The notes under the pieces were generated by a model. The model saw only the letters and a program-made list of their open reading frames with translations, was not told where the DNA came from and searched no databases. The position numbers were made by a program, and so were the translations under genes. A stretch of DNA of 60,204 nt from Candidatus Kapaibacterium sp. (GTDB lineage: Bacteria; Bacteroidota; Ignavibacteria; Kapaibacteriales; UBA2268): NCBI GenBank assembly GCA_026390695.1, contig JAPLFL010000121.1, positions 1 to 60,204 on the forward strand, in the 5' to 3' direction. This document shows, piece by piece, positions 1 through 60,204 of this stretch (the stretch's first letter is position 1; every line of letters starts with the position of its first letter).

Positions 1-111
1 GCGTATTTTGCATTCTAAGCATGGCTTCTCCATTAATTGTTTATAAATTTTATTTTTACCAAAAACTAAATTAATCAATTTTTGGTTAAGCCTGCTTTTC
101 AAACATACAAA

Positions 112-182
112 CTCAAAAGCCTCATTTCTGTCATTCCTGCATACGCAGGAATGACATTTTTGTTAAATGTGTGGCTTTTGAG
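112..182. repeat. Short inverted-repeat element (MITE/REP-like), locus 1
   Basis: Perfect 10-bp ends, CTCAAAAGCC and GGCTTTTGAG, enclose a 20-bp palindrome at 133-152 of the form ATTCCT-N8-AGGAAT. The right-hand arm, continuing into GACATCCTC, matches the right arms of the elements near 36.0, 42.6 and 44.3 kb. It ends 26 bases past the stop codon of the minus-strand M16 peptidase gene. It encodes nothing; in RNA it would form a hairpin after that gene. Confidence 0.75.
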
Positions 183-207
183 ACATCCTCAATTAACTCT
201 ATTATCT

Positions 208-3162
208 CTAATATCCGAAAATGTCTTCAAGGGTCAGTACGTGAACCTTGCCATATCTCTCAAGTTCTGCCATTTTGATTTTATCTTTAGAGCCAATTAG
301 CGCCATTTTGTAAGATTTATTCTTAATATATTTTGCCTGAAAATCCGCAAGCTGATCGAATGTGATGCTCGGTACCTGATCAAAAACATCCTTGCGAATA
401 TCGTAGTTTAATCCTAAATCAATTGCATTTGCATAAGAAAATAAAATAGCTCCACGAGTAATTCTTTCGGATTCAATTTTATGAATAATAGCTTCCTTGG
501 CTTTTTCGAAGTTCTTTTCGGATCTTGGGAAATTATCGAATAATTCTTGCATTCCAGTGATGGCATCATGAATTTTATCAGCTTGAGTGCCTATATAACC
601 GAAATTCTGATAATATTTGTCTTTTTTAGATGGCTGATTGTATCCTGAATAGCAGGAATACGCCAATGCTTTGGATTCGCGCAAGGTCTGGAATACAATT
701 GAAGACATATCACCACCAAAATATTGATTGTAAAGTCTGAGCATAGGAGTTAGTTTTGGATTATAATCCTTCATTGAGCGAGTAAACCAACTAATGTCTG
801 CCTGAACCATATCATAATCGGTAAAGAAAACGTCTTTTGTAGAGCACTCTACTGGCTCAAAATCTTTAACCTGGGGTATAGCTTTGAGTGATGTCGGCAT
901 CTGGTGCAGATTTTCTAATGTAGTCTTGACTTTTTCTAAATCATCCTGCCCGTAATAAGCAATATAGTGATCGAAAGAACTCAAATCTTTGAGTCTTTGG
1001 ATCAATTCTTCTGGGTTGAGGGCTTGTAGTTCTTTTTCGCTCAAAATATGTGTTACTGGATTTATTTTACCATAAGAAGCATAATTAACAATCGCATTCC
1101 TTATTGAATATTTATCCTTTTTAGCATCCAGACGATCTCTGAGGATATTTTTTATCATATTATCTAATGCAGCTTTATCTGGCTTACCATTATGGAGCAG
1201 ATTTTCAAATAATTCGACCGATTCCTTGAAATTACGTGCTAATCCACTTATTGAAATGTAGCAACGATCTAACGAAGAAAAAACAGAAAAATCGCAACCT
1301 AATTTATAAGCTTGCTTTTTAATGTCTTCAGCAGACATTTTATCAGTACCTAAAAATTCAAAATAATTTACAGCCAGTGGTAGTTTCATATCTTGCAAAC
1401 TACCCATATCCAGAATGTAGGACATGGTGAATAACTCGTTCTCACTATTTTTCAAATATCTGAGCTCTGCTTTATTGGAGATTTTAGTCTTAATAATATC
1501 TTTTTCAAAATTTACAAATTGAGGTTTAATAGCCTCAGACTTGCTTTCAACTATTTCTTTTACAAATGGGGAAACATTATCGCGGTTTAGCGTTAATGGA
1601 GTAATCTGAGGTTTGACAACTTTTGCAACATCTTCCTTTGGTCCTGTTTTTTTATAAACACAGACAAAATTATTGGTGAAGTACTTTTTGGCAATGTCAA
1701 TAATCTGTTGTTTGGTGATTCCGCGCATCAATTCAAGTTCTGAGATATAATCAACCCATTCAATATTATATGTAAAAGTATTCAATAATTGATAGCAACG
1801 TGCTGGATTTCTCTCATTTCTTTTGAGTTGTTGAACTGTGAAATCATTGATTATTGCCAGAAGCATAGTTTCATCAAATTCGCCTTTTTTAATTTTTTCA
1901 ATTTGAAGCAAAAGTAAGTCTTTGACCTGTTCTAATGTCTGCCCCTCTCTCGGCATTCCACTTAAAGTATAAACTCCGTAATCAGTTTGGGCATAATATC
2001 CATTAGATGGCTCCCGAACAAGTTGTTGCTGTTTCAAATTCAAATCAATTAGACCGGCTTTGCCATTTCCCAGTACCATATCGAACATTTTAATTGCAAT
2101 CATATCAGGATTTGTGTATGCTGGTAAACGGTAGCCTATAGTCAGCGATTCGGGTTCGGGGCCAACTACTGTCTTGTAAATAGGGCTTGTAATCTCATCT
2201 TCCGCTTCAAAACGAAAGGTTGGAAACATTTTGGAATCAGTCTGACCAAAATATTCATCAACTAATTTAATAGTTTCATCTGGATCAAAATCTCCGGCAA
2301 GAATCACGCACATATTATTTGGCACATAATAGGCATGATAATAGGCATACAGTGTTGACAAGGATGGATTTTTTAAGTGCTCAACTGTACCTAATGTAGT
2401 CTGAGTGCCATAAGGATGATTTTTAAATAAACTTGACATGAGTAAATCCCATGCTTTTTCGCCGTCATTGTCGAGTGATATATTTTTTTCTTCATAAACT
2501 GCTTCAAGTTCAGTATGGAACAATCTGAAAACCGGATTGCTAAATCTCTCACTTTCTATCTTGAGCCAGTTTTTCATTTGATTAGCCGGAATATCGTTGA
2601 TATAAGCGGTTCTTTCATCGGTTGTATTTGCATTTGTTCCCTTTGCACCTAAAACAGCCATCATCTTATCATATTCGTTAGGGATTGCATACTTTGCAGC
2701 TACACTTGAGATTGAGTCGATCAGATGATAAACTCTTGTTCGTTGGCTTGAATCTTTAAGTGCTTTGTATGATTCAAAAATGTTTGTTAATTGATTTAAT
2801 TCAGGTGCTTCTTTAACAAAATCGACTGATCCGAATTTGTCTGTTCCTTTGAACAACATGTGCTCAAGATAGTGTGCCATACCCGTATTATCCGAAGGAT
2901 CGTTCTTGGATCCGACACGGGCAGCGATTATAGTATAAATTCTTGGTTCAAAGTGATTAGGACTAAGATAAACCTTCAAACCATTTTTAAGAGTATAAAT
3001 TCGAGTCTGCATCGGATCGTTATCGACCGTAAAATAGCTATATCTGCCATCAGAGGATAGATTAAGCCTTGCAGAAAGCTTTTTCTGTGAAAATAGAGAA
3101 TTATTTGAAAAAATAAATAACAAAAATAATACAACTGCTATTCTACTTATCTGCTTGTACAT
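208..3162 (-). CDS. Secreted M16-family zinc metallopeptidase (984 aa)
   Basis: A hydrophobic N-terminus (residues 5-25, ending FSQ) looks like an export signal. The inverted zinc motif HxxEH is present as HYLEH at residues 97-101, with the downstream Glu-rich LEAVYEEKN segment that supplies the third ligand in the pitrilysin/insulinase family. The length fits a fused two-half M16 protein, whose C-terminal half normally lacks zinc ligands but completes the clamshell; no second HxxEH is visible. It probably degrades peptides in the periplasm or at the cell surface. It stands alone, divergent from gcvPA. On the opposite strand, CAAATTTA at 3199-3206 reads as TAAATTTG, a possible -7 element, but has no clear -33 partner. 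The substrate cannot be read from sequence. Confidence 0.9.
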   Translation of the reverse strand: MYKQISRIAVVLFLLFIFSNNSLFSQKKLSARLNLSSDGRYSYFTVDNDPMQTRIYTLKNGLKVYLSPNHFEPRIYTIIAARVGSKNDPSDNTGMAHYLEHMLFKGTDKFGSVDFVKEAPELNQLTNIFESYKALKDSSQRTRVYHLIDSISSVAAKYAIPNEYDKMMAVLGAKGTNANTTDERTAYINDIPANQMKNWLKIESERFSNPVFRLFHTELEAVYEEKNISLDNDGEKAWDLLMSSLFKNHPYGTQTTLGTVEHLKNPSLSTLYAYYHAYYVPNNMCVILAGDFDPDETIKLVDEYFGQTDSKMFPTFRFEAEDEITSPIYKTVVGPEPESLTIGYRLPAYTNPDMIAIKMFDMVLGNGKAGLIDLNLKQQQLVREPSNGYYAQTDYGVYTLSGMPREGQTLEQVKDLLLLQIEKIKKGEFDETMLLAIINDFTVQQLKRNERNPARCYQLLNTFTYNIEWVDYISELELMRGITKQQIIDIAKKYFTNNFVCVYKKTGPKEDVAKVVKPQITPLTLNRDNVSPFVKEIVESKSEAIKPQFVNFEKDIIKTKISNKAELRYLKNSENELFTMSYILDMGSLQDMKLPLAVNYFEFLGTDKMSAEDIKKQAYKLGCDFSVFSSLDRCYISISGLARNFKESVELFENLLHNGKPDKAALDNMIKNILRDRLDAKKDKYSIRNAIVNYASYGKINPVTHILSEKELQALNPEELIQRLKDLSSFDHYIAYYGQDDLEKVKTTLENLHQMPTSLKAIPQVKDFEPVECSTKDVFFTDYDMVQADISWFTRSMKDYNPKLTPMLRLYNQYFGGDMSSIVFQTLRESKALAYSCYSGYNQPSKKDKYYQNFGYIGTQADKIHDAITGMQELFDNFPRSEKNFEKAKEAIIHKIESERITRGAILFSYANAIDLGLNYDIRKDVFDQVPSITFDQLADFQAKYIKNKSYKMALIGSKDKIKMAELERYGKVHVLTLEDIFGY

Positions 3163-3235
3163 GATTAATCCTAAATTAAAATTACAATTTCATTTATTCA
3201 AATTTAACAAATTTTTTTCTCATCTGTGATGATTC

Positions 3236-3266
3236 TTTGTTCATCTTGAAAAATAGCCGTAATTTG
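3236..3266 (+). promoter_or_regulatory. Putative Bacteroidota-type promoter for gcvPA
   Basis: TTTG at 3236-3239, a 20-base spacer, then TAATTTG at 3260-3266. The -7 element is one T short of TAnnTTTG. It lies 44 bases before the gcvPA start, and a good ribosome-binding site (AGGAG, about 3299) follows. The 20-base spacing is the same as at the rrn and LamG promoters in this window. Confidence 0.5.
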
Positions 3267-3309
3267 CATTCTTTTAGATGACAATTTTTGAAATAGAATA
3301 GGAGATAAA

Positions 3310-4653
3310 ATGGTTTTCATACCAAATACTGATAGTGATCGCAAAATAATGCTTGAGAAAATCGGCATCAATTCATTTGATGAGCTTATTGAAGTAATTC
3401 CAGAAAATATTCGTTTAAAAAATTTATTAAATTTACCGGCGAAGCTCTCAGAGCTCGAAGTCGTCCGGCTTATGGAAAATTACTCGAAAATGAATATCAC
3501 TGCCGGCACCCACACTTGCTTTATGGGTGGTGGTGCTTATGATCGCTTTATTCCAACAATTGTGGATACAATATTAGAGCGTTCGGAATTTAAAACTGCA
3601 TACACACCATATCAGGCAGAGGTTTCACAAGGAACTTTGCAAGTTATGTATGAGTATCAGTCAATGATTTGCGCCTTAACCGGAATGGATATTTCCAATG
3701 CTTCGATGTATGACGGCGGGACCGCATTAGCGGAAGCATGTCTTTTATCGGGAGCACATAACCGCAGAAACGAGTTTCTGATTGCCGGTTCGATCAATCC
3801 ATACTACAAGCAGGTAATAAATACCATTACATCGGGACGGAAATACTCATTTAAAGAATTTGTAATGGCAGACGGGACTGCTGATTTGGAAGCGTTGAAA
3901 AATGCAATTTCAGATAAAACTTCTGGAATCATAGCACAGCAGCCAAATGCTTTTGGTAATTTAGAGGATGTTTTTGAAATAGGGAAAATAGCACATAGTA
4001 AGAAAGCAATGTTTATTATTTCCGTTGATCCCATCTCTCTTGGCGTATTGACTCCTCCTTCGGAATATGATGCTGATATTGTTGTTGGTGAAGGTCAGCC
4101 CTTAGGTATTTCACTTAATTTCGGTGGCCCATATCTTGGAATATTTGCTTGCAAAAAAGAATTTGTTCGTAAAATTCCTGGTCGTTTAACCGGAGTAACA
4201 GTAGATGAAGACGGAAAACGCGGTTTTGTTCTTACTTTACAGACTCGTGAACAGCAAATTAAAAGAGAAAAAGCTACATCGAATATATGTACCAACCAAG
4301 GGCTTCTGATGCTTGCTTCCACAGTTTATATGGCAACCATGGGTAAAGAGGGTATTAAGGAAGTAGCAGAGCAGTCATTTCAAAAAGCACATTATTTAGC
4401 TGGTCAGATAACAGCCCTACCGGGATTCTCTCTGGTAAGCGAGAAACCGTTTTTATATGAATTTTTAGTTCAGACACCGGTCGCAGTTTCCGAAATTATT
4501 TGCGAAGCTAAAAAAGTTGGGATATTAGCCGGTATTGAAGTTAATGAATCGGAATCACTGAATGGACTTTTAATAGCAGTCACGGAAAAACGTACTCGTG
4601 AAGATTTGGATAATTTCGTCAACTTCCTGAAGAGGTTTGGGAATAATGGTTAA
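3310..4653 (+). CDS. gcvPA: Glycine dehydrogenase (decarboxylating) subunit 1
   Basis: This is the N-terminal half of the P-protein of the glycine cleavage system, which decarboxylates glycine and passes the aminomethyl group to lipoyl-GcvH. The family hallmark THTCFMGGGAYD lies near residues 68-79, followed by TAYTPYQAEVSQGTLQ and SMYDGGTALAEA. The 447-residue length is normal for the split form found in Firmicutes, archaea and some FCB bacteria. The PLP lysine belongs to the partner subunit GcvPB, which is not in this window, nor are gcvT and gcvH, so the system is dispersed. The start is well placed, with AGGAG seven bases upstream. A likely terminator follows at 4673. Confidence 0.95.
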   Translation: MVFIPNTDSDRKIMLEKIGINSFDELIEVIPENIRLKNLLNLPAKLSELEVVRLMENYSKMNITAGTHTCFMGGGAYDRFIPTIVDTILERSEFKTAYTPYQAEVSQGTLQVMYEYQSMICALTGMDISNASMYDGGTALAEACLLSGAHNRRNEFLIAGSINPYYKQVINTITSGRKYSFKEFVMADGTADLEALKNAISDKTSGIIAQQPNAFGNLEDVFEIGKIAHSKKAMFIISVDPISLGVLTPPSEYDADIVVGEGQPLGISLNFGGPYLGIFACKKEFVRKIPGRLTGVTVDEDGKRGFVLTLQTREQQIKREKATSNICTNQGLLMLASTVYMATMGKEGIKEVAEQSFQKAHYLAGQITALPGFSLVSEKPFLYEFLVQTPVAVSEIICEAKKVGILAGIEVNESESLNGLLIAVTEKRTREDLDNFVNFLKRFGNNG

Positions 4654-4672
4654 TGGTAGTTGATTATATTTT

Positions 4673-4708
4673 AAATTGCTTCTATGCTTGCGCTTGGGAG
4701 CAATTTTC
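4673..4708 (+). terminator. Probable intrinsic terminator after gcvPA
   Basis: AAATTGCT at 4673-4680 pairs exactly with AGCAATTT at 4699-4706, followed by TTCAT. The hairpin begins 20 bases after the gcvPA stop. The 18-base loop is long, so confidence is moderate. Confidence 0.45.
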
Positions 4709-4731
4709 ATAATAATCAATTATGTTGAAAA

Positions 4732-4798
4732 AATTAGCGGGAAAATTGTTGATTAATATTGTTTCCTACTTGAAATCTGAGGCTTTTGAGACTGCCTC
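4732..4798. repeat. Decayed right half of the inverted-repeat element family
   Basis: The 20 bases at 4779-4798 differ at about three positions from the right end of locus 1 (171-190). The preceding AT-rich stretch from about 4732 (GCGGGAA...TTTCCTACTT) resembles the arm between palindrome and right end in the intact copies. The left half is not recognisable. It lies 94 bases from the stop codon of minus-strand ksgA, in the same orientation as the intact copies. The rest of 4654-4891 shows no gene. Confidence 0.4.
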
Positions 4799-4891
4799 TC
4801 TTTGTGAAAGATATATATTTGTAGTAGTGGGTTCTGAACCTGCCACATCGGTTGAAATCAATTCAATGATTATTCAGTATCTGGGATAACA

Positions 4892-5737
4892 TTAGATTTT
4901 TTTATCATTAACCCTAAAAAAAAGTTCTTTAAACTCCTCAAGACTCAGTTCTTCCGGCCTTTTCATCATAAATTCGCTGATTTTTGGATTTATTTCCGAT
5001 TGTCTCTGCTGGTATGGATAATAGCTTTTTATACTGTTGGAAATCATTTTGCGGCGTTGATTAAATAAAGTTCGGATAAGTACCATTATTTCATTATTTA
5101 ATTTAAAATCGGCATTTCCGACAAAGTCAAGTTTAACCACACTGGAAGTCACCTTAGGCATTGGACGAAAACATTCGGCTGGAATATTGAATTCAAGACT
5201 GCAAGCGCCGTAAAGCTGCCTTGCAAGCGTTAAAATGCCATAATCTTTTGTACTGGGAACTGCAACGAGCCTTCTGGCAACTTCTCGCTGCATAGTAAGG
5301 ACTACCGATTCGATAATATCGGATTGCTCGAATATCCAAAACAGAATTTCAGAGGATAAATAATAGGGGATATTGCCAATTACTTTTATTTTCTTTTTCC
5401 CCTCCTTGGCAAGGAGGGGTGCCCGAAGGGCGGGGAGGTCATTCAAAAGTTCATTTAAATCCACCTGCCTGATATCGCTCTGTATTAAATGGAAATTTCG
5501 AAATTCTGATTCTGGATATTTTTTTGTTAATATTCTGACTGCTCTTTCATCAAGTTCGACGGCATAAACGGTTGCTTCTGTTTTATTCAGATGATCGGTA
5601 AGGGCACCGGTTCCAGGGCCGATTTCAAGAACAATATCATCTTTGCAGATCTGAAGGAGGTCAATTATTTTTAATATATAGGATTTATCAATTAAAAAAT
5701 TTTGTCCTAATGATTTTTTTGCTTTTAAAGTTTCCAT
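4892..5737 (-). CDS. ksgA: 16S rRNA adenine dimethyltransferase KsgA/RsmA
   Basis: Dimethylates the two adjacent adenines in the 3' terminal hairpin of 16S rRNA during 30S maturation. Visible motifs are SLGQNFL (residues 9-15), the SAM-binding EIGPGTGALT (38-47), the acidic AVELDERAV (59-67) and the catalytic NIPY (122-125). The C-terminal helical domain has the usual LFNQRRK. Residues 101-116 (LPALRAPLLAKEGKKK) have no counterpart in typical KsgA proteins and are encoded by a palindromic repeat (5390-5437) inserted in frame just before the NIPY strand. That explains a length of 281 instead of about 265. The insert sits in a surface loop position, so the enzyme is probably active. Confidence 0.94.
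   Translation of the reverse strand: METLKAKKSLGQNFLIDKSYILKIIDLLQICKDDIVLEIGPGTGALTDHLNKTEATVYAVELDERAVRILTKKYPESEFRNFHLIQSDIRQVDLNELLNDLPALRAPLLAKEGKKKIKVIGNIPYYLSSEILFWIFEQSDIIESVVLTMQREVARRLVAVPSTKDYGILTLARQLYGACSLEFNIPAECFRPMPKVTSSVVKLDFVGNADFKLNNEIMVLIRTLFNQRRKMISNSIKSYYPYQQRQSEINPKISEFMMKRPEELSLEEFKELFFRVNDKKI
5390..5437. repeat. Palindromic repeat inserted in frame inside ksgA
   Basis: A 21-bp perfect palindrome (5399-5419, arms CCCCTCCTTG/CAAGGAGGGG) is followed by a second hairpin GCCCGAAGGGC at 5421-5431. Related palindromes lie between genes at 10082, 10177, 28943 and 42645. The G+C-rich block contrasts with the AT-rich gene around it. Its length of about 48 bases, a multiple of three, keeps the reading frame open. 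Confidence 0.8.
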
Positions 5738-5858
5738 TAGTTCAGAACCAAATCTTCCTTATACAATAGCCAATTCTCAAACTTAGAAAAACTCTTCAAA
5801 TCATTCATTAATATATTTCCAATCATTTTTAATTCTTAATTTTCAATTTTTAATTAAA

Positions 5859-7781
5859 CTAATTTTCTCCGAAAAATTTATCATGCCAGAGATTCAATTT
5901 TAAAAGTGAAAAGATATCAACACTTAAATTTCTTTCTCCTCGTTTGTGAACTTGTAACATATTCTCAAGGTAAGACTTATCGAAAATTCCTTCTTTTACG
6001 AAGTATGAATCCAGAATTTTATCTCTTGCATAACCATGCCATTCATTGCGTAGCCATTCTTTGACAGGAGCCCAGAAACCTTGTTTTTTCCGATAAATTA
6101 TATTTTTCGGAAGAACAGATTCGACAGCCTTTTTTAAAATATATTTGGTTGTTTTCCCATCAGGTACTTTAATATGTTCGGGGATGCTGGAAACAAATTC
6201 AACAAATCTATGATCCAAAAACGGTACACGTGCTTCGAGACTATGAGCCATTCCGATTTTGTCAACCCTCATAAGAAGCAATTCCGCAATCCTTTGAGTT
6301 AATTCAACGTATGAAATTCTTTGGAGAAAATTTGCATCTGGTTTTAAATTATCAAGCTGATGATTAAGCTCAATGCCGTAAGCTGAAGGAATATCTACTA
6401 AATACTGATATTTATCTTTGAACATATATTCAAGATGAGATGGGGAAAATATTGAAACTCCACTCCAGTAGAGGGGTTGATTTAATGCCGCCCGCCGGAT
6501 ATAATCCTGTGCTAATAGAATATTCATGTTGCGGAAGATGGGTTTTGTGAGCCAATAATTTAATTTCCTTGCTCCCTGCGGCAAATAATTAAAGTATTTC
6601 CAATAAGTTCGTTCAAAATTATATTGCCTCATCATCCATTTATAACCAACAAACTGTTCATCGCTTCCTTCGCCAACCTGTATTACCGTAGTTCCTGATT
6701 GTCTTGTTAATTTACTTAAAAACCAGAGTGGAATACAAACCGGATCAGCATTCGGTTCATCCTCATGCCATGTTAATTCTTGTAGAATAGGGAAGGCATC
6801 GGAGCTGTCAATTAAAACCTCGTGATGATTTGTTTGAAATTGATCTGAAATCTGACGTGCATACTGAAGTTCATTATATGCTTCAAGTTCTTTAAAACCA
6901 ACTGTATAAGTATCAATCGGTCTGTCCATCAGTTCAGCCATTAAAGCGACATTTACACTTGAATCTATGCCTCCACTTAAAAAAACACCAAATGGAACAT
7001 CGCTCATCATTCTATCTTTGATAGATTGACGAAGCAGACGCATTATCTCATCAATTATCTCATTTTCCGAAAGTTTCGTAAAAGGTAAATTAGGTGAAGG
7101 TGACCAATAACGTTCAATTTTGAGATCTCCATCGGCATTTATTTCAAGTCGATGACCGGCAGGAAGTTTTTGGATTCCTTCAAACATTGTTGCGCGGTTG
7201 CTCGACATCCCAAAATTCAAATAATTTGGTAATTCATTAAGATTTAATGATTTTGATACCGAGGGATGCTGAAGAATGGATTTAATTTCCGACCCGAAAA
7301 TAAATCGACCGTTTTTGTAAGTATAATAAAAAGGTTTAATCCCGATTCTGTCACGTGCCGCGAATAAAGTTTTCTTTTTGTCATCCCAAATTGCTAAACC
7401 CCACATACCAACCATTTTATGCAAGAAATCTTTGCCGTATTCTGCAAAACCGTTCAGAATTGTTTCAGTATCAGTTCCAGAATGATAAACATAGCCTTTA
7501 TTCTCCAGATCTTTACGTAAATCAAGGTGATTATATATTTCTCCGTTAAACACAATAGTATAACGCCCATTGCTCGAAGTCATAGGCTGATTTCCGGCAG
7601 ATGATAAATCCACAATTGATAAACGTCTAAAGGCTAATCCACAGCGATGATCGGTAGAAATCCACATTCCTTCAGAATCAGGGCCGCGATGAATGATTAC
7701 ATCACTCATTGATTTTAAAATTGATTCATTTATCTGGGACTCGAAAGTACCTTTCTCAATAATGCCGACGATTCCGCACAT
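5859..7781 (-). CDS. asnB: Asparagine synthase (glutamine-hydrolysing)
   Basis: The protein begins MCGIVG, with Cys2 as the nucleophile of the class II glutamine amidotransferase domain. It continues with HRGPDSEG and the FNGEIYNH glutaminase signature. The synthetase half carries the PP-loop ATP pyrophosphatase motif SGGIDSS, used to form beta-aspartyl-AMP. At 640 residues it matches the long AsnB type found in many environmental bacteria and in surface polysaccharide clusters, so it could make free asparagine or amidate a sugar or peptide acid. It is 12 bases after pdxJ and probably the last gene of the accC-pdxJ-asnB unit. Confidence 0.93.
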   Translation of the reverse strand: MCGIVGIIEKGTFESQINESILKSMSDVIIHRGPDSEGMWISTDHRCGLAFRRLSIVDLSSAGNQPMTSSNGRYTIVFNGEIYNHLDLRKDLENKGYVYHSGTDTETILNGFAEYGKDFLHKMVGMWGLAIWDDKKKTLFAARDRIGIKPFYYTYKNGRFIFGSEIKSILQHPSVSKSLNLNELPNYLNFGMSSNRATMFEGIQKLPAGHRLEINADGDLKIERYWSPSPNLPFTKLSENEIIDEIMRLLRQSIKDRMMSDVPFGVFLSGGIDSSVNVALMAELMDRPIDTYTVGFKELEAYNELQYARQISDQFQTNHHEVLIDSSDAFPILQELTWHEDEPNADPVCIPLWFLSKLTRQSGTTVIQVGEGSDEQFVGYKWMMRQYNFERTYWKYFNYLPQGARKLNYWLTKPIFRNMNILLAQDYIRRAALNQPLYWSGVSIFSPSHLEYMFKDKYQYLVDIPSAYGIELNHQLDNLKPDANFLQRISYVELTQRIAELLLMRVDKIGMAHSLEARVPFLDHRFVEFVSSIPEHIKVPDGKTTKYILKKAVESVLPKNIIYRKKQGFWAPVKEWLRNEWHGYARDKILDSYFVKEGIFDKSYLENMLQVHKRGERNLSVDIFSLLKLNLWHDKFFGEN

Positions 7782-7793
7782 TTATTATTCTAC

Positions 7794-8534
7794 TTAATTA
7801 TTGTTATTATTATGATTAGTGCATTTAATCAATTCTATCATCTCTCGGACAGCCTGATCAATGCCTACGTATATTGAACGCGCTATAATAGAATGGCCGA
7901 TACTGACTTCATTGATCCCTTTAATACAAATTATATCTTTTGTATTAATATAGTTTAGTCCATGCCCAGCTGCAACCTTCAAACCTAACTTGTTAGCTGC
8001 AATAACGGCTTGCCTGATTCTTTCAAGCTCAAAATTTTTCTCAATAAAATTAAGAGAATTTGCATAAAGACCAGTATGAAGCTCCACCATATCAGCTCCA
8101 GCTTCGAGCGAAGCCTGTATCTGATTAAAAGCAGGTTCAATAAAAAAACTTACTTCAATTCCCTTATCATGCATTTTATTACATAAAAGTTTATAATCAT
8201 AAACCTTAGCTTCAATATTAAGACCACCTTCTGTCGTAAGTTCCATCCTTTTTTCAGGAACAATTGTAACGAGATTTGGCCGGATTGCCAGAGCAATATT
8301 AACTATTTCATCGGTATTTGCCATTTCCAAATCCAGCTTTGTCTGGACTAACTGCTTCAGTAAAATTACATCTCTGTCTTTTATATGTCGACGATCTTCA
8401 CGTAAATGACATACAATACCTTGAGCACCAGCCAGTTCTGCCTGTAATGCTGCGTGAACCGGTTCCGGCTCAATTCCTCCTCGTGCGTTTCGAATAGTGG
8501 CAACATGGTCAATATTTACGTTCAGCGTTATCAT
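7794..8534 (-). CDS. pdxJ: Pyridoxine 5'-phosphate synthase
   Basis: Condenses 1-deoxy-xylulose 5-phosphate with 3-amino-2-oxopropyl phosphate, the ring-closing step of DXP-dependent vitamin B6 synthesis. It starts with the family signature LNVNIDHVATIRNARGG and contains HLREDRRHI, the EPA loop (SFFIEPAF), ELHTG and AAGHGLNY. The 246-residue length is normal. The C-terminus ends in a run of five asparagines from near-identical AAT/AAC codons, a small microsatellite just before asnB that is unlikely to matter for catalysis. It is 21 bases downstream of accC. The PLP enzymes of this window depend on its product. Confidence 0.96.
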   Translation of the reverse strand: MITLNVNIDHVATIRNARGGIEPEPVHAALQAELAGAQGIVCHLREDRRHIKDRDVILLKQLVQTKLDLEMANTDEIVNIALAIRPNLVTIVPEKRMELTTEGGLNIEAKVYDYKLLCNKMHDKGIEVSFFIEPAFNQIQASLEAGADMVELHTGLYANSLNFIEKNFELERIRQAVIAANKLGLKVAAGHGLNYINTKDIICIKGINEVSIGHSIIARSIYVGIDQAVREMIELIKCTNHNNNNN

Positions 8535-8555
8535 ATGAATTTCTTTAATTTATCA

Positions 8556-10049
8556 TTAAGCATTAATTTCCCAATTTCCTATAAGTTCCCAAGGACTTGG
8601 TATTCCGGCGATGCCTTTATATTCTTTTGTTGTTTTAACAATTTTGGAATTTTGAGTTGCAGCAAGAGATAATGCTTGTTCAAAATACTTATTTTTATCA
8701 ATGTTGATACTATTTGAATGATTTTCAATAAAATTGGTAAAAGTATTTCCGGCAATAAACTCAGGATGTTCCAAAACAGCAGACATATACGGTATAGAAG
8801 TCTTTACACCTAATATTATATTTTCCTTGAGAGCATTCAGCATTCTATGTCGTGCTTCTTCTCGGTCTTTACCGTAGGTTATAAGTTTGGCTAAAATAGG
8901 ATCATAAAATACCGAAATCGTTGCACCTTGAAAGATACCGGAATCATACCTGACACCCGGTCCGATCGGTTCTTTTAAATATAAAATTTTGCCCGATGAC
9001 GGAAAAAAATTATTCTCATAATCTTCAGCATAGATACGGCATTCAATCGCATGTCCATTCTGAGAAAGCTGATCCTGAGTAAATGGCATTTTCTCGCCAG
9101 CAGCAAGATTTATCTGTAACTTTAATAAATCAATGCCGGTTACCATTTCAGTTATCGGATGTTCAACCTGAATACGAGCATTTACCTCAAGAAAATAGAA
9201 GTTTTTATTCTTATCAACTAAAAACTCAACAGTTCCAACATTATTATAATTTGTAGCTTTAATAACTCTGACCGCAGTTTCACCCATAATCTTACGTAGA
9301 TCGGGATCCATAATTGTTGAAGGTGTTTCTTCGATTATCTTCTGGTGACGACGCTGTATTGAGCACTCGCGTTCAAAAAGATAAACTGCATTGCCATAAT
9401 TATCAGCAGCAACCTGAAATTCGACGTGCCTGGGTGATTCTATATATTTTTCAAGAAATACGGATTCACTACCAAAGGCAGACATAGATTCACGAATTGC
9501 CGCTTCAACGGAAGCTTTCAAATCTTCTTGCTTATGCACTATCCTCATTCCTTTGCCACCACCACCATCGGATGCTTTAATCAATACAGGATAACCGATC
9601 TTATCAGCGGCTTCAGCAAATTCATCAATATTCAAAGAACTGCTTTTCATACCGGGGATGACTGGTACTCCGGCATTTGTCATTATTATCCTCGACTGTA
9701 CTTTTGAACCAAGTAATTCCATTGGTTCTGGCTCCGGGCCAATAAAGGAAAGTCCTGCATCGCGCACTTTTCGGTTAAAAGAGTGTTTTTCGGATAAAAA
9801 GCCATAACCGGGGTGTATTGCATCACAACCTGAACTAAGTGCTGCATTGATTACAGCATCCTGATTGAGATATGACAGATTAGCTGGTGACGGACCAATA
9901 TGAACTGATTCATCTGCTAATTGAGTATGCAGAGAATTTTCATCTATATCTGAATAAATTGCAACTGTGGCTATTCCTAATTCTTTGCAGGCTCTAATAA
10001 TTCTACAAGCTATTTCACTTCTATTTGCGACTAAAATCTTTTTAAACAT
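8556..10049 (-). CDS. accC: Biotin carboxylase subunit of an acyl-CoA carboxylase
   Basis: ATP-grasp enzyme that carboxylates biotin on a carrier protein. Visible are the N-terminal KKILVANRSEIACRIIRA, HPGYGFLSE, the glycine-rich ATP loop GGGGKGMR and the biotin carboxylase signature EVNARIQVEHPITEM. The 497 residues exceed the ~450 of a housekeeping AccC by a short C-terminal extension that has no biotin-carrier AMKM motif. The carrier (AccB) and carboxyltransferase must therefore be separate and are not here. It could serve acetyl-CoA or propionyl-CoA carboxylase; methylmalonyl-CoA mutase genes 7 kb away make the propionyl role possible. GAGGAAATAAAT precedes the ATG and lies inside a duplicated 95-bp repeat. 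Confidence 0.85.
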   Translation of the reverse strand: MFKKILVANRSEIACRIIRACKELGIATVAIYSDIDENSLHTQLADESVHIGPSPANLSYLNQDAVINAALSSGCDAIHPGYGFLSEKHSFNRKVRDAGLSFIGPEPEPMELLGSKVQSRIIMTNAGVPVIPGMKSSSLNIDEFAEAADKIGYPVLIKASDGGGGKGMRIVHKQEDLKASVEAAIRESMSAFGSESVFLEKYIESPRHVEFQVAADNYGNAVYLFERECSIQRRHQKIIEETPSTIMDPDLRKIMGETAVRVIKATNYNNVGTVEFLVDKNKNFYFLEVNARIQVEHPITEMVTGIDLLKLQINLAAGEKMPFTQDQLSQNGHAIECRIYAEDYENNFFPSSGKILYLKEPIGPGVRYDSGIFQGATISVFYDPILAKLITYGKDREEARHRMLNALKENIILGVKTSIPYMSAVLEHPEFIAGNTFTNFIENHSNSINIDKNKYFEQALSLAATQNSKIVKTTKEYKGIAGIPSPWELIGNWEINA

Positions 10050-10053
10050 ATTT

Positions 10054-10243
10054 ATTTCCTCTAAACTAAAACCTTTCCTAACCCTTCCTCAAGGAAGGGA
10101 ATTTTGGAAAAGGGTTTATTTGTCTGTGTGAATTGCGTTACTTATAATATTTCCTCTAAACTAACACCTTCCCTAACCCTTCCTCAAGGAAGGGAATTTT
10201 TAGAAAATGGTTTATTTGTCTGTGTGATTTGCGTTATTTATTA
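10054..10243. repeat. 95-bp tandem duplication over the accC 5' region
   Basis: 10054-10148 and 10149-10243 are two copies, about 90% alike at an exact offset of 95. Each carries the palindrome CCCTTCCTCAAGGAAGGG (10082-10099 and 10177-10194) and, at its left end, the sequence that on the minus strand supplies the GAGG ribosome-binding site of accC. Only the copy nearer the gene is correctly placed. The repeat fills almost the entire gap between accC and the propeller gene, so the accC promoter must lie in or beyond it. Confidence 0.9.
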
Positions 10244-10273
10244 TACTTTCTATAATTCTTCATTAACCATTAT

Positions 10274-13200
10274 TTATGATTTTATCACTCTTACTACTCG
10301 TCTATTTATACCATCGGAAAAAGTAAACAGATAAATACCAGCCGGATACTGTGCTAAATTAAACTGATTCGTATAAATACCATTTGATACATTTGAATTT
10401 ACTTCAAAAATCTTTTCGCCTAATAAATTACTCACATTTAAGTTAAAAGAATAATCCTTGGTATCGAAAATTAAAACATTAAAAATATCTGTTCCGGGAT
10501 TAGGGCTGATGTTAATCACTAAATCTGGATTATCCATATCTTTAACATTCGAAACAATTGTAAAAGTATCGCTCGAAATTTTACATCCGATTGTATCTCC
10601 TGTAACTACGTTTACTTTTCCGTATTGAGTAATATAATATGTTTGCTGAGTTTGAGCAAGTTTCTTTTTTCCATCAAGATACCATTGATACGAAAAGGCA
10701 GGAGTTGATTCCATATAAGTAACATGTTGAACAATGGTTGGCTTTGCTGGCAAAGGGTTATTCTGTGCTACAATTGGAGGGGCTGAGACTTTGCATCCGT
10801 TCACAGTTTCGTAAGTATAAGAATAAGTTCCTTTTTTAGTGAAAGTTACCTTATGAGATGTATCTCCTGAACCCCATTTTAGATTCTTTGCTTCAACTGG
10901 TATTTCTACTGTAAAATTAACCGAATCCGTTCCGCAAATAGGCCAATTACCGGTAAAAGTCAGAGCCAGATCGGGTGTTGCATTGACAGTAACTTTAATT
11001 GCTTTAGACGATGCTGAACATCCGGCATTATCAGTTACAGTAACGGTATAATTGCCTCCTGTTTTTACAACAATACTCTTAGTTGTTGCTCCGTTTGACC
11101 ACACATAACTCGGATATGCATCTGCTGCTGTTAAAGTTACGCTATCTCCCTGACAAAAAGTAGTATTCCCTGCAATTTGAACACTTGGTTCAGGAAGTGC
11201 ACAAGCATTGATATTAACTTCCCATATCCCTCTGCCAAATGTAGCGATTCTTAATTTTTTTATACTATAAGAAATCTGCATATCCAACACAATTACATTA
11301 GGTAAATTATCGCCCCATACCGACCAAGCCCCTGAATTATTATCGGCACTAAAAACACCATAATCGGTTCCAATATAAATTCTATCGGCTGTATTTGGTT
11401 GATAAACTATGCTATTAACCGGCACATTTGGAAGGTTTCCAGTAATATTCTTTAGTGTTGTTCCATCATAATAATAAACTTTATTTGAAGCTGAATACCA
11501 TGCGTTCGTACACCAGAATCTCTTTGAATTTTGTGGATCCACAGCAATAGAAGTAACTAAACTTGAACCGCTAATAGTAATGGTTTTCCAAGTTGCTCCG
11601 GCATCAGCAGAAACATAAACGTTTCCCCCCTTAGAAATATATATCGTATTTTCATCATTTGGAGCGCAAGTGATTGACGTCACATAATTTCCACCGGAAA
11701 CAGTACCGGTTTGATTCCATGATCCACCAAAATCGGTTGACTTCCATACCTGTATATACCCAGCATAAACAATTTCTGGATTTACCGGATTAATTGCAAT
11801 AGGAGTTACCCAATCGCCTTCTGTTTTAGTTCTGGAAGAATCTAAATTTGAGAACCATCCGGTTCCGCCATCAAGTGATCTCTGGAAGAATCCACCAGGA
11901 CCGGATGCGAACATTCTTTTTGAATTTTTAGGGTCAATTGCGCAGTCCATTCCATCTCCTCCTGTAGCTTTCTCCCAAACTGTTCCGGTCATTCTGTTAG
12001 TTCCATTATCCTGAGCACCGGCTAAGATAATTGAAGGATTAGTTTCAGATACCGATAAGCTATAGAATTGAGTTATAGAAAGTCCATCAGAACAATTTGT
12101 AAATGTTTTTCCTTGATCGTTTGTTTTATCAATCCCTCCATCATGGCCTACATAAAGGATAGTTTTATCATAAATCAAATCATGAATGTCAGCATGGATA
12201 ATAGGTTTTCCGGGATTTTGATAAGATGACCAACAGGTAACTATATTCCATGTGGCTCCGTAATCAGTAGTTTTCCATAAATTTATACCGCCGACAAACA
12301 CCACTCCATCTTCATTCGGATTCGCAGCAATCGCTAAATCATACCAGCCCTGCCCTTGACCGGTGGATGGTGGTTCATCTACGTAGCGACCAAGAATATT
12401 TTTTGATGTTTTATTATTAGATTGTTCAGCAAAAGTTACTCCTTTATCGTATGAAAATAGGAAGTTATTAAACTGACCGTTGCCATTACAAGTAATTGCA
12501 TAAACCAGATCAGGTTCTCTGGTTGATACTGCCAGAGCTATTCTTGGAGAACCATTTACAGTTTTTACATTTGTCCATTTTTCACCGCCATCGCTTGTAC
12601 GGTAAATATATGAAGCCCCACCACCGGATTTTGTCGAGGCATAAACAATATTAGGATCGCTTGGGCATTGTTCCATATCAATAAAAAATCCGCCGGCAGG
12701 TTTTTGTTTATTTACCCATGAATCGCCGCCATCAATGGATTTTAGAATTCCATCTGAACTTGCCAATAACAATTTATTAGGATCTGTTGGATTAACTATG
12801 ATTTTGCAAGTATTTTTTGTTTCGGTGATTGAAGCAGGATTTTTGATAACCCATGTCTGACCGCCATCAGTTGATTTCATAATGCCAATTGTATAAGGAT
12901 GGGAGCGATAAATGCCATTAACAGCATCGACATCTCCGGTTGAAATGTACATTATTGAAGGATTAGAAGCTGCAAATTCAATATCGGAAACACCGAGTGA
13001 TAGAACTTGAGTTTCATAAATAACCTTCCATGTTTTGCCCGCATCAGTCGATTTCCATGCACCACCCGCTGCAGATCCTGCCCAAACTTCATTTGAATTT
13101 GAAGGATGAACCCGAACAACATTTACTCTGCCTAATTCCCTGTCACTTACCACGCCACCGGAAGTTGGACGTGTAAATGGCCCCAGAGGCGTCCAAAGAT

Positions 13201-13555
13201 TAGCTTGTAGAGAATTATTGGATTTTTTTTGCTTGAATGGCTCCATTTGAGTCAATATTGAAGCTGTGGTTGGCATTTGTTCATAAGGATTAATACGTCT
13301 CGACCAGAAGTATTCCCATCTTTTATAAGGTTTATAGCCCGATCCTTTACGTTCGGACGCAGGTATTTTATCATAAATACTATGAGCATTTTGCTGAATC
13401 TGTTTGAATTCAAGAAATTCAGGATTTGTAGCCTGAATTTCATCTTCTGCATAAATCACTGCCGAGCTAATAAACAAGAGCAGTAGCGATGATACAAGAG
13501 AATTTCGTATAAGGAATTTTAAAAATAAATTGAAAGAAGTTTTCATTTTTGTCAC
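10274..13555 (-). CDS. Secreted Asp-box beta-propeller protein with T9SS sorting domain
   Basis: A 1093-residue surface or secreted protein. After a signal peptide (about residues 12-36) come about ten Asp-box/BNR units of SxDxGxxW type spread over residues 145-760 (KSTDAGKTW, KSTDGGQTW, RTSDGGEKW, KTTDYGATW, KSTDFGGSW and others). This pattern is typical of sialidase/VPS10/GH74-like propellers. Two Ig/PKD-like modules follow (TGGNYTVTVTDNAGCS and a similar one). The last ~80 residues form a type A T9SS sorting domain (ISPNPGTDIFNVLIF ... GIYLFTFSDG). No catalytic set of a sialidase is evident, so an enzymatic label would be guesswork; a binding or structural role is equally possible. Confidence 0.88.
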   Translation of the reverse strand: MTKMKTSFNLFLKFLIRNSLVSSLLLLFISSAVIYAEDEIQATNPEFLEFKQIQQNAHSIYDKIPASERKGSGYKPYKRWEYFWSRRINPYEQMPTTASILTQMEPFKQKKSNNSLQANLWTPLGPFTRPTSGGVVSDRELGRVNVVRVHPSNSNEVWAGSAAGGAWKSTDAGKTWKVIYETQVLSLGVSDIEFAASNPSIMYISTGDVDAVNGIYRSHPYTIGIMKSTDGGQTWVIKNPASITETKNTCKIIVNPTDPNKLLLASSDGILKSIDGGDSWVNKQKPAGGFFIDMEQCPSDPNIVYASTKSGGGASYIYRTSDGGEKWTNVKTVNGSPRIALAVSTREPDLVYAITCNGNGQFNNFLFSYDKGVTFAEQSNNKTSKNILGRYVDEPPSTGQGQGWYDLAIAANPNEDGVVFVGGINLWKTTDYGATWNIVTCWSSYQNPGKPIIHADIHDLIYDKTILYVGHDGGIDKTNDQGKTFTNCSDGLSITQFYSLSVSETNPSIILAGAQDNGTNRMTGTVWEKATGGDGMDCAIDPKNSKRMFASGPGGFFQRSLDGGTGWFSNLDSSRTKTEGDWVTPIAINPVNPEIVYAGYIQVWKSTDFGGSWNQTGTVSGGNYVTSITCAPNDENTIYISKGGNVYVSADAGATWKTITISGSSLVTSIAVDPQNSKRFWCTNAWYSASNKVYYYDGTTLKNITGNLPNVPVNSIVYQPNTADRIYIGTDYGVFSADNNSGAWSVWGDNLPNVIVLDMQISYSIKKLRIATFGRGIWEVNINACALPEPSVQIAGNTTFCQGDSVTLTAADAYPSYVWSNGATTKSIVVKTGGNYTVTVTDNAGCSASSKAIKVTVNATPDLALTFTGNWPICGTDSVNFTVEIPVEAKNLKWGSGDTSHKVTFTKKGTYSYTYETVNGCKVSAPPIVAQNNPLPAKPTIVQHVTYMESTPAFSYQWYLDGKKKLAQTQQTYYITQYGKVNVVTGDTIGCKISSDTFTIVSNVKDMDNPDLVINISPNPGTDIFNVLIFDTKDYSFNLNVSNLLGEKIFEVNSNVSNGIYTNQFNLAQYPAGIYLFTFSDGINRRVVRVIKS

Positions 13556-13685
13556 TTTAATATGTAATTAATTAATTTCAAAATTTGTTCAAAAAAATCT
13601 ATATAACCGAAAACTTTGACGAATAAGTCAACATTTTATTAGATAACGATGATGATTTTTATTAGAAAAGCTCAGACGACATCAA

Positions 13686-14924
13686 TCAAAAGTTATAAAT
13701 AAATGAAGAATCACCATAACTTAAAAAACGGTATTGTTTAATTACAGCTTCCAGATATGCTTCTTTCCATAAATAATAACCAGTTAAAGCAGAAACAAGC
13801 AGAATCAGAGTGCTTTTCGGGAGATGAAAATTGCTTATTAAAGCATCGATCATTTTGAATTTATATGATGGGACTATCATTAGTTTGGTTTTACCATTAA
13901 TAAATAGCAAAGATTGTTTTTCACAAAAATTAATAATTTCAAATATAGCATCTGAGGCAGTTACATCAACTTTTCTCTGGTCATTAGAATATGGTTCCCA
14001 CTGATCCATTAAAATATTTTCAAAATCAATTTTATCATGATTAATAAGTTTAACTCCAAGCCAGTACAACGATTCGAGAGTTCTCACACTGGTTGTACCT
14101 GTAGCTATAATGTTCTGTTCATTTTTCAGTGCAGATGCGATTTGTTTTAATGTTTCAATATTGACAAAAAACTGTTCGCTGTGCATTTCATGGTCTAAAA
14201 TTGAACCCGATGAAATTGGTTTAAAAGTTCCCGGGCCTACATGAAGTGATAAATGAGCGAATTGAATGCCTTTTTCTGATAATTTATTAAATATTTTATC
14301 AGTAAAGTGCAATCCGGCAGTAGGAGCGGCAACGGAGCCATCTGACTTCGCATATATAGTTTGATAGCGATCAATATCAATATCTGATGATTGCCTGTGA
14401 ATATAGGGTGGAAGCGGAATTCTGCCTATTTTCAATAATATATCAGCAAAACTTACGATATCTGAATTCCAGGAAAATTTAACAAGCGAATTTTCATTGT
14501 TTTTTTCAAGAACGGTTGCAGTTAATTCCAGATTCTCATCAATTTTTAAATTGAAGCAGTAGCCTCTTCTGATATTTCTGCCACCAATAATGCACTCCCA
14601 CACACATTCTTGTTTGGATGCAAGAGCAAGTTGAGGATCAGAACTTGGCAGAACAGGATTGACACATAAAATCTCAGCTTGCCCGCCCGTATTTTTGGTA
14701 ATCGGAATACGTGCAGCTATAACCTTAGTGTTATTTAAAATTAGAAGCGATTTTTCATGAAGCAAATCAACAATATTTGAAAAAGATTGATCCCTTATTG
14801 TATTGTTTGATACGTCAATTGTTAATAATCTGCTTTCATCGCGATGTTCCAAAGGATATTCGGCAATTAATTCTTGAGGTAAATCGTAGTCAAACAGGTT
14901 TAAATCTAAATCTTGAAAATTCAT
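13686..14924 (-). CDS. QueA-family protein, long second paralogue (412 aa)
   Basis: Related to S-adenosylmethionine:tRNA ribosyltransferase-isomerase, which turns preQ1 in tRNA into epoxyqueuosine. The family motifs are well kept: LNNTKVIAARI, VAAPTAGLHFT, LHVGPGTFKP, HEMHSEQF, TGTTSVRTLES, SNFHLPKSTLILLVSA and YRFLSYGDSSFI. At 412 residues it is longer than a standard QueA (about 345) and resembles the second QueA-like protein encoded by many Bacteroidota. The other QueA of this window is at 20.8 kb. Whether this copy makes epoxyqueuosine, acts on a different base, or shares the work cannot be decided here. It stands alone, divergent from the transketolase genes. Confidence 0.85.
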   Translation of the reverse strand: MNFQDLDLNLFDYDLPQELIAEYPLEHRDESRLLTIDVSNNTIRDQSFSNIVDLLHEKSLLILNNTKVIAARIPITKNTGGQAEILCVNPVLPSSDPQLALASKQECVWECIIGGRNIRRGYCFNLKIDENLELTATVLEKNNENSLVKFSWNSDIVSFADILLKIGRIPLPPYIHRQSSDIDIDRYQTIYAKSDGSVAAPTAGLHFTDKIFNKLSEKGIQFAHLSLHVGPGTFKPISSGSILDHEMHSEQFFVNIETLKQIASALKNEQNIIATGTTSVRTLESLYWLGVKLINHDKIDFENILMDQWEPYSNDQRKVDVTASDAIFEIINFCEKQSLLFINGKTKLMIVPSYKFKMIDALISNFHLPKSTLILLVSALTGYYLWKEAYLEAVIKQYRFLSYGDSSFIYNF

Positions 14925-15053
14925 ATTGTATTAGTAAATTATTTTATTTCCGAAAATAGCTATAAAACTGAACGAATTGTTCACAGAGAATAAAAAAATA
15001 AAGAATGTTGAAAACTTTTTTTTAACTAAGGTAAAAAGCAAATTTGAATTCCG

Positions 15054-15061
15054 TAATTTTG
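15054..15061 (+). promoter_or_regulatory. Putative -7 element before the transketolase genes
   Basis: TAATTTTG matches TAnnTTTG exactly, 37 bases before the gene start. No TTTG is found at the expected -33 distance, so this is a weak call. Confidence 0.3.
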
Positions 15062-15097
15062 TATTCTGTTCTTTTCAAAAAATGAATTTAGTAATTG

Positions 15098-15976
15098 ATG
15101 GAATTTAACATAGAATTTTCAAAAGAAAATTATCCCAACACCCCAAAGCAAATTGAAGAATTAGCCAGAATTGCTCTAAACACCCGCCAAGATATTATCA
15201 AATCATTATTCCTTGCAAAATCCGGCCACAGTGGTGGTCCACTTGGAATATCAGATGTGATGAGTGTATTGTTTTTTGCAGGCATCATGAAATACGATTC
15301 TCAAAATCCAAATTGGAAGGAACGGGATAGATTCGTACTGAGCTGTGGCCATTATGCTCCAGTTTTATACACAGTTTTAGCAAGGGCTGGCTATTTCCCG
15401 ACTGAAGAATTATTAACATTGAGAAAACTTGGATCAAGGCTGCAGGGGCATCCCGGCTTAGATTCGGAATTGCCCGGTATTGAAACTTCATCTGGTTCCT
15501 TAGGGCAAGGTATTTCCATTGCTGTCGGAATGGCAATGTCAGATAAATTATTAGAGAAAAATGACCGTACAGTATTCTGTTTAACAGGAGATGGTGAAAT
15601 TCAGGAAGGATCATGCTGGGAAGCGGCAATGTCAGCAGGCAATTTCAAACTTGATAACTTATGTTGGATTGTTGATAATAATAACTGTCAGATTGACGGC
15701 CGTGTTGAGGATGTTATGTCAATATATCCACTGGGAGATAAATTCCAAACTTTCAAATTCGAAGTCATAGAAATTGACGGCCATAATTTTAATGATATTA
15801 TTGCTGCTTTTAATCAATTCAAACAAAATCAAAAAAATAGGTCAGGAAAACCCACTGTAATAATTTGCAAAACTAAGATGGGGCGCGGAGTTTCATTTAT
15901 GGAAGATAATTACCAATGGCACGGCAACCCTCCAAATGAAAAAGAAGCAATTCAGGCACTTTCAGAATTAATCTAA
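15098..15976 (+). CDS. Transketolase, N-terminal (TPP-binding) subunit
   Basis: First half of a two-gene transketolase of the non-oxidative pentose phosphate pathway. It carries KSGHSGGPLG near the start and the thiamine diphosphate motif GDGEIQEGSCWEAAMSAG through DNNNCQIDG. I take ATG 15098 as the start; a TTG one codon earlier (15095) is possible, and there is no strong ribosome-binding site. At 292 residues it is the usual size for the split form seen in archaea and many anaerobes. It is followed after 7 bases by the C-terminal subunit; the two must assemble for activity. Confidence 0.93.
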   Translation: MEFNIEFSKENYPNTPKQIEELARIALNTRQDIIKSLFLAKSGHSGGPLGISDVMSVLFFAGIMKYDSQNPNWKERDRFVLSCGHYAPVLYTVLARAGYFPTEELLTLRKLGSRLQGHPGLDSELPGIETSSGSLGQGISIAVGMAMSDKLLEKNDRTVFCLTGDGEIQEGSCWEAAMSAGNFKLDNLCWIVDNNNCQIDGRVEDVMSIYPLGDKFQTFKFEVIEIDGHNFNDIIAAFNQFKQNQKNRSGKPTVIICKTKMGRGVSFMEDNYQWHGNPPNEKEAIQALSELI

Positions 15977-15983
15977 GATAATT

Positions 15984-17003
15984 ATGCAAGAATATAAATT
16001 AATTGGTAATAAACCGACTCGTCATGGCTTTGGAGAAGGTTTAGTCGCTCTCGGAGAGAGAAATGAGAATATTGTCGTACTTGGAGGTGATATAACTGGT
16101 TCGGTAATGACTTCTTATTTTGCAGAACGATTTCCTGAGAGATTTTTCTCGATTGGGATAGCCGAACAAAATGCAACAACTATTGCAGCAGGACTTGCTC
16201 TTTCAGGTAAAATACCTTTTTTTTCAAGTTACAGTGCATTTGCAGCCTTTAGAAATACCGACCAGTTGCGCATATCAGTTTGTTACAATAATATAAATGT
16301 AAAAATCGGTGGTGGCCATTCAGGTATCACCGTTGGCCCGGATGGGGCTACACATCAGTCATTGGAAGAATTGTCACTATTACGAACATTACCAAATATG
16401 ACGCTTATCTCTCCATGTGATTATAATGAGGCAAAAAAAGCAACTTTAGCAGTAGGGGAGAGCTTTGGTCCTGCTTATATAAGATTCGGAAGATCGGCAG
16501 TACCGAGTTTTACGCTACCAGAGTCAACATTCGAAATTGGAAAAGCAGATATATATCACGAAGGGACAGATGTCGCAATAGTGGCCTGCGGACTATTGAC
16601 ATGGGAAGCAATATTAGCTGCACAGGAACTCAAAAAGCGCCGTGGGATTAACGCTCGAGTAATTAACTGCCACACAATCAAACCTATTGATATTCATACA
16701 ATCACATCTGCAGCTAAGGATTGCGGTGCGATTGTTACAGCTGAAGAACATCAGGTACATGGTGGATTAGGAGGAGCAGTAGCGGAAGTGGTTGTTAAAA
16801 ATTATCCTGTACCGATGGAATTCGTGGGTGTTAAAGATACATTTGGTACAAGCGGAGAACCAGACGAGTTAATCAAATATTTTGGTTTAACATGGAAAGA
16901 GATTTATTCATCTGCTCTGATAGCGATTGAAAGGCGAGATAAAGGAATTTCATCTGTTCGTTATCCGAAAGAAATTGCTCCCATAGCTGAAGAATTAAAA
17001 TAG
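15984..17003 (+). CDS. Transketolase, C-terminal (pyrimidine-binding) subunit
   Basis: Second half of the split transketolase (339 aa). It has the conserved GIAEQNATTIAAGLA with the Glu that activates thiamine diphosphate, then GGHSGITVGPDGATHQSLEEL, and a C-terminal transketolase domain with AEEHQVHGGLGGAVAEV. It resembles the 1-deoxyxylulose synthase C-terminal half, but the partner gene upstream is a transketolase N-subunit. It starts 7 bases after that gene. The stop codon directly abuts the stop of the converging mutase gene (17003/17004), leaving no room for a terminator between them. Confidence 0.92.
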   Translation: MQEYKLIGNKPTRHGFGEGLVALGERNENIVVLGGDITGSVMTSYFAERFPERFFSIGIAEQNATTIAAGLALSGKIPFFSSYSAFAAFRNTDQLRISVCYNNINVKIGGGHSGITVGPDGATHQSLEELSLLRTLPNMTLISPCDYNEAKKATLAVGESFGPAYIRFGRSAVPSFTLPESTFEIGKADIYHEGTDVAIVACGLLTWEAILAAQELKKRRGINARVINCHTIKPIDIHTITSAAKDCGAIVTAEEHQVHGGLGGAVAEVVVKNYPVPMEFVGVKDTFGTSGEPDELIKYFGLTWKEIYSSALIAIERRDKGISSVRYPKEIAPIAEELK

Positions 17004-19157
17004 TTATTTCTCAGCTTCATTTATAAGAATATCTACTAATTCTTTTGCAGCTTCCGGTATAACTGTACCTGGCCCAAAAATAGCTGTCACACCGCAGGAA
17101 TAAAGAAATTCATAATCTTGCTTCGGAATAACACCACCTACTACAACTTTTATATCTTCACGTTCAAATTTCTTTAATTCTTCTATAAGCAATGGAATTA
17201 ACGTCTTATGACCGGCTGCCAGACTGCTTATTCCGATGATATGAACGTCATTTTCAACGGCTTCCCGAGCCGCTTCATCTGGTGTTTGGAATAAAGCACC
17301 AACATCAACATCAAAACCTAAGTCTGCAAATGCCGTTGCAATTACTTTTGCACCACGATCATGGCCATCCTGACCAAGTTTTGCAACTAAAATTCGAGGG
17401 CGACGTCCTTCCAAAGTCACAAATTTATCTGTAAGCATACGGACTTCATCAATATCTTTCATGGATTTGTACTCCGAACTATAAATACCGGAAATTGTCT
17501 TGGACTGTGCATTGTGACGACCAAACACTTTTTCAATAGCATAAGAAATCTCTCCTAAACTGGCTCCATTGCGAGCTGCATCGATTGATAATTCAAGTAA
17601 ATTCCCATTACCAGAAGATGCGCACTGGGTCAAATTATCTAAAGATTCAACCACATTATGTTCATTTCTTTCGGCTCGCAAAGCATTCAAACGCTTGATT
17701 TGATTTTCACGAACAGAACTATTATCTATTTCTAAAATTTCAATACTTGTTTCAAGTTTAGAACGATACTTATTGACACCAACAATTGTCTCATAACCGG
17801 AATCAATCCTTGCCTGACGCTTTGCTGCAACTTCTTCAATCCTTAATTTCGGGATACCGGCTTCTATAGCTTTAGTCATACCACCAAAAGATTCAATCTC
17901 CTGAATATGATCATAAGCCTTGTTTATTAATTCTTCAGTTAGTTTCTCAACATAAAAAGAACCGCCACAAGGGTCAACCACAGCGCAAATACCGGATTCC
18001 TCCTGCAAAACTAATTGTGTGTTACGTGCTATTCTGGCAGAATAATCAGTCGGCAGTGCTATTGCTTCGTCTAATGAATTTGTGTGTAAACTTTGTGTGT
18101 GTCCTAAAGCGGCTGCCATAGCTTCAACACAAGTTCTAACAACATTATTGAATGGTGATTGTTCAGTTAAACTCCATCCTGAAGTCTGGCTATGTGTGCG
18201 TAGTGCTAATGATTTTGCGCTTTTAGGATTAAACTGATTTACAAGTTTTGCCCATAGAACACGTGCAGCACGCATTTTAGCTATTTCCATAAAGAAATTC
18301 ATTCCGATTCCCCAGAAAAAAGAAAGTCTCGGCGCGAATAGATCAATGTCTATACCTGCTGCCAATCCCGTTCTTATGTATTCCAATCCATCTGCAATTG
18401 TATAAGCAATCTCAATATCGGCAGTAGCACCGGCTTCCTGAATATGATACCCTGAAATTGATATTGAATTGAATTTTGGCATATTTTTACTTGTAAATTT
18501 AAAAATATCACCAACAATACGCATTGATTTATCTGGCGGATATATGTAAGTATTTCTCACCATATATTCTTTGAGAATATCATTTTGTATAGTACCGGAA
18601 AGCTCTGCAGGACTAATCCCTTTGCGCTCTGCAGCAAGAATATAAAATGCCATAATAGGTAAAACCGCACCATTCATCGTCATTGAAACCGATACTTTAT
18701 CAAGCGGAATAGAATCAAATAAAATTTCCATGTCTTTTATGGAATCAATGGCAACTCCAGCTTTTCCAACATCTCCGTAAACTCTCGGATTATCCGAATC
18801 ATAGCCCCGATGCGTAGCTAAATCAAATGCTATAGACAGTCCTTTCTGGCCAGCGGCTAAATTTCGACGATAGAACGCATTACTTTCCTCAGCAGTAGAG
18901 AATCCCGCATATTGGCGTATAGTCCATGGTTGGTTTATATACATACTTGGATATGGGCCACGAAGAAATGGTGGAGCTCCAGCACTGAAGCCAATATGCG
19001 CTGTATTCTCAATATCAGCAAAAGTATAACTTGGCTTTATATCTATTTGTTCCAAAGATCTGATGGACTCTAATGGGTTATTGGCAATTGATGAATTTGG
19101 TTCCAAATCATCGAAGAGCTCATCGAAAGCCGTTTTACTAAAATCGAATATTTTCAT
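17004..19157 (-). CDS. mutB: Methylmalonyl-CoA mutase, large (catalytic) subunit
   Basis: Adenosylcobalamin enzyme interconverting methylmalonyl-CoA and succinyl-CoA. The N-terminal barrel shows [20 protein letters not shown], typical of the substrate-binding arch. Residues around 580-700 form the B12 domain with [10 protein letters not shown], whose His is the lower axial cobalt ligand, followed by [12 protein letters not shown]. The length of 717 is standard. It lies 24 bases downstream of the small subunit gene. No epimerase or MeaB-type chaperone is in the window. The direction in the cell (propionate oxidation or fermentation) cannot be told. Confidence 0.96.
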
Positions 19158-19181
19158 TTATTGTTCTACTTTTCGTATATT

Positions 19182-20714
19182 TTAATTCGAAAAAACTTTT
19201 GCTTCAAAAGTGGCAGCAGGTCTTTCCTTCAATAATTTATTAATTTTTTGACCGTCAATATTTCCTTGAAGGTCGTAATCATCAGAAGTATTAACTAAAT
19301 TAGAGATTATATTATTTAAATCGCTGCTACTGAGATTATTAAGGAATTTATCATTTGAATTCGGATATTTATTTACACCTATTAAAATACTCTTATTGTT
19401 TGCTAATTGCTCTTTTTTGGAAATCAATAAATCATTCAGATTATTTTGTAGATATCCGTCTTTTAAGCAAGCCAGAAAGCCGCCACGGTTCTCAATTTCT
19501 ACAAATAATTGATAGGCATGTTTTGCAATTTGATATGTAAGATTCTCAATATATCCCGATCCTCCCAATGGATCGATTGTATCAGTTAGATGTGCTTCAT
19601 TAAGCAAGACTAATTGCAGATTACCGGCAAATTCAGCAAATTCTGCATTTTTGTATTCAGTATCAATAAAATTCACCTTCAAGCCCTGAGATCCGCCTAT
19701 TATAGCCGACATTGCTGCAATACTATTACGTATCATATTTGTATCAGAATCAAGGAACGATTGATGAAATTCTGAAGTTTGGCAAATCATTTCCATCTTG
19801 GCTAATGATTTATCAATACCACATTTATTTAAAATTCCTGCCCAAAGAAGTCGTGCAGCCCTTAGTTTAGCAATTTCTATAAAAAATTCGCTGCCGGCCG
19901 AAAAGTTAAAATAAATCTGGTTGACTATTTCATCTAAATTTAAATCAAATCGTTCCAATTGTCTCATGTACTCATAAGCTTGTGCTATACTGTACGCAAT
20001 TTCTTCAATTGCACCAGCACCTGCTTCTGCATAATTATTCCCATTAATCGCTACTATTCCGGATTTCGGATGATTTGATTTTACTGATTTAATCATTCCA
20101 GAAATTGCTTCAAAATCCTGGTCTATTGTAATTGGAATTATTCCGTTATTAAGTATTTTTGAAAATATATCGACACCAAAAGCAGCCTCTATTGTATCTT
20201 TATCAATATTATTATTTGTAATGTAACTTAAAAAAAATTGATAGAAGTTATAATCAACACAATTTTCAAAAAATATGGGATAATGTGAAAGATCAATATC
20301 CTTAAATAAAATATCAAAGATGTCTGCGAATGAATAATCATATTGAGCTGCTATGGAAGCCAGTAAAGAAAAATCAATCAAAATTGAATTTTGTCCAATG
20401 GCAAGGTTTGCAGCTAATTCCTTATTCAAATCAAATATATTGTCAGATTTTAGTGGCTGAATTATTAACCATCTATGGTTTTTAACATCAGGTGCGGATT
20501 TTCCACGAATATACGGGAAATCACCACTATCACGGATGATTCTCCTCATTTGATCGCTAATGTCATTTTCAGTATATAAGGGTTTAATACCAATTCCGGA
20601 GTAGGACTGAGTTTCAATTGTTTTTAATTCTTCAGGTTTTAGACTATTTTTGATAAGCCACAGCCAGTCATCATAACCAGTCTTTTGAAATTCATCTAAA
20701 TTAACTTTTGTCAT
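19182..20714 (-). CDS. mutA: Methylmalonyl-CoA mutase, small subunit (short form)
   Basis: Non-catalytic partner of MutB. It shares the barrel fold, for example the GAGAIEEIAYSIAQAYEYMR segment and DPLGGSGYIENLT. At 510 residues it stops where the barrel ends and lacks even the vestigial cobalamin domain that brings actinobacterial MutA to about 620-640 residues; shortened forms are known in Bacteroidota. It is first in a two-gene unit with mutB. CAAAGCTA at 20798-20805, read on the minus strand as TAGCTTTG, could be its -7 element, though no -33 match was seen. Confidence 0.93.
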   Translation of the reverse strand: MTKVNLDEFQKTGYDDWLWLIKNSLKPEELKTIETQSYSGIGIKPLYTENDISDQMRRIIRDSGDFPYIRGKSAPDVKNHRWLIIQPLKSDNIFDLNKELAANLAIGQNSILIDFSLLASIAAQYDYSFADIFDILFKDIDLSHYPIFFENCVDYNFYQFFLSYITNNNIDKDTIEAAFGVDIFSKILNNGIIPITIDQDFEAISGMIKSVKSNHPKSGIVAINGNNYAEAGAGAIEEIAYSIAQAYEYMRQLERFDLNLDEIVNQIYFNFSAGSEFFIEIAKLRAARLLWAGILNKCGIDKSLAKMEMICQTSEFHQSFLDSDTNMIRNSIAAMSAIIGGSQGLKVNFIDTEYKNAEFAEFAGNLQLVLLNEAHLTDTIDPLGGSGYIENLTYQIAKHAYQLFVEIENRGGFLACLKDGYLQNNLNDLLISKKEQLANNKSILIGVNKYPNSNDKFLNNLSSSDLNNIISNLVNTSDDYDLQGNIDGQKINKLLKERPAATFEAKVFSN

Positions 20715-20831
20715 TGTTTTCTAAAAAAAACTTGAACTATGGCTGCTATTACGAGTATCAAAGTTCAAGTATAAGTATATTAATGTTTCTTATTTTTCAA
20801 AGCTATTATATTTATTTAATTAAAGAGTAAT

Positions 20832-21875
20832 TTACTCAATCAGCATGGCATCTCCATAAGCAAGGAAGCGATATTCATTTTTTATAGCTCTTTTATAAGC
20901 ACGGAAAATATTTTCTTTCCCTGAAAAAGCAGCACTCAATAGCAGTGATGGCGATGCTGGTGGATGGAAATTAGTGATTAATTTAGATACAATTTTAAAA
21001 TCATAAGGAGGATAAATAAATTTATCTGTCCATCCTTTGTTTGGTTTCACCGATCCTGAAGTCAGTACTGAAGATTCGATTGCTCTTGCTACACTGGCTC
21101 CGACAGCAATTACTTTTTTCTTTGCTTTTAATGATTTATTGATGATTTCAGCAGATTCACGAGTAATTTCAAAATATTCAGAGTACATGCGGTGTTTGGT
21201 CAAATCCTCTACTTCGATTTCTTCAAAAATTCCTTGCCCAATGTTCAAAGTTACCTTTGCAACACGTATTCCATTAGTTTCAAACTGCTTCATCATCTCT
21301 TTTGTAATGTGAATACCTGCAGTAGGAGGTGCTATTGAAGCAAGACAATCGTCATTTGCAAAAACACATTGATAAGTTTCTTTATCGTGTTCATTCGGCT
21401 CACGTTTGATATACTCCGGAAGCGGCATTTCACCGATTCTCTGAATTACTTTAAATAAATTACCGTCAAAGCTAAATCTAACGGTTCTACCACGTGATGT
21501 TGTATTATCGATAACTTCGCAGTAGAACTTATTATTATCAAAATAAATTTTATTTCCGATTCGTACTTTTCTTGCAGGTTCGACAAGGACATCCCAGATC
21601 CGCTCGTCTGACTTGAGTTCGCGAAGCAACATGACTTCAATTTTAGCATTTGTTTTTTCTTTTTTTCCATATAATCTTGCCGGAAAAACTTTTGTCTGAT
21701 TTAAGACAATACAATCTCCTCGGTGAAGATGTTTGAAAATATTAGAAAAAACTGTGTCCGTGCATTCACCCGATTCTTTGTTAAGTACCATCATTCGTGC
21801 TGTATCACGGGGATCAGCAGGGAATTTAGCGATTAAGCTCTTTGGTAACAGATAGCGGAATTCTGACAATTTCAT
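20832..21875 (-). CDS. queA: tRNA preQ1 ribosyltransferase-isomerase QueA (Bacteroidota type)
   Basis: At 347 residues it follows the Bacteroidota QueA layout from the first residues (MKLSEFRYLLP), through IEVMLLREL, DVLVEPARKVRIGNKIYF, DNTTSRGRTVRF and GWTDKFIYPPYDF to YRFLAYGDAMLI. It differs at several otherwise conserved spots: IAPPTAGIHITKE for the usual VAPTAGxHF, ASVARAIES for TTVxRAIE, and NFHPPASPSLLL for NFHxPxSTLLM. These changes could mean relaxed or altered function, especially as a second, better conserved QueA-family gene lies at 13.7 kb. It is 53 bases downstream of htpG and may be co-transcribed with it. Confidence 0.88.
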   Translation of the reverse strand: MKLSEFRYLLPKSLIAKFPADPRDTARMMVLNKESGECTDTVFSNIFKHLHRGDCIVLNQTKVFPARLYGKKEKTNAKIEVMLLRELKSDERIWDVLVEPARKVRIGNKIYFDNNKFYCEVIDNTTSRGRTVRFSFDGNLFKVIQRIGEMPLPEYIKREPNEHDKETYQCVFANDDCLASIAPPTAGIHITKEMMKQFETNGIRVAKVTLNIGQGIFEEIEVEDLTKHRMYSEYFEITRESAEIINKSLKAKKKVIAVGASVARAIESSVLTSGSVKPNKGWTDKFIYPPYDFKIVSKLITNFHPPASPSLLLSAAFSGKENIFRAYKRAIKNEYRFLAYGDAMLIE

Positions 21876-21928
21876 TTATAAAGCTCCGAAAATTTAGTTT
21901 TCAAATTATGATTTTAGTGATTCTGAAT

Positions 21929-23797
21929 TTATTTTGATGTAGTCGCAATTTCGAGTAAATTGTTCATTCGTTTAATGAAGTCCTGCGGAGCTTTTAAATA
22001 ACCTTCTAACAACATTGCGCTATCATAGAGAGTTTCGATAGAATCATTTATTATATGTTCATTTGAATCGGATCCCATTAGCAAGGACAAGTTTTTTATA
22101 ATCTTATGAGATGTATTTATTTCCAGAATGCGTTTGGAAGCAGTATAGTCTTTATCTAACATTTGCATCATTTTTTCCATTTGGGGATCGAAACCTTGTT
22201 TCCCTACCACGAGTGTTGCAGGTGAGTCAACTAATCGCACAGATTCGCATACATCCTCAACTTTGTCCCCCAATACTTGCTTGAATTTCTCAATCAGCGC
22301 AGTGGATATATCTTTATTTAACTTTTCGTCTGAACCGGCGCTGTCATCCTTAAAATCAATATCAGATTTGTCTATTGACTTAAGTTGTTTTCCCTTATAA
22401 TCATTGATGTAGGGGATAGTAAAGACATCAACCGGATCGAACAAATAAATAACTTCGATGCCTTTTTTATTAAAATATTCAAGATTTGGATTTCTTAAAA
22501 TTCTATCCCTATTGTCAGCATTTATATAATAAATCTCGGTCTGGTCGGCACTCATTTTATTGACATAATCATTAAAAGAAGAATAGTTGCCCTGTCCGGT
22601 AACAGATGTTTCAAATCTGATCAATTCAATAAGTCTTGATTTATTTGTAAAATCCTGATTCAGTCCGAGTTTTAGATAAGCACCGAAATTTTTAAACAAA
22701 GTATTGAATTTTGTTTTATCATTTTCTGCTAATTCCTCGAACCAAGTTAATATTTTACCTGTAAGGACATTCTTCATTTTGTTCATCAGCGGCGAGTTTT
22801 GAGTAAATTCGCGTGATACATTCAATGAAATATCTTCAGTGTCAACTACACCACGAATGAATTTCAGATAGTCAGGCAGTAGATCTTTAGCGTCATCTTG
22901 TATAAATACTCTTTTTGAGTAAAGAGATACTGATTTCTCTTTAGAATCCTGGAACATGGTTGGTGGCGCATTTTCAGGAATAAAAAGAAGTGATTTGAAA
23001 TTTATATTACCCTCAATTGACACATGCAAGTGGGCGAGTGGAGTATTTGTATCATTGCTGATGAATTTATAAAATTCATCAAGTTCATCTTGTTTAATTT
23101 CTTCCTTCTTTCTGTGCCAGAGCGCAGAAACAGTATTAATATCCTCATTATTGACAGTTACGGGAAAGTCAACAAAGTTTGAATATTTTTTTAAAATACT
23201 TTTTACTTTCCAATCTTCGCAGTAGGAGGAATGTTCTTCTTTGAGTTTAAAATAAATCTTAGTCCCACGGCTGCGTTGGTCAATTTCTTCGATAGTAAAT
23301 CGTTCTTCCCCGTTTGATTTCCAACGATATGACTTTGAATCTTGGTTTGCAGAGCGAGTTTCAACGGTTATTTCATCAGTTACCATGAATACAGAATAGA
23401 AGCCAACTCCGAATTGTCCGATCAATTGAGCATCTATAGATTTTTGTTCTTCAGCAACTTTTTTTAGAAATTCCAATGTCCCTGATTTGGCTATAGTACC
23501 GAGCTGAGTGATAAGATCGTCATCTGACATTCCTATACCGGAATCTTCAATTGTGAATATTTTATTCTCTTTGTCCAAGTGAATATTAATTTTAAGTTCA
23601 GCCTCTGGTTCGAGAATTTCGGAATCCGTCAATCTGCGAAAACGAGCCTTGCTCAGGGCATCTGAAGCGTTAGAAACAAGTTCGCGTATAAAAACTTCGG
23701 GATGAGTGTAAAGGGAATGAATAATCAAATTCAATAGCTGCTTCATTTCAGCTTTAAATTCATGTTCTTGCACGTTTATATTCATAAGAATAGACAA
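21929..23797 (-). CDS. htpG: Chaperone HtpG (bacterial Hsp90)
   Basis: ATP-dependent dimeric chaperone. The N-terminal GHKL ATPase domain has EFKAEMKQLLNLIIHSLY, ELVSNASDAL (ATP/Mg-binding Asn), DSGIGMS and GQFGVGFYS. The middle domain has the SLNVSREFTQ catalytic-loop segment. The length of 622 residues is typical. The N-terminus begins a few residues before the usual EFKAE start; an ATG five codons in is an alternative. It is divergent from the PBP4 gene. Confidence 0.96.
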   Translation of the reverse strand: MSILMNINVQEHEFKAEMKQLLNLIIHSLYTHPEVFIRELVSNASDALSKARFRRLTDSEILEPEAELKINIHLDKENKIFTIEDSGIGMSDDDLITQLGTIAKSGTLEFLKKVAEEQKSIDAQLIGQFGVGFYSVFMVTDEITVETRSANQDSKSYRWKSNGEERFTIEEIDQRSRGTKIYFKLKEEHSSYCEDWKVKSILKKYSNFVDFPVTVNNEDINTVSALWHRKKEEIKQDELDEFYKFISNDTNTPLAHLHVSIEGNINFKSLLFIPENAPPTMFQDSKEKSVSLYSKRVFIQDDAKDLLPDYLKFIRGVVDTEDISLNVSREFTQNSPLMNKMKNVLTGKILTWFEELAENDKTKFNTLFKNFGAYLKLGLNQDFTNKSRLIELIRFETSVTGQGNYSSFNDYVNKMSADQTEIYYINADNRDRILRNPNLEYFNKKGIEVIYLFDPVDVFTIPYINDYKGKQLKSIDKSDIDFKDDSAGSDEKLNKDISTALIEKFKQVLGDKVEDVCESVRLVDSPATLVVGKQGFDPQMEKMMQMLDKDYTASKRILEINTSHKIIKNLSLLMGSDSNEHIINDSIETLYDSAMLLEGYLKAPQDFIKRMNNLLEIATTSK

Positions 23798-23936
23798 AAA
23801 ATAATTTAACTTAACATAAGAAAATAATGACGATTTGATTAGAAATATATTGATTGAAAATTAAGGAAATATAAAATTATACCCATTTATACTGCTTAAA
23901 TCTTAAATTTTCATTATTTTTGATATTCACCTGAAT

Positions 23937-23944
23937 TATCTTTG
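23937..23944 (+). promoter_or_regulatory. Putative -7 element for the dacB gene
   Basis: TATCTTTG is an exact TAnnTTTG match, 22 bases before the start codon. The nearest upstream TTTTTG is only about 15 bases away, closer than the 20 seen elsewhere, so confidence is low. Confidence 0.3.
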
Positions 23945-23966
23945 AATTGTTGTTTTTATTAATATT

Positions 23967-25547
23967 ATGATTTCTTCTAAAACCTGTTTAATTCTCAGTA
24001 ATCATCTTCTCAAAGCAAGGACTAAATACTTGAAATATTTGCTCAGTTTGGTTTTTATTTCCATAAATCTTTTTCCAAATTCTGTTTATTCTCAGAATGA
24101 TTCCCTGAAACAAATATCAGCGAGTTCAACTAATAATTCTATCAAAGAGTTAGTCAATGATATCAATTCATTACTTGATAATCCTGATTTTTCTAATGCA
24201 ATGATCGGAATCTGTGTGCAGTCCATGGAAACAGGTGAATATCTTTATAAGCATAATGAAGCAAAAAATTTGGTACCCGCATCCAATCTAAAACTCTTTA
24301 CAACTTCTACTGCACTTGAGTATTTGGGAAAGGATTTTAAATATACAACATCATTATATTTGAGAGGCAGAATTTTAGCTGGTGGAGAATTTGAAGGAAA
24401 TATTATTATTCGAGGCAGTGGAGATCCGACTTTTTGCAATTTATATCAAAAGAATGCCATTGATATTTTTGATTCTTGGGTTGCTAAACTTGATACAGTG
24501 GGAATAACCAGCATTAGGGGTAATATTATTGGCGATGATGGCTATTTTGATGATAATTATTATGCGCCGGGTTGGGCATGGGAGGATATGACAAGTTCCT
24601 TTTCAGCTCAGGTTTCCGGGCTATCTGCATTTGAAAATTCTGTCGAAATTACTTTGACTCCCTCTGATAGTGTGGGTGAGAGAGCTGATTTTTCGGCTTA
24701 TCCTGATAATTCTTACATACAAATTGTAAATAATGTACGGACTGCAAGAAGATATGCTTCAGATATAAATATTAACAGAAATGTTAATTCAAATCTTATA
24801 GAATTAAATGGTCAGATAATTCTTGATACTTCAAAGAAAGAAAAAAATGTTCAGAAAATTCAAGTCGCTGTTGAAAATCCTTGTCTTTATTTTTTGAATA
24901 TTTTCAGAGATAGATTAAAAGAGCGAAGAATAAATTTTCGTGGCACCTTGCTTCAAGCTCGTGATTTAAATGAAAAAATCCTCTACCAGAGCCTTATTCC
25001 ATTCACCGAATATGAATCCATTCCTTTATCTGAGATAATAAAAGTGATAAATAAACAAAGTAATAATCTATCAACTGAATTGCTTCTGAAAACTATTGGC
25101 AAGGAAATAAGCGGAGTTGGCAGCTTTTCAAAAGGTGTGGAACAAGTAAGAAAGTATATCTCAAAACTTGGGATTTCACCAGAAAATATGTCGATAGTTG
25201 ATGGATCAGGGCTATCACGCTATAATCTCGTATCACCTAAATATATAGTAGCCCTTTTATCCGGCATTTATCATTCAGCAAATAAGGATGTTTTTATTGA
25301 GTCATTAGCTGAACCCGGAAAAAAAGGAACACTAAATTATCGCTTAACTTCTTCCAGAGCAGAGAAATTCATTAAAGCCAAAACCGGAACAATGAATAAT
25401 ATTTCTAATATCAGTGGGTTTGTTTATGCAAAAAATAATGAAGTCTTAGCTTTCTCAATTATGATGAATAATTTCACAGTGCCCTTAAGTGCAGCAATAA
25501 ATCTTCAGGATTTGCTCTGCATGCGGCTGGCGAGTTTTAAAAGATAG
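23967..25547 (+). CDS. dacB: D-alanyl-D-alanine carboxypeptidase/endopeptidase (PBP4, S13 family)
   Basis: A periplasmic penicillin-binding protein that trims peptidoglycan stem peptides or cuts cross-links. A hydrophobic stretch near residues 21-43 ending in YSQ serves as the export signal. The serine enzyme triad is complete: SNLK (Ser106-Lys109), the DGSGLSRYN motif and KTGTMNN near the end. The long insert between the first two motifs and the total of 526 residues fit S13/PBP4, not the shorter DacA type. It is 8 bases upstream of the polyferredoxin gene, an unusual neighbour for a cell-wall enzyme. Confidence 0.93.
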   Translation: MISSKTCLILSNHLLKARTKYLKYLLSLVFISINLFPNSVYSQNDSLKQISASSTNNSIKELVNDINSLLDNPDFSNAMIGICVQSMETGEYLYKHNEAKNLVPASNLKLFTTSTALEYLGKDFKYTTSLYLRGRILAGGEFEGNIIIRGSGDPTFCNLYQKNAIDIFDSWVAKLDTVGITSIRGNIIGDDGYFDDNYYAPGWAWEDMTSSFSAQVSGLSAFENSVEITLTPSDSVGERADFSAYPDNSYIQIVNNVRTARRYASDININRNVNSNLIELNGQIILDTSKKEKNVQKIQVAVENPCLYFLNIFRDRLKERRINFRGTLLQARDLNEKILYQSLIPFTEYESIPLSEIIKVINKQSNNLSTELLLKTIGKEISGVGSFSKGVEQVRKYISKLGISPENMSIVDGSGLSRYNLVSPKYIVALLSGIYHSANKDVFIESLAEPGKKGTLNYRLTSSRAEKFIKAKTGTMNNISNISGFVYAKNNEVLAFSIMMNNFTVPLSAAINLQDLLCMRLASFKR

Positions 25548-25555
25548 ATCCTGAT

Positions 25556-27163
25556 ATGAAACTAAAGGTATTAAAGCCCATCAGAATTGGAATTTCAGTA
25601 ATTTTTTTACTTTTATACACACTGATTTTTATAGATATTTTAAATATTATACCTGAAAATTATTTTAAATATATCTCATTCTTTCAAGTTATTCCCTCAA
25701 TCGAAAAATTTATATTCGCACCCACTCTTATAGCTTCGGGTTTTCTTTTTATTTTGCTAATTTCTGCTTTTTGGGGGCGTGTGTATTGCTCCACATTTTG
25801 TCCTGTTGGCACTCTTCAGGATTTTATAATATTTTTAAAAAGAAAAGTTTCAAGAAAGCGGATTAAGTATAGCTTTCGTGCTCATCATAATTTATTAAGA
25901 TATTCGATATTAGCAATTGTAATAATTACTCTGTTTTTCGGATCTGTATTTGCATTAAATATTAGCGATCCTTACAGTATTTTCGGCAAAATAATTTATT
26001 ATTTAGTGAGACCTGCTGCGATTTTTATCAATAATTCTGTATCTGAAATATTTTCTAATGATGATAAACAGATACCATTAATCGAATACGGAGATTTCTT
26101 CATTTATCTTTTTTCTTTTTCTGTAATTATTATTTTTACACTGATAATCATGTCCTGGCGCAATGGCAGGCTCTATTGCAACACAATATGTCCATTAGGT
26201 GCATTATTAGGATTAATATCGAAATATTCAATATTTCAATTAGAGCTGTCCGGATCATCATGTACGGCTTGTGGACTGTGTGAAAGAGCTTGCAAAGCCA
26301 ATTGTATTGATAATAAAAAAATGGAACTTGATTTCAGCCGCTGCATTAGCTGCTTTGATTGTATTAAAGTATGTAATCTTGATTCAATGAAATATAAAAA
26401 TTCTTACTCAAACAGAAAATTAAATTCATTAGACAGATCATTGACAATAAATAATAAGAAGAGAGAAAAACCAAACTTTTCAGTAGATATTAAGAAGCGC
26501 AAGATAATAACAACAGCTCCAATAATCGCTGCTGCTCTTACAGGTTTAAATTCATGCAAAGATGAGGTAAAACTAAATACATCTTCGTACAAACAAGGAC
26601 AGCGAACTGCACCGGTTTCACCACCAGGATCGGCTTCTATCCATCATTTTACTGAACTTTGTACCTCTTGCCAACTTTGTATTGCCGCTTGTCCGACAAA
26701 GGTTTTACAGGCCTCTTTCATTGAATATGGAATTAGTGGAATTTTTCAGCCAAGGATGGATTTTTATAACGGCTTTTGTAATTACGAATGTAAGAAGTGT
26801 TCCGAAGTTTGCCCTACCGGAGCTATTTTGCCATTGAAACTTGAGGATAAGAAACTAAAACAAATCGGAATATCTCATTTTATAAAAGAGGAGTGTATAA
26901 TTTATGAATATGAGAAGGACTGCGGCGCTTGTTCGGAACATTGCCCCACAAAGGCTGTCCAGATGGTAGATTTCAAAGATAATCTGAAAATCCCTAAGAT
27001 TGATGAGGAAATTTGTATCGGATGCGGAGCTTGTGAATATGCTTGTCCGGTTGTTCCAGTAACGCCAATTTATGTTTTGTCAAATCTTGAACATAAATCT
27101 GCGAAAAAACCAAAGCAGGAAAAAGTAAAACAAGTTAATACGGAAGATGATTTTCCTTTTTGA
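25556..27163 (+). CDS. Membrane polyferredoxin, NapH-like and NapG-like parts in one chain
   Basis: A 535-residue electron-transfer protein, no specific name recognised. The N-terminal part has several membrane segments and two cytoplasmic CxxxCP motifs (YCSTFCPVG near residue 78 and YCNTICPLG near 207), as in NapH/CcoG/NosR proteins. A double 4Fe-4S cluster region follows (CTACGLCERAC, CISCFDCIKVC). Around residue 310 another hydrophobic stretch ends in LNSC, resembling a second signal or lipobox. The C-terminal half has further clusters: CTSCQLCIAAC, CKKCSEVC, CGACSEHC and CIGCGACEYAC. It may carry electrons from menaquinol to an unknown periplasmic reductase. No partner oxidoreductase adjoins it. 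Confidence 0.82.
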   Translation: MKLKVLKPIRIGISVIFLLLYTLIFIDILNIIPENYFKYISFFQVIPSIEKFIFAPTLIASGFLFILLISAFWGRVYCSTFCPVGTLQDFIIFLKRKVSRKRIKYSFRAHHNLLRYSILAIVIITLFFGSVFALNISDPYSIFGKIIYYLVRPAAIFINNSVSEIFSNDDKQIPLIEYGDFFIYLFSFSVIIIFTLIIMSWRNGRLYCNTICPLGALLGLISKYSIFQLELSGSSCTACGLCERACKANCIDNKKMELDFSRCISCFDCIKVCNLDSMKYKNSYSNRKLNSLDRSLTINNKKREKPNFSVDIKKRKIITTAPIIAAALTGLNSCKDEVKLNTSSYKQGQRTAPVSPPGSASIHHFTELCTSCQLCIAACPTKVLQASFIEYGISGIFQPRMDFYNGFCNYECKKCSEVCPTGAILPLKLEDKKLKQIGISHFIKEECIIYEYEKDCGACSEHCPTKAVQMVDFKDNLKIPKIDEEICIGCGACEYACPVVPVTPIYVLSNLEHKSAKKPKQEKVKQVNTEDDFPF

Positions 27164-27199
27164 GTGAAATTTATTAAATCCAAACCAATTAATTATAAA

Positions 27200-28144
27200 T
27201 CATTTATCTTTGGCAAGAAATAAGTCCAGCAGCCGCTCAAAATCGTCTTTAGAATAAAATTCAAACTCAAAAGTACCACTCTCATTTGATTTTGTATTTA
27301 TCTTAACTTGAGTGCCGTATTTATGAATCAACTTTGTTGATAATTCATTCATCAGCAGAGTCATAGTTGCATCTGCTGCATATTTCGGAGATTTAGTTTT
27401 AAGGTCGGATTCGCCTTTTAATTTAATCTTACCGGTTTCAATCTCACGAACTAATTTTTCGGTTGCCCTGACAGATAATAAATTTTCGGAAATAGCCTTC
27501 CACACGAAATTTAATTTATCGGTTGAGGTTAATGATAATAGGGCACGGGCATGCCCCATTGAAAGCTCTTTATTGCGGATTGAATCCTGTATTCCGGCGG
27601 GTAGTCTGAGTAAGCGAAGAAAATTTGTAACAGTTGTCCTGTCTTTCCCGACTTTAACAGAAACCTGTTCCTGTGTTAATTTGCATTCGTCAATTAACCT
27701 CTGGAAACTATTTGCAATTTCAATCGGATTTAAATTTTCACGCTGAATATTTTCAATTAATGCCAGTTCAAGTTTATTGGAATCGGAAGAAATATCTAAA
27801 ATATAAACTGGCACTTTCGATAATCCGGCTGCACTGCAAGCTCGGAGTCGTCTTTCTCCGGCGATTAGCTCAAATCCGTTTACATCGCGGCGAACGGTTA
27901 TCGGAGTTATCAGTCCGTGTTCAATGATAGATTGCTTCAACCCTTCCAAAGCATCAGGATCGAAATCCTTTCTCGGTTGATAAGGATTCAATCTGATCTT
28001 TGAGATTTCAACCATGGTTACATTACCGATAGTTTCGGCTTCGTCAGCACCCGGGACAATATTAAATCCCTTATCATTAAATTTCATAGATGGAAGCAGC
28101 GCTCCCAATCCTTTTCCAAGTCCGGTATTAAGCTTTTTTGTCAT
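27200..28144 (-). CDS. parB: Chromosome partitioning protein ParB
   Basis: Binds parS centromere sites and spreads as a CTP-dependent clamp. The N-terminal peptide [12 protein letters not shown] is the ParA-stimulating tail. The CTP-binding core includes [14 protein letters not shown] and GERRLRAC (consensus GERRxRA). A helix-turn-helix follows with [24 protein letters not shown]. The C-terminal dimer domain ends the 314-residue protein. It overlaps the end of parA by 17 bases, indicating coupled translation. No perfect parS site was seen in this window. Confidence 0.96.
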
Positions 28145-28907
28145 TTCTATTTCTTATAATAATTTCTTGTGCTAATTGCAAATAATTTTTGGCTCCGCTA
28201 CATAGCGCATCATAGAGCAGAACTGGTTTCCCGTAACTCGGAGCTTCTGATAGTCTCACGTTTCTGGCAATCACTGTATCAAATACTTTATCTTCGAAGT
28301 GCTTTTTCACCTCATCGACAACTTGCACGGAAAGGCGCAAACGGCTATCGAACATTGTCAGAAGAACACCTTCAATATCAAGTTCCGGGTTCAAATGGTA
28401 GCGTACAATTGAAATGGTGCTAAGTAATTGCCCTAATCCTTCAAGTGCGTAATATTCGCACTGTACGGGGATTAAAACCGAATCTGCGGCAGTCAGTGCA
28501 TTGACTGTTAGCAATCCAAGCGATGGTGGGCAATCTATGATGATATAATCAAATTCATCACGAACTTTATTGATCGCTTCGCGCAACACCATTTCACGGT
28601 TCGGCAAATTGACCATCTCAATCTCAGCTCCCACAAGATTTATATGCGAAGGACAAACCTTGAGGTTTTTCAGCTCTGATTTGATAATCGCTTCGGATAG
28701 CTCTTCATCATTAATCAATACTTCATAAATTGTTTTTTCACAATTTTTGGTATCTATACCTATTCCATTTGAAGCATTTGCCTGCGGATCAATATCAATC
28801 AACAATACTTTTTTATCTGAGGCGGCAAGTGAGGCAGCCAGATTGACGGAAGTAGTGGTTTTACCGACTCCGCCTTTCTGATTGGCTATTGTAATTACTT
28901 TTCCCAT
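28128..28907 (-). CDS. parA: Chromosome partitioning ATPase ParA/Soj
   Basis: Deviant-Walker ATPase that moves ParB-parS complexes over the nucleoid. KGGVGKTT (residues 11-18) is the P-loop with its signature lysine. DIDPQANAS and the Walker B segment [11 protein letters not shown] are present. The 259-residue size is that of the chromosomal Soj type without an N-terminal HTH. The first gene of a parA-parB pair, it has a Nudix gene upstream and a palindromic repeat between the two at 28943-28963. Confidence 0.96.
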
Positions 28908-28942
28908 TAATTTCTTTTTTATTTTACTGATTATCCTTGTTT

Positions 28943-28963
28943 CCTCTCCTTAACAAGGAGGGG
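28943..28963. repeat. Intergenic palindrome of the CCTT-AAGG family
   Basis: Arms CCTCTCCTT and AAGGAGGGG around a short centre, between parA and the Nudix gene. It is related to the palindromes at 5399, 10082, 10177 and 42645. On the minus strand it could act as a weak hairpin after the Nudix gene. Confidence 0.6.
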
Positions 28964-28981
28964 ATTAAGGGTTGGTTCTAT

Positions 28982-29533
28982 TCAAATCATCCCATTCTTC
29001 AAAAAATACAGAAAAAACGCATTCATCACCAATGAATGATTTATTCTTGATTCAATTAAATAATTCTTTATTTCCACAAGGGGAACTAAAATTACATTAA
29101 TATCTTCGTGCTCATCGAATTTCTGTTTATCAGTCAATTCACAATCCTGCCAAAGAAAGCTGTAGCAGCTATTATTCAAAAATGCCGGATTTGGACTTGT
29201 CTCTCCCAATAATACTGGTTGAAGTGCGGAGCTGAAACCTGTTTCCTCTAAACATTCACGCATTCCGGCTTTGATCGGTTCTTCGCCTCTTTCTATCAAT
29301 CCGCCGGGAATTTCAATAGTCACAGAATCAGAGCCATGGCGGTATTGCTCAATCAATACTACTTCGTTATTCTTTGTTATCGGAATAATATTCACCCACT
29401 GCGGAGAATCAAGTACAACAAAATTTCCTGTCACCTTAGTTTCAGGATGAATACGTCGAATCCACTGAGCATTGAAAATTTTCAGATTAGCCGCCTGACT
29501 TGTTTCTATTGTATTCCACTTTTTTATTACCAT
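28982..29533 (-). CDS. Nudix hydrolase, ADP-ribose pyrophosphatase-like
   Basis: A 183-residue hydrolase of nucleoside diphosphates linked to another group. The Nudix box GX5EX7REUXEEXGU is complete, from GLIERGE to RECLEETGF. The upstream EQYRHGSDSVTIEIPGG segment is that of the ADP-ribose pyrophosphatase (NudF-like) group, which recycles ADP-ribose. It is preceded by a strong terminator hairpin at 29555, so it probably has its own promoter in the ~120 bases between. It lies upstream of parAB in the same direction. Confidence 0.87.
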   Translation of the reverse strand: MVIKKWNTIETSQAANLKIFNAQWIRRIHPETKVTGNFVVLDSPQWVNIIPITKNNEVVLIEQYRHGSDSVTIEIPGGLIERGEEPIKAGMRECLEETGFSSALQPVLLGETSPNPAFLNNSCYSFLWQDCELTDKQKFDEHEDINVILVPLVEIKNYLIESRINHSLVMNAFFLYFLKNGMI

Positions 29534-29554
29534 TCAACTCTTTACTTAAATTTA

Positions 29555-29580
29555 AAACTCCGCTGGGTCGAGCGGAGTTT
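29555..29580 (-). terminator. Intrinsic terminator after the VWA/T9SS gene
   Basis: A perfect 10-bp stem, AAACTCCGCT with AGCGGAGTTT and a 6-base loop, lies 77 bases past the stop of the 1202-residue protein. On the minus strand it is followed by a T-rich stretch. Confidence 0.75.
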
Positions 29581-29656
29581 CAAAATATTTACTATTTTTA
29601 TTTTCCCTCTTTCCGATATTTCAAAATTAATCAAAATCGGGGAAATAGATTCTATT

Positions 29657-32600
29657 TTACTTTATCAGATTCAGAGGCATACTAAATCTTTGTGTCGCTG
29701 TTTGCATTATCAGTATATACGATCCGCTGGTTAAGCCTTCGGTACTTAGACCGACAGTGCCTTCTCCGGCTTTGCAATCCTGATCTGAAACATCCTTTAT
29801 TTTATTGCCAAGCATATCGGATATACTAAATTTCACATTTTCGTCTGCTCTGAGATTATAGGAAATTTCAGCATAATCGTTTGCCGGATTCGGAGTTATT
29901 CTGATAATTCCTGATGTGCCGAATGGATCGTACAAACGCGGATTGGATGTATTTGCATTTAATACTCCCAATAAGGTAAATTTACCGGCATCTTTTCTCT
30001 GGAAATCAACATAACCAGTTTGTGAAGCCATAGATTCAAAGCTAATATCTGTAGTCATGGCATTTCCAAGCATAGCACGCATTTTAAATGTTTTCAAAGC
30101 TATCTGTGTCTTGGATTGGCTGATTGGAATACCAGTAATTTTTATTGTCCTCATTCCGCTTACGTGATCAACCGTACCGGCAGGTGTATCTTCGACCGGC
30201 TCTATCAGTGAGGCATTAAATTTAATTGTTAAATCGAATGCTTTATGGAAAGGATCCACATTTGCAATATTTGTAAAGTTTAGTGGCAGGTCAAATGCCT
30301 GACCCGGTGCTGCCTTCAAGTCAGTTGGGAAGCCGACCTGTGCGCTTGCTTTAATCAAAGTGAATAAACCAGACTGTTCTGTAAAGGTAACTACTCCCTT
30401 ATCAACTGAAGAATTCTGTACTGTCAAAGGTGATGATGATGATGCTGAATTTAAAACTTTAAAATTCAATGTTGCTAAAATTTCATTATTGTTATTTGTT
30501 AATGGACTCGAAGTTAATGTAACTGTTTTTGAATTTGTCCCGATTTCCGGATAAACTGTTCCGTTTTGCTGTAATAAAGTTCCGTCAAAAATAACTTTGG
30601 TATTGACTAATTTGGCACCTGACTCAATGAGTGTAGTTTTTTCCAAATTAACTTGAACAGGTATAGTTTGTCCAATCATTCCAGAATAATTATTGGCAAT
30701 TGAAATTTTAGCTTTTGCATCGACTGGGCTTGAGGTTAAACGGTACGAATTTGAGAAAGTACATGGCGTACCGTTAAATATTATTTTTGCATTTGCAGGA
30801 GTCGCCGATGTTGCAAGATAAGTGATTGTAATGTCAAAACTGGCTCCGGGTGCCATATCAAAGGCTTTATCATAAGGAGCACTCACTTTGAATTGAGCAT
30901 CATCAAAGGTTATCAATATTCCTTTTAATGTAAAAGGAGTATTATTGGTAATTGTCATGGTGAATGTGCTCGGAACTCCAACAGCACCGCTTATACCGAA
31001 TTTATCAGCAGAACTAACAAGTGGAGTTACTACTTTTGCAGTAATGTTTACTGTTTTGAGAACATTACATTTTGAATCCTTGATTGTAATAACGTCATTA
31101 TAAGTACCATCCGCAGCAGATTTGAACGAGAAATTAACCTTTCCGCTTCCCGGTGTGGCAACGTTTACAGTATTATCTGTAATCGTAAATTCTGGTTTTG
31201 TTTTCGTATTGTTGACTGCGAAAGCCACGTTACCGGTATTTGTAATGGTAAAGCTTGAGTCTTTCTGAACGCCAGGACAGATATTTCCCAGATCAATGTT
31301 TGTTACATCGGTTGAGAAGGCAACCGTTTCAACGGTTCCGGAAAGAGGGATAGATTGTGTCGCAGCATTGGAAGCATTGCTCATAATATTCAAAGTAGCA
31401 GTTTTGGCTCCCATTGTATTGCTTTTAAAGGTTAGCGTTATATTTTGTGCTCCACCTGCTGTTACTACAAATCCGGCTGGTTTGGTGCCGCCTTTAAAAT
31501 CAAAATCAGTAGTGTTCGGAGTTATTGAAAAATCTGTTACATTCATATCCACACCGCCGACATTTTGTATCGTAACCACAACATCATGCGTCGCAGTTAT
31601 ACAATCATTATTTGTAAAAGCAATCGAAGCCACAGTCTGAATCACAGGTTTTCCTGTTCCGTTACCCGAAATCGTGCTTTTAAATACTCTTCCGGTAGAA
31701 GTTGTAATTATCAATGTAGCTTGTCTCAGACCGGTATCCGAAGGTGTGAAATCATAATCGATGTTTATACATTCCCCAGCTTTGATTACTCTTCCATTAA
31801 TATTAGTATTTATAACGAAGTCACCTTTTTGATTAAAATCATGATGGAAATCTGTTATTGTAATATCAACAGGAGTTTGGTTGCATAAAGTCTGAACATT
31901 TTGAGATTTTTTCTTAGTCAATCCTGAGCTGCCCATATCTACATCTTTAAGCACCAAAAAGCCACCGTAAGTAAGCAGCGAGCCGCTACAAGCACTGCTA
32001 TTTACGACAGTAGTCGTAGTTTGGGATGATTGATCGGCAGGAGAATAAGTCAAAGTAACCTGAGCACTAGCATCCTTAGCTAAGCTTGCAGGTAATCCGC
32101 TCAATTTAAATTTACCGTTTCCAAACGTTATGTTAGTAAAGTTAACAATATTTGTCAGAGCTTTAATTGTAATGATAGTATCCTGACTTGGCATTTTAGG
32201 ATTTAAGAAAAACACTTCACTCGGTGTAAACTGCACCCCAGGTTTATAAGTGCTTGCATCGTAAGTAAAAGTTGCAGATGTATTATTTAACATTACATCT
32301 AATCTCGAAGGTCCACCGCCACTGCAGTCTGTTTGCCAAGTTATGGTACAAGGTGAAGGACTTCCCATAGAACCTGCTTTATCTAATATATCAAAATAAG
32401 CAGTAGCAATATCCTCTTGCTTATTAATTTGATCAAAACAAGTTCCACCGGTGGGAGCAGTCATGTTAGGTATGGGAGTTTGATCACAATTTAATCCTAC
32501 AGTAGTACCAAAAATTACTCCTGGCATTTTTACTCCGAATTGATCAGTATATTTACCAACAATATTTAAAATAGTAGGAATATCATTATTGAACAAACTA

Positions 32601-33265
32601 CCCTCATCAGGAATTCCATCGGTTAAAAATATAAAAATTGGTCTGTACTTTGCTCTTTGACCTACGTAAGCAGCACCACATGCTCTTCCGTATTTATCCT
32701 TACTCAAAGGTGCTTGACCTAACCAAGCTTCATGATACTTAGTAGTACCTTGAACTGATATTGTATTTATTGAATCCTGTAATACTTTAACATCAACATC
32801 GGAATTAGCTTTTGTTATTTCAACAAAATCACATTTAAGGGTAGATTGACCACTAAAAGTGATTATCGCACATTCGCACCTACCTGCAAAATTAGAATTT
32901 GCTAATTGTGAAACAAGTTGAGTTGCTGCATATAAGGACGCTTCTAATCTTGTATGACCATCAGGTAACTTATTTTGAATCATTGATTGAGTAATGTCAA
33001 GTACCAAAATCAGAGAGAATCTTGGGACATTGGCAGGGCAAGACACATTAAGAATATTTCTTTGTACTCCATTATCAAACAATTTCAGATCTTTAGCTAA
33101 ATCAAATGTTTCTATTCTTTTGCCACCTGCATCGTCAGCCTTAAATTCTGCTGAAATGATCGGGTATTTTTTTTGGTCCACATTTCTGAACAGCAATGAT
33201 TGCCCAAATATATTAGACACTATTACTAAAAATAGTGCAAGTATAAGGATTGAATAGTTTTTCAT
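29657..33265 (-). CDS. Secreted VWA / anchor-D repeat / cohesin-like protein with T9SS sorting domain
   Basis: A 1202-residue exported protein. After the signal peptide (ends near IFGQ) comes a von Willebrand A domain (about residues 65-285) with a variant metal site DITQS and FLTDG. Several ~100-residue choice-of-anchor-D/HYDIN-like beta modules follow (GNGKFKLSGLPA, TDFSITPN, VDMNVTDF, SFTITNTGNVAF). Two modules near 860-1115 (VQVNLEKTTLIESGAKL..., AAPGQAFDLPLNF...) resemble the cohesin/CBM-like fold. The last ~80 residues are a type A T9SS sorting domain (ITPNPANDYAEISYN). It is 78 bases downstream of the OmpA-family gene and probably in its operon. An adhesive or scaffold role at the cell surface is inferred. 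Confidence 0.87.
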   Translation of the reverse strand: MKNYSILILALFLVIVSNIFGQSLLFRNVDQKKYPIISAEFKADDAGGKRIETFDLAKDLKLFDNGVQRNILNVSCPANVPRFSLILVLDITQSMIQNKLPDGHTRLEASLYAATQLVSQLANSNFAGRCECAIITFSGQSTLKCDFVEITKANSDVDVKVLQDSINTISVQGTTKYHEAWLGQAPLSKDKYGRACGAAYVGQRAKYRPIFIFLTDGIPDEGSLFNNDIPTILNIVGKYTDQFGVKMPGVIFGTTVGLNCDQTPIPNMTAPTGGTCFDQINKQEDIATAYFDILDKAGSMGSPSPCTITWQTDCSGGGPSRLDVMLNNTSATFTYDASTYKPGVQFTPSEVFFLNPKMPSQDTIITIKALTNIVNFTNITFGNGKFKLSGLPASLAKDASAQVTLTYSPADQSSQTTTTVVNSSACSGSLLTYGGFLVLKDVDMGSSGLTKKKSQNVQTLCNQTPVDITITDFHHDFNQKGDFVINTNINGRVIKAGECINIDYDFTPSDTGLRQATLIITTSTGRVFKSTISGNGTGKPVIQTVASIAFTNNDCITATHDVVVTIQNVGGVDMNVTDFSITPNTTDFDFKGGTKPAGFVVTAGGAQNITLTFKSNTMGAKTATLNIMSNASNAATQSIPLSGTVETVAFSTDVTNIDLGNICPGVQKDSSFTITNTGNVAFAVNNTKTKPEFTITDNTVNVATPGSGKVNFSFKSAADGTYNDVITIKDSKCNVLKTVNITAKVVTPLVSSADKFGISGAVGVPSTFTMTITNNTPFTLKGILITFDDAQFKVSAPYDKAFDMAPGASFDITITYLATSATPANAKIIFNGTPCTFSNSYRLTSSPVDAKAKISIANNYSGMIGQTIPVQVNLEKTTLIESGAKLVNTKVIFDGTLLQQNGTVYPEIGTNSKTVTLTSSPLTNNNNEILATLNFKVLNSASSSSPLTVQNSSVDKGVVTFTEQSGLFTLIKASAQVGFPTDLKAAPGQAFDLPLNFTNIANVDPFHKAFDLTIKFNASLIEPVEDTPAGTVDHVSGMRTIKITGIPISQSKTQIALKTFKMRAMLGNAMTTDISFESMASQTGYVDFQRKDAGKFTLLGVLNANTSNPRLYDPFGTSGIIRITPNPANDYAEISYNLRADENVKFSISDMLGNKIKDVSDQDCKAGEGTVGLSTEGLTSGSYILIMQTATQRFSMPLNLIK

Positions 33266-33343
33266 ATACTACCTCTATGATAATTTAGTTATTTCTAATA
33301 AACACTTTAATTTCGAAAAAGTTACTTTTGGTAAATAAATTAG

Positions 33344-35368
33344 TTATTCAACCGGAGTAACTATGTCGATATTAACTGTACGGCAATAGAATCTGCCTTC
33401 GGGCAAGCTATTGTCATATATCAATTCTTTAGAACCAAAGCCACGAGCTAACTTAGGATCAACTCCAAGATAACGAGCTACTGTCAAAGCTCGCGAATTT
33501 GATATTTCCATGTTCTTTTCAGGAACTCCGATACGGTCAGAATATCCGAATAATGTTACTATTGACTTCTTTTTGATCTGTGTTTTGGCCATAGAAGCGA
33601 TAATCTCATGTTCTTTTGTCATCGTCGTCAGTCCAAACGGGAACTTTATAATAGAATATCTTTCGAAAATCTTATCATCCATCATGTCCTGAATTTTTCG
33701 TTCGATTGTTCGCTGGTTTACGGGTAATTCCTGAATATTTGACTTCCAGATTTTATTATCGTTATCAACCACTTCTAATTTATATTTCAGTGGTTCGTTC
33801 AATTTAGGTGAATACTGCTGCTCATCTTCGTGCTTCAAGTCCCAGTCTAAGGTTTTCGGTGGTTCGCCTTTTCCTGTGAAAGTACGTAAGTCGCCGGTAC
33901 TTTGAGAGGTAAACACGCGCCATTCTTTAACGCCAATTGCAGCAGAAACCTTCATTTTGAAACGAATATGCGGAGGGTTAGATTCACGGACAGTATCACC
34001 GATTAACATAGGCTCAAATATTTTTGGATTATCAGGAATAATCTCAACTCTACGGTTTTCGACGATTCCGTCTGTATCTTTGACGTTTGAGGGAACTTCA
34101 GGCAAATCACGACTTTTAATTACAATTCGTTCGGGATCAATACTCCATGTATTTGTCAGATAGCTTTTAACGGCTTCTGCTCTCTTTTTCGACAGATTCA
34201 TATTAGCTCTTTCCTTGCCTTCGTCCGAATTGCAACCGATAAGAGTAATGTTTGCATCAGGATAATAAATCATACGTCTGCCGACGATATTGAGCACATG
34301 TCTATATACGTCAAGTGTTTTTAGATTGTACAAACGAGAGACGGAGAACTGATTTCTTTCAGTTTCAGAGATTCTATTATATCGAACAGGAATTTCAGAA
34401 GAATTTTCCTCAAAGAAAACATAGTTTAAAATAGGGTGAGTGCGCTTCCGCTGGAATTCCTCGATAATGAGCTCGGGAACCTCGGACTCAACTCCACTAT
34501 CATTAACTCCAAGAGCGAGAATTTCTGCATCTAAGTTAGGCACAAGTGGCGGTGGTGGCGGATTTGGAATTGGCGGCGGCGGTGGTGGTTTTGGTGGTTC
34601 CTTTGGAGGTATAATCTTCCTTGGTGAATATCTCAGAGCTACACCTGCATTCAATCCCGAAACGCTCCAGGACTTGTTGTCAGCCATAGAAGAAAAACCG
34701 AGATTATAAAAAACCTGAGGAACAAGGAACATTGTATTCGCTGTATTCAGAGGGAAATCATAAGATGCACCCACAACAGCAGCCAGATCCAAAGATGCAG
34801 CATTTGCATCTGGTTTTATATTAGGGATCCTCGATCGCACGATGGAATCGAACAAAACTCCATTAGAAGGGCTTGTAAGTAGTGCGGTTTCAGTATAATC
34901 TTTCTTTATTAGATAAGATGTCCGAAGACCAAGATAAACCCGCAATGGCACTGATACACGATAGGCAAGTAGCGGCATTAACCCCGCAGAAGCCATTGAA
35001 GCGGTAATCTTATGCTCAATAGAAGCGCTCACACCAACATCGTTAGGTCCTAAAACCCAAGAATTTTCAGTATTGGTCAGTTCTCCTCCCAAATTGGCAT
35101 AGATTCCTTTTATATCAAGTTCCATACTGCTCGAAATGGGAATAGCCAGAAAGGCTCCGGCTTCAAAGCCAAAACCAACGCCAGTCAGTTTGGATGAAGA
35201 TGAAGTTCCGAACCATGCAGTAGGGAAATTAGCCGAGTGCATATTGACCCGGAGATCTCCGAAAACACCATAACTCGTTCTCGGATCATTAGGTTTATCC
35301 GCATACACCTGAGCATATACTTTGTTGAGAGTAAAAAATAAAATTATTAACAGGAAAATTTTTCGCAT
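33344..35368 (-). CDS. OmpA-family outer membrane protein with two OmpA-like domains
   Basis: I place the start at 35368 (MRKIFLLIILFF), since GGAG stands six bases upstream; a longer form beginning at 35410 would hide the signal peptide. The first ~260 residues look like an outer-membrane beta-barrel (PorT/OmpX-like). A proline-rich linker (runs of four to six prolines) follows. Then come an OmpA-like segment (ITLIGCNSDEG ... LSKKRAEAVKSYL ... NRRVEI) and a second at the C-terminus (VTLFGYSDRIG ... NSRALTVARYL), the fold that binds peptidoglycan. It probably ties the outer membrane to the wall. The next gene in the same direction encodes the VWA/T9SS protein. Confidence 0.86.
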   Translation of the reverse strand: MRKIFLLIILFFTLNKVYAQVYADKPNDPRTSYGVFGDLRVNMHSANFPTAWFGTSSSSKLTGVGFGFEAGAFLAIPISSSMELDIKGIYANLGGELTNTENSWVLGPNDVGVSASIEHKITASMASAGLMPLLAYRVSVPLRVYLGLRTSYLIKKDYTETALLTSPSNGVLFDSIVRSRIPNIKPDANAASLDLAAVVGASYDFPLNTANTMFLVPQVFYNLGFSSMADNKSWSVSGLNAGVALRYSPRKIIPPKEPPKPPPPPPIPNPPPPPLVPNLDAEILALGVNDSGVESEVPELIIEEFQRKRTHPILNYVFFEENSSEIPVRYNRISETERNQFSVSRLYNLKTLDVYRHVLNIVGRRMIYYPDANITLIGCNSDEGKERANMNLSKKRAEAVKSYLTNTWSIDPERIVIKSRDLPEVPSNVKDTDGIVENRRVEIIPDNPKIFEPMLIGDTVRESNPPHIRFKMKVSAAIGVKEWRVFTSQSTGDLRTFTGKGEPPKTLDWDLKHEDEQQYSPKLNEPLKYKLEVVDNDNKIWKSNIQELPVNQRTIERKIQDMMDDKIFERYSIIKFPFGLTTMTKEHEIIASMAKTQIKKKSIVTLFGYSDRIGVPEKNMEISNSRALTVARYLGVDPKLARGFGSKELIYDNSLPEGRFYCRTVNIDIVTPVE

Positions 35369-35734
35369 TATCATCTCCTTTATTTCCAATTGGGAAGCAA
35401 GTCTCCGCATTCAGCGGCATATTTCAAAGATTCTAAATATTTATCAGTTACTTAATACAATTTAATCATTTTTTTTAAATTAATCAGTATATAATTAATT
35501 ATAAATTACGAATTATGAATATCGAACTATGATTAATTAAAAAAAAAATAGTTGAAAAAAATATGTTTGCACTTTATAACATATTTTTTATACTTGATTA
35601 AAATTTTGAACATAAATTATAGAAAGTAGAACAGTAGAAAGTAGAAGACAGAGGCGTGATTTATTTTTATTGAAAGCATCCATTTCTCTAATTTAGAAGT
35701 GAATCGTTTATCAAAGATTGTTAATCACATCTTT

Positions 35735-36000
35735 GAGGCTGTCCCCATAAGCAACAATTCTGTCATTCCTGCGAATGAGACTGTGTGAAAACTTCAATTT
35801 CTTGTCATTCCTGCGCATGCAGGCATCCCCTGATTAGTACTGGAAGGGGATTCCCGCATGCGCGGGAATGACAGATACGTGAATATTTCGTGTTTTCACA
35901 CAGTCTCGAATGGTTGAATCCCCTAAAGTGCTACTGGAAGGGGATTCCCGCATGCGCAGGAATGATATTTTAGCAAATATTTTACTTTTTGGACAGGCTC
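35735..36000. repeat. Outer inverted-repeat element, interrupted by a second copy
   Basis: Ends GAGGCTGTCC (35735) and GGACAGGCTC (36000) are inverted repeats with one mismatch. Removing the inner element and one 4-base duplicate leaves 131 bases. The right arm (35944-36000), with palindrome ATTCCC-N8-AGGAAT at 35944-35963, matches those of the copies at 42.6 and 44.3 kb. The right end is 37 bases past the xseB stop. Confidence 0.8.
35777..35907. repeat. Inner inverted-repeat element (131 bp)
   Basis: Perfect 16-bp terminal inverted repeats GAGACTGTGTGAAAAC (35777-35792) and its complement (35892-35907), flanked by GAAT on both sides (35773-35776, 35908-35911). The internal palindrome at 35850-35869 is a full ATTCCC-N8-GGGAAT. 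No coding capacity, so mobility would depend on an enzyme supplied from elsewhere. Confidence 0.8.
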
Positions 36001-36036
36001 AAGTATAAAAATTCCAAATCCCTAATTCGAAATTCC

Positions 36037-36237
36037 CTACAAAGTTTCTGCTGAAGAATTCTTGATGTCAATAATTTTAAGTTCTGCAGAATTGAGGAAT
36101 CCTCTGCAATCATTAATTAATTTCATACCTTCCTCATAAGATTTGAGCATAGAATCTAGTGGAACATCGCCACTATCCAATACTTTAATAATTTCTTCCA
36201 ATCTTTCCAAATTGGATTCAAAAGATTTTGTTTTCAT
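36037..36237 (-). CDS. xseB: Exodeoxyribonuclease VII small subunit
   Basis: A 66-residue protein of two helices that binds the catalytic XseA subunit. It shows the family pattern SFESNLERLEEIIKVLDSGDVPLDSMLKSYEEGMKLI. The usual length is 60-80. xseA is not in the window. It lies 66 bases downstream of dnaE in the same direction. Exonuclease VII degrades single-stranded DNA from both ends and takes part in repair. Confidence 0.92.
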   Translation of the reverse strand: MKTKSFESNLERLEEIIKVLDSGDVPLDSMLKSYEEGMKLINDCRGFLNSAELKIIDIKNSSAETL

Positions 36238-36303
36238 AATTTTCCTAAAAATTTATAATAATTAACCATTAATTTTCAACTTGAGAACATTAGAACTTTC
36301 AAC

Positions 36304-39300
36304 TCAAATCACAAACCAGACATTGCTATGACCGAAACTATCTGTCAGAATTTTTGTGTTTTCGATACTAACAGGGAATGAATTTTTTTGAGCATAATAA
36401 TTTGCAGAATAATTTTTTGATTTATCAACAACATGGAAAAACAGACGGCTCTTAGAATCGCTGTGATTGCTGATTTTATTAGTCAATACCTGCAATTTAT
36501 CTTCTTCCGGATTTGAGGCTAAATCAATAAGAATATGATAACCCTTGCAAAATTGAGAAATCAAATCCTGCATGGTATATACATCATCGGAGATAATCTG
36601 CAATAGGTCGGTCTTAACGTCCATTTTACCCGAAAAACCAAGAATCGTATTTTCTTTTAACAAATGGCCATATTTATCAAAAGCCTTACTCCAGAGAATA
36701 CACTCTGCCTTGCCATAAAAATCCTCAATTTTCACAAAAGCGATAGTCTTATTCTTCTTATCCAATCTGGTTCTTACTTCCGTAACATAACCGCATACCC
36801 GTATTGGTTTGCCCTGATCATAGCTGCTTTTATCAGAAAATTTAAACTGAGAAAAAGTTCTGATAAATGGAGCAAACTGAAAAATCGGATTCCCACTAAT
36901 GTAAAATTTCAGAACTTCTTTTTCATTTTCCAGTCTGACTTTTTCTGTCCATTCCGGAACATCTTCAATTTTAGGTTCGATCAGCCCTGATTCTACCGCT
37001 TCACCGAATAAACTGCTAACAGCATTCATTTTATTTGCCTGATATGCCTTCGAATATTCGATAGCATTCTCAATTGAGGCGAATAAAGCAGCACGGTGGC
37101 CACATTTCAGGCAATCGAATGCTCCTGAATAAACTAATGCTTCAACTGATCGTTTATTTAACAGACGATTATCTACTCTTGCCATAAAATCAAAAAAGGA
37201 ACTAAACGGCTTTTCTTCTCTCGCCACAGCTATACTGTCAACTGCAAGAATACCTACATTTTTAACACCAGCAAGTCCAAAAAATATAGTGTTAGATTCT
37301 GCTATAAAATCAGCAACAGAGCGGTTTACATCAGGTGGCTGCACCTTAATATTGAATTTCTTCGCTTCTTCGATCAATAATACTAATTTATCCTGATCAT
37401 TTATTTCAGCAGTCATGTTGGCTGCCAAAAACTCAGAGGGGTAGTGGGTTTTCAACCATGCAGTCTGATAAGCTAAATATGAATAAGCTAAAGAGTGTGA
37501 TTTATTAAAGCCATAATCTGCGAATTTATAAATTAAATCAAAAATTTCACTTGCAATATGAGGCTCAACGCCGTTTTTAGCTGCACCTTCATTGAATACA
37601 GGCTTCTGCTCATCCATGTATGATGTAAGTTTCTTGCCCATTGCCCGTCGTAAAATATCTGCCTGACTTAGTGAAAAACCGGCAATATCCCGTACCAATT
37701 GCATCACCTGCTCTTGATAAACGATGATTCCGTAAGTTTTTTCCAATGCCGGAATCATAAGCGGATGCAAATATTCTATTTGACTTCGCCCATGCTTGCG
37801 ATCAATAAATTCAGGGATATTATCCATAGGGCCAGGGCGATAAAGAGCATTCATAGCCGTAATTTCTTCAAGATTTCTCGGCTTTAGACGTTTCAGATAT
37901 TCCTGCATGCCCGGTGATTCAAATTGAAAAACTGCAAGAGTATGGCCATCAGAGAGCAGATCATAAGTTTTTTCATCTTGGAAGTCGATTTTATCAATAT
38001 CTATTGTCAGTCCGGTATTCTTTTTTATCATCGAAAGAGTATTGTCGATTATAGAAAGAGTTCTCAGTCCCAAGAAGTCCATCTTGAGCAGTCCTGCATC
38101 TTCAAGATCATTCATTGTATATTGAGTGATCTGTTCTACTGCCTGACCTTTGGTTTTTGAATACTGAGTATAAACAGGTACATAATCCGATACGTCACCA
38201 GGTGCTATAACCACTCCTGCTGCGTGAGTACCGGGATTTCTATGCTTACCTTCCAGGATAAGTGAAAATTCAATCCATTCCTTTATTCTTTTATCAGTAC
38301 TTTCCTTTAGCCACCTTAGATCGGGTAAATTCAGAGCATCAGCCAGTGGAGTCACTTTTCCGCGTATTACAGGAATTTTTGAGGTAACTTCTTTGACGGT
38401 GCCGAGATTTATTCCCAAAACACGTCCAACATCAGTTAGAGCGGCTCTGGTGGATAGAGTACCAAATGTAATTATTTGTGCCACGGATTGATCGGAATAT
38501 TTTTGTTTGACGTATTCCAGCACGCGGTCGCGCTTATCATCTGCAAAGTCAATATCTATATCGGGCATTGATACACGGTCAGGATTCAAAAAGCGCTCGA
38601 ACAGCAGATCGTATGGAAGAGGGTCAACATTTGTAATGTCAAGGGCATAAGCTACAAGACTGCCTGCTGCTGATCCACGGCCAGGTCCGACACGCACACC
38701 TAAACGTTTTGCTGCCTGAATAAAATCCTGAACTATCAAAAAATAGCCAGGGAAGTCCATTTTGATAATAACATCAAGTTCAAACTCTAATCTGTCCCTA
38801 ATCTGATCGGTAATAATATCAAATTTTTCAGCAGCACCTTTATAAGTAAGCTCACGTAGATAATCGGCAAGGGTAGCCGAATTTGAATCTTTCGGTATTG
38901 CAAATTCGGGCATATAAATCTTCTTGTCAAAGCTAATGTCGCATTTATCGGCAATCTCAACACTTGATTCGATTGATTCTGGAAAATCTTTGAATAAATC
39001 AATCATTTCTTTTTGAGATTTATAATACATCTCCGGATTCCGGTAACGGAGCTTATAAATATCGACCTGTCCTGCATTATCAGCAGATACATCACGAATG
39101 AAAAGATGAACGTTGTGTGCTACGGCATGCTCTTTTTTTAAATAATGAATATCATTTGTTGCAAGCAGCTTGATACCAAGATTACGTGCAATTATAGGAG
39201 CTTCTCTAAGAATTGCTGTATCTTCAGAAAGGTAATGATTCTGTAATTCTATATAAAAATCATCTCCGAAAACTTCATGGTAGGCATTTGCAATCTCATT

Positions 39301-39777
39301 TGCTTTTTCAAGATCACCTGAAATGATAAACGGATTGATGACTCCCGCAATACATGCTGTGGAAGCGATTAGTCCTTCACTATATTTTTTTAATAATTCA
39401 AAATCAATTCTCGGTTTATAGTAAAAACCCTCAGTGTGGGCGATAGTACTGAGTTTCATCAAGTTTTTATAACCAATTAGATTTTTTGCAAGTAAAACAA
39501 GATGAAAATAATTCTTTTTTCTATCTTTCTCTTTGCCAGCATTTTTCTCAAACCTGCTCCCATTGGCAATATAGGCTTCCATCCCAATGATAGGTTTAAT
39601 ACCATGTTTCTTGGCTTTTTTATAAAATTCATAACAACCATACATAACTCCGTGATCTGTTATTGCCAATGCCCGCTGATTATCCTTCACAGCGAACTTC
39701 AACATCTCATCAGGTGTACAGACAGCATCTAAAATAGAAAAGTGGGTATGATTATGTAAATGGACAAATTCTTGCAT
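36304..39777 (-). CDS. dnaE: DNA polymerase III alpha subunit
   Basis: The replicative polymerase. I start at 39777 (MQEFVHLHNHTHFS), because the PHP domain of DnaE normally begins this way and GAG precedes it; a start eight codons earlier is open. The PHP motif HLHNHT and AITDHG are present. The polymerase active site shows VGPGRGSAAGSLVAYAL and PDIDIDF with catalytic aspartates. Beyond lie the fingers (ALYRPGPMDNIPEFIDRKHG), a helix-hairpin-helix region and an OB-fold (IRVCGYVTEVRTRLDKK). At 1157 residues it has the normal DnaE1 size. Confidence 0.96.
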   Translation of the reverse strand: MQEFVHLHNHTHFSILDAVCTPDEMLKFAVKDNQRALAITDHGVMYGCYEFYKKAKKHGIKPIIGMEAYIANGSRFEKNAGKEKDRKKNYFHLVLLAKNLIGYKNLMKLSTIAHTEGFYYKPRIDFELLKKYSEGLIASTACIAGVINPFIISGDLEKANEIANAYHEVFGDDFYIELQNHYLSEDTAILREAPIIARNLGIKLLATNDIHYLKKEHAVAHNVHLFIRDVSADNAGQVDIYKLRYRNPEMYYKSQKEMIDLFKDFPESIESSVEIADKCDISFDKKIYMPEFAIPKDSNSATLADYLRELTYKGAAEKFDIITDQIRDRLEFELDVIIKMDFPGYFLIVQDFIQAAKRLGVRVGPGRGSAAGSLVAYALDITNVDPLPYDLLFERFLNPDRVSMPDIDIDFADDKRDRVLEYVKQKYSDQSVAQIITFGTLSTRAALTDVGRVLGINLGTVKEVTSKIPVIRGKVTPLADALNLPDLRWLKESTDKRIKEWIEFSLILEGKHRNPGTHAAGVVIAPGDVSDYVPVYTQYSKTKGQAVEQITQYTMNDLEDAGLLKMDFLGLRTLSIIDNTLSMIKKNTGLTIDIDKIDFQDEKTYDLLSDGHTLAVFQFESPGMQEYLKRLKPRNLEEITAMNALYRPGPMDNIPEFIDRKHGRSQIEYLHPLMIPALEKTYGIIVYQEQVMQLVRDIAGFSLSQADILRRAMGKKLTSYMDEQKPVFNEGAAKNGVEPHIASEIFDLIYKFADYGFNKSHSLAYSYLAYQTAWLKTHYPSEFLAANMTAEINDQDKLVLLIEEAKKFNIKVQPPDVNRSVADFIAESNTIFFGLAGVKNVGILAVDSIAVAREEKPFSSFFDFMARVDNRLLNKRSVEALVYSGAFDCLKCGHRAALFASIENAIEYSKAYQANKMNAVSSLFGEAVESGLIEPKIEDVPEWTEKVRLENEKEVLKFYISGNPIFQFAPFIRTFSQFKFSDKSSYDQGKPIRVCGYVTEVRTRLDKKNKTIAFVKIEDFYGKAECILWSKAFDKYGHLLKENTILGFSGKMDVKTDLLQIISDDVYTMQDLISQFCKGYHILIDLASNPEEDKLQVLTNKISNHSDSKSRLFFHVVDKSKNYSANYYAQKNSFPVSIENTKILTDSFGHSNVWFVI

Positions 39778-39884
39778 ATTTTTCTCATTGTAAAAATGCA
39801 AATTAAGTTGATTTTTTATGACTGGAGGGACAGAAGCAGTGAAAAGTTATCAACACATCAGATGAAATTTTATTACTTTATAAC

Positions 39885-41150
39885 TCAAATCATCTCATGT
39901 TCGATCTTACCGGATGAATCAATATAGAAAACAACTGCACTTTTAACTTTGCTCTTATTGCTGTTTTCTAGCCATCCACCTGAGTTATATAACTTCAAAT
40001 TCTCAGGTAATATACTATTGGATTTCGGAATAAATGGAGTAGGATGCGCTTCATGAGTATGACCGAAAATAAAATGTTCCGGATTCTTAAAGCTGGGTTT
40101 AATTCGCTGCATTTGATCGACAGATGCGTCATAGAAGCGTCTGAATCTACTCATTACATCAATATTATTCAAAGATTGCAAATATTTTTTTGAGCTATTG
40201 TCATTAGTTCCAACGATGAAGCTAATGATTTCTCGTGTGATAAAATTTTGGAATAAACGATAAATAATTTTGATAAACCAATTCTTATTGTAAAGATTAA
40301 ACAATCTCGGTGCAACGTGATTCACAGTACGGGTCACAGAGTATTTATCATGATCTTCAACTTCATTCTGTATAGCCTGTGCGAGATTGGTTACCGCTTC
40401 TGCCTGACCGAGACTGGAGCCTACAAGCTGAGTGATAGGATAATTAAAGGCTTCGATTTCCTGAAGATTTAATGTCTCATTTATTTTAATTTTTTTATCC
40501 TTATATCCTGAAATTATTTCTGAAATTAACTGCCACATTGTTTGAAGAAATTGTCCATGAGTTACAAAAATCGTTCCTTGCTCAGTATTCAGAAATAAAT
40601 TAGGATAAACCAGATTCATTTTCATTTTGCTACCTTTGGGTAATAAACCTTTCAAGAAAATATCACCTAATTGAGAATTTTGATCAGAAGCGATCTTTAG
40701 CCAATTGCATCCGTTTGAATCATCGGGTTTATAAACTTCAAGAATTGAATTTTCTTTAGTCATATCTATGAATCCAGGAGCATTGCGTTTGAAGGGCAGC
40801 GGGTCTTCTTGATTCTTCATTTGATTGATTATAGTTTGCTCCCATTCATAAGAATCCCAAATAAATTTATCGTGATTACCAGGATTGTAAATGATATCAG
40901 TACACAGCTCAGACTTTTCTATTGCTTCAAAAAAATATCTTGCATTTTTTATCGATTTCTGAAAAGAGCAAACCGCAAAATCGAGTATATCGCCGTTCAG
41001 CACCAGATAGTCTAATTTATGGGATCCTGACAACTTGAAGACGGCATCAGTGAATTTTTTAAAAGTAATCTCGTTTAAAGAGCCGTCAGCATTGCTCAAG
41101 CTGCACTCTGCGTTTCCGAAATGAATATCTGAAATAATAGCAATTCTCAT
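39885..41150 (-). CDS. Calcineurin-like metallophosphoesterase
   Basis: A 421-residue phosphoesterase with the complete two-metal set: SDIHFGN (Asp8, His10), LNGDILDF, NPGNHD, VTHGQ and FGHTHEAHP. The start at 41150 is favoured by GAGGA upstream; a start at 41174 would add eight residues. The region between GNHD and VTHGQ is long (a helical insert). The motif order resembles UDP-2,3-diacylglucosamine hydrolases (LpxH/LpxG) but also many uncharacterised hydrolases, and I cannot assign a substrate. No signal peptide, so cytoplasmic or membrane-associated. Confidence 0.8.
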   Translation of the reverse strand: MRIAIISDIHFGNAECSLSNADGSLNEITFKKFTDAVFKLSGSHKLDYLVLNGDILDFAVCSFQKSIKNARYFFEAIEKSELCTDIIYNPGNHDKFIWDSYEWEQTIINQMKNQEDPLPFKRNAPGFIDMTKENSILEVYKPDDSNGCNWLKIASDQNSQLGDIFLKGLLPKGSKMKMNLVYPNLFLNTEQGTIFVTHGQFLQTMWQLISEIISGYKDKKIKINETLNLQEIEAFNYPITQLVGSSLGQAEAVTNLAQAIQNEVEDHDKYSVTRTVNHVAPRLFNLYNKNWFIKIIYRLFQNFITREIISFIVGTNDNSSKKYLQSLNNIDVMSRFRRFYDASVDQMQRIKPSFKNPEHFIFGHTHEAHPTPFIPKSNSILPENLKLYNSGGWLENSNKSKVKSAVVFYIDSSGKIEHEMI

Positions 41151-41355
41151 AAAATCCTCAAATAAATAAATCAAAGTCTATAGGTGACTTTTAAAAACTA
41201 AAATAATGTATAAAATATCCTTCATTTATAATTAACAATTAAATATTGAAAATTATTTACAAACAATTTACAAATTATTTTATAAATCGTTTTTGAAGCC
41301 TTTAGTTGACTGCGCTACTGGAGCTAATTAAATTGCATTTAATTTAAGGTAGAAT

Positions 41356-42060
41356 ATGGGAAAAAAGTTAAATTTAAGTTATAATAAGAATTTGGAGGGG
41401 GAATCAGATAGTGCGTTCAATCTTTTTATGATTTATCGGAATCTCGGCTCTGATAGGACAGTTACACGTGCAGCTTTCTTGAGTAAGAGGGCTGTTCGTT
41501 CACTTTATCAATACTCAGCAATGTGGAGCTGGAAGGAGCGTGCCAAAGCATACGATGAGTCTGAACAATCAACAAAAATTAAAGATGTTCAGAAAACTTA
41601 TCAAGCATTGATTTCTTTAAGATATGAATTGAATATTGCCATTAAAGCACAAATCATGTCGTTGAATAAATCAATTGTTAATGACATTGATAAAGATCAG
41701 AACTGTGTTTTGAGACCTGAATTTCAAAAAACTTTGAAAAAAATTGAACATACCGCAATCGTGCTTAATAATTTGTATGATTTAAGTGAAATTCACAAGG
41801 AAGATATGGATTTCATTGATAGAGAATCAGATTCTATCCACTCGGTTTTCAGGGAACGATTAAATAATGATTCCAGTTTAGCAATGAAAGCTCGAGATTT
41901 GATAGGATGTATGTTTGCTGATGATGAAGATTATGATGAGGATGATGATGATTATGATGAGGATGATGATGATGAGGAGGATAATGAAAATGAAGACGAA
42001 GATGAACATTTTAAAGAAAAAAATAAAATGAATGAAGAAGTTATGAGATATTCGAAGTAA
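41356..42060 (+). CDS. HTH protein resembling phage small terminase, acidic C-terminus
   Basis: No named family is certain. Residues 30-70 contain a putative helix-turn-helix (TVTRAAFLSKRAVRSLYQY) followed by WSWKERAKAYDE, a W-x-x-RAxAYD signature often seen in phage terminase small subunits and related DNA-binding proteins. The middle is helical. The C-terminus (about 190-225) is an almost pure Asp/Glu run encoded by a GAT/GAG microsatellite (41919-42005), unlike any neighbour. No phage genes surround it. It could be a domesticated phage gene or a genome-specific regulator. Confidence 0.6.
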   Translation: MGKKLNLSYNKNLEGESDSAFNLFMIYRNLGSDRTVTRAAFLSKRAVRSLYQYSAMWSWKERAKAYDESEQSTKIKDVQKTYQALISLRYELNIAIKAQIMSLNKSIVNDIDKDQNCVLRPEFQKTLKKIEHTAIVLNNLYDLSEIHKEDMDFIDRESDSIHSVFRERLNNDSSLAMKARDLIGCMFADDEDYDEDDDDYDEDDDDEEDNENEDEDEHFKEKNKMNEEVMRYSK

Positions 42061-42459
42061 AATATTGATTTTTTAAAAATGTATGCAGCAACCTGCAAAA
42101 TGTTCGAAATAGCTCAATAGCAGCGTCAAAACAACATCAGGTCAGGAATGAAAATATGCTGCAATTTTATGTAATACTGTAAAAAAAACATGCAGAATAA
42201 AAAATAATGGTTAATTAATTATGTGAGAATGGCAGTTCTAATACTAATTTATTTTCTATCATAGAATTAAATATTCTTGTTCTCAAGCTCCTGCATTGAG
42301 TATTAATGCGTTCAAAGGCTGAATAGATAGTGTGGAAATGCGAAAAAATCACGGGATTGTCATTCTGGGCGAAGTGAAGGATCTTTCTTACAGCCACTTT
42401 CGTAGAGATACTTCTCTATGCTCCTAATAACGGTTATAGAAGGTAGAAAAATCCTTCCA

Positions 42460-42631
42460 GTGGCTGTCTCTAAAGTTTCGTTTCTGTCATTCCCGCGAAT
42501 GCGGGAATCCTCTTCCATGGCGCAATTGGGGATTCCTGCATTCGCAGGAATGACAAGAAAAGGTAGTTTTCACAGAGTCTCATTCGCAGGAATGATGATT
42601 CTGGCAAATATTCTACTTTTAAGACTAGCTC
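42460..42631. repeat. Rearranged copy of the inverted-repeat element family
   Basis: The left end GTGGCTGTCTC resembles the outer-element end at 35735. Two 20-bp palindromes are at 42489-42508 and 42532-42551. Near 42566-42581 lies GTTTTCACAGAGTCTC, the right end of the inner type (one mismatch). An outer-type right arm then runs to 42631. The arrangement looks like the nested copy at 35.7 kb after loss of its middle. Confidence 0.65.
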
Positions 42632-42644
42632 ATACAATAAAAAT

Positions 42645-42760
42645 CCCCTCTTTGCAAAAGAGGGGTAGGGGAGATTTTCTAAAAAAGAGTAGAATTTCTA
42701 AAAAAGGGGAGATTCTCAAAAAAAGGGGAGATTCTCAAAAAAAGGGGAGATTTTCTAAAA
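42645..42760. repeat. Palindrome followed by 19-bp tandem units
   Basis: A 21-bp palindrome (42645-42665, arms CCCCTCTTT/AAAGAGGGG) is followed by units of the form GGGGAGATTCTCAAAAAAA, with perfect copies at 42706 and 42725, a partial one at 42744 and two diverged ones from 42668. The unit appears to derive from the palindrome's 3' flank. There are no spacers, so it is not a CRISPR array. Confidence 0.8.
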
Positions 42761-42800
42761 TAGTCATTGGTAAATCTGACTGGAGGCTCACCATTGACCA

Positions 42801-43940
42801 TTATCCAAGGAGGCTCCTCGCAATCACCATTCTCTGAATTTCACTTGTTCCTTCGTAAAGTTCAGTGATCTTAGCATCACGATAGTAGCGCTCGACGTTA
42901 AAATCTTCTGTAAAGCCGTAACCACCGTGAATCTGAATGGCTTTGCGGGCACAATCCATAGCAACTTCAGAAGCCTTTAATTTAGCCATAGCAGCTTCGC
43001 GGGAATAATTTACTTTTTTATCTTTTAATAATGATGCACGATATACCAAGAGCCATGCTGATTCATATTCAACCCACATATCGGCAATCATCCATTGAAT
43101 AGCCTGGAAACTGGAAATCGGAACATCAAACTGTTGACGTTCATTGGCATATTTAATCGAATCTTCAATACATGCACGAGCAATTCCCAGAGCCTGAGAA
43201 GCTATACCGATTCGTCCACCATCGAGAGTAATCATGGAAATTTTGAAACCCTTGTTCAGTTCACCCAAAAGATTTTCTTTTGGAATACGGCAGTTGTCTA
43301 AAATTATTTCTGTTGTTGAAGAGCTACGAATACCCATTTTTTTCTCGACTTTGCCGATGCTATAACCGGGGGTATTCGATTCGACTATGAATGCAGACAC
43401 ACCGCGAGTTTTTTGCCCAGGTGCTGTGGATGCCACAAGAACGAAGATTTCGGCTTCTTTACCATTAGTAGCAAAGATTTTGGAACCATTGAGCACCCAT
43501 TCATCGCCGTCAAGGACAGCAGTAGTCTTGGTTGCTCCTGAATCAGATCCTGCACCTGCTTCGGTAAGAGAGAAACTTCCAATTTTTTTCCCTGAGAGCA
43601 AATCTGGAAGGTATTTCATTTTTTGTTCTTCAGTACCGAAGCGAAAAATCGGATCGCAAACCAAGGATGAGTGCGCAGATATAATGACTCCGGTAGATGC
43701 ACACCAACGAGATACTTCTTCGACTGTAAGAAAATAGGACATAAAGTCCATACCTGCTCCACCATATTCAGTAGGATATGCAATGCCCATAAGGCCAAGT
43801 TCACCGGCTTCAGCGATAATATCGGCAGGGTAACGATGATTCTTTTCATTATCAGAGGCTACAGGAGCGATTTTCTCTTTTGAAAATTTAGATACCATGT
43901 CCTTCAACATGATCTGTTCTTCGGTTAACAAGTAATCCAT
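42801..43940 (-). CDS. Acyl-CoA dehydrogenase (short/medium-chain type)
   Basis: An FAD flavoenzyme that introduces the alpha-beta double bond into acyl-CoA. The start at 43940 (MDYLLTEEQ) has AGGAA close upstream and gives the usual 379 residues. Signatures: LTEAGAGSDSGATKTTA, GGRIGIASQALGIARA, QIHGGYGFTEDFNVERYYRDAKI, and the catalytic Glu in LYEGTSEIQRMVIAR. The sequence is of the butyryl/isovaleryl-like group; chain length cannot be set from sequence. It stands alone. Together with acyl-CoA carboxylase and methylmalonyl-CoA mutase genes elsewhere in the window, it fits amino-acid or fatty-acid oxidation. Confidence 0.93.
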   Translation of the reverse strand: MDYLLTEEQIMLKDMVSKFSKEKIAPVASDNEKNHRYPADIIAEAGELGLMGIAYPTEYGGAGMDFMSYFLTVEEVSRWCASTGVIISAHSSLVCDPIFRFGTEEQKMKYLPDLLSGKKIGSFSLTEAGAGSDSGATKTTAVLDGDEWVLNGSKIFATNGKEAEIFVLVASTAPGQKTRGVSAFIVESNTPGYSIGKVEKKMGIRSSSTTEIILDNCRIPKENLLGELNKGFKISMITLDGGRIGIASQALGIARACIEDSIKYANERQQFDVPISSFQAIQWMIADMWVEYESAWLLVYRASLLKDKKVNYSREAAMAKLKASEVAMDCARKAIQIHGGYGFTEDFNVERYYRDAKITELYEGTSEIQRMVIARSLLG

Positions 43941-44134
43941 ATATTTTCCTAAATTAATCAATAAATAAAATTGTAAATTAAGGAAAAATTATAGATTTGG
44001 AAACTTAGAAAAATAAAAAGTCACTTAATTCAAATATTTATTCATTTTGTAACTATGGAGGAGAATGGTTAAAAGTACAAATAATTATTAGATTTTATAT
44101 AATTGTACATATTCAAAGGAGATTCTTTCATGAG

Positions 44135-44313
44135 AGCTTGTGTAAAAACTCTTTATTGCTGTCATTCCTGGGAATGCTGGAATCTCCTAAGTGAAATAGA
44201 TGGGGATTCCTGCATTCGCAGGAATGACAATTCAGTAGAAGTTGTGAGTTTTTACCCAAGCTGATAAGCAGGAATGACGATTTTAAAAATTATTTTATTT
44301 TTGAGACATCCTC
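44135..44313. repeat. Inverted-repeat element with adjoining right arm, locus 4
   Basis: Terminal repeats AGCTTGTGTAAAAACTC (44135-44151) and GAGTTTTTACCCAAGCT (44246-44262) match at 16 of 17 positions and enclose palindromes at 44164-44183 (decayed) and 44206-44225. Immediately after comes an outer-type right arm ending TTTTTGAGACATCCTC at 44313, 10 bases from the tyrS stop. The matching left arm is missing. The rest of 43941-44322 is AT-rich with no gene. Confidence 0.75.
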
Positions 44314-44322
44314 AAAAAAAAA

Positions 44323-45597
44323 TTAGACTATTTCAACAAGGAAGAAACTCTTTTTTCCTTTTCGGACAACTATATATTTTCCTTCTATGGTATTTTCTCT
44401 GGTAATCTGAGCGTTTGACAAAGGCATTTTTTCATTATTAAAATATATGCCGCCACTATCGATTAATCTTCTGGATTCGGCTTTAGATGGAATAATTTGA
44501 TTCTTAGCAAGGAAATCGCAAATGCCGATAGATTTGGATTCATACTCATCGAAAGAGAACTTTGACGAAGGTACATCAGAAAAAATATCTTTGATCTCTT
44601 CGGCTGTGAGTCCGTTCATATCGCCACCAAAAAGGATTTGAGAAGCAGCCTTGGCTCGGTTGAATAAATCCTCACCATGAACGGTAATGGTTATTTCTTC
44701 TGCAAGAACTTTTTGGGCTATTCTTTTATCGGGATTAATCTTTGTTTCTTGCTCAAGTTCAGCTATAGCGGCCTGATCAAGCCAAGAGAAGTATTTGAGA
44801 TATTTGATTACATCATCGTCGGCGGTATTGAGCCAGAATTGGTAGAATTTATAGGGTGAGGTCAGATTTTTATCAAGCCAGATTGTTCCAGATTCGGTTT
44901 TACCAAACTTAACTCCGGTTGAGGATGTGACAAGAGGAAAAGTCAGACCAAAAGCCTTATTGTTAGTCTTTTTGGAAATCAGATCCAAACCTGCAACAAT
45001 ATTGCCCCATTGATCAGAACCACCCATTTGGATTGAACAGTTAAATTTTTCATTGAGGTAGTAAAAATCATAGCCCTGAAGCAGCATGTAGCTAAATTCT
45101 GTAAAGGAAATTCCATCTTCTTCTCGCTTTTTAACTGATTCTTTGGATCGCATATAATTTGTTGTAAAATGCTTGCCAATATCACGAAGAAAGTCCATGA
45201 GAGTAATTGGGCGAAGCCATGTTGCGTTATTAAGAATTTGGGCTTTATTATTAGGAGCATCGAAATCTAAAAATCTTGATAATTGATTTCTGATACCAAG
45301 AATATTCTCTTCAATTTTTTCAAGAGTCAGTAGTTGGCGTTCAGCAGTTTTGCCGCTTGGATCACCGATCATTCCGGTTCCGCCGCCGACAAGTGCGATG
45401 GGAGTATGGCCAAATTTTTGAAGTCTGGCAAGGCACATTATAGGAAGAAGAGAACCTACATGCAGGCTCTCAGCAGTGGGATCGAATCCGATATACGCTG
45501 TAGTTTTATTTTCGGTTAAAAATTTATCTGCTTCATTAGTGTAATCAAATACTACATCGCGCCACTTGAATTCTTCAAAAATATTATCAGATGCCAT
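44323..45597 (-). CDS. tyrS: Tyrosyl-tRNA synthetase
   Basis: Charges tRNA-Tyr. Class I motifs: YIGFDPTAESLHVGS, where HVGS is the HIGH signature, GGGTGMIGDPSGK, and KFGKT in place of KMSKS, which is normal for bacterial TyrRS. QMGGSDQWGN binds tyrosine. The C-terminal S4 domain (ESRRLIDSGGIYFNNEK) binds tRNA. The length of 424 is standard. It stands alone, followed closely by an inverted-repeat element. Confidence 0.97.
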   Translation of the reverse strand: MASDNIFEEFKWRDVVFDYTNEADKFLTENKTTAYIGFDPTAESLHVGSLLPIMCLARLQKFGHTPIALVGGGTGMIGDPSGKTAERQLLTLEKIEENILGIRNQLSRFLDFDAPNNKAQILNNATWLRPITLMDFLRDIGKHFTTNYMRSKESVKKREEDGISFTEFSYMLLQGYDFYYLNEKFNCSIQMGGSDQWGNIVAGLDLISKKTNNKAFGLTFPLVTSSTGVKFGKTESGTIWLDKNLTSPYKFYQFWLNTADDDVIKYLKYFSWLDQAAIAELEQETKINPDKRIAQKVLAEEITITVHGEDLFNRAKAASQILFGGDMNGLTAEEIKDIFSDVPSSKFSFDEYESKSIGICDFLAKNQIIPSKAESRRLIDSGGIYFNNEKMPLSNAQITRENTIEGKYIVVRKGKKSFFLVEIV

Positions 45598-45680
45598 TGT
45601 TTTATCAATCTTATTAGTAATTTCAAATAAATAAAGACTTACAAGTTAAGGAAAAATCATAATTTTACCAAAGCTAATAA

Positions 45681-46358
45681 TTAATCATTATGTAGAAGTT
45701 TCTCACAAGCAGGACAGAACGAACTAATTTCACATTCCGAACATTTGGGTTTTCGGGCAATACATGTTTCACGTCCAAATTGAATAAACACGTGTGTGAA
45801 AGCTACCCACCATTTATTTTTTTCAATGAGAGTCATTAGTTCAAATTCAATTTTTTCGGCATTCTCGGTTTCTACAAAACCTAATCTGTTTGAAATACGG
45901 ATTACATGGGTGTCAACCACAATTCCCGGCGTATCGAAGCAGTGACCTAAAACTACATTTGCTGTTTTTCGACCGACACCGGGCAATTCAAGTAATTTAT
46001 CCATTGTTTGAGGGACTTCACCGTTAAATCGTTCGATAATTGCTTTTGCAGCGCCTTGAATATGTTTTGCTTTAGCTTTGTAAAAACCAGTTGAAAATAT
46101 ATATCTTTCTAATTCATCGGTAGGAGCAGAGATGTAATCGGAAGGGTAATGGTACTTTTTAAATAATTCTTTAGTAACAATATTGACACGGGCATCGGTA
46201 CACTGAGCAGATAGTATGGTAGCGACTAAAAGTTCAAATGGGTTTTGATATTGAAGTTGAATTTCAGCTTGGGGATATTTTCTTTCAAGGATTGCCAGAA
46301 TCGCTTTCATCCTTTTTGTGCGAGTTGCTAAAGATTCTGTTCCTTTTTTATTTTTCAT
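45681..46358 (-). CDS. nth: Endonuclease III (DNA glycosylase/AP lyase)
   Basis: Removes oxidised pyrimidines and nicks the abasic site. The helix-hairpin-helix LPGVGRKTANVVLG carries the catalytic lysine, and VDTHV carries the catalytic aspartate. The C-terminal iron-sulfur loop has the exact C-X6-C-X2-C-X5-C spacing. At 225 residues it has the normal size. Its iron-sulfur loop DNA contains a chance partial match to a parS half-site. Confidence 0.96.
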   Translation of the reverse strand: MKNKKGTESLATRTKRMKAILAILERKYPQAEIQLQYQNPFELLVATILSAQCTDARVNIVTKELFKKYHYPSDYISAPTDELERYIFSTGFYKAKAKHIQGAAKAIIERFNGEVPQTMDKLLELPGVGRKTANVVLGHCFDTPGIVVDTHVIRISNRLGFVETENAEKIEFELMTLIEKNKWWVAFTHVFIQFGRETCIARKPKCSECEISSFCPACEKLLHND

Positions 46359-46401
46359 ATTAATTTCTAAAAATTTTATTGAATCAATTGAAAATAGAAC
46401 T

Positions 46402-49400
46402 TTATTTCAACACCACAAAACCAAACTTATCGATTGAACCATTACATCTAATTATTGAATAATAAAATCCTGCCGACAGAAATGAAATATCTAATTTAAG
46501 CTGATGAAAAGCACTTTCACCATGACTTTTTGTATGAAGCGAGATTAATTTTGTGTTAAAGATATTGAAAATTTCAACTGAAATATCTTCTTTATTCGGA
46601 TTATACAGACTGAAACTAATTGCTTCTGTAGCTGGATTAGGATATGGCAATGATACAAGTAATCTTCGTCCTGACCAATATTGTTCTATATTGAAGTTAG
46701 CAGGTATTTCGCAACTGGAAGGAGAGGCATATTCAGCTCTCAATGAATATGCAACAAGGGGCATTGAAAAATTATTGCATGAATCAGCCAATATTATAGT
46801 ATCTCTTTCAAGGGAATGTAATACAGACGGCTGATAGAAGACTTCTAAAGCAACAGAATCGTATGGGGCAATTGTTCTTGGGAACTGGCTTTCAGGTACG
46901 GAGAATGCAAGATTATGAGCCAAAAATAAATCTTTTAAGTAATATATCTTATCAGAATTATTTTTCACAAGAACTTTTCTGATTGTATGATTTAATAAAG
47001 ATACCGAATCGAAGTTAATAGGTTTACGATTATCTATTGAAACAAGGGAGACAGTATTTATATAATTTTGAAGTTTGACTGTGATTGAATCGGATTTAAC
47101 GCGGCATCCGTCCTTAGTAGTAGCCACAAGATAGTAATTGCCTTTTTGATTAACAAAAGTATTTTGAGAATTACTCACTAAAGTATCATTTGATGATCTG
47201 TACCATTTATATGAAGAAAATCCGGGATTGGAGAATAGACCGGTAGAATCGACTATACAGTTGAATAAATAATCTTTAGAATTAATCTTAAGAACAGGAA
47301 CCACAGCTTGAACTACTTTTATTGAACAACTATCAGGGCAGCCATTATCTTTTAAAATATTAACTGAATAAACAGCTTCTTTTGAAACTCTGATCTGATG
47401 TGATGTATCACCGGTTGACCAATGAATACCATGATATTTTGGATCTATAGACAAACTTATAGTATCGCCAGGACAGAATATAGTTTGTCCCTGAATCGCT
47501 AAATTTGCCGATTTATTAAGTTTAAGTTCTTTGATAACAGACTTTGTTTTACAGCTATCTGAGGTATAAGCATAAACATAGTACAGTCCTGCACTGTCAG
47601 TTGAATAAGTTTGCATTGTTCCTACAATTCTATTTTCGGGCATTTTAACCCAACAGTAGCGATAACAGCCGTTGCTCGCTTTCAACACTGCAGAATCGGT
47701 ATTGCAAAAACCGTTTGCATAATCAATAGTAAAATCGAGTATTGGTACAGGATTTACTTTAACATCAATTTCGGCAGAGTCGATACAAATTACACTTCGA
47801 ACGACAAAAACTTTATATTTTCCAGCTTTAGTTACTTTGATCGACAGTCCTGAGTCACCGGTTGACCACCAAATTTTGGATCCGTTGACCGATGAGAAAA
47901 GATTTATTGAATCTCCATCACAAAATACATTTTCACCTTTAATTTCTAATTTGGGATTATTTCTAACTATTACTTCGATTATGCTTGATGCGGTTTTACA
48001 GCCTTCATTGGTTATTGCTTCCGCATAGAATGTTCCACTTTTGGGGGTAATAATAGATTGTTTATTACCAACAACGCTGCTGTCAGGTATTCTGTGCCAG
48101 ATATAAGATTGAAATCCTCCACTGGCACTGACAATAGCCGAATCTGAATTACAATAATCACCATTATTATATTTCATTGATAATTTAAGTTCAGGAATTT
48201 TTCTTGCATTAATTTGCATTTCTGCAGAATCAATGCAATTTGGAGAATAAAAGGCTAAAACTTTGTATTTACCAGTTGTTGAAACCCTGATTGAGGCTGT
48301 TGTATCACCGGTTGACCACAGATAATGAGCGTTCTTTTTATTTGCAGTGAGTGTTATTGTATCACCAGGACAGAAGAGAGAATCGCCAAGAATATGTGGT
48401 CTGTCGCTAAGATTGAATTTAATATTAATCGGAATAGATGCGAAAGTACAGGAATTGGCTGATTGCGCTACGACAAAATAATCACCTTCTATTTTAGTTA
48501 AAAAACTCTGATTAGTAGCAACTAATAAAGAATCCTGCAAATGAAACCATTTATATGAAACAAAGCCTGAAGAAGCTGTAAGAGTGGCGAGAGAGGAATT
48601 GCAGGGATCATCGAAAGATGAACTTATTTGAGGAGGAGAAGTTCTATTGACATGGAAAGATAAGGTATCCTGGCATCCGCTTTGAAATCTCTGAATCACA
48701 GTATAGCTGCCTGTATCGGAAACAGTCACAAAGGGTGATTTTGATCCGGTTGACCAAAGATAAGAAATAGCCGAAGAATCACCTTTAAGAATAGCCGTCC
48801 CATTTGTACAAATATTAAAAATAGTATCTATATTATTCATTTTGCGATATAAAGATTCAATATCACAAGGACTGAGGGCTTCCCTGAATATCATTACTTC
48901 GTCGATTGAGCCGGTGAATCTTGCAGATATTCTATTCCCTTGATAATTCCACCAATGGCAAGCTATACAACCATCATTTGTGCTTATATTGACATTCATT
49001 GCCATTTGGTTAATTAACCTGCCATTCAAATAAGCATATAAAATACCTGATTGATAAACCATAACAAAATACATCCATTTATTTCGTCTTGAAAAATCAA
49101 AATTCTCATAAATGACAAAATTGGTTTGTACCCCACCCACTGTGAAATTTGAAGTTATTTGAGTTCCAAATTGATTGTTGTGATTCAATATACCTAACCA
49201 GCCATCATTCCAATAACCAAACCATAAATAAGCCTCTCCGCCAGGAATGCTGAAGCCCTCCTCATTGACCCACATTGAAATGGTAAAATTAGGAAAATTT
49301 TCAAACGGTATTCTGGGAAGCAATATAAAGTCACCAATTTGAGATAATGATGTGTAATTATACGGTACAGTTATAAAGTCACCTTTTCCAGTAAATCTCA

Positions 49401-49602
49401 TGGCTGTCTTATGACCATTATAGCCAATGACTGGTTGAGGGTTATGAATAATTGTTCCATGATAACCATTCCCACTGAAATCTTTAGCTGTACTATCGTC
49501 AAAACTCCAATAAGCAATAAGATTCTTCATGATGTATTGGGAATAAATATTATTTGTTAATAATATTAGCCAAAAACTAAATAAAACATGTATTCTTCTC
49601 AT
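46402..49602 (-). CDS. LamG-domain, Ig-repeat secreted protein with T9SS sorting domain
   Basis: A 1066-residue exported protein. After the signal peptide comes a LamG/concanavalin-like domain (about 25-240; LIAYWSFDDSTAKDFSGNGYHG, ... GSIDEVMIFREAL). Eight Ig/PKD-like units of ~60 residues follow, alternating between a WSTGD type and a CxxxxxxLxAS...GFxxYxW type. A beta module (APYDSVALEVFYQPS) and a type A T9SS sorting domain (PYPNPATEAISFSLYNP) finish it. LamG domains bind glycans or proteins, so adhesion is a reasonable guess. It is the second member of a tandem pair; the damaged relative lies 30 bases upstream in the same direction. Confidence 0.87.
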   Translation of the reverse strand: MRRIHVLFSFWLILLTNNIYSQYIMKNLIAYWSFDDSTAKDFSGNGYHGTIIHNPQPVIGYNGHKTAMRFTGKGDFITVPYNYTSLSQIGDFILLPRIPFENFPNFTISMWVNEEGFSIPGGEAYLWFGYWNDGWLGILNHNNQFGTQITSNFTVGGVQTNFVIYENFDFSRRNKWMYFVMVYQSGILYAYLNGRLINQMAMNVNISTNDGCIACHWWNYQGNRISARFTGSIDEVMIFREALSPCDIESLYRKMNNIDTIFNICTNGTAILKGDSSAISYLWSTGSKSPFVTVSDTGSYTVIQRFQSGCQDTLSFHVNRTSPPQISSSFDDPCNSSLATLTASSGFVSYKWFHLQDSLLVATNQSFLTKIEGDYFVVAQSANSCTFASIPINIKFNLSDRPHILGDSLFCPGDTITLTANKKNAHYLWSTGDTTASIRVSTTGKYKVLAFYSPNCIDSAEMQINARKIPELKLSMKYNNGDYCNSDSAIVSASGGFQSYIWHRIPDSSVVGNKQSIITPKSGTFYAEAITNEGCKTASSIIEVIVRNNPKLEIKGENVFCDGDSINLFSSVNGSKIWWSTGDSGLSIKVTKAGKYKVFVVRSVICIDSAEIDVKVNPVPILDFTIDYANGFCNTDSAVLKASNGCYRYCWVKMPENRIVGTMQTYSTDSAGLYYVYAYTSDSCKTKSVIKELKLNKSANLAIQGQTIFCPGDTISLSIDPKYHGIHWSTGDTSHQIRVSKEAVYSVNILKDNGCPDSCSIKVVQAVVPVLKINSKDYLFNCIVDSTGLFSNPGFSSYKWYRSSNDTLVSNSQNTFVNQKGNYYLVATTKDGCRVKSDSITVKLQNYINTVSLVSIDNRKPINFDSVSLLNHTIRKVLVKNNSDKIYYLKDLFLAHNLAFSVPESQFPRTIAPYDSVALEVFYQPSVLHSLERDTIILADSCNNFSMPLVAYSLRAEYASPSSCEIPANFNIEQYWSGRRLLVSLPYPNPATEAISFSLYNPNKEDISVEIFNIFNTKLISLHTKSHGESAFHQLKLDISFLSAGFYYSIIRCNGSIDKFGFVVLK

Positions 49603-49631
49603 ATTTTCCCCTTAAAGAAAGAGTAACTTAT

Positions 49632-50732
49632 TTATTTCAAAACAACAAAACTAAAGTTTACTACATTCCCATTACATTTGACGTTAGAATAATAAACACC
49701 TGAGGGTAAAATTGAAATATCTATTTTAAACTGATTCAGAGCACTTTCTCTAAAACTCTTCTTATTAACGGTTAATAAACTTGTGTTGTAAATATTAAAA
49801 ATTTCAATTGAAATATCTTCTTTATCAGGATTATAAATACTAAAATTAATTGCTTCGGTGGCTGGATTCGGATATGGAACTGATACAAGTAATCTCAGCC
49901 CTGACAAATATTGGCCAATATTGAAGTTTGTAGGAATATCACAGCTGGAAGGTGACCTATATTCAACTTTTAACGAATTAGCAACCAAAGGTATTGACAA
50001 ATGATTACACGAATCAGATAAGATGATCGTATCCCTTTCAAGCGAATTTATCACTGAAGGCTGATAATATACTTCTATTGCGACTGAATCATAGGGAGCA
50101 ATTATTTTAGGGAACTGACTTTCAGGGATAGAAAAAGCCACATTATGAGCCAAGAATAAATCTTTTAAAAAATATATTCTATCGGAATTGTTTTTAACAT
50201 ACAATTTCCTGTTAGAATGATTTAATAAAGATACTGAATCAAAATTAATGATTGTTTGTAAATCACAAGTAGAAAGCGAAAGATTGTTTTTAATATTCAG
50301 ACCTTTAATAGAAAATTGATCTGAAAAAATCTTGCATCCAGTTTTACTAATCCCAACTAAATAATAAGAACCATCAATATTTGATGAGAAAGTTTGACTT
50401 GAACATACTAACATTGAATCAGGAAGATGGTACCATTTATAATCAATAAAACCAGAGTCAGCAAAAAAATATTTCAAAGAGTCTTTACATTGGTTCTCTA
50501 CTGTGGAATTAACTACTAAATTTGGAACTTCTAAAAGACTAACATGGTAATTAATAGTATCCTTGCATCCGCTCTGGTATGTTTGAATCACAGAATATTT
50601 ACCTGAATCCGAAGCAGAAATAAATTGTGCATTATCACCGGATGACCAAGTGTAAGAAACAGCCGTAGGATCTGCTTTAAGAGTAACAGAGTCATACTTA
50701 CAAATAGTAAATATTGTATCCGTAAAATTCAT
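49632..50732 (-). CDS. C-terminal fragment of the second LamG/T9SS protein
   Basis: 366 residues corresponding to the downstream part of the neighbouring 1066-residue protein: two Ig-like units, the beta module and a T9SS sorting domain (PYPNPATEAINFSIYNP). It begins MNFTDTIFTIC, aligning with NIDTIFNIC of the intact relative, and has no signal peptide. Its ATG overlaps the stop of the upstream fragment (ATGA), so it could be translated by coupling. Without a signal peptide the product would stay in the cytoplasm and its T9SS tail would be useless. Most likely one half of a broken gene. Confidence 0.8.
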   Translation of the reverse strand: MNFTDTIFTICKYDSVTLKADPTAVSYTWSSGDNAQFISASDSGKYSVIQTYQSGCKDTINYHVSLLEVPNLVVNSTVENQCKDSLKYFFADSGFIDYKWYHLPDSMLVCSSQTFSSNIDGSYYLVGISKTGCKIFSDQFSIKGLNIKNNLSLSTCDLQTIINFDSVSLLNHSNRKLYVKNNSDRIYFLKDLFLAHNVAFSIPESQFPKIIAPYDSVAIEVYYQPSVINSLERDTIILSDSCNHLSIPLVANSLKVEYRSPSSCDIPTNFNIGQYLSGLRLLVSVPYPNPATEAINFSIYNPDKEDISIEIFNIYNTSLLTVNKKSFRESALNQFKIDISILPSGVYYSNVKCNGNVVNFSFVVLK

Positions 50733-51466
50733 GAACTAAGTGATGTATTAAATATCATTACTTCGTCGATTGAACCGGTAAAAAAAGTACATTCCCGATC
50801 TTCTCCAGCAGTATTCCAATAATGTGTTGCAATACCTGCATAATTCCCGTCTATTGCAACTTTTTGACTTATTGTTCCAACTAAAGAACCATTAATATAT
50901 CCTCTTATAGCTCCATTATCATACGTCATTGAATAAAATATCCAAGAATTTCTTAAATTGTAATTAAAAGGAATTGAGATATTCTCACCGGCAATAAGAC
51001 CACCTACAGCATAGGTAGTAAATAAATCACCATTGAGATTTTGATCATGGTTCATTATTCCACACCATCTACCGGAGTGCATTCCAAAAAAAATATATCC
51101 ATTTCCTGCCTTATTTTCCATTTTATCTTCTTTAACCCATAAAGAAATTGTAAAGCTTGTGTAATTTTGAAGCGGTAACATAGGTATTTTAATATATTGA
51201 CCTGTTGGTATATTAGGTAATACAGAGTATTTGGGCGAACCCTGAAAATGAAAACATGTACCAATGCCATTAACTCCAATATTAGGAGTAGGATTATTCA
51301 TCAACATTCCATGATAATCATTACCACTGAAATCCTTAGCTGTACTGTCATCAAAACTCCAATAAGCGATTAGAGATTTGTTCAAATCCAATGAAAAAAC
51401 ATGAATATTTAAAAACAAAGATATTAAAATTACTTCTTGTATGAATATTAACAATGTCTTCTTCAT
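50729..51466 (-). CDS. N-terminal fragment of the second LamG/T9SS protein
   Basis: 245 residues: a signal peptide and LamG domain (AYWSFDDSTAKDFSGNDYHG ... GSIDEVMIFNTSL) that ends in a premature stop just after the LamG domain. Compared with the intact relative, a stretch of about 28 bases between ALS and MNN codons is missing, shifting the frame. An exported LamG domain without anchor is possible, but it lacks the sorting domain. A well-formed promoter stands 30 bases upstream. Confidence 0.8.
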   Translation of the reverse strand: MKKTLLIFIQEVILISLFLNIHVFSLDLNKSLIAYWSFDDSTAKDFSGNDYHGMLMNNPTPNIGVNGIGTCFHFQGSPKYSVLPNIPTGQYIKIPMLPLQNYTSFTISLWVKEDKMENKAGNGYIFFGMHSGRWCGIMNHDQNLNGDLFTTYAVGGLIAGENISIPFNYNLRNSWIFYSMTYDNGAIRGYINGSLVGTISQKVAIDGNYAGIATHYWNTAGEDRECTFFTGSIDEVMIFNTSLSS

Positions 51467-51495
51467 TTAGGTATAACTTAATATTTCAACATCAA

Positions 51496-51527
51496 CAAAA
51501 ATAATCAATTTTTAACAAATTATCAAA
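51496..51527 (-). promoter_or_regulatory. Bacteroidota-type promoter for the LamG gene pair
   Basis: Read on the minus strand: TTTG (51527-51524), 20 bases, TATTTTTG (51503-51496), matching TTTG-N20-TAnnTTTG exactly. Transcription should begin near 51489, giving a leader of about 23 bases. The three LamG frames follow with no other promoter seen between them. Confidence 0.7.
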
Positions 51528-51533
51528 TCAATC

Positions 51534-51565
51534 TTTTATTCTGTAATTGTATATGTGTATATTTG
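51534..51565 (+). promoter_or_regulatory. Possible promoter for the flippase gene
   Basis: TATATTTG at 51558-51565 fits the -7 consensus, with TTTT (one off TTTG) 20 bases upstream. It lies next to the divergent LamG promoter and would leave a leader of about 157 bases. Low confidence. Confidence 0.35.
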
Positions 51566-51728
51566 ACAAAATTGATTTTTTTGATCACGTAATTCTTCTT
51601 AAAATATATTAAATAATATAATAATCGGTATTCATTTACGTTATAAAACCTAATAGATTTCATGATTTGAAATTATTAACAACTTCTAAGTCATTCAAAA
51701 TCAATTCTTCATAATTAAATAATAATAA

Positions 51729-53036
51729 ATGAAAATACAGGACAATATAGGAAAAATTAGCTGGTCATTAGCCGATAAATTACTTTTTATAGGTTATGGA
51801 GTTGTTACTTTATTTCAAGTAAATGTATTACCGCTTAATGATTGGGCAATTTTTGGAACAATGTTAAGTATAAATATTTGGATTTTCACAATTGGTGAGT
51901 CTTTTGCATTAAATAGTCTAATTCAATTCGGTATGAATCTGGATATTCGAAAGAAAGTCAATTTAATCGGTTTAGTCGTGTTTATCATGATTACTGTTGG
52001 AAGTTCCATGATAATATATATTTCTCGATCTGAATTTGCAATGTTCTTTCATAATCCAAGATTAAGTTTAATTGGTTCATATTTACCATTGTTGATTTTA
52101 AGTTTCATCCCCCGAAGTTTTTGTTTGAAATTGATATTCAGAGATCAAAAAATGTTTCATTTGTTTTTAGTAAATCTATCATATTTTGGTACTATGACGA
52201 TCTTCACTATTTTTTTAATCTTCAGAAATCACAGCCTGATATTGGAAGATATGATAACTATTAACATCTTGGGATCATTAACAAGTTCATTAATGGCCAT
52301 TTTATTAACATTTAATAATTTAGTATTTGGTTTAGAAGGTAATTATAGAGTTATTAATATGATAAAATTTGGTGCGCCAATGATAGTAATAACATTACTC
52401 CATTCAATTCCAAGGCAGTTAGATGTTTTAGCAATCCAATTTTTTTTCAATACAGAAATTGTTGGTTATTACTACTCAGCAAAAACTTTATACAGAGTTT
52501 TTGATGAAGTAATCAATGCTGCTTCAGGATTTATATATCCATTAACAGTTAAATATAAATCCAATCAAGATCATACAGAATTAAAAGCTCTAATGACAAA
52601 AAGTGTATCATTCATTTTTTTCTTCTTTTTAGTAATTTTCATTTTTCTTGAATTTGGAATTTCAGATTTAATAATCAATTACTTCCTTCCAATAAAGTAT
52701 CAACTGGCTACAAAACAATTTGATGTGTTATTGTGGTCACTTTTATTCTCACCATTTATGTTATTAGGGAATGTGATACTAGGTTGTGGAGAAATTAAAG
52801 CCAATATGACAATTACTATTCTTTCATTATTCATTTCCTGCATTGCTTTCACATCTCTATATTTTATAAATGATGGTAATCTTTCTCCTATCGGATTAGT
52901 TAGTTATAATGCGGCTTTTGGAATTTTTAGTTATATCTTTTCCTACAAACACTTCGGTTTCAAACCTATTGAAATATTCCGTGTGATAAAGGATACAAGA
53001 AACTTTGTAAATAAAAAATTTAAATTAACTATATAA
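51729..53036 (+). CDS. Wzx-like polysaccharide/lipid-linked oligosaccharide flippase
   Basis: A 435-residue integral membrane protein with about 12-14 hydrophobic segments along its whole length and short polar loops, typical of the MOP superfamily (Wzx/MVF). The patterns near YYYSAKTLYRVFDEVINAASGFIYPLTVKYK and the C-terminal LLGNVILGCGEIKANM resemble repeat-unit flippases of O-antigen clusters. No glycosyltransferase lies beside it, so substrate and pathway are unknown. Very AT-rich and low in complexity, as expected for a fast-evolving transporter. A shared terminator follows at 53041. Confidence 0.78.
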   Translation: MKIQDNIGKISWSLADKLLFIGYGVVTLFQVNVLPLNDWAIFGTMLSINIWIFTIGESFALNSLIQFGMNLDIRKKVNLIGLVVFIMITVGSSMIIYISRSEFAMFFHNPRLSLIGSYLPLLILSFIPRSFCLKLIFRDQKMFHLFLVNLSYFGTMTIFTIFLIFRNHSLILEDMITINILGSLTSSLMAILLTFNNLVFGLEGNYRVINMIKFGAPMIVITLLHSIPRQLDVLAIQFFFNTEIVGYYYSAKTLYRVFDEVINAASGFIYPLTVKYKSNQDHTELKALMTKSVSFIFFFFLVIFIFLEFGISDLIINYFLPIKYQLATKQFDVLLWSLLFSPFMLLGNVILGCGEIKANMTITILSLFISCIAFTSLYFINDGNLSPIGLVSYNAAFGIFSYIFSYKHFGFKPIEIFRVIKDTRNFVNKKFKLTI

Positions 53037-53040
53037 ATAA

Positions 53041-53072
53041 AAACCGCCCGGTTCATAGTCCCAATGCGGTTT
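53041..53072. terminator. Bidirectional terminator between flippase and sigma/T9SS genes
   Basis: AAACCGC (53041-53047) pairs with GCGGTTT (53066-53072) around an 18-base loop, between two convergent genes. The minus-strand side runs into TTTATTTATA and the plus-strand side into GCCTTTATATTT. Confidence 0.65.
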
Positions 53073-53108
53073 GCCTTTATATTTGGATTGGAAGGTTACT
53101 TGAAAAGA

Positions 53109-55412
53109 TTATTGTTCCACGATTATTCTCTGTACAGCTTGTTCACCATTTTCAGATTGAACAACGACTAAATACATTCCAGGTTTAATATTCTCTAATT
53201 TATATTCACCGTTAAAGGTACCTTTTTCCGCTTGTTGAGATTCCGCTAATGATGCAATTTTTGAACCGAACACATCATGCAAACTAACAGTGATTGTCCG
53301 TTTATCCTTCAAATTGAATTGAACTTTTACAATGGTTTTGGTTGGGTTTGGATATACAGCGAGATTTTCAATTGCACCACTGCAGGAACGCCATATATCG
53401 AATATTGGGTTCTCACCGGCTATAGTGGAATTCTGACAAATTTCAGATGATTTATTAGAATACTCGATCTCTTTTCCGATCTGTTCACGGATGCTCTGTG
53501 GCAGTTTATTAATGAAATCTGGAGTAGGTTCAAACCATGCAATGAATTCATAAGATGAATTGTCTGTCGTATTCTTACAAATTCTAATAGCAACCGGTAT
53601 CAACTTATTGATAAGTACATGTTTTTCAAATTGTTTCTCCATGTCAACCTGAATCCATCTTACTATTGGTTTGGAACTATCATAAGATTCAAGTTTAATT
53701 AGATTGTCATCTGAGCATATTGTATCACATCTTATATTAAAAATCATTTTTGAAAGACCCAATGCGGAATTCTGATTATTCTGTCTTGTAACTATTTTCA
53801 AAGATTTGACAGAAGGATTATCAATCTTGACATCGCTTGTAATCATTGTTGTAGTCTCAATCGCTTTTTCTGATTCAATATTCTGTGACGGTTTTGTAGA
53901 TTCGACATCCTTTTTAAAATTATCATCAGAATCTAATTTATATTCTTGATCTGAATTAGAGCCAATTGAGGTTGCTATCATATATTGACCGGAATTTTGA
54001 AAGCAGGTCACTTTTTTATGAGAAAATACAGAATCAGAGCAGTTATTCGGCATATTACTTCTAAACATATAGATAGGTTTATAGCTATCAGAAATATTTG
54101 AAAAGTTTCCATTATTGATTAGAATATCCTTTTCTTCAATTATTTTCAAAATACTGTCATGATTAGAGAACAAATTGTTTTGTTCAGACAAAGACTTGGC
54201 TATAGCTGCTAATACCGAATCTTTCTGATTTGAATTACCAAGCTGGGCCTGAACTTGTTTCTGAGATATTACAATTTTTCTATTTTTGGGTTCATTATTA
54301 TTAATTGAACTTTGGCAATTAATTGAATTCTCGTCATTTTTTGAAACCTGAATAGAATTAGAATACAGAACAAACTTAGGCGAGTTTGCGGACATTTGAT
54401 TTGCACACTGTTTATCATTAGAAGTGGCATCAATAGTTATTAAGTTCGCACCTAACGAAGATGAACTAACCTTACTTCCACCACTACTCATTATAGAAAC
54501 AGAGCGACTGATTGTATTTTTCCTATCATTACTTGTAATAGGTACATATACATTTTTTGAAGTAGAATTATTGTTAGCAAAGTATTGATTATCAGAATGT
54601 AAAAAATGTAAATTTATATCCTTATCATCAAAAACTGCTACACGTCTATTACCTGAGTTATCGGTTACCATTTTTAACCCGAAATCTCGTGTCGCTGATG
54701 AAGGATAATTCTCTTTTAAATCTTTACTGACAAATCCTCCGTTTTGGTAAACAGTACAAACCTGAGGATTTTCCGACCAATAATCAACAAAGGATAAACT
54801 TGCATTATCCGATAAACATTCAGTATTAATCCCAAGTTTACTAATTTCCTCTTCAGATAATTTAATGACATGTACGCCTTTTACATTAATTTTCTTATTG
54901 TCTAAAATTCCTCCGACATTTTTATAAGTAGATTTAATTACTGATTCAGGTTTACAAGAATTAATTGTTTGGCATTTTTTAATTATAATGGCTTTGCAAT
55001 CAATAGAACTATCATCTTCGGCTACGGATGCTACATCTTGAGATTTATTTGATGTAGAACCTACCTTCAAATTGTTTTCATTAGCATTCAAAGTTGGATT
55101 TGTTAAAGACTTATTCTTAAAAGTGTTAGTTGGTTGTAAAGTTTGCTGCATTGCAATTGTATTGACTGGCTTGTCGATTTTATTACTTTCAAAAATGGAA
55201 TTGTTAAAAGTGAAAAATCCAACAGCAGCAGCCAGAGATAAGGTTGAAATAATAATATTCATGGCACTGATTCCTTTTTTAGGTTGTTTGTAGATTGCAA
55301 AACTTTCGGAATTCTTTTCAATTAGACCGCGCGCATAATCTTTATCGAAAAGTGGCTCCTGCTGCCTTGCTTCATTAAAATAATCTTCAATATTTGGTTT
55401 ATTTGTATTCAT
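53109..55412 (-). CDS. Single-pass membrane protein with T9SS-like tail, putative sigma-factor partner
   Basis: Start chosen at 55412 (MNTNKPNIEDYFNEAR), which overlaps the sigma gene by 14 bases; an earlier ATG at 55439 exists. It has 767 residues. About 47 N-terminal polar residues are followed by one membrane helix (about 48-67) and a long, Ser/Asn-rich, low-complexity exterior region with many cysteines. The last ~85 residues look like a type A T9SS sorting domain (VYPNPTKTIVKVQFN ... KPGMYLVVVQSENG). The coupling with an ECF sigma gene suggests the N-terminal part binds the sigma factor, as anti-sigma factors do, but no known anti-sigma domain is visible. Confidence 0.72.
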   Translation of the reverse strand: MNTNKPNIEDYFNEARQQEPLFDKDYARGLIEKNSESFAIYKQPKKGISAMNIIISTLSLAAAVGFFTFNNSIFESNKIDKPVNTIAMQQTLQPTNTFKNKSLTNPTLNANENNLKVGSTSNKSQDVASVAEDDSSIDCKAIIIKKCQTINSCKPESVIKSTYKNVGGILDNKKINVKGVHVIKLSEEEISKLGINTECLSDNASLSFVDYWSENPQVCTVYQNGGFVSKDLKENYPSSATRDFGLKMVTDNSGNRRVAVFDDKDINLHFLHSDNQYFANNNSTSKNVYVPITSNDRKNTISRSVSIMSSGGSKVSSSSLGANLITIDATSNDKQCANQMSANSPKFVLYSNSIQVSKNDENSINCQSSINNNEPKNRKIVISQKQVQAQLGNSNQKDSVLAAIAKSLSEQNNLFSNHDSILKIIEEKDILINNGNFSNISDSYKPIYMFRSNMPNNCSDSVFSHKKVTCFQNSGQYMIATSIGSNSDQEYKLDSDDNFKKDVESTKPSQNIESEKAIETTTMITSDVKIDNPSVKSLKIVTRQNNQNSALGLSKMIFNIRCDTICSDDNLIKLESYDSSKPIVRWIQVDMEKQFEKHVLINKLIPVAIRICKNTTDNSSYEFIAWFEPTPDFINKLPQSIREQIGKEIEYSNKSSEICQNSTIAGENPIFDIWRSCSGAIENLAVYPNPTKTIVKVQFNLKDKRTITVSLHDVFGSKIASLAESQQAEKGTFNGEYKLENIKPGMYLVVVQSENGEQAVQRIIVEQ

Positions 55413-56004
55413 TTTCAACTCGCAATTGATAATAATCATCTTTAATTAATTCATAAATATTTTCTTTATGTCCTTTAATACTCAGGATATTTGTTTTTTT
55501 TGAAAAATAATTATCCTGCATTAAACCAACCAATCGCTCCCGAGCCCTTTTTAGTCTAGATTTAACACCCGAAAGACTACCACCCTGAATTGCTTGAATT
55601 TCTTCCAAAGAGAAACCGGAAATTTCAAATAGAATTACTGCTTCCTTTTGGCTCTCTGGAAGTTTGTCCAAGGCTTTATATAAAATCTCGACATCAATAT
55701 TTGTTTCGGCGTTTGATTCTCTCACAGGAATTATCTCTTCATATTCTTGATTTAAGACACCAAATATTCTCGAACGCCACACTTTTCGTTTGTAAATCCT
55801 CAAGGCAATAGAATAAATATATGCACCGAAAGCATAATGATTTCTAATCTTTTCAAAATTTTCAAAAGCTGCTACTATAGTATCATTTATCAGATCAAGA
55901 GCATCATCTCGATTACCGGTTATAGCTCTTGCAAATCTCGAAAATCGCTCTTTATGCTGGTCTAAGAGATCTAAAAATTTTTCCTGCTTTTCTTTATGGT
56001 TCAT
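55399..56004 (-). CDS. ECF-type RNA polymerase sigma factor
   Basis: About 201 residues from the start at 56004 (MNHKEKQEKFLDLL); a start 15 codons earlier (56049) is possible and neither has a clear ribosome-binding site. Region 2 (RFARAITGNRDDALDLINDTIVAAFENFEK) contacts -10 DNA and core polymerase. Region 4 (LPESQKEAVILFEISGFSLEEIQAIQGGSLSGVKSRLKRARERL) is the -35-binding HTH. Its stop overlaps the downstream membrane protein gene, a usual arrangement for a sigma/anti-sigma pair. The tail beyond region 4 (about 40 residues) is unusually long. Confidence 0.88.
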   Translation of the reverse strand: MNHKEKQEKFLDLLDQHKERFSRFARAITGNRDDALDLINDTIVAAFENFEKIRNHYAFGAYIYSIALRIYKRKVWRSRIFGVLNQEYEEIIPVRESNAETNIDVEILYKALDKLPESQKEAVILFEISGFSLEEIQAIQGGSLSGVKSRLKRARERLVGLMQDNYFSKKTNILSIKGHKENIYELIKDDYYQLRVENEYK

Positions 56005-56117
56005 ATTTAAATTTATTTGTTCGTACAATATAATAGAAGCATAAAACAAAGAAAAGTTTCAAAGTTTTTATAAATTTGTACAAATTATTTTTCAATCATA
56101 GTAATTACGGAGACACA

Positions 56118-58172
56118 ATGAAAAAATTATTGTTTTTTTTAATATCAATAACATTATATAATAGTGTTTTTTCACAAGGAGGAATTAAATTGCAGGAATT
56201 AACTTCAGTACCTAACCTAAATGGTGACAAAATCAAGCTGCAGTTGCAGATTACCGAAGATTTAATAAAAAAATATCCTAATGACGAAATTCGAATAAAG
56301 CGTGGTGTTTTGCAAACAGGTTCGCTCTGGAATGACGAAGACGGGACAATTGATGAATTTAAAAAGTTTTGTATAGAGAATTTTACACCAGACGGAATTG
56401 CTCTTGAAAGGCTCTACAAGCGTATTACAGACAATTTTGAAGTTATTAACGGACACTTTAATAAAATTTCTGTAGATCTTAAAAAGCCGCAACAGGTCGT
56501 TGGTTACGATCTTTTACCAATCGATAATATTTTTGCTGCTTATGAGCCATCAGCCCATCAGGAAGATTTCTACATAAATAAAATTGCATTTATAATAAAA
56601 TTAAATTTCCCAAGTTATACTTTGAGCGAAAAAAATGATTTTGCTGAGAGCTGGAGCCGTAAACAATGGGCATTTGCAAGACTGGGAGAATATTTTATTT
56701 CAAGAATACCGGCAATCATAATGCAGAAATATTTTGATGCTTATCAAATGGGAGATGCATATATATCGGATTATAACATTTATATGGGGTCTCTGTTAAA
56801 TAATTTTGGAAAAATAATATTTCCGCAAGATATGAAGCTTATTAGCCACTGGGGCCTCAGAGATGAATTAAAAGCTAATTATGGAAAGGAAAATGGTCTT
56901 GAAAAACAAAAAATTATTTACGAAGTTATGAAGAATATTATAACACAAAATATTCCTGAAAATGTGATCAACAGTGATAAATTCACTTGGAATCCATTTT
57001 CTGGAAGAGTTTTTGAAGGAGATAAAGAAATAAGCGTAAAATCAGAACCAAACACACGCTACCAACATTTGTTAAACAATTTTAAAGCTATGCAGGCTTT
57101 AGATAAATATTATCCACAGTATCCAACATATATCCAAAGAAAATTCGAATTGGAAATGGAAATAGCGCAACCACAGCTCGAAAATTTATTTAGCCGCCTA
57201 TGCGGGTCGCCACAGGTTAAAAAAGTAGCAGACATTATAGCAAAGCGTTTGGGGCGTTCACTTCAGCCCTTTGATATTTGGTATGATGGATTCAAAGCAA
57301 GAAATTCTCTAAATGAAGACGCTCTAAGTTCACAAACAAAAAAATTATATCCTAATTCAAAAGCATTCGCTGCTACCATGCCAGCTTTGTTGCAAAAATT
57401 AGGTTTCGCAATAGAAAAAGCAAATTTCATTTCGTCAAAGATAGAAGTTGAGCCAGCGCGGGGATCAGGTCAAGCTATCGGTTCAGAAATGAAAACTGAT
57501 AATGCACATTTGCAGTCAAGAATCTCAGCCAAGGGTATGGACTACAAAGGTTATAATATTGCAGTCCATGAATTCGGTCATAATGTTGAACAAACAATTT
57601 CACTGCATGATGTAGATTATTATTCAATGAAAGGTGTACCGAATACCGCATTCACAGAGGCATGGGCATTTGTTTTTCAAAAAAGAGACCTTGATTTATT
57701 AGATGTTAAAAATGAAAATCCAAATAAAAAATATGAAACAACACTTGATATATTTTGGGGAGTTTATGAAATTATGGGAGTTTCATTAGTAGATATGAAC
57801 GTCTGGAAATGGCTTTACGAGCATCCAAATGCTAATTCACTTGAATTACGTAATGCAGTAGTTACAATAAGCAAAGATATATGGAACAGGTATTTTGCAA
57901 AAGTATTTGGAAGTACAGATGAACCCATTCTTGGCATCTACTCACACATGATAGATAATCCATTATATTTATCTGCATATCCAGTTGGACATTTGGTTGA
58001 ATTTCAGATAGAAAAAGCAATAGAAGGCAAAAATTTGGGCATTGAAATGCAGAGAATGATCTCTCAGGGCCGATTGACTCCGCAGGTATGGATGAAAGGT
58101 GCCGTTGGTGATAATTTAACGTTAAATCCTCTCTTAGAGGCAGTGAATGAGGCGATAGAAAAAGTAAAGTAA
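56118..58172 (+). CDS. Secreted HExxH zinc metallopeptidase-like protein
   Basis: Start at 56118 (MKKLLFFLISITLYNSVFSQ), with GGAG five bases before ATG; the longer form from 56076 would bury the signal peptide. About 684 residues. HEFGHN near the end of the third quarter is an HExxH site; a Glu in AFTEAWAF, 30 residues from the first His, fits the third zinc ligand of gluzincins and is close to the M3 family spacing. I do not recognise a specific family beyond that. TAAATTTG at 56071-56078 might be a -7 element. It is divergent from the sigma factor, which could control it; that is an inference. A strong terminator follows. Confidence 0.75.
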   Translation: MKKLLFFLISITLYNSVFSQGGIKLQELTSVPNLNGDKIKLQLQITEDLIKKYPNDEIRIKRGVLQTGSLWNDEDGTIDEFKKFCIENFTPDGIALERLYKRITDNFEVINGHFNKISVDLKKPQQVVGYDLLPIDNIFAAYEPSAHQEDFYINKIAFIIKLNFPSYTLSEKNDFAESWSRKQWAFARLGEYFISRIPAIIMQKYFDAYQMGDAYISDYNIYMGSLLNNFGKIIFPQDMKLISHWGLRDELKANYGKENGLEKQKIIYEVMKNIITQNIPENVINSDKFTWNPFSGRVFEGDKEISVKSEPNTRYQHLLNNFKAMQALDKYYPQYPTYIQRKFELEMEIAQPQLENLFSRLCGSPQVKKVADIIAKRLGRSLQPFDIWYDGFKARNSLNEDALSSQTKKLYPNSKAFAATMPALLQKLGFAIEKANFISSKIEVEPARGSGQAIGSEMKTDNAHLQSRISAKGMDYKGYNIAVHEFGHNVEQTISLHDVDYYSMKGVPNTAFTEAWAFVFQKRDLDLLDVKNENPNKKYETTLDIFWGVYEIMGVSLVDMNVWKWLYEHPNANSLELRNAVVTISKDIWNRYFAKVFGSTDEPILGIYSHMIDNPLYLSAYPVGHLVEFQIEKAIEGKNLGIEMQRMISQGRLTPQVWMKGAVGDNLTLNPLLEAVNEAIEKVK

Positions 58173-58209
58173 TTATTGATTTGATATTGAAAATAGATGT
58201 TGAAATAGA

Positions 58210-58235
58210 ATAGAGGCGGGTTTACCTGCCTCTAT
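58210..58235 (+). terminator. Intrinsic terminator after the HExxH peptidase
   Basis: ATAGAGGCGGG and CCTGCCTCTAT form a near-perfect 11-bp stem with a short TTTA loop, 38 bases after the stop codon, followed by a T-rich tract. Confidence 0.85.
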
Positions 58236-58819
58236 TTATATTTATCATAATAATCAAAGATTAAAAAATAATGGTATAATGGCTACTACAGGTCATTTGA
58301 GAATAATAGGATCTGATAGAATTGAATATTGAAATAATCAATTATTATAATAAAATTAAGAAAGACATAGCTGCTGGTCTATAATTACGTAATATTTTAA
58401 GATCAAATATATAAATTTTAAATTCAAATATATGTTTCTAAATGAATATTATTTTTAAAGATAGATAAAATATAGTGTTTCTTGTAAAATAAAAAGAAAA
58501 GATAGATCTATCAATACTCGCAACTATAGCAGTGTTATCAAAGTTATTAATCGAAATATTATTAATATTGAAAAAGAAATTTACAATAAATTTTAATGTA
58601 TATAATTACATATATTAATGAAATGGAAGAGTAGGAGCCAAGAAACAAATATTATTTATTATTGCAATGCTGAATATTTTATTTAATGAAAGAATTAAAA
58701 TACAATAAATATTCAATTAAGACTATGTTAATAACTAAGATAAAAATACGTAACTGACTGCCATATATAGCTATTAACAATACTAAATCAAAGCGATTAG
58801 AAAAAAAATAAAAATAATA
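58236..58819. other. AT-rich spacer before the rRNA operon
   Basis: About 580 bases with very low G+C, no convincing open frame, no tRNA and no repeat of the families seen elsewhere. It ends at the first rrn promoter. It may include A-tract upstream elements that boost rRNA transcription. Confidence 0.5.
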
Positions 58820-58851
58820 TTTGGAAATAAAAAAGAAAAGTCTTAATTTTG
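58820..58851 (+). promoter_or_regulatory. rrn promoter P1
   Basis: TTTG at 58820-58823, a 20-base spacer, TAATTTTG at 58844-58851: an exact match to the Bacteroidota -33/-7 pattern. A boxA-like AGTTCTTTGGAA follows at 58903-58914. It would produce a leader of about 315 bases before 16S. Confidence 0.65.
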
Positions 58852-59009
58852 ATTTCTCTTTTGGACACAATATGTGAAAACATAAGAAATAGAGAAGAGA
58901 AAAGTTCTTTGGAAGCGACGTAGGAAACGAATTAAAAGTCTTATAATAATTAAATCAGAATTCTAATCTTAAAAAAAAGAATAAAATTTTGAAAAAAATA
59001 AAAAAAGAC

Positions 59010-59040
59010 TTGCATATCTAAAAAATAGTTCGTAATTTTG
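59010..59040 (+). promoter_or_regulatory. rrn promoter P2
   Basis: TTG at 59010-59012, 20 bases, TAATTTTG at 59033-59040. The transcript would start near 59047, about 126 bases before the 16S gene. Confidence 0.7.
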
Positions 59041-59056
59041 AAGTCCTTAATGAAGC

Positions 59057-59070
59057 GCGTTCTTTGAAAA
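59057..59070 (+). promoter_or_regulatory. boxA-like antitermination site in the rrn leader
   Basis: CGCGTTCTTTGAAAA resembles boxA of rRNA leaders (E. coli TGCTCTTTAACA) and the GTTCTTTGA motif common in Bacteroidota rrn leaders. It lies just after P2. Confidence 0.5.
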
Positions 59071-59172
59071 TAGGGAGTAAAAAAAATAAATAGACAGAAT
59101 AAGCACTGTCAATTTCGAGATAAACCTGAAACAATAAATACAACAAAAACTAGGTATCAAACTTAAAGATAT

Positions 59173-60204
<1,032 letters not shown>

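What the first reader, a model, noticed from the sequence alone, without database searches (positions are those of the whole stretch)
53109..56004. ECF sigma factor coupled to a membrane protein that ends in a T9SS-like sorting domain
The second gene starts inside the sigma gene and has the topology of an anti-sigma factor (short cytoplasmic part, one helix, long exterior). Its end, however, resembles the signal recognised by the type IX secretion machine at the outer membrane. A protein held in the inner membrane cannot be normal T9SS cargo. The tail may let the cell sense T9SS function: engagement or cleavage of the tail could free the sigma factor. I know of T9SS regulation by PorX/PorY and SigP, but not of this layout.
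Basis: inference. Interest (0 to 1): 0.8.

Follow-up and report, generated by a model that had tools for sequence, protein, structure and literature searches.

The report
Anti-sigma factor with secretion-system tail
A gene-switch protein anchored in the inner membrane carries, at its far end, the address label of a bacterial outer-membrane secretion machine, and many relatives share this design, so the cell may use that machine to place a sensor at its surface.

Summary
An ECF sigma gene (55399-56004, minus strand) overlaps by 14 nt a 767-aa protein (53109-55412) with a 47-residue N-terminal part, one helix, a long ectodomain and a genuine T9SS type A sorting domain (Pfam 45.9 bits, cut-off 27). 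It is not a one-off: of 80 related loci picked by similarity to the protein alone, 73 have a relative of this sigma factor directly in front and 1 is fused to it. The block before the sorting domain occurs in 61 of 149 genomes, the window's own included. The same sigma clade also partners anti-sigma factors that end in an outer-membrane beta-barrel; one, in the window's own genome, is supported by structure prediction. [quoted passage not shown] I read the window protein as a Dma-like anti-sigma factor whose outer-membrane end is a T9SS sorting domain in place of the barrel. No binding, cleavage or secretion was tested.

The parts
56034..56061 (-). Promoter-like element TGAAACTTTT-N9-ATGCTTCTA upstream of the sigma gene (ECF-type -35 and -10), probable autoregulation
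   Evidence: A -35 seed, defined after looking at enriched words in the same sequences, occurs upstream of 40 of 72 family sigma genes, against a mean of 3.99 (max 11) in 100 shuffles and 1 of 72 on the reverse strand. The full pattern was drawn with the window's site in view; no other site in the window's genome matches it without mismatch.
55399..56004 (-). ECF sigma factor, 201 aa
   Evidence: Pfam Sigma70_r2 and r4_2, TIGR02937 over cut-off
53109..55412 (-). Anti-sigma-like protein with T9SS sorting domain, 767 aa; its gene overlaps the sigma gene by 14 nt
55272..55412 (-). Residues 1-47, presumed cytoplasmic sigma-binding part (family pattern LDxxFxxAR...E...L)
   Evidence: Profile of 49 relatives with the window left out scores the window 36.7 bits; alignment A5. 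Binding to sigma not tested.
55215..55271 (-). Residues 48-66, transmembrane helix (hydropathy only)
54918..55214 (-). Residues 67-165, tether (end chosen by eye)
   Evidence: Direct reading; in 72 members the first 60 residues after the helix are rich in T, S, N, A and Q
54828..54866 (-). Residues 183-195, IKLSEEEISKLGI motif, found in the ectodomain of 45 of 72 members (window included)
   Evidence: Regular expression written after seeing examples
53643..54827 (-). Residues 196-590, variable ectodomain
   Evidence: No Pfam match over a cut-off beyond the sorting domain
53355..53624 (-). Pre-sorting-domain block (model A2) with a conserved cysteine pair C659/C677
   Evidence: A2 in 61 of 149 genomes; both cysteine sites filled in 49 of 72, neither in 20, one only in 3
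53118..53357 (-). T9SS type A C-terminal sorting domain, residues 686-765
   Evidence: AlphaFold2 model of residues 578-767, mean pLDDT 87.6

Best explanation
It is a sigma/anti-sigma pair of the dual membrane-spanning kind, in which the outer-membrane end of the anti-sigma factor is a T9SS sorting domain instead of the beta-barrel of the published Dma proteins. Shown by sequence: the conserved gene pair, the hydrophobic helix, the sorting domain, the conserved block before it, a shared promoter-like element, and barrel-ended partners of the same sigma clade. Inferred: the N-terminal 47 residues hold the sigma factor; the tether crosses the periplasm; the sorting domain is bound or exported by T9SS, so that the C-terminal part is held at or outside the outer membrane; a change there (ligand, envelope damage, or loss of the anchor) leads to proteolysis or rearrangement and frees the sigma factor, which transcribes its own operon and others.
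For: Pairing: 73 of 80 loci chosen without regard to sigma are adjacent to a sigma ORF and 1 is fused. With the model A2, 94 of 103 hits in G000-G099 lie downstream of a sigma hit; A2 was built from 67 members that already had a sigma neighbour, so the fair figure is that outside those training loci, 37 of 46. From the sigma side 86 of 129 hits have an A2 hit downstream, strand-flipped control 0. Sorting domain: TIGR04183 in 72 of 72 and PF18962 in 71 of 72 members at E 0.001, partly by construction, because members were found by a query that contains the domain; the P, G and Y columns of the signature are invariant. Module swap: besides the 86, 4 sigma hits have a sorting-domain partner (L287, L291, L293, L294) and 19 a partner with a barrel-like C-terminus (13, 5, and L227). 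L227 lies in the window's genome: AlphaFold2 gives a helical N-terminus, a low-confidence stretch 105-222 and an 8-strand barrel, matching NspA Z 17.7, OprF 17.4 and OmpA 16.9. 7 of the 13 barrel-ended partners match the N-terminal profile of the sorting-domain type at E 1 or better (15.5-30.2 bits). In the sigma tree the barrel-ended rows lie inside the group that is mostly of sorting-domain type, with at least 3 changes by parsimony. Published barrel-ended anti-sigma factors act in vesicle control and envelope stress (PMC13088901, sections 3, 6, 11 read; PMC9308784, passages read). The block plus sorting domain also exists in short proteins with an N-terminal signal-type helix and no sigma gene (L151, L152, L163), which suggests that this ectodomain can be ordinary T9SS cargo.
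Against: No sigma/anti-sigma complex could be modelled. T9SS engagement of a membrane-anchored protein is unproven and would leave a tether in the translocon unless it is cut or never fully exported. Barrel calls other than L227 were made by eye from C-termini; of 6 of them scanned, Pfam gave 2 sub-threshold barrel hits (E 0.027 and 0.031), 1 hit to a family of unknown function and 3 nothing. Pfam and NCBIfam did not recognise the L227 barrel, nor any of the six other barrel-like partners of the own genome in Pfam or the five of them given to NCBIfam. L227's match to the N-terminal profile is weak (7.1 bits, E 0.047); 6 of the 13 barrel-ended partners, and 3 of the 4 new sorting-domain partners there, gave none. 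Of the 19 barrel-like cases, L333-L335 have low sigma scores (107-115 bits) and may lie outside the clade. Starred branches force only 1 change of the barrel label and several branches are long, so repeated swaps are not shown. 20 of 129 sigma hits have other, short or contig-cut partners, 2 of these not fetched. The sorting-domain fold is a common Ig-like fold, so the structural match does not discriminate.
Confidence: 0.6

Rival explanations
1. T9SS-function sensor: the sorting domain is a decoy client. When the machine works, the tail is pulled or cut; when it jams, the tail waits in the periplasm. That state sets sigma activity, and the regulon serves T9SS.
For: Sorting domain matched in 72 of 72 members by TIGR04183; SprA present in 148 of 149 genomes; PorA, a sorting-domain protein, affects PorXY-SigP signalling (PMC7712824, abstract and passages).
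Against: Patchy and multi-copy: 61 of 149 genomes, up to 7 hits in 6 proteins; 1 of 44 relatives under 2.5 Mb; long variable ectodomains; barrel-like ends in the same position. The only promoter-pattern match with 1 mismatch lies inside a gene about 390 nt before what I read as an lpxK-like gene, not before a T9SS gene (gene name from recall).
Confidence: 0.13
2. Cut-and-export: the helix or the start of the tether is cleaved, the N-terminal stub stays as anti-sigma factor, and the ectodomain is exported by T9SS as a normal surface protein.
For: Stand-alone relatives with the same block and sorting domain and a signal-type helix. Signal peptidase makes the site-1 cut in the anti-sigma factor RsiP (PMC8844934, title and start of abstract seen in the listing).
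Against: Only weak: the gene is one reading frame in most loci, L093 and L150 being split.
Confidence: 0.14
3. The sorting domain works only as a periplasmic Ig-like domain and T9SS plays no part; an ordinary periplasmic anti-sigma factor.
For: The fold is generic: Vpr Z 11.9, complement C3 Z 10.6, alpha2-macroglobulin Z 10.6 beside PorU Z 11.1. The TIGR04183 profile also rings in 3 of 14 control genomes, over cut-off in 1.
Against: The type A signature columns are kept and the tail is among the best conserved parts of the C-terminal 210 residues aligned; the organism has SprA.
Confidence: 0.1

Closest known systems
[quoted passage not shown] also the P. vulgatus pair M0N98_03760/03761
   Same: N-terminal sigma-binding part, one helix, long tether, C-terminal module assigned to the outer membrane, adjacent ECF sigma gene; a form with the sigma factor fused exists in both (Dma3; L153 here)
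   Different: C-terminal module is a T9SS sorting domain with a conserved block before it, not a beta-barrel. The block was found here only in the window's class or closer (18 of 395 genomes drawn across the phylum). Whether this sigma factor is ECF21, and whether the N-terminal part is homologous to that of Dma, was not tested.
PorA of Porphyromonas gingivalis (PorXY-SigP pathway)
   Same: A protein with a T9SS sorting domain that affects an ECF sigma factor
   Different: A surface protein that appears to act through PorXY; in the abstract and passages I read it is not described as anchored in the inner membrane or as an anti-sigma factor
FecR-type cell-surface signalling
   Same: Anti-sigma factor in the inner membrane, signal from the outer membrane (starts of abstracts in the listing, otherwise recalled)
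   Different: There the outer-membrane receptor is a separate protein; here the outer-membrane module is part of the anti-sigma protein itself
T9SS type A cargo proteins
   Same: Sorting domain over the curated profile cut-offs
   Different: 47 residues before an internal helix in place of an obvious N-terminal signal peptide, and a sigma gene in front

Membership tests
T9SS type A sorting domain proteins | C-terminal domain over the curated cut-offs of PF18962 and TIGR04183 | tested here: met
   45.9 and 35.3 bits against 27 and 23
T9SS type A sorting domain proteins | Genome encodes the T9SS translocon | tested here: met
   SprA TIGR04189 over cut-off in G000, 713.8 bits; other components not searched
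T9SS type A sorting domain proteins | N-terminal Sec signal peptide | tested here: inconclusive
   47 residues precede the hydrophobic helix, unlike a typical signal peptide; hydropathy only, no predictor run
ECF sigma/anti-sigma pair | Sigma regions 2 and 4, gene beside the anti-sigma gene | tested here: met
ECF sigma/anti-sigma pair | Anti-sigma domain binds and inhibits the sigma factor | not testable with these tools
   Indirect only: conserved pairing and one natural fusion
[quoted passage not shown]
   Helix and length met; disorder judged by composition only; homology of the N-terminal part to Dma not tested
[quoted passage not shown]
   T9SS sorting domain instead. Predicted for L227 of the same genome.
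[quoted passage not shown]
   No ECF-group models were used
PorXY-SigP/PorA pathway | Two-component system PorXY drives the sigma factor | not tested
   No search for PorX or PorY was run

The most novel reading that the evidence does not exclude
T9SS serves as a signalling conduit: the sorting domain carries the C-terminal part of an inner-membrane anti-sigma factor through or onto the outer-membrane translocon, so that a single protein reaches from sigma factor to cell surface by way of a secretion machine. Bacteria then have two exchangeable ways, barrel insertion or T9SS, to build such two-membrane sensors.
Probability: 0.35. Interest if true: 0.85.

Novelty: new variant of a known kind. 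Interest (0 to 1): 0.7.

Why it matters
How signals cross two membranes to an ECF sigma factor is known for separate receptors (FecR type) and, recently, for single proteins with a barrel (Dma). A large family that uses a secretion signal in place of the barrel would add a new route, give T9SS a part in signalling, and explain sorting-domain proteins that cannot be plain cargo. The exchange of barrel and sorting domain within one sigma clade makes this directly testable by domain swap.

Tried and rejected
Co-occurrence of the family with T9SS: uninformative, because SprA is in 148 of 149 genomes.

Adjacency statistics within the window's genome: uninformative, too many sorting-domain genes.

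Regulon search: the promoter pattern with up to 2 mismatches gave 22 hits in the genome against 22 for the reversed control. The window's own site fits without mismatch, but the pattern was drawn with it in view. The 1-mismatch hit lies inside a gene; not used.

Fold comparison of the sorting domain: it fits PorU (Z 11.1), mirolase (10.8) and the NucA substrate in a T9SS complex (9.7), but unrelated Ig-like domains score as high (Foldseek list). No fold was assigned to the pre-sorting-domain block, which few rows covered; that is not evidence of a new fold.

My first pairing figure with model A2 (94 of 103) was partly circular, because A2 was built from members with a sigma neighbour; recounted.

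Exceptions. In the 80 loci: 3 cut by contig ends (L060, L061, L081), L103 fused, L093 split by a frame change with the helix-bearing half next to sigma, L097 with another ORF between, L098 stand-alone without sigma. In the wider tally of 99 loci, which re-uses these and the family profiles: 89 adjacent, 1 fused, 3 contig ends, 6 without adjacent sigma (L093, L150, L151, L152, L154, L163; L152 and L154 are L098 and L097 fetched again, and the 3 contig-end loci and the fused one are also from the 80); L167 missed the sorting-domain threshold there (16.3 bits). Of 103 A2 hits, several fall twice in one protein; 9 are not downstream of a sigma hit: 2 at contig ends, 3 stand-alone, 4 not followed (G083:C116, G069:C35, G070:C15, G076:C69).

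Literature: the searches and 83 of an open-licence library found no report of an anti-sigma factor with a T9SS sorting domain. The founding Dma1 paper is not held and was not read.
Full report
What is there. On the minus strand an ECF sigma gene (55399-56004, 201 aa) is followed, with a 14-nt overlap, by a 767-aa gene (53109-55412). The start at 55412 is preferred over the upstream ATG at 55439 because the family motif begins there. The sigma factor has regions 2 and 4. The second protein has 47 residues before a hydrophobic helix at 48-66, a long ectodomain with no other Pfam match over cut-off, and a T9SS type A sorting domain at 686-765: PF18962 45.9 bits, TIGR04183 35.3 bits, over the curated cut-offs of 27 and 23. 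The two flanking genes are on the other strand, so this looks like a two-gene operon.

It is a family. Searching 149 genomes (the window's own and 148 relatives) with the whole protein gave many homologues that share mainly the last 175 residues. I fetched 80 of these loci from the upper part of the list. 71 of them and the window passed an automatic test for sigma gene, start codon and helix; these 72 are the members counted below. A recount with the window's own sigma factor as the only probe gives 73 of 80 with a sigma ORF adjacent in front, 1 fused (L103, fetched again as L153: sigma and anti-sigma in one 853-aa frame), 3 cut by contig ends and 3 others. A model (A2) of only the block in front of the sorting domain, built from 67 members, matches in 61 of 149 genomes and in 18 of 395 genomes drawn across the phylum, all 18 in the window's own class or closer. 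A separate search with the sigma factor gave 129 hits in 47 of 100 genomes. By coordinates 86 of the 129 have an A2 hit downstream on the same strand, flipped control 0, and 94 of 103 A2 hits in these genomes lie downstream of a sigma hit. Because A2 was built from members with a sigma neighbour, the fair figure is that for hits outside its training loci: 37 of 46. Named records found with close relatives are mostly MAGs called Ignavibacteria, Ignavibacteriae, Bacteroidetes or Candidatus Kapaibacterium, or just 'bacterium'; single MAG records labelled Desulfobulbaceae, Bacteroidales and Chitinophaga pinensis also appear, so the range may be wider or those labels wrong.

The tail is a real sorting domain. 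All 72 members match TIGR04183 and 71 match PF18962 at E 0.001, partly by construction. The proline, glycine and tyrosine positions of the signature are invariant. AlphaFold2 of residues 578-767 gives mean pLDDT 87.6, and the sorting-domain part fits PorU, mirolase and the NucA substrate in a T9SS complex; unrelated Ig-like domains fit as well, so the fold alone decides nothing. A cysteine pair just before the domain is present in 49 of 72, absent in 20 and half present in 3, which suggests a disulphide and thus an exported position; shared descent inflates this association.

What the position means. In the window's genome I fetched 16 other sigma regions. In 13 of them the family sigma profile found a sigma ORF, and only one, L227, is close to the window's (235 bits; the other 12 score 89 or less). 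The L227 partner has a helix, a tether and, in place of the sorting domain, a C-terminal region related to short stand-alone proteins with barrel-like sequence. AlphaFold2 predicts an 8-strand barrel there, which fits NspA, OprF and OmpA at Z 16.9-17.7; Pfam and NCBIfam do not recognise it. Of the 43 sigma hits without an A2 neighbour, one is L227, 40 were fetched (20, 20) and 2 were not. Of the first 20 partners, 4 have a sorting domain, 13 a barrel-like C-terminus by eye and 3 something else; of the second 20, 5 have a barrel-like C-terminus and the rest are short, different or cut. 7 of the 13 match the N-terminal profile made from sorting-domain members. In a sigma tree of 98 rows, rooted on 5 sigma factors of the window's genome, the barrel-ended rows lie within the mostly sorting-domain group, with a minimum of 3 changes between the two states; starred branches force only 1 and some branches are long. 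So within one sigma clade the outer-membrane end appears to have been exchanged.

Comparison with what is known. Barrel-ended anti-sigma factors are published as the Dma family: N-terminal part, helix, disordered tether, C-terminal barrel, beside an ECF21 sigma gene; Dma3 carries its sigma factor fused to it (PMC13088901, sections 3, 6 and 11 read). A P. vulgatus pair of the same form is induced by a toxin and probably by envelope stress (PMC9308784, passages read). The window protein works like these but fails the barrel criterion, so I do not call it a Dma member; it is a variant with a T9SS sorting domain. PorA of P. gingivalis links a sorting-domain protein to a sigma pathway, apparently through PorXY (PMC7712824, abstract and passages read). 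I found no report of the present layout in the searches listed under Tried and rejected.

Which mechanism. SprA is in 148 of 149 genomes, but A2 is in 61 of 149, up to 7 hits in 6 proteins per genome. Among the 148 relatives the median size is 3.6 Mb with A2 and 2.5 Mb without, and A2 is in 1 of 44 genomes under 2.5 Mb. Together with the barrel exchange this favours a sensor at the outer membrane or surface that T9SS delivers or holds. Short relatives with the same block and sorting domain, an N-terminal signal-type helix by eye and no sigma gene (L151 in the window's genome, L152, L163) suggest that this ectodomain can be ordinary cargo. The stretch between helix and pre-block is 137-746 residues, median 309, long enough in extended form to cross a periplasm (inference). 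How a protein anchored in the inner membrane passes or docks on the translocon is unknown; docking without full export, or a cut before export, are both open.

Regulation. A promoter-like element (TGNAACTTTT, nine bases, ATGNYWCTW) lies upstream of the sigma gene. Its -35 seed is found upstream of 40 of 72 members against 3.99 expected from shuffles; the seed was chosen after seeing enriched words in the same sequences, so the figure is somewhat flattering. In the genome no other site fits without mismatch. This supports autoregulation but gives no regulon.

Noticed in passing
window 56115-58169 (+): 685-aa protein divergent from the sigma gene, no Pfam match at 0.01, but with the string AVHEFGHNVEQ, a zinc-peptidase-like HExxH motif (read by eye).
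   Followed up: partly
window 49632-51466 (-): Two ORFs overlapping by 4 nt, one with a lectin-like LamG domain, the next with a sorting domain; they may be one gene split in two, as the neighbour 46402-49602 carries both domains.
   Followed up: partly
L153, 5229-7790 (+): Natural fusion of the sigma factor and the sorting-domain anti-sigma factor in one 853-aa frame; part of its ectodomain reads like a parvulin-type isomerase by eye.
   Followed up: partly
L219, L220, L221, L224, L226, L229 (window's own genome): Six further ECF partners with a helix mostly near residue 100, a tether and a barrel-like C-terminus by eye; sigma scores 65-89 bits, so probably another sigma clade; possible Dma relatives. 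Pfam finds no barrel in them.
   Followed up: partly
L295 and L292: Partners of the same sigma clade that end in a lytic transglycosylase domain (SLT 56.1 bits) and in a WD40 propeller.
   Followed up: no
L231, 186-878 (-): A stand-alone barrel-like protein lies directly downstream of the barrel-ended anti-sigma factor L227 and is related to its C-terminal region.
   Followed up: partly
window genome G000: At least 150 T9SS sorting-domain hits (150 scored of 286 candidates), which seems a large set for a 4.6-Mb genome.
   Followed up: no
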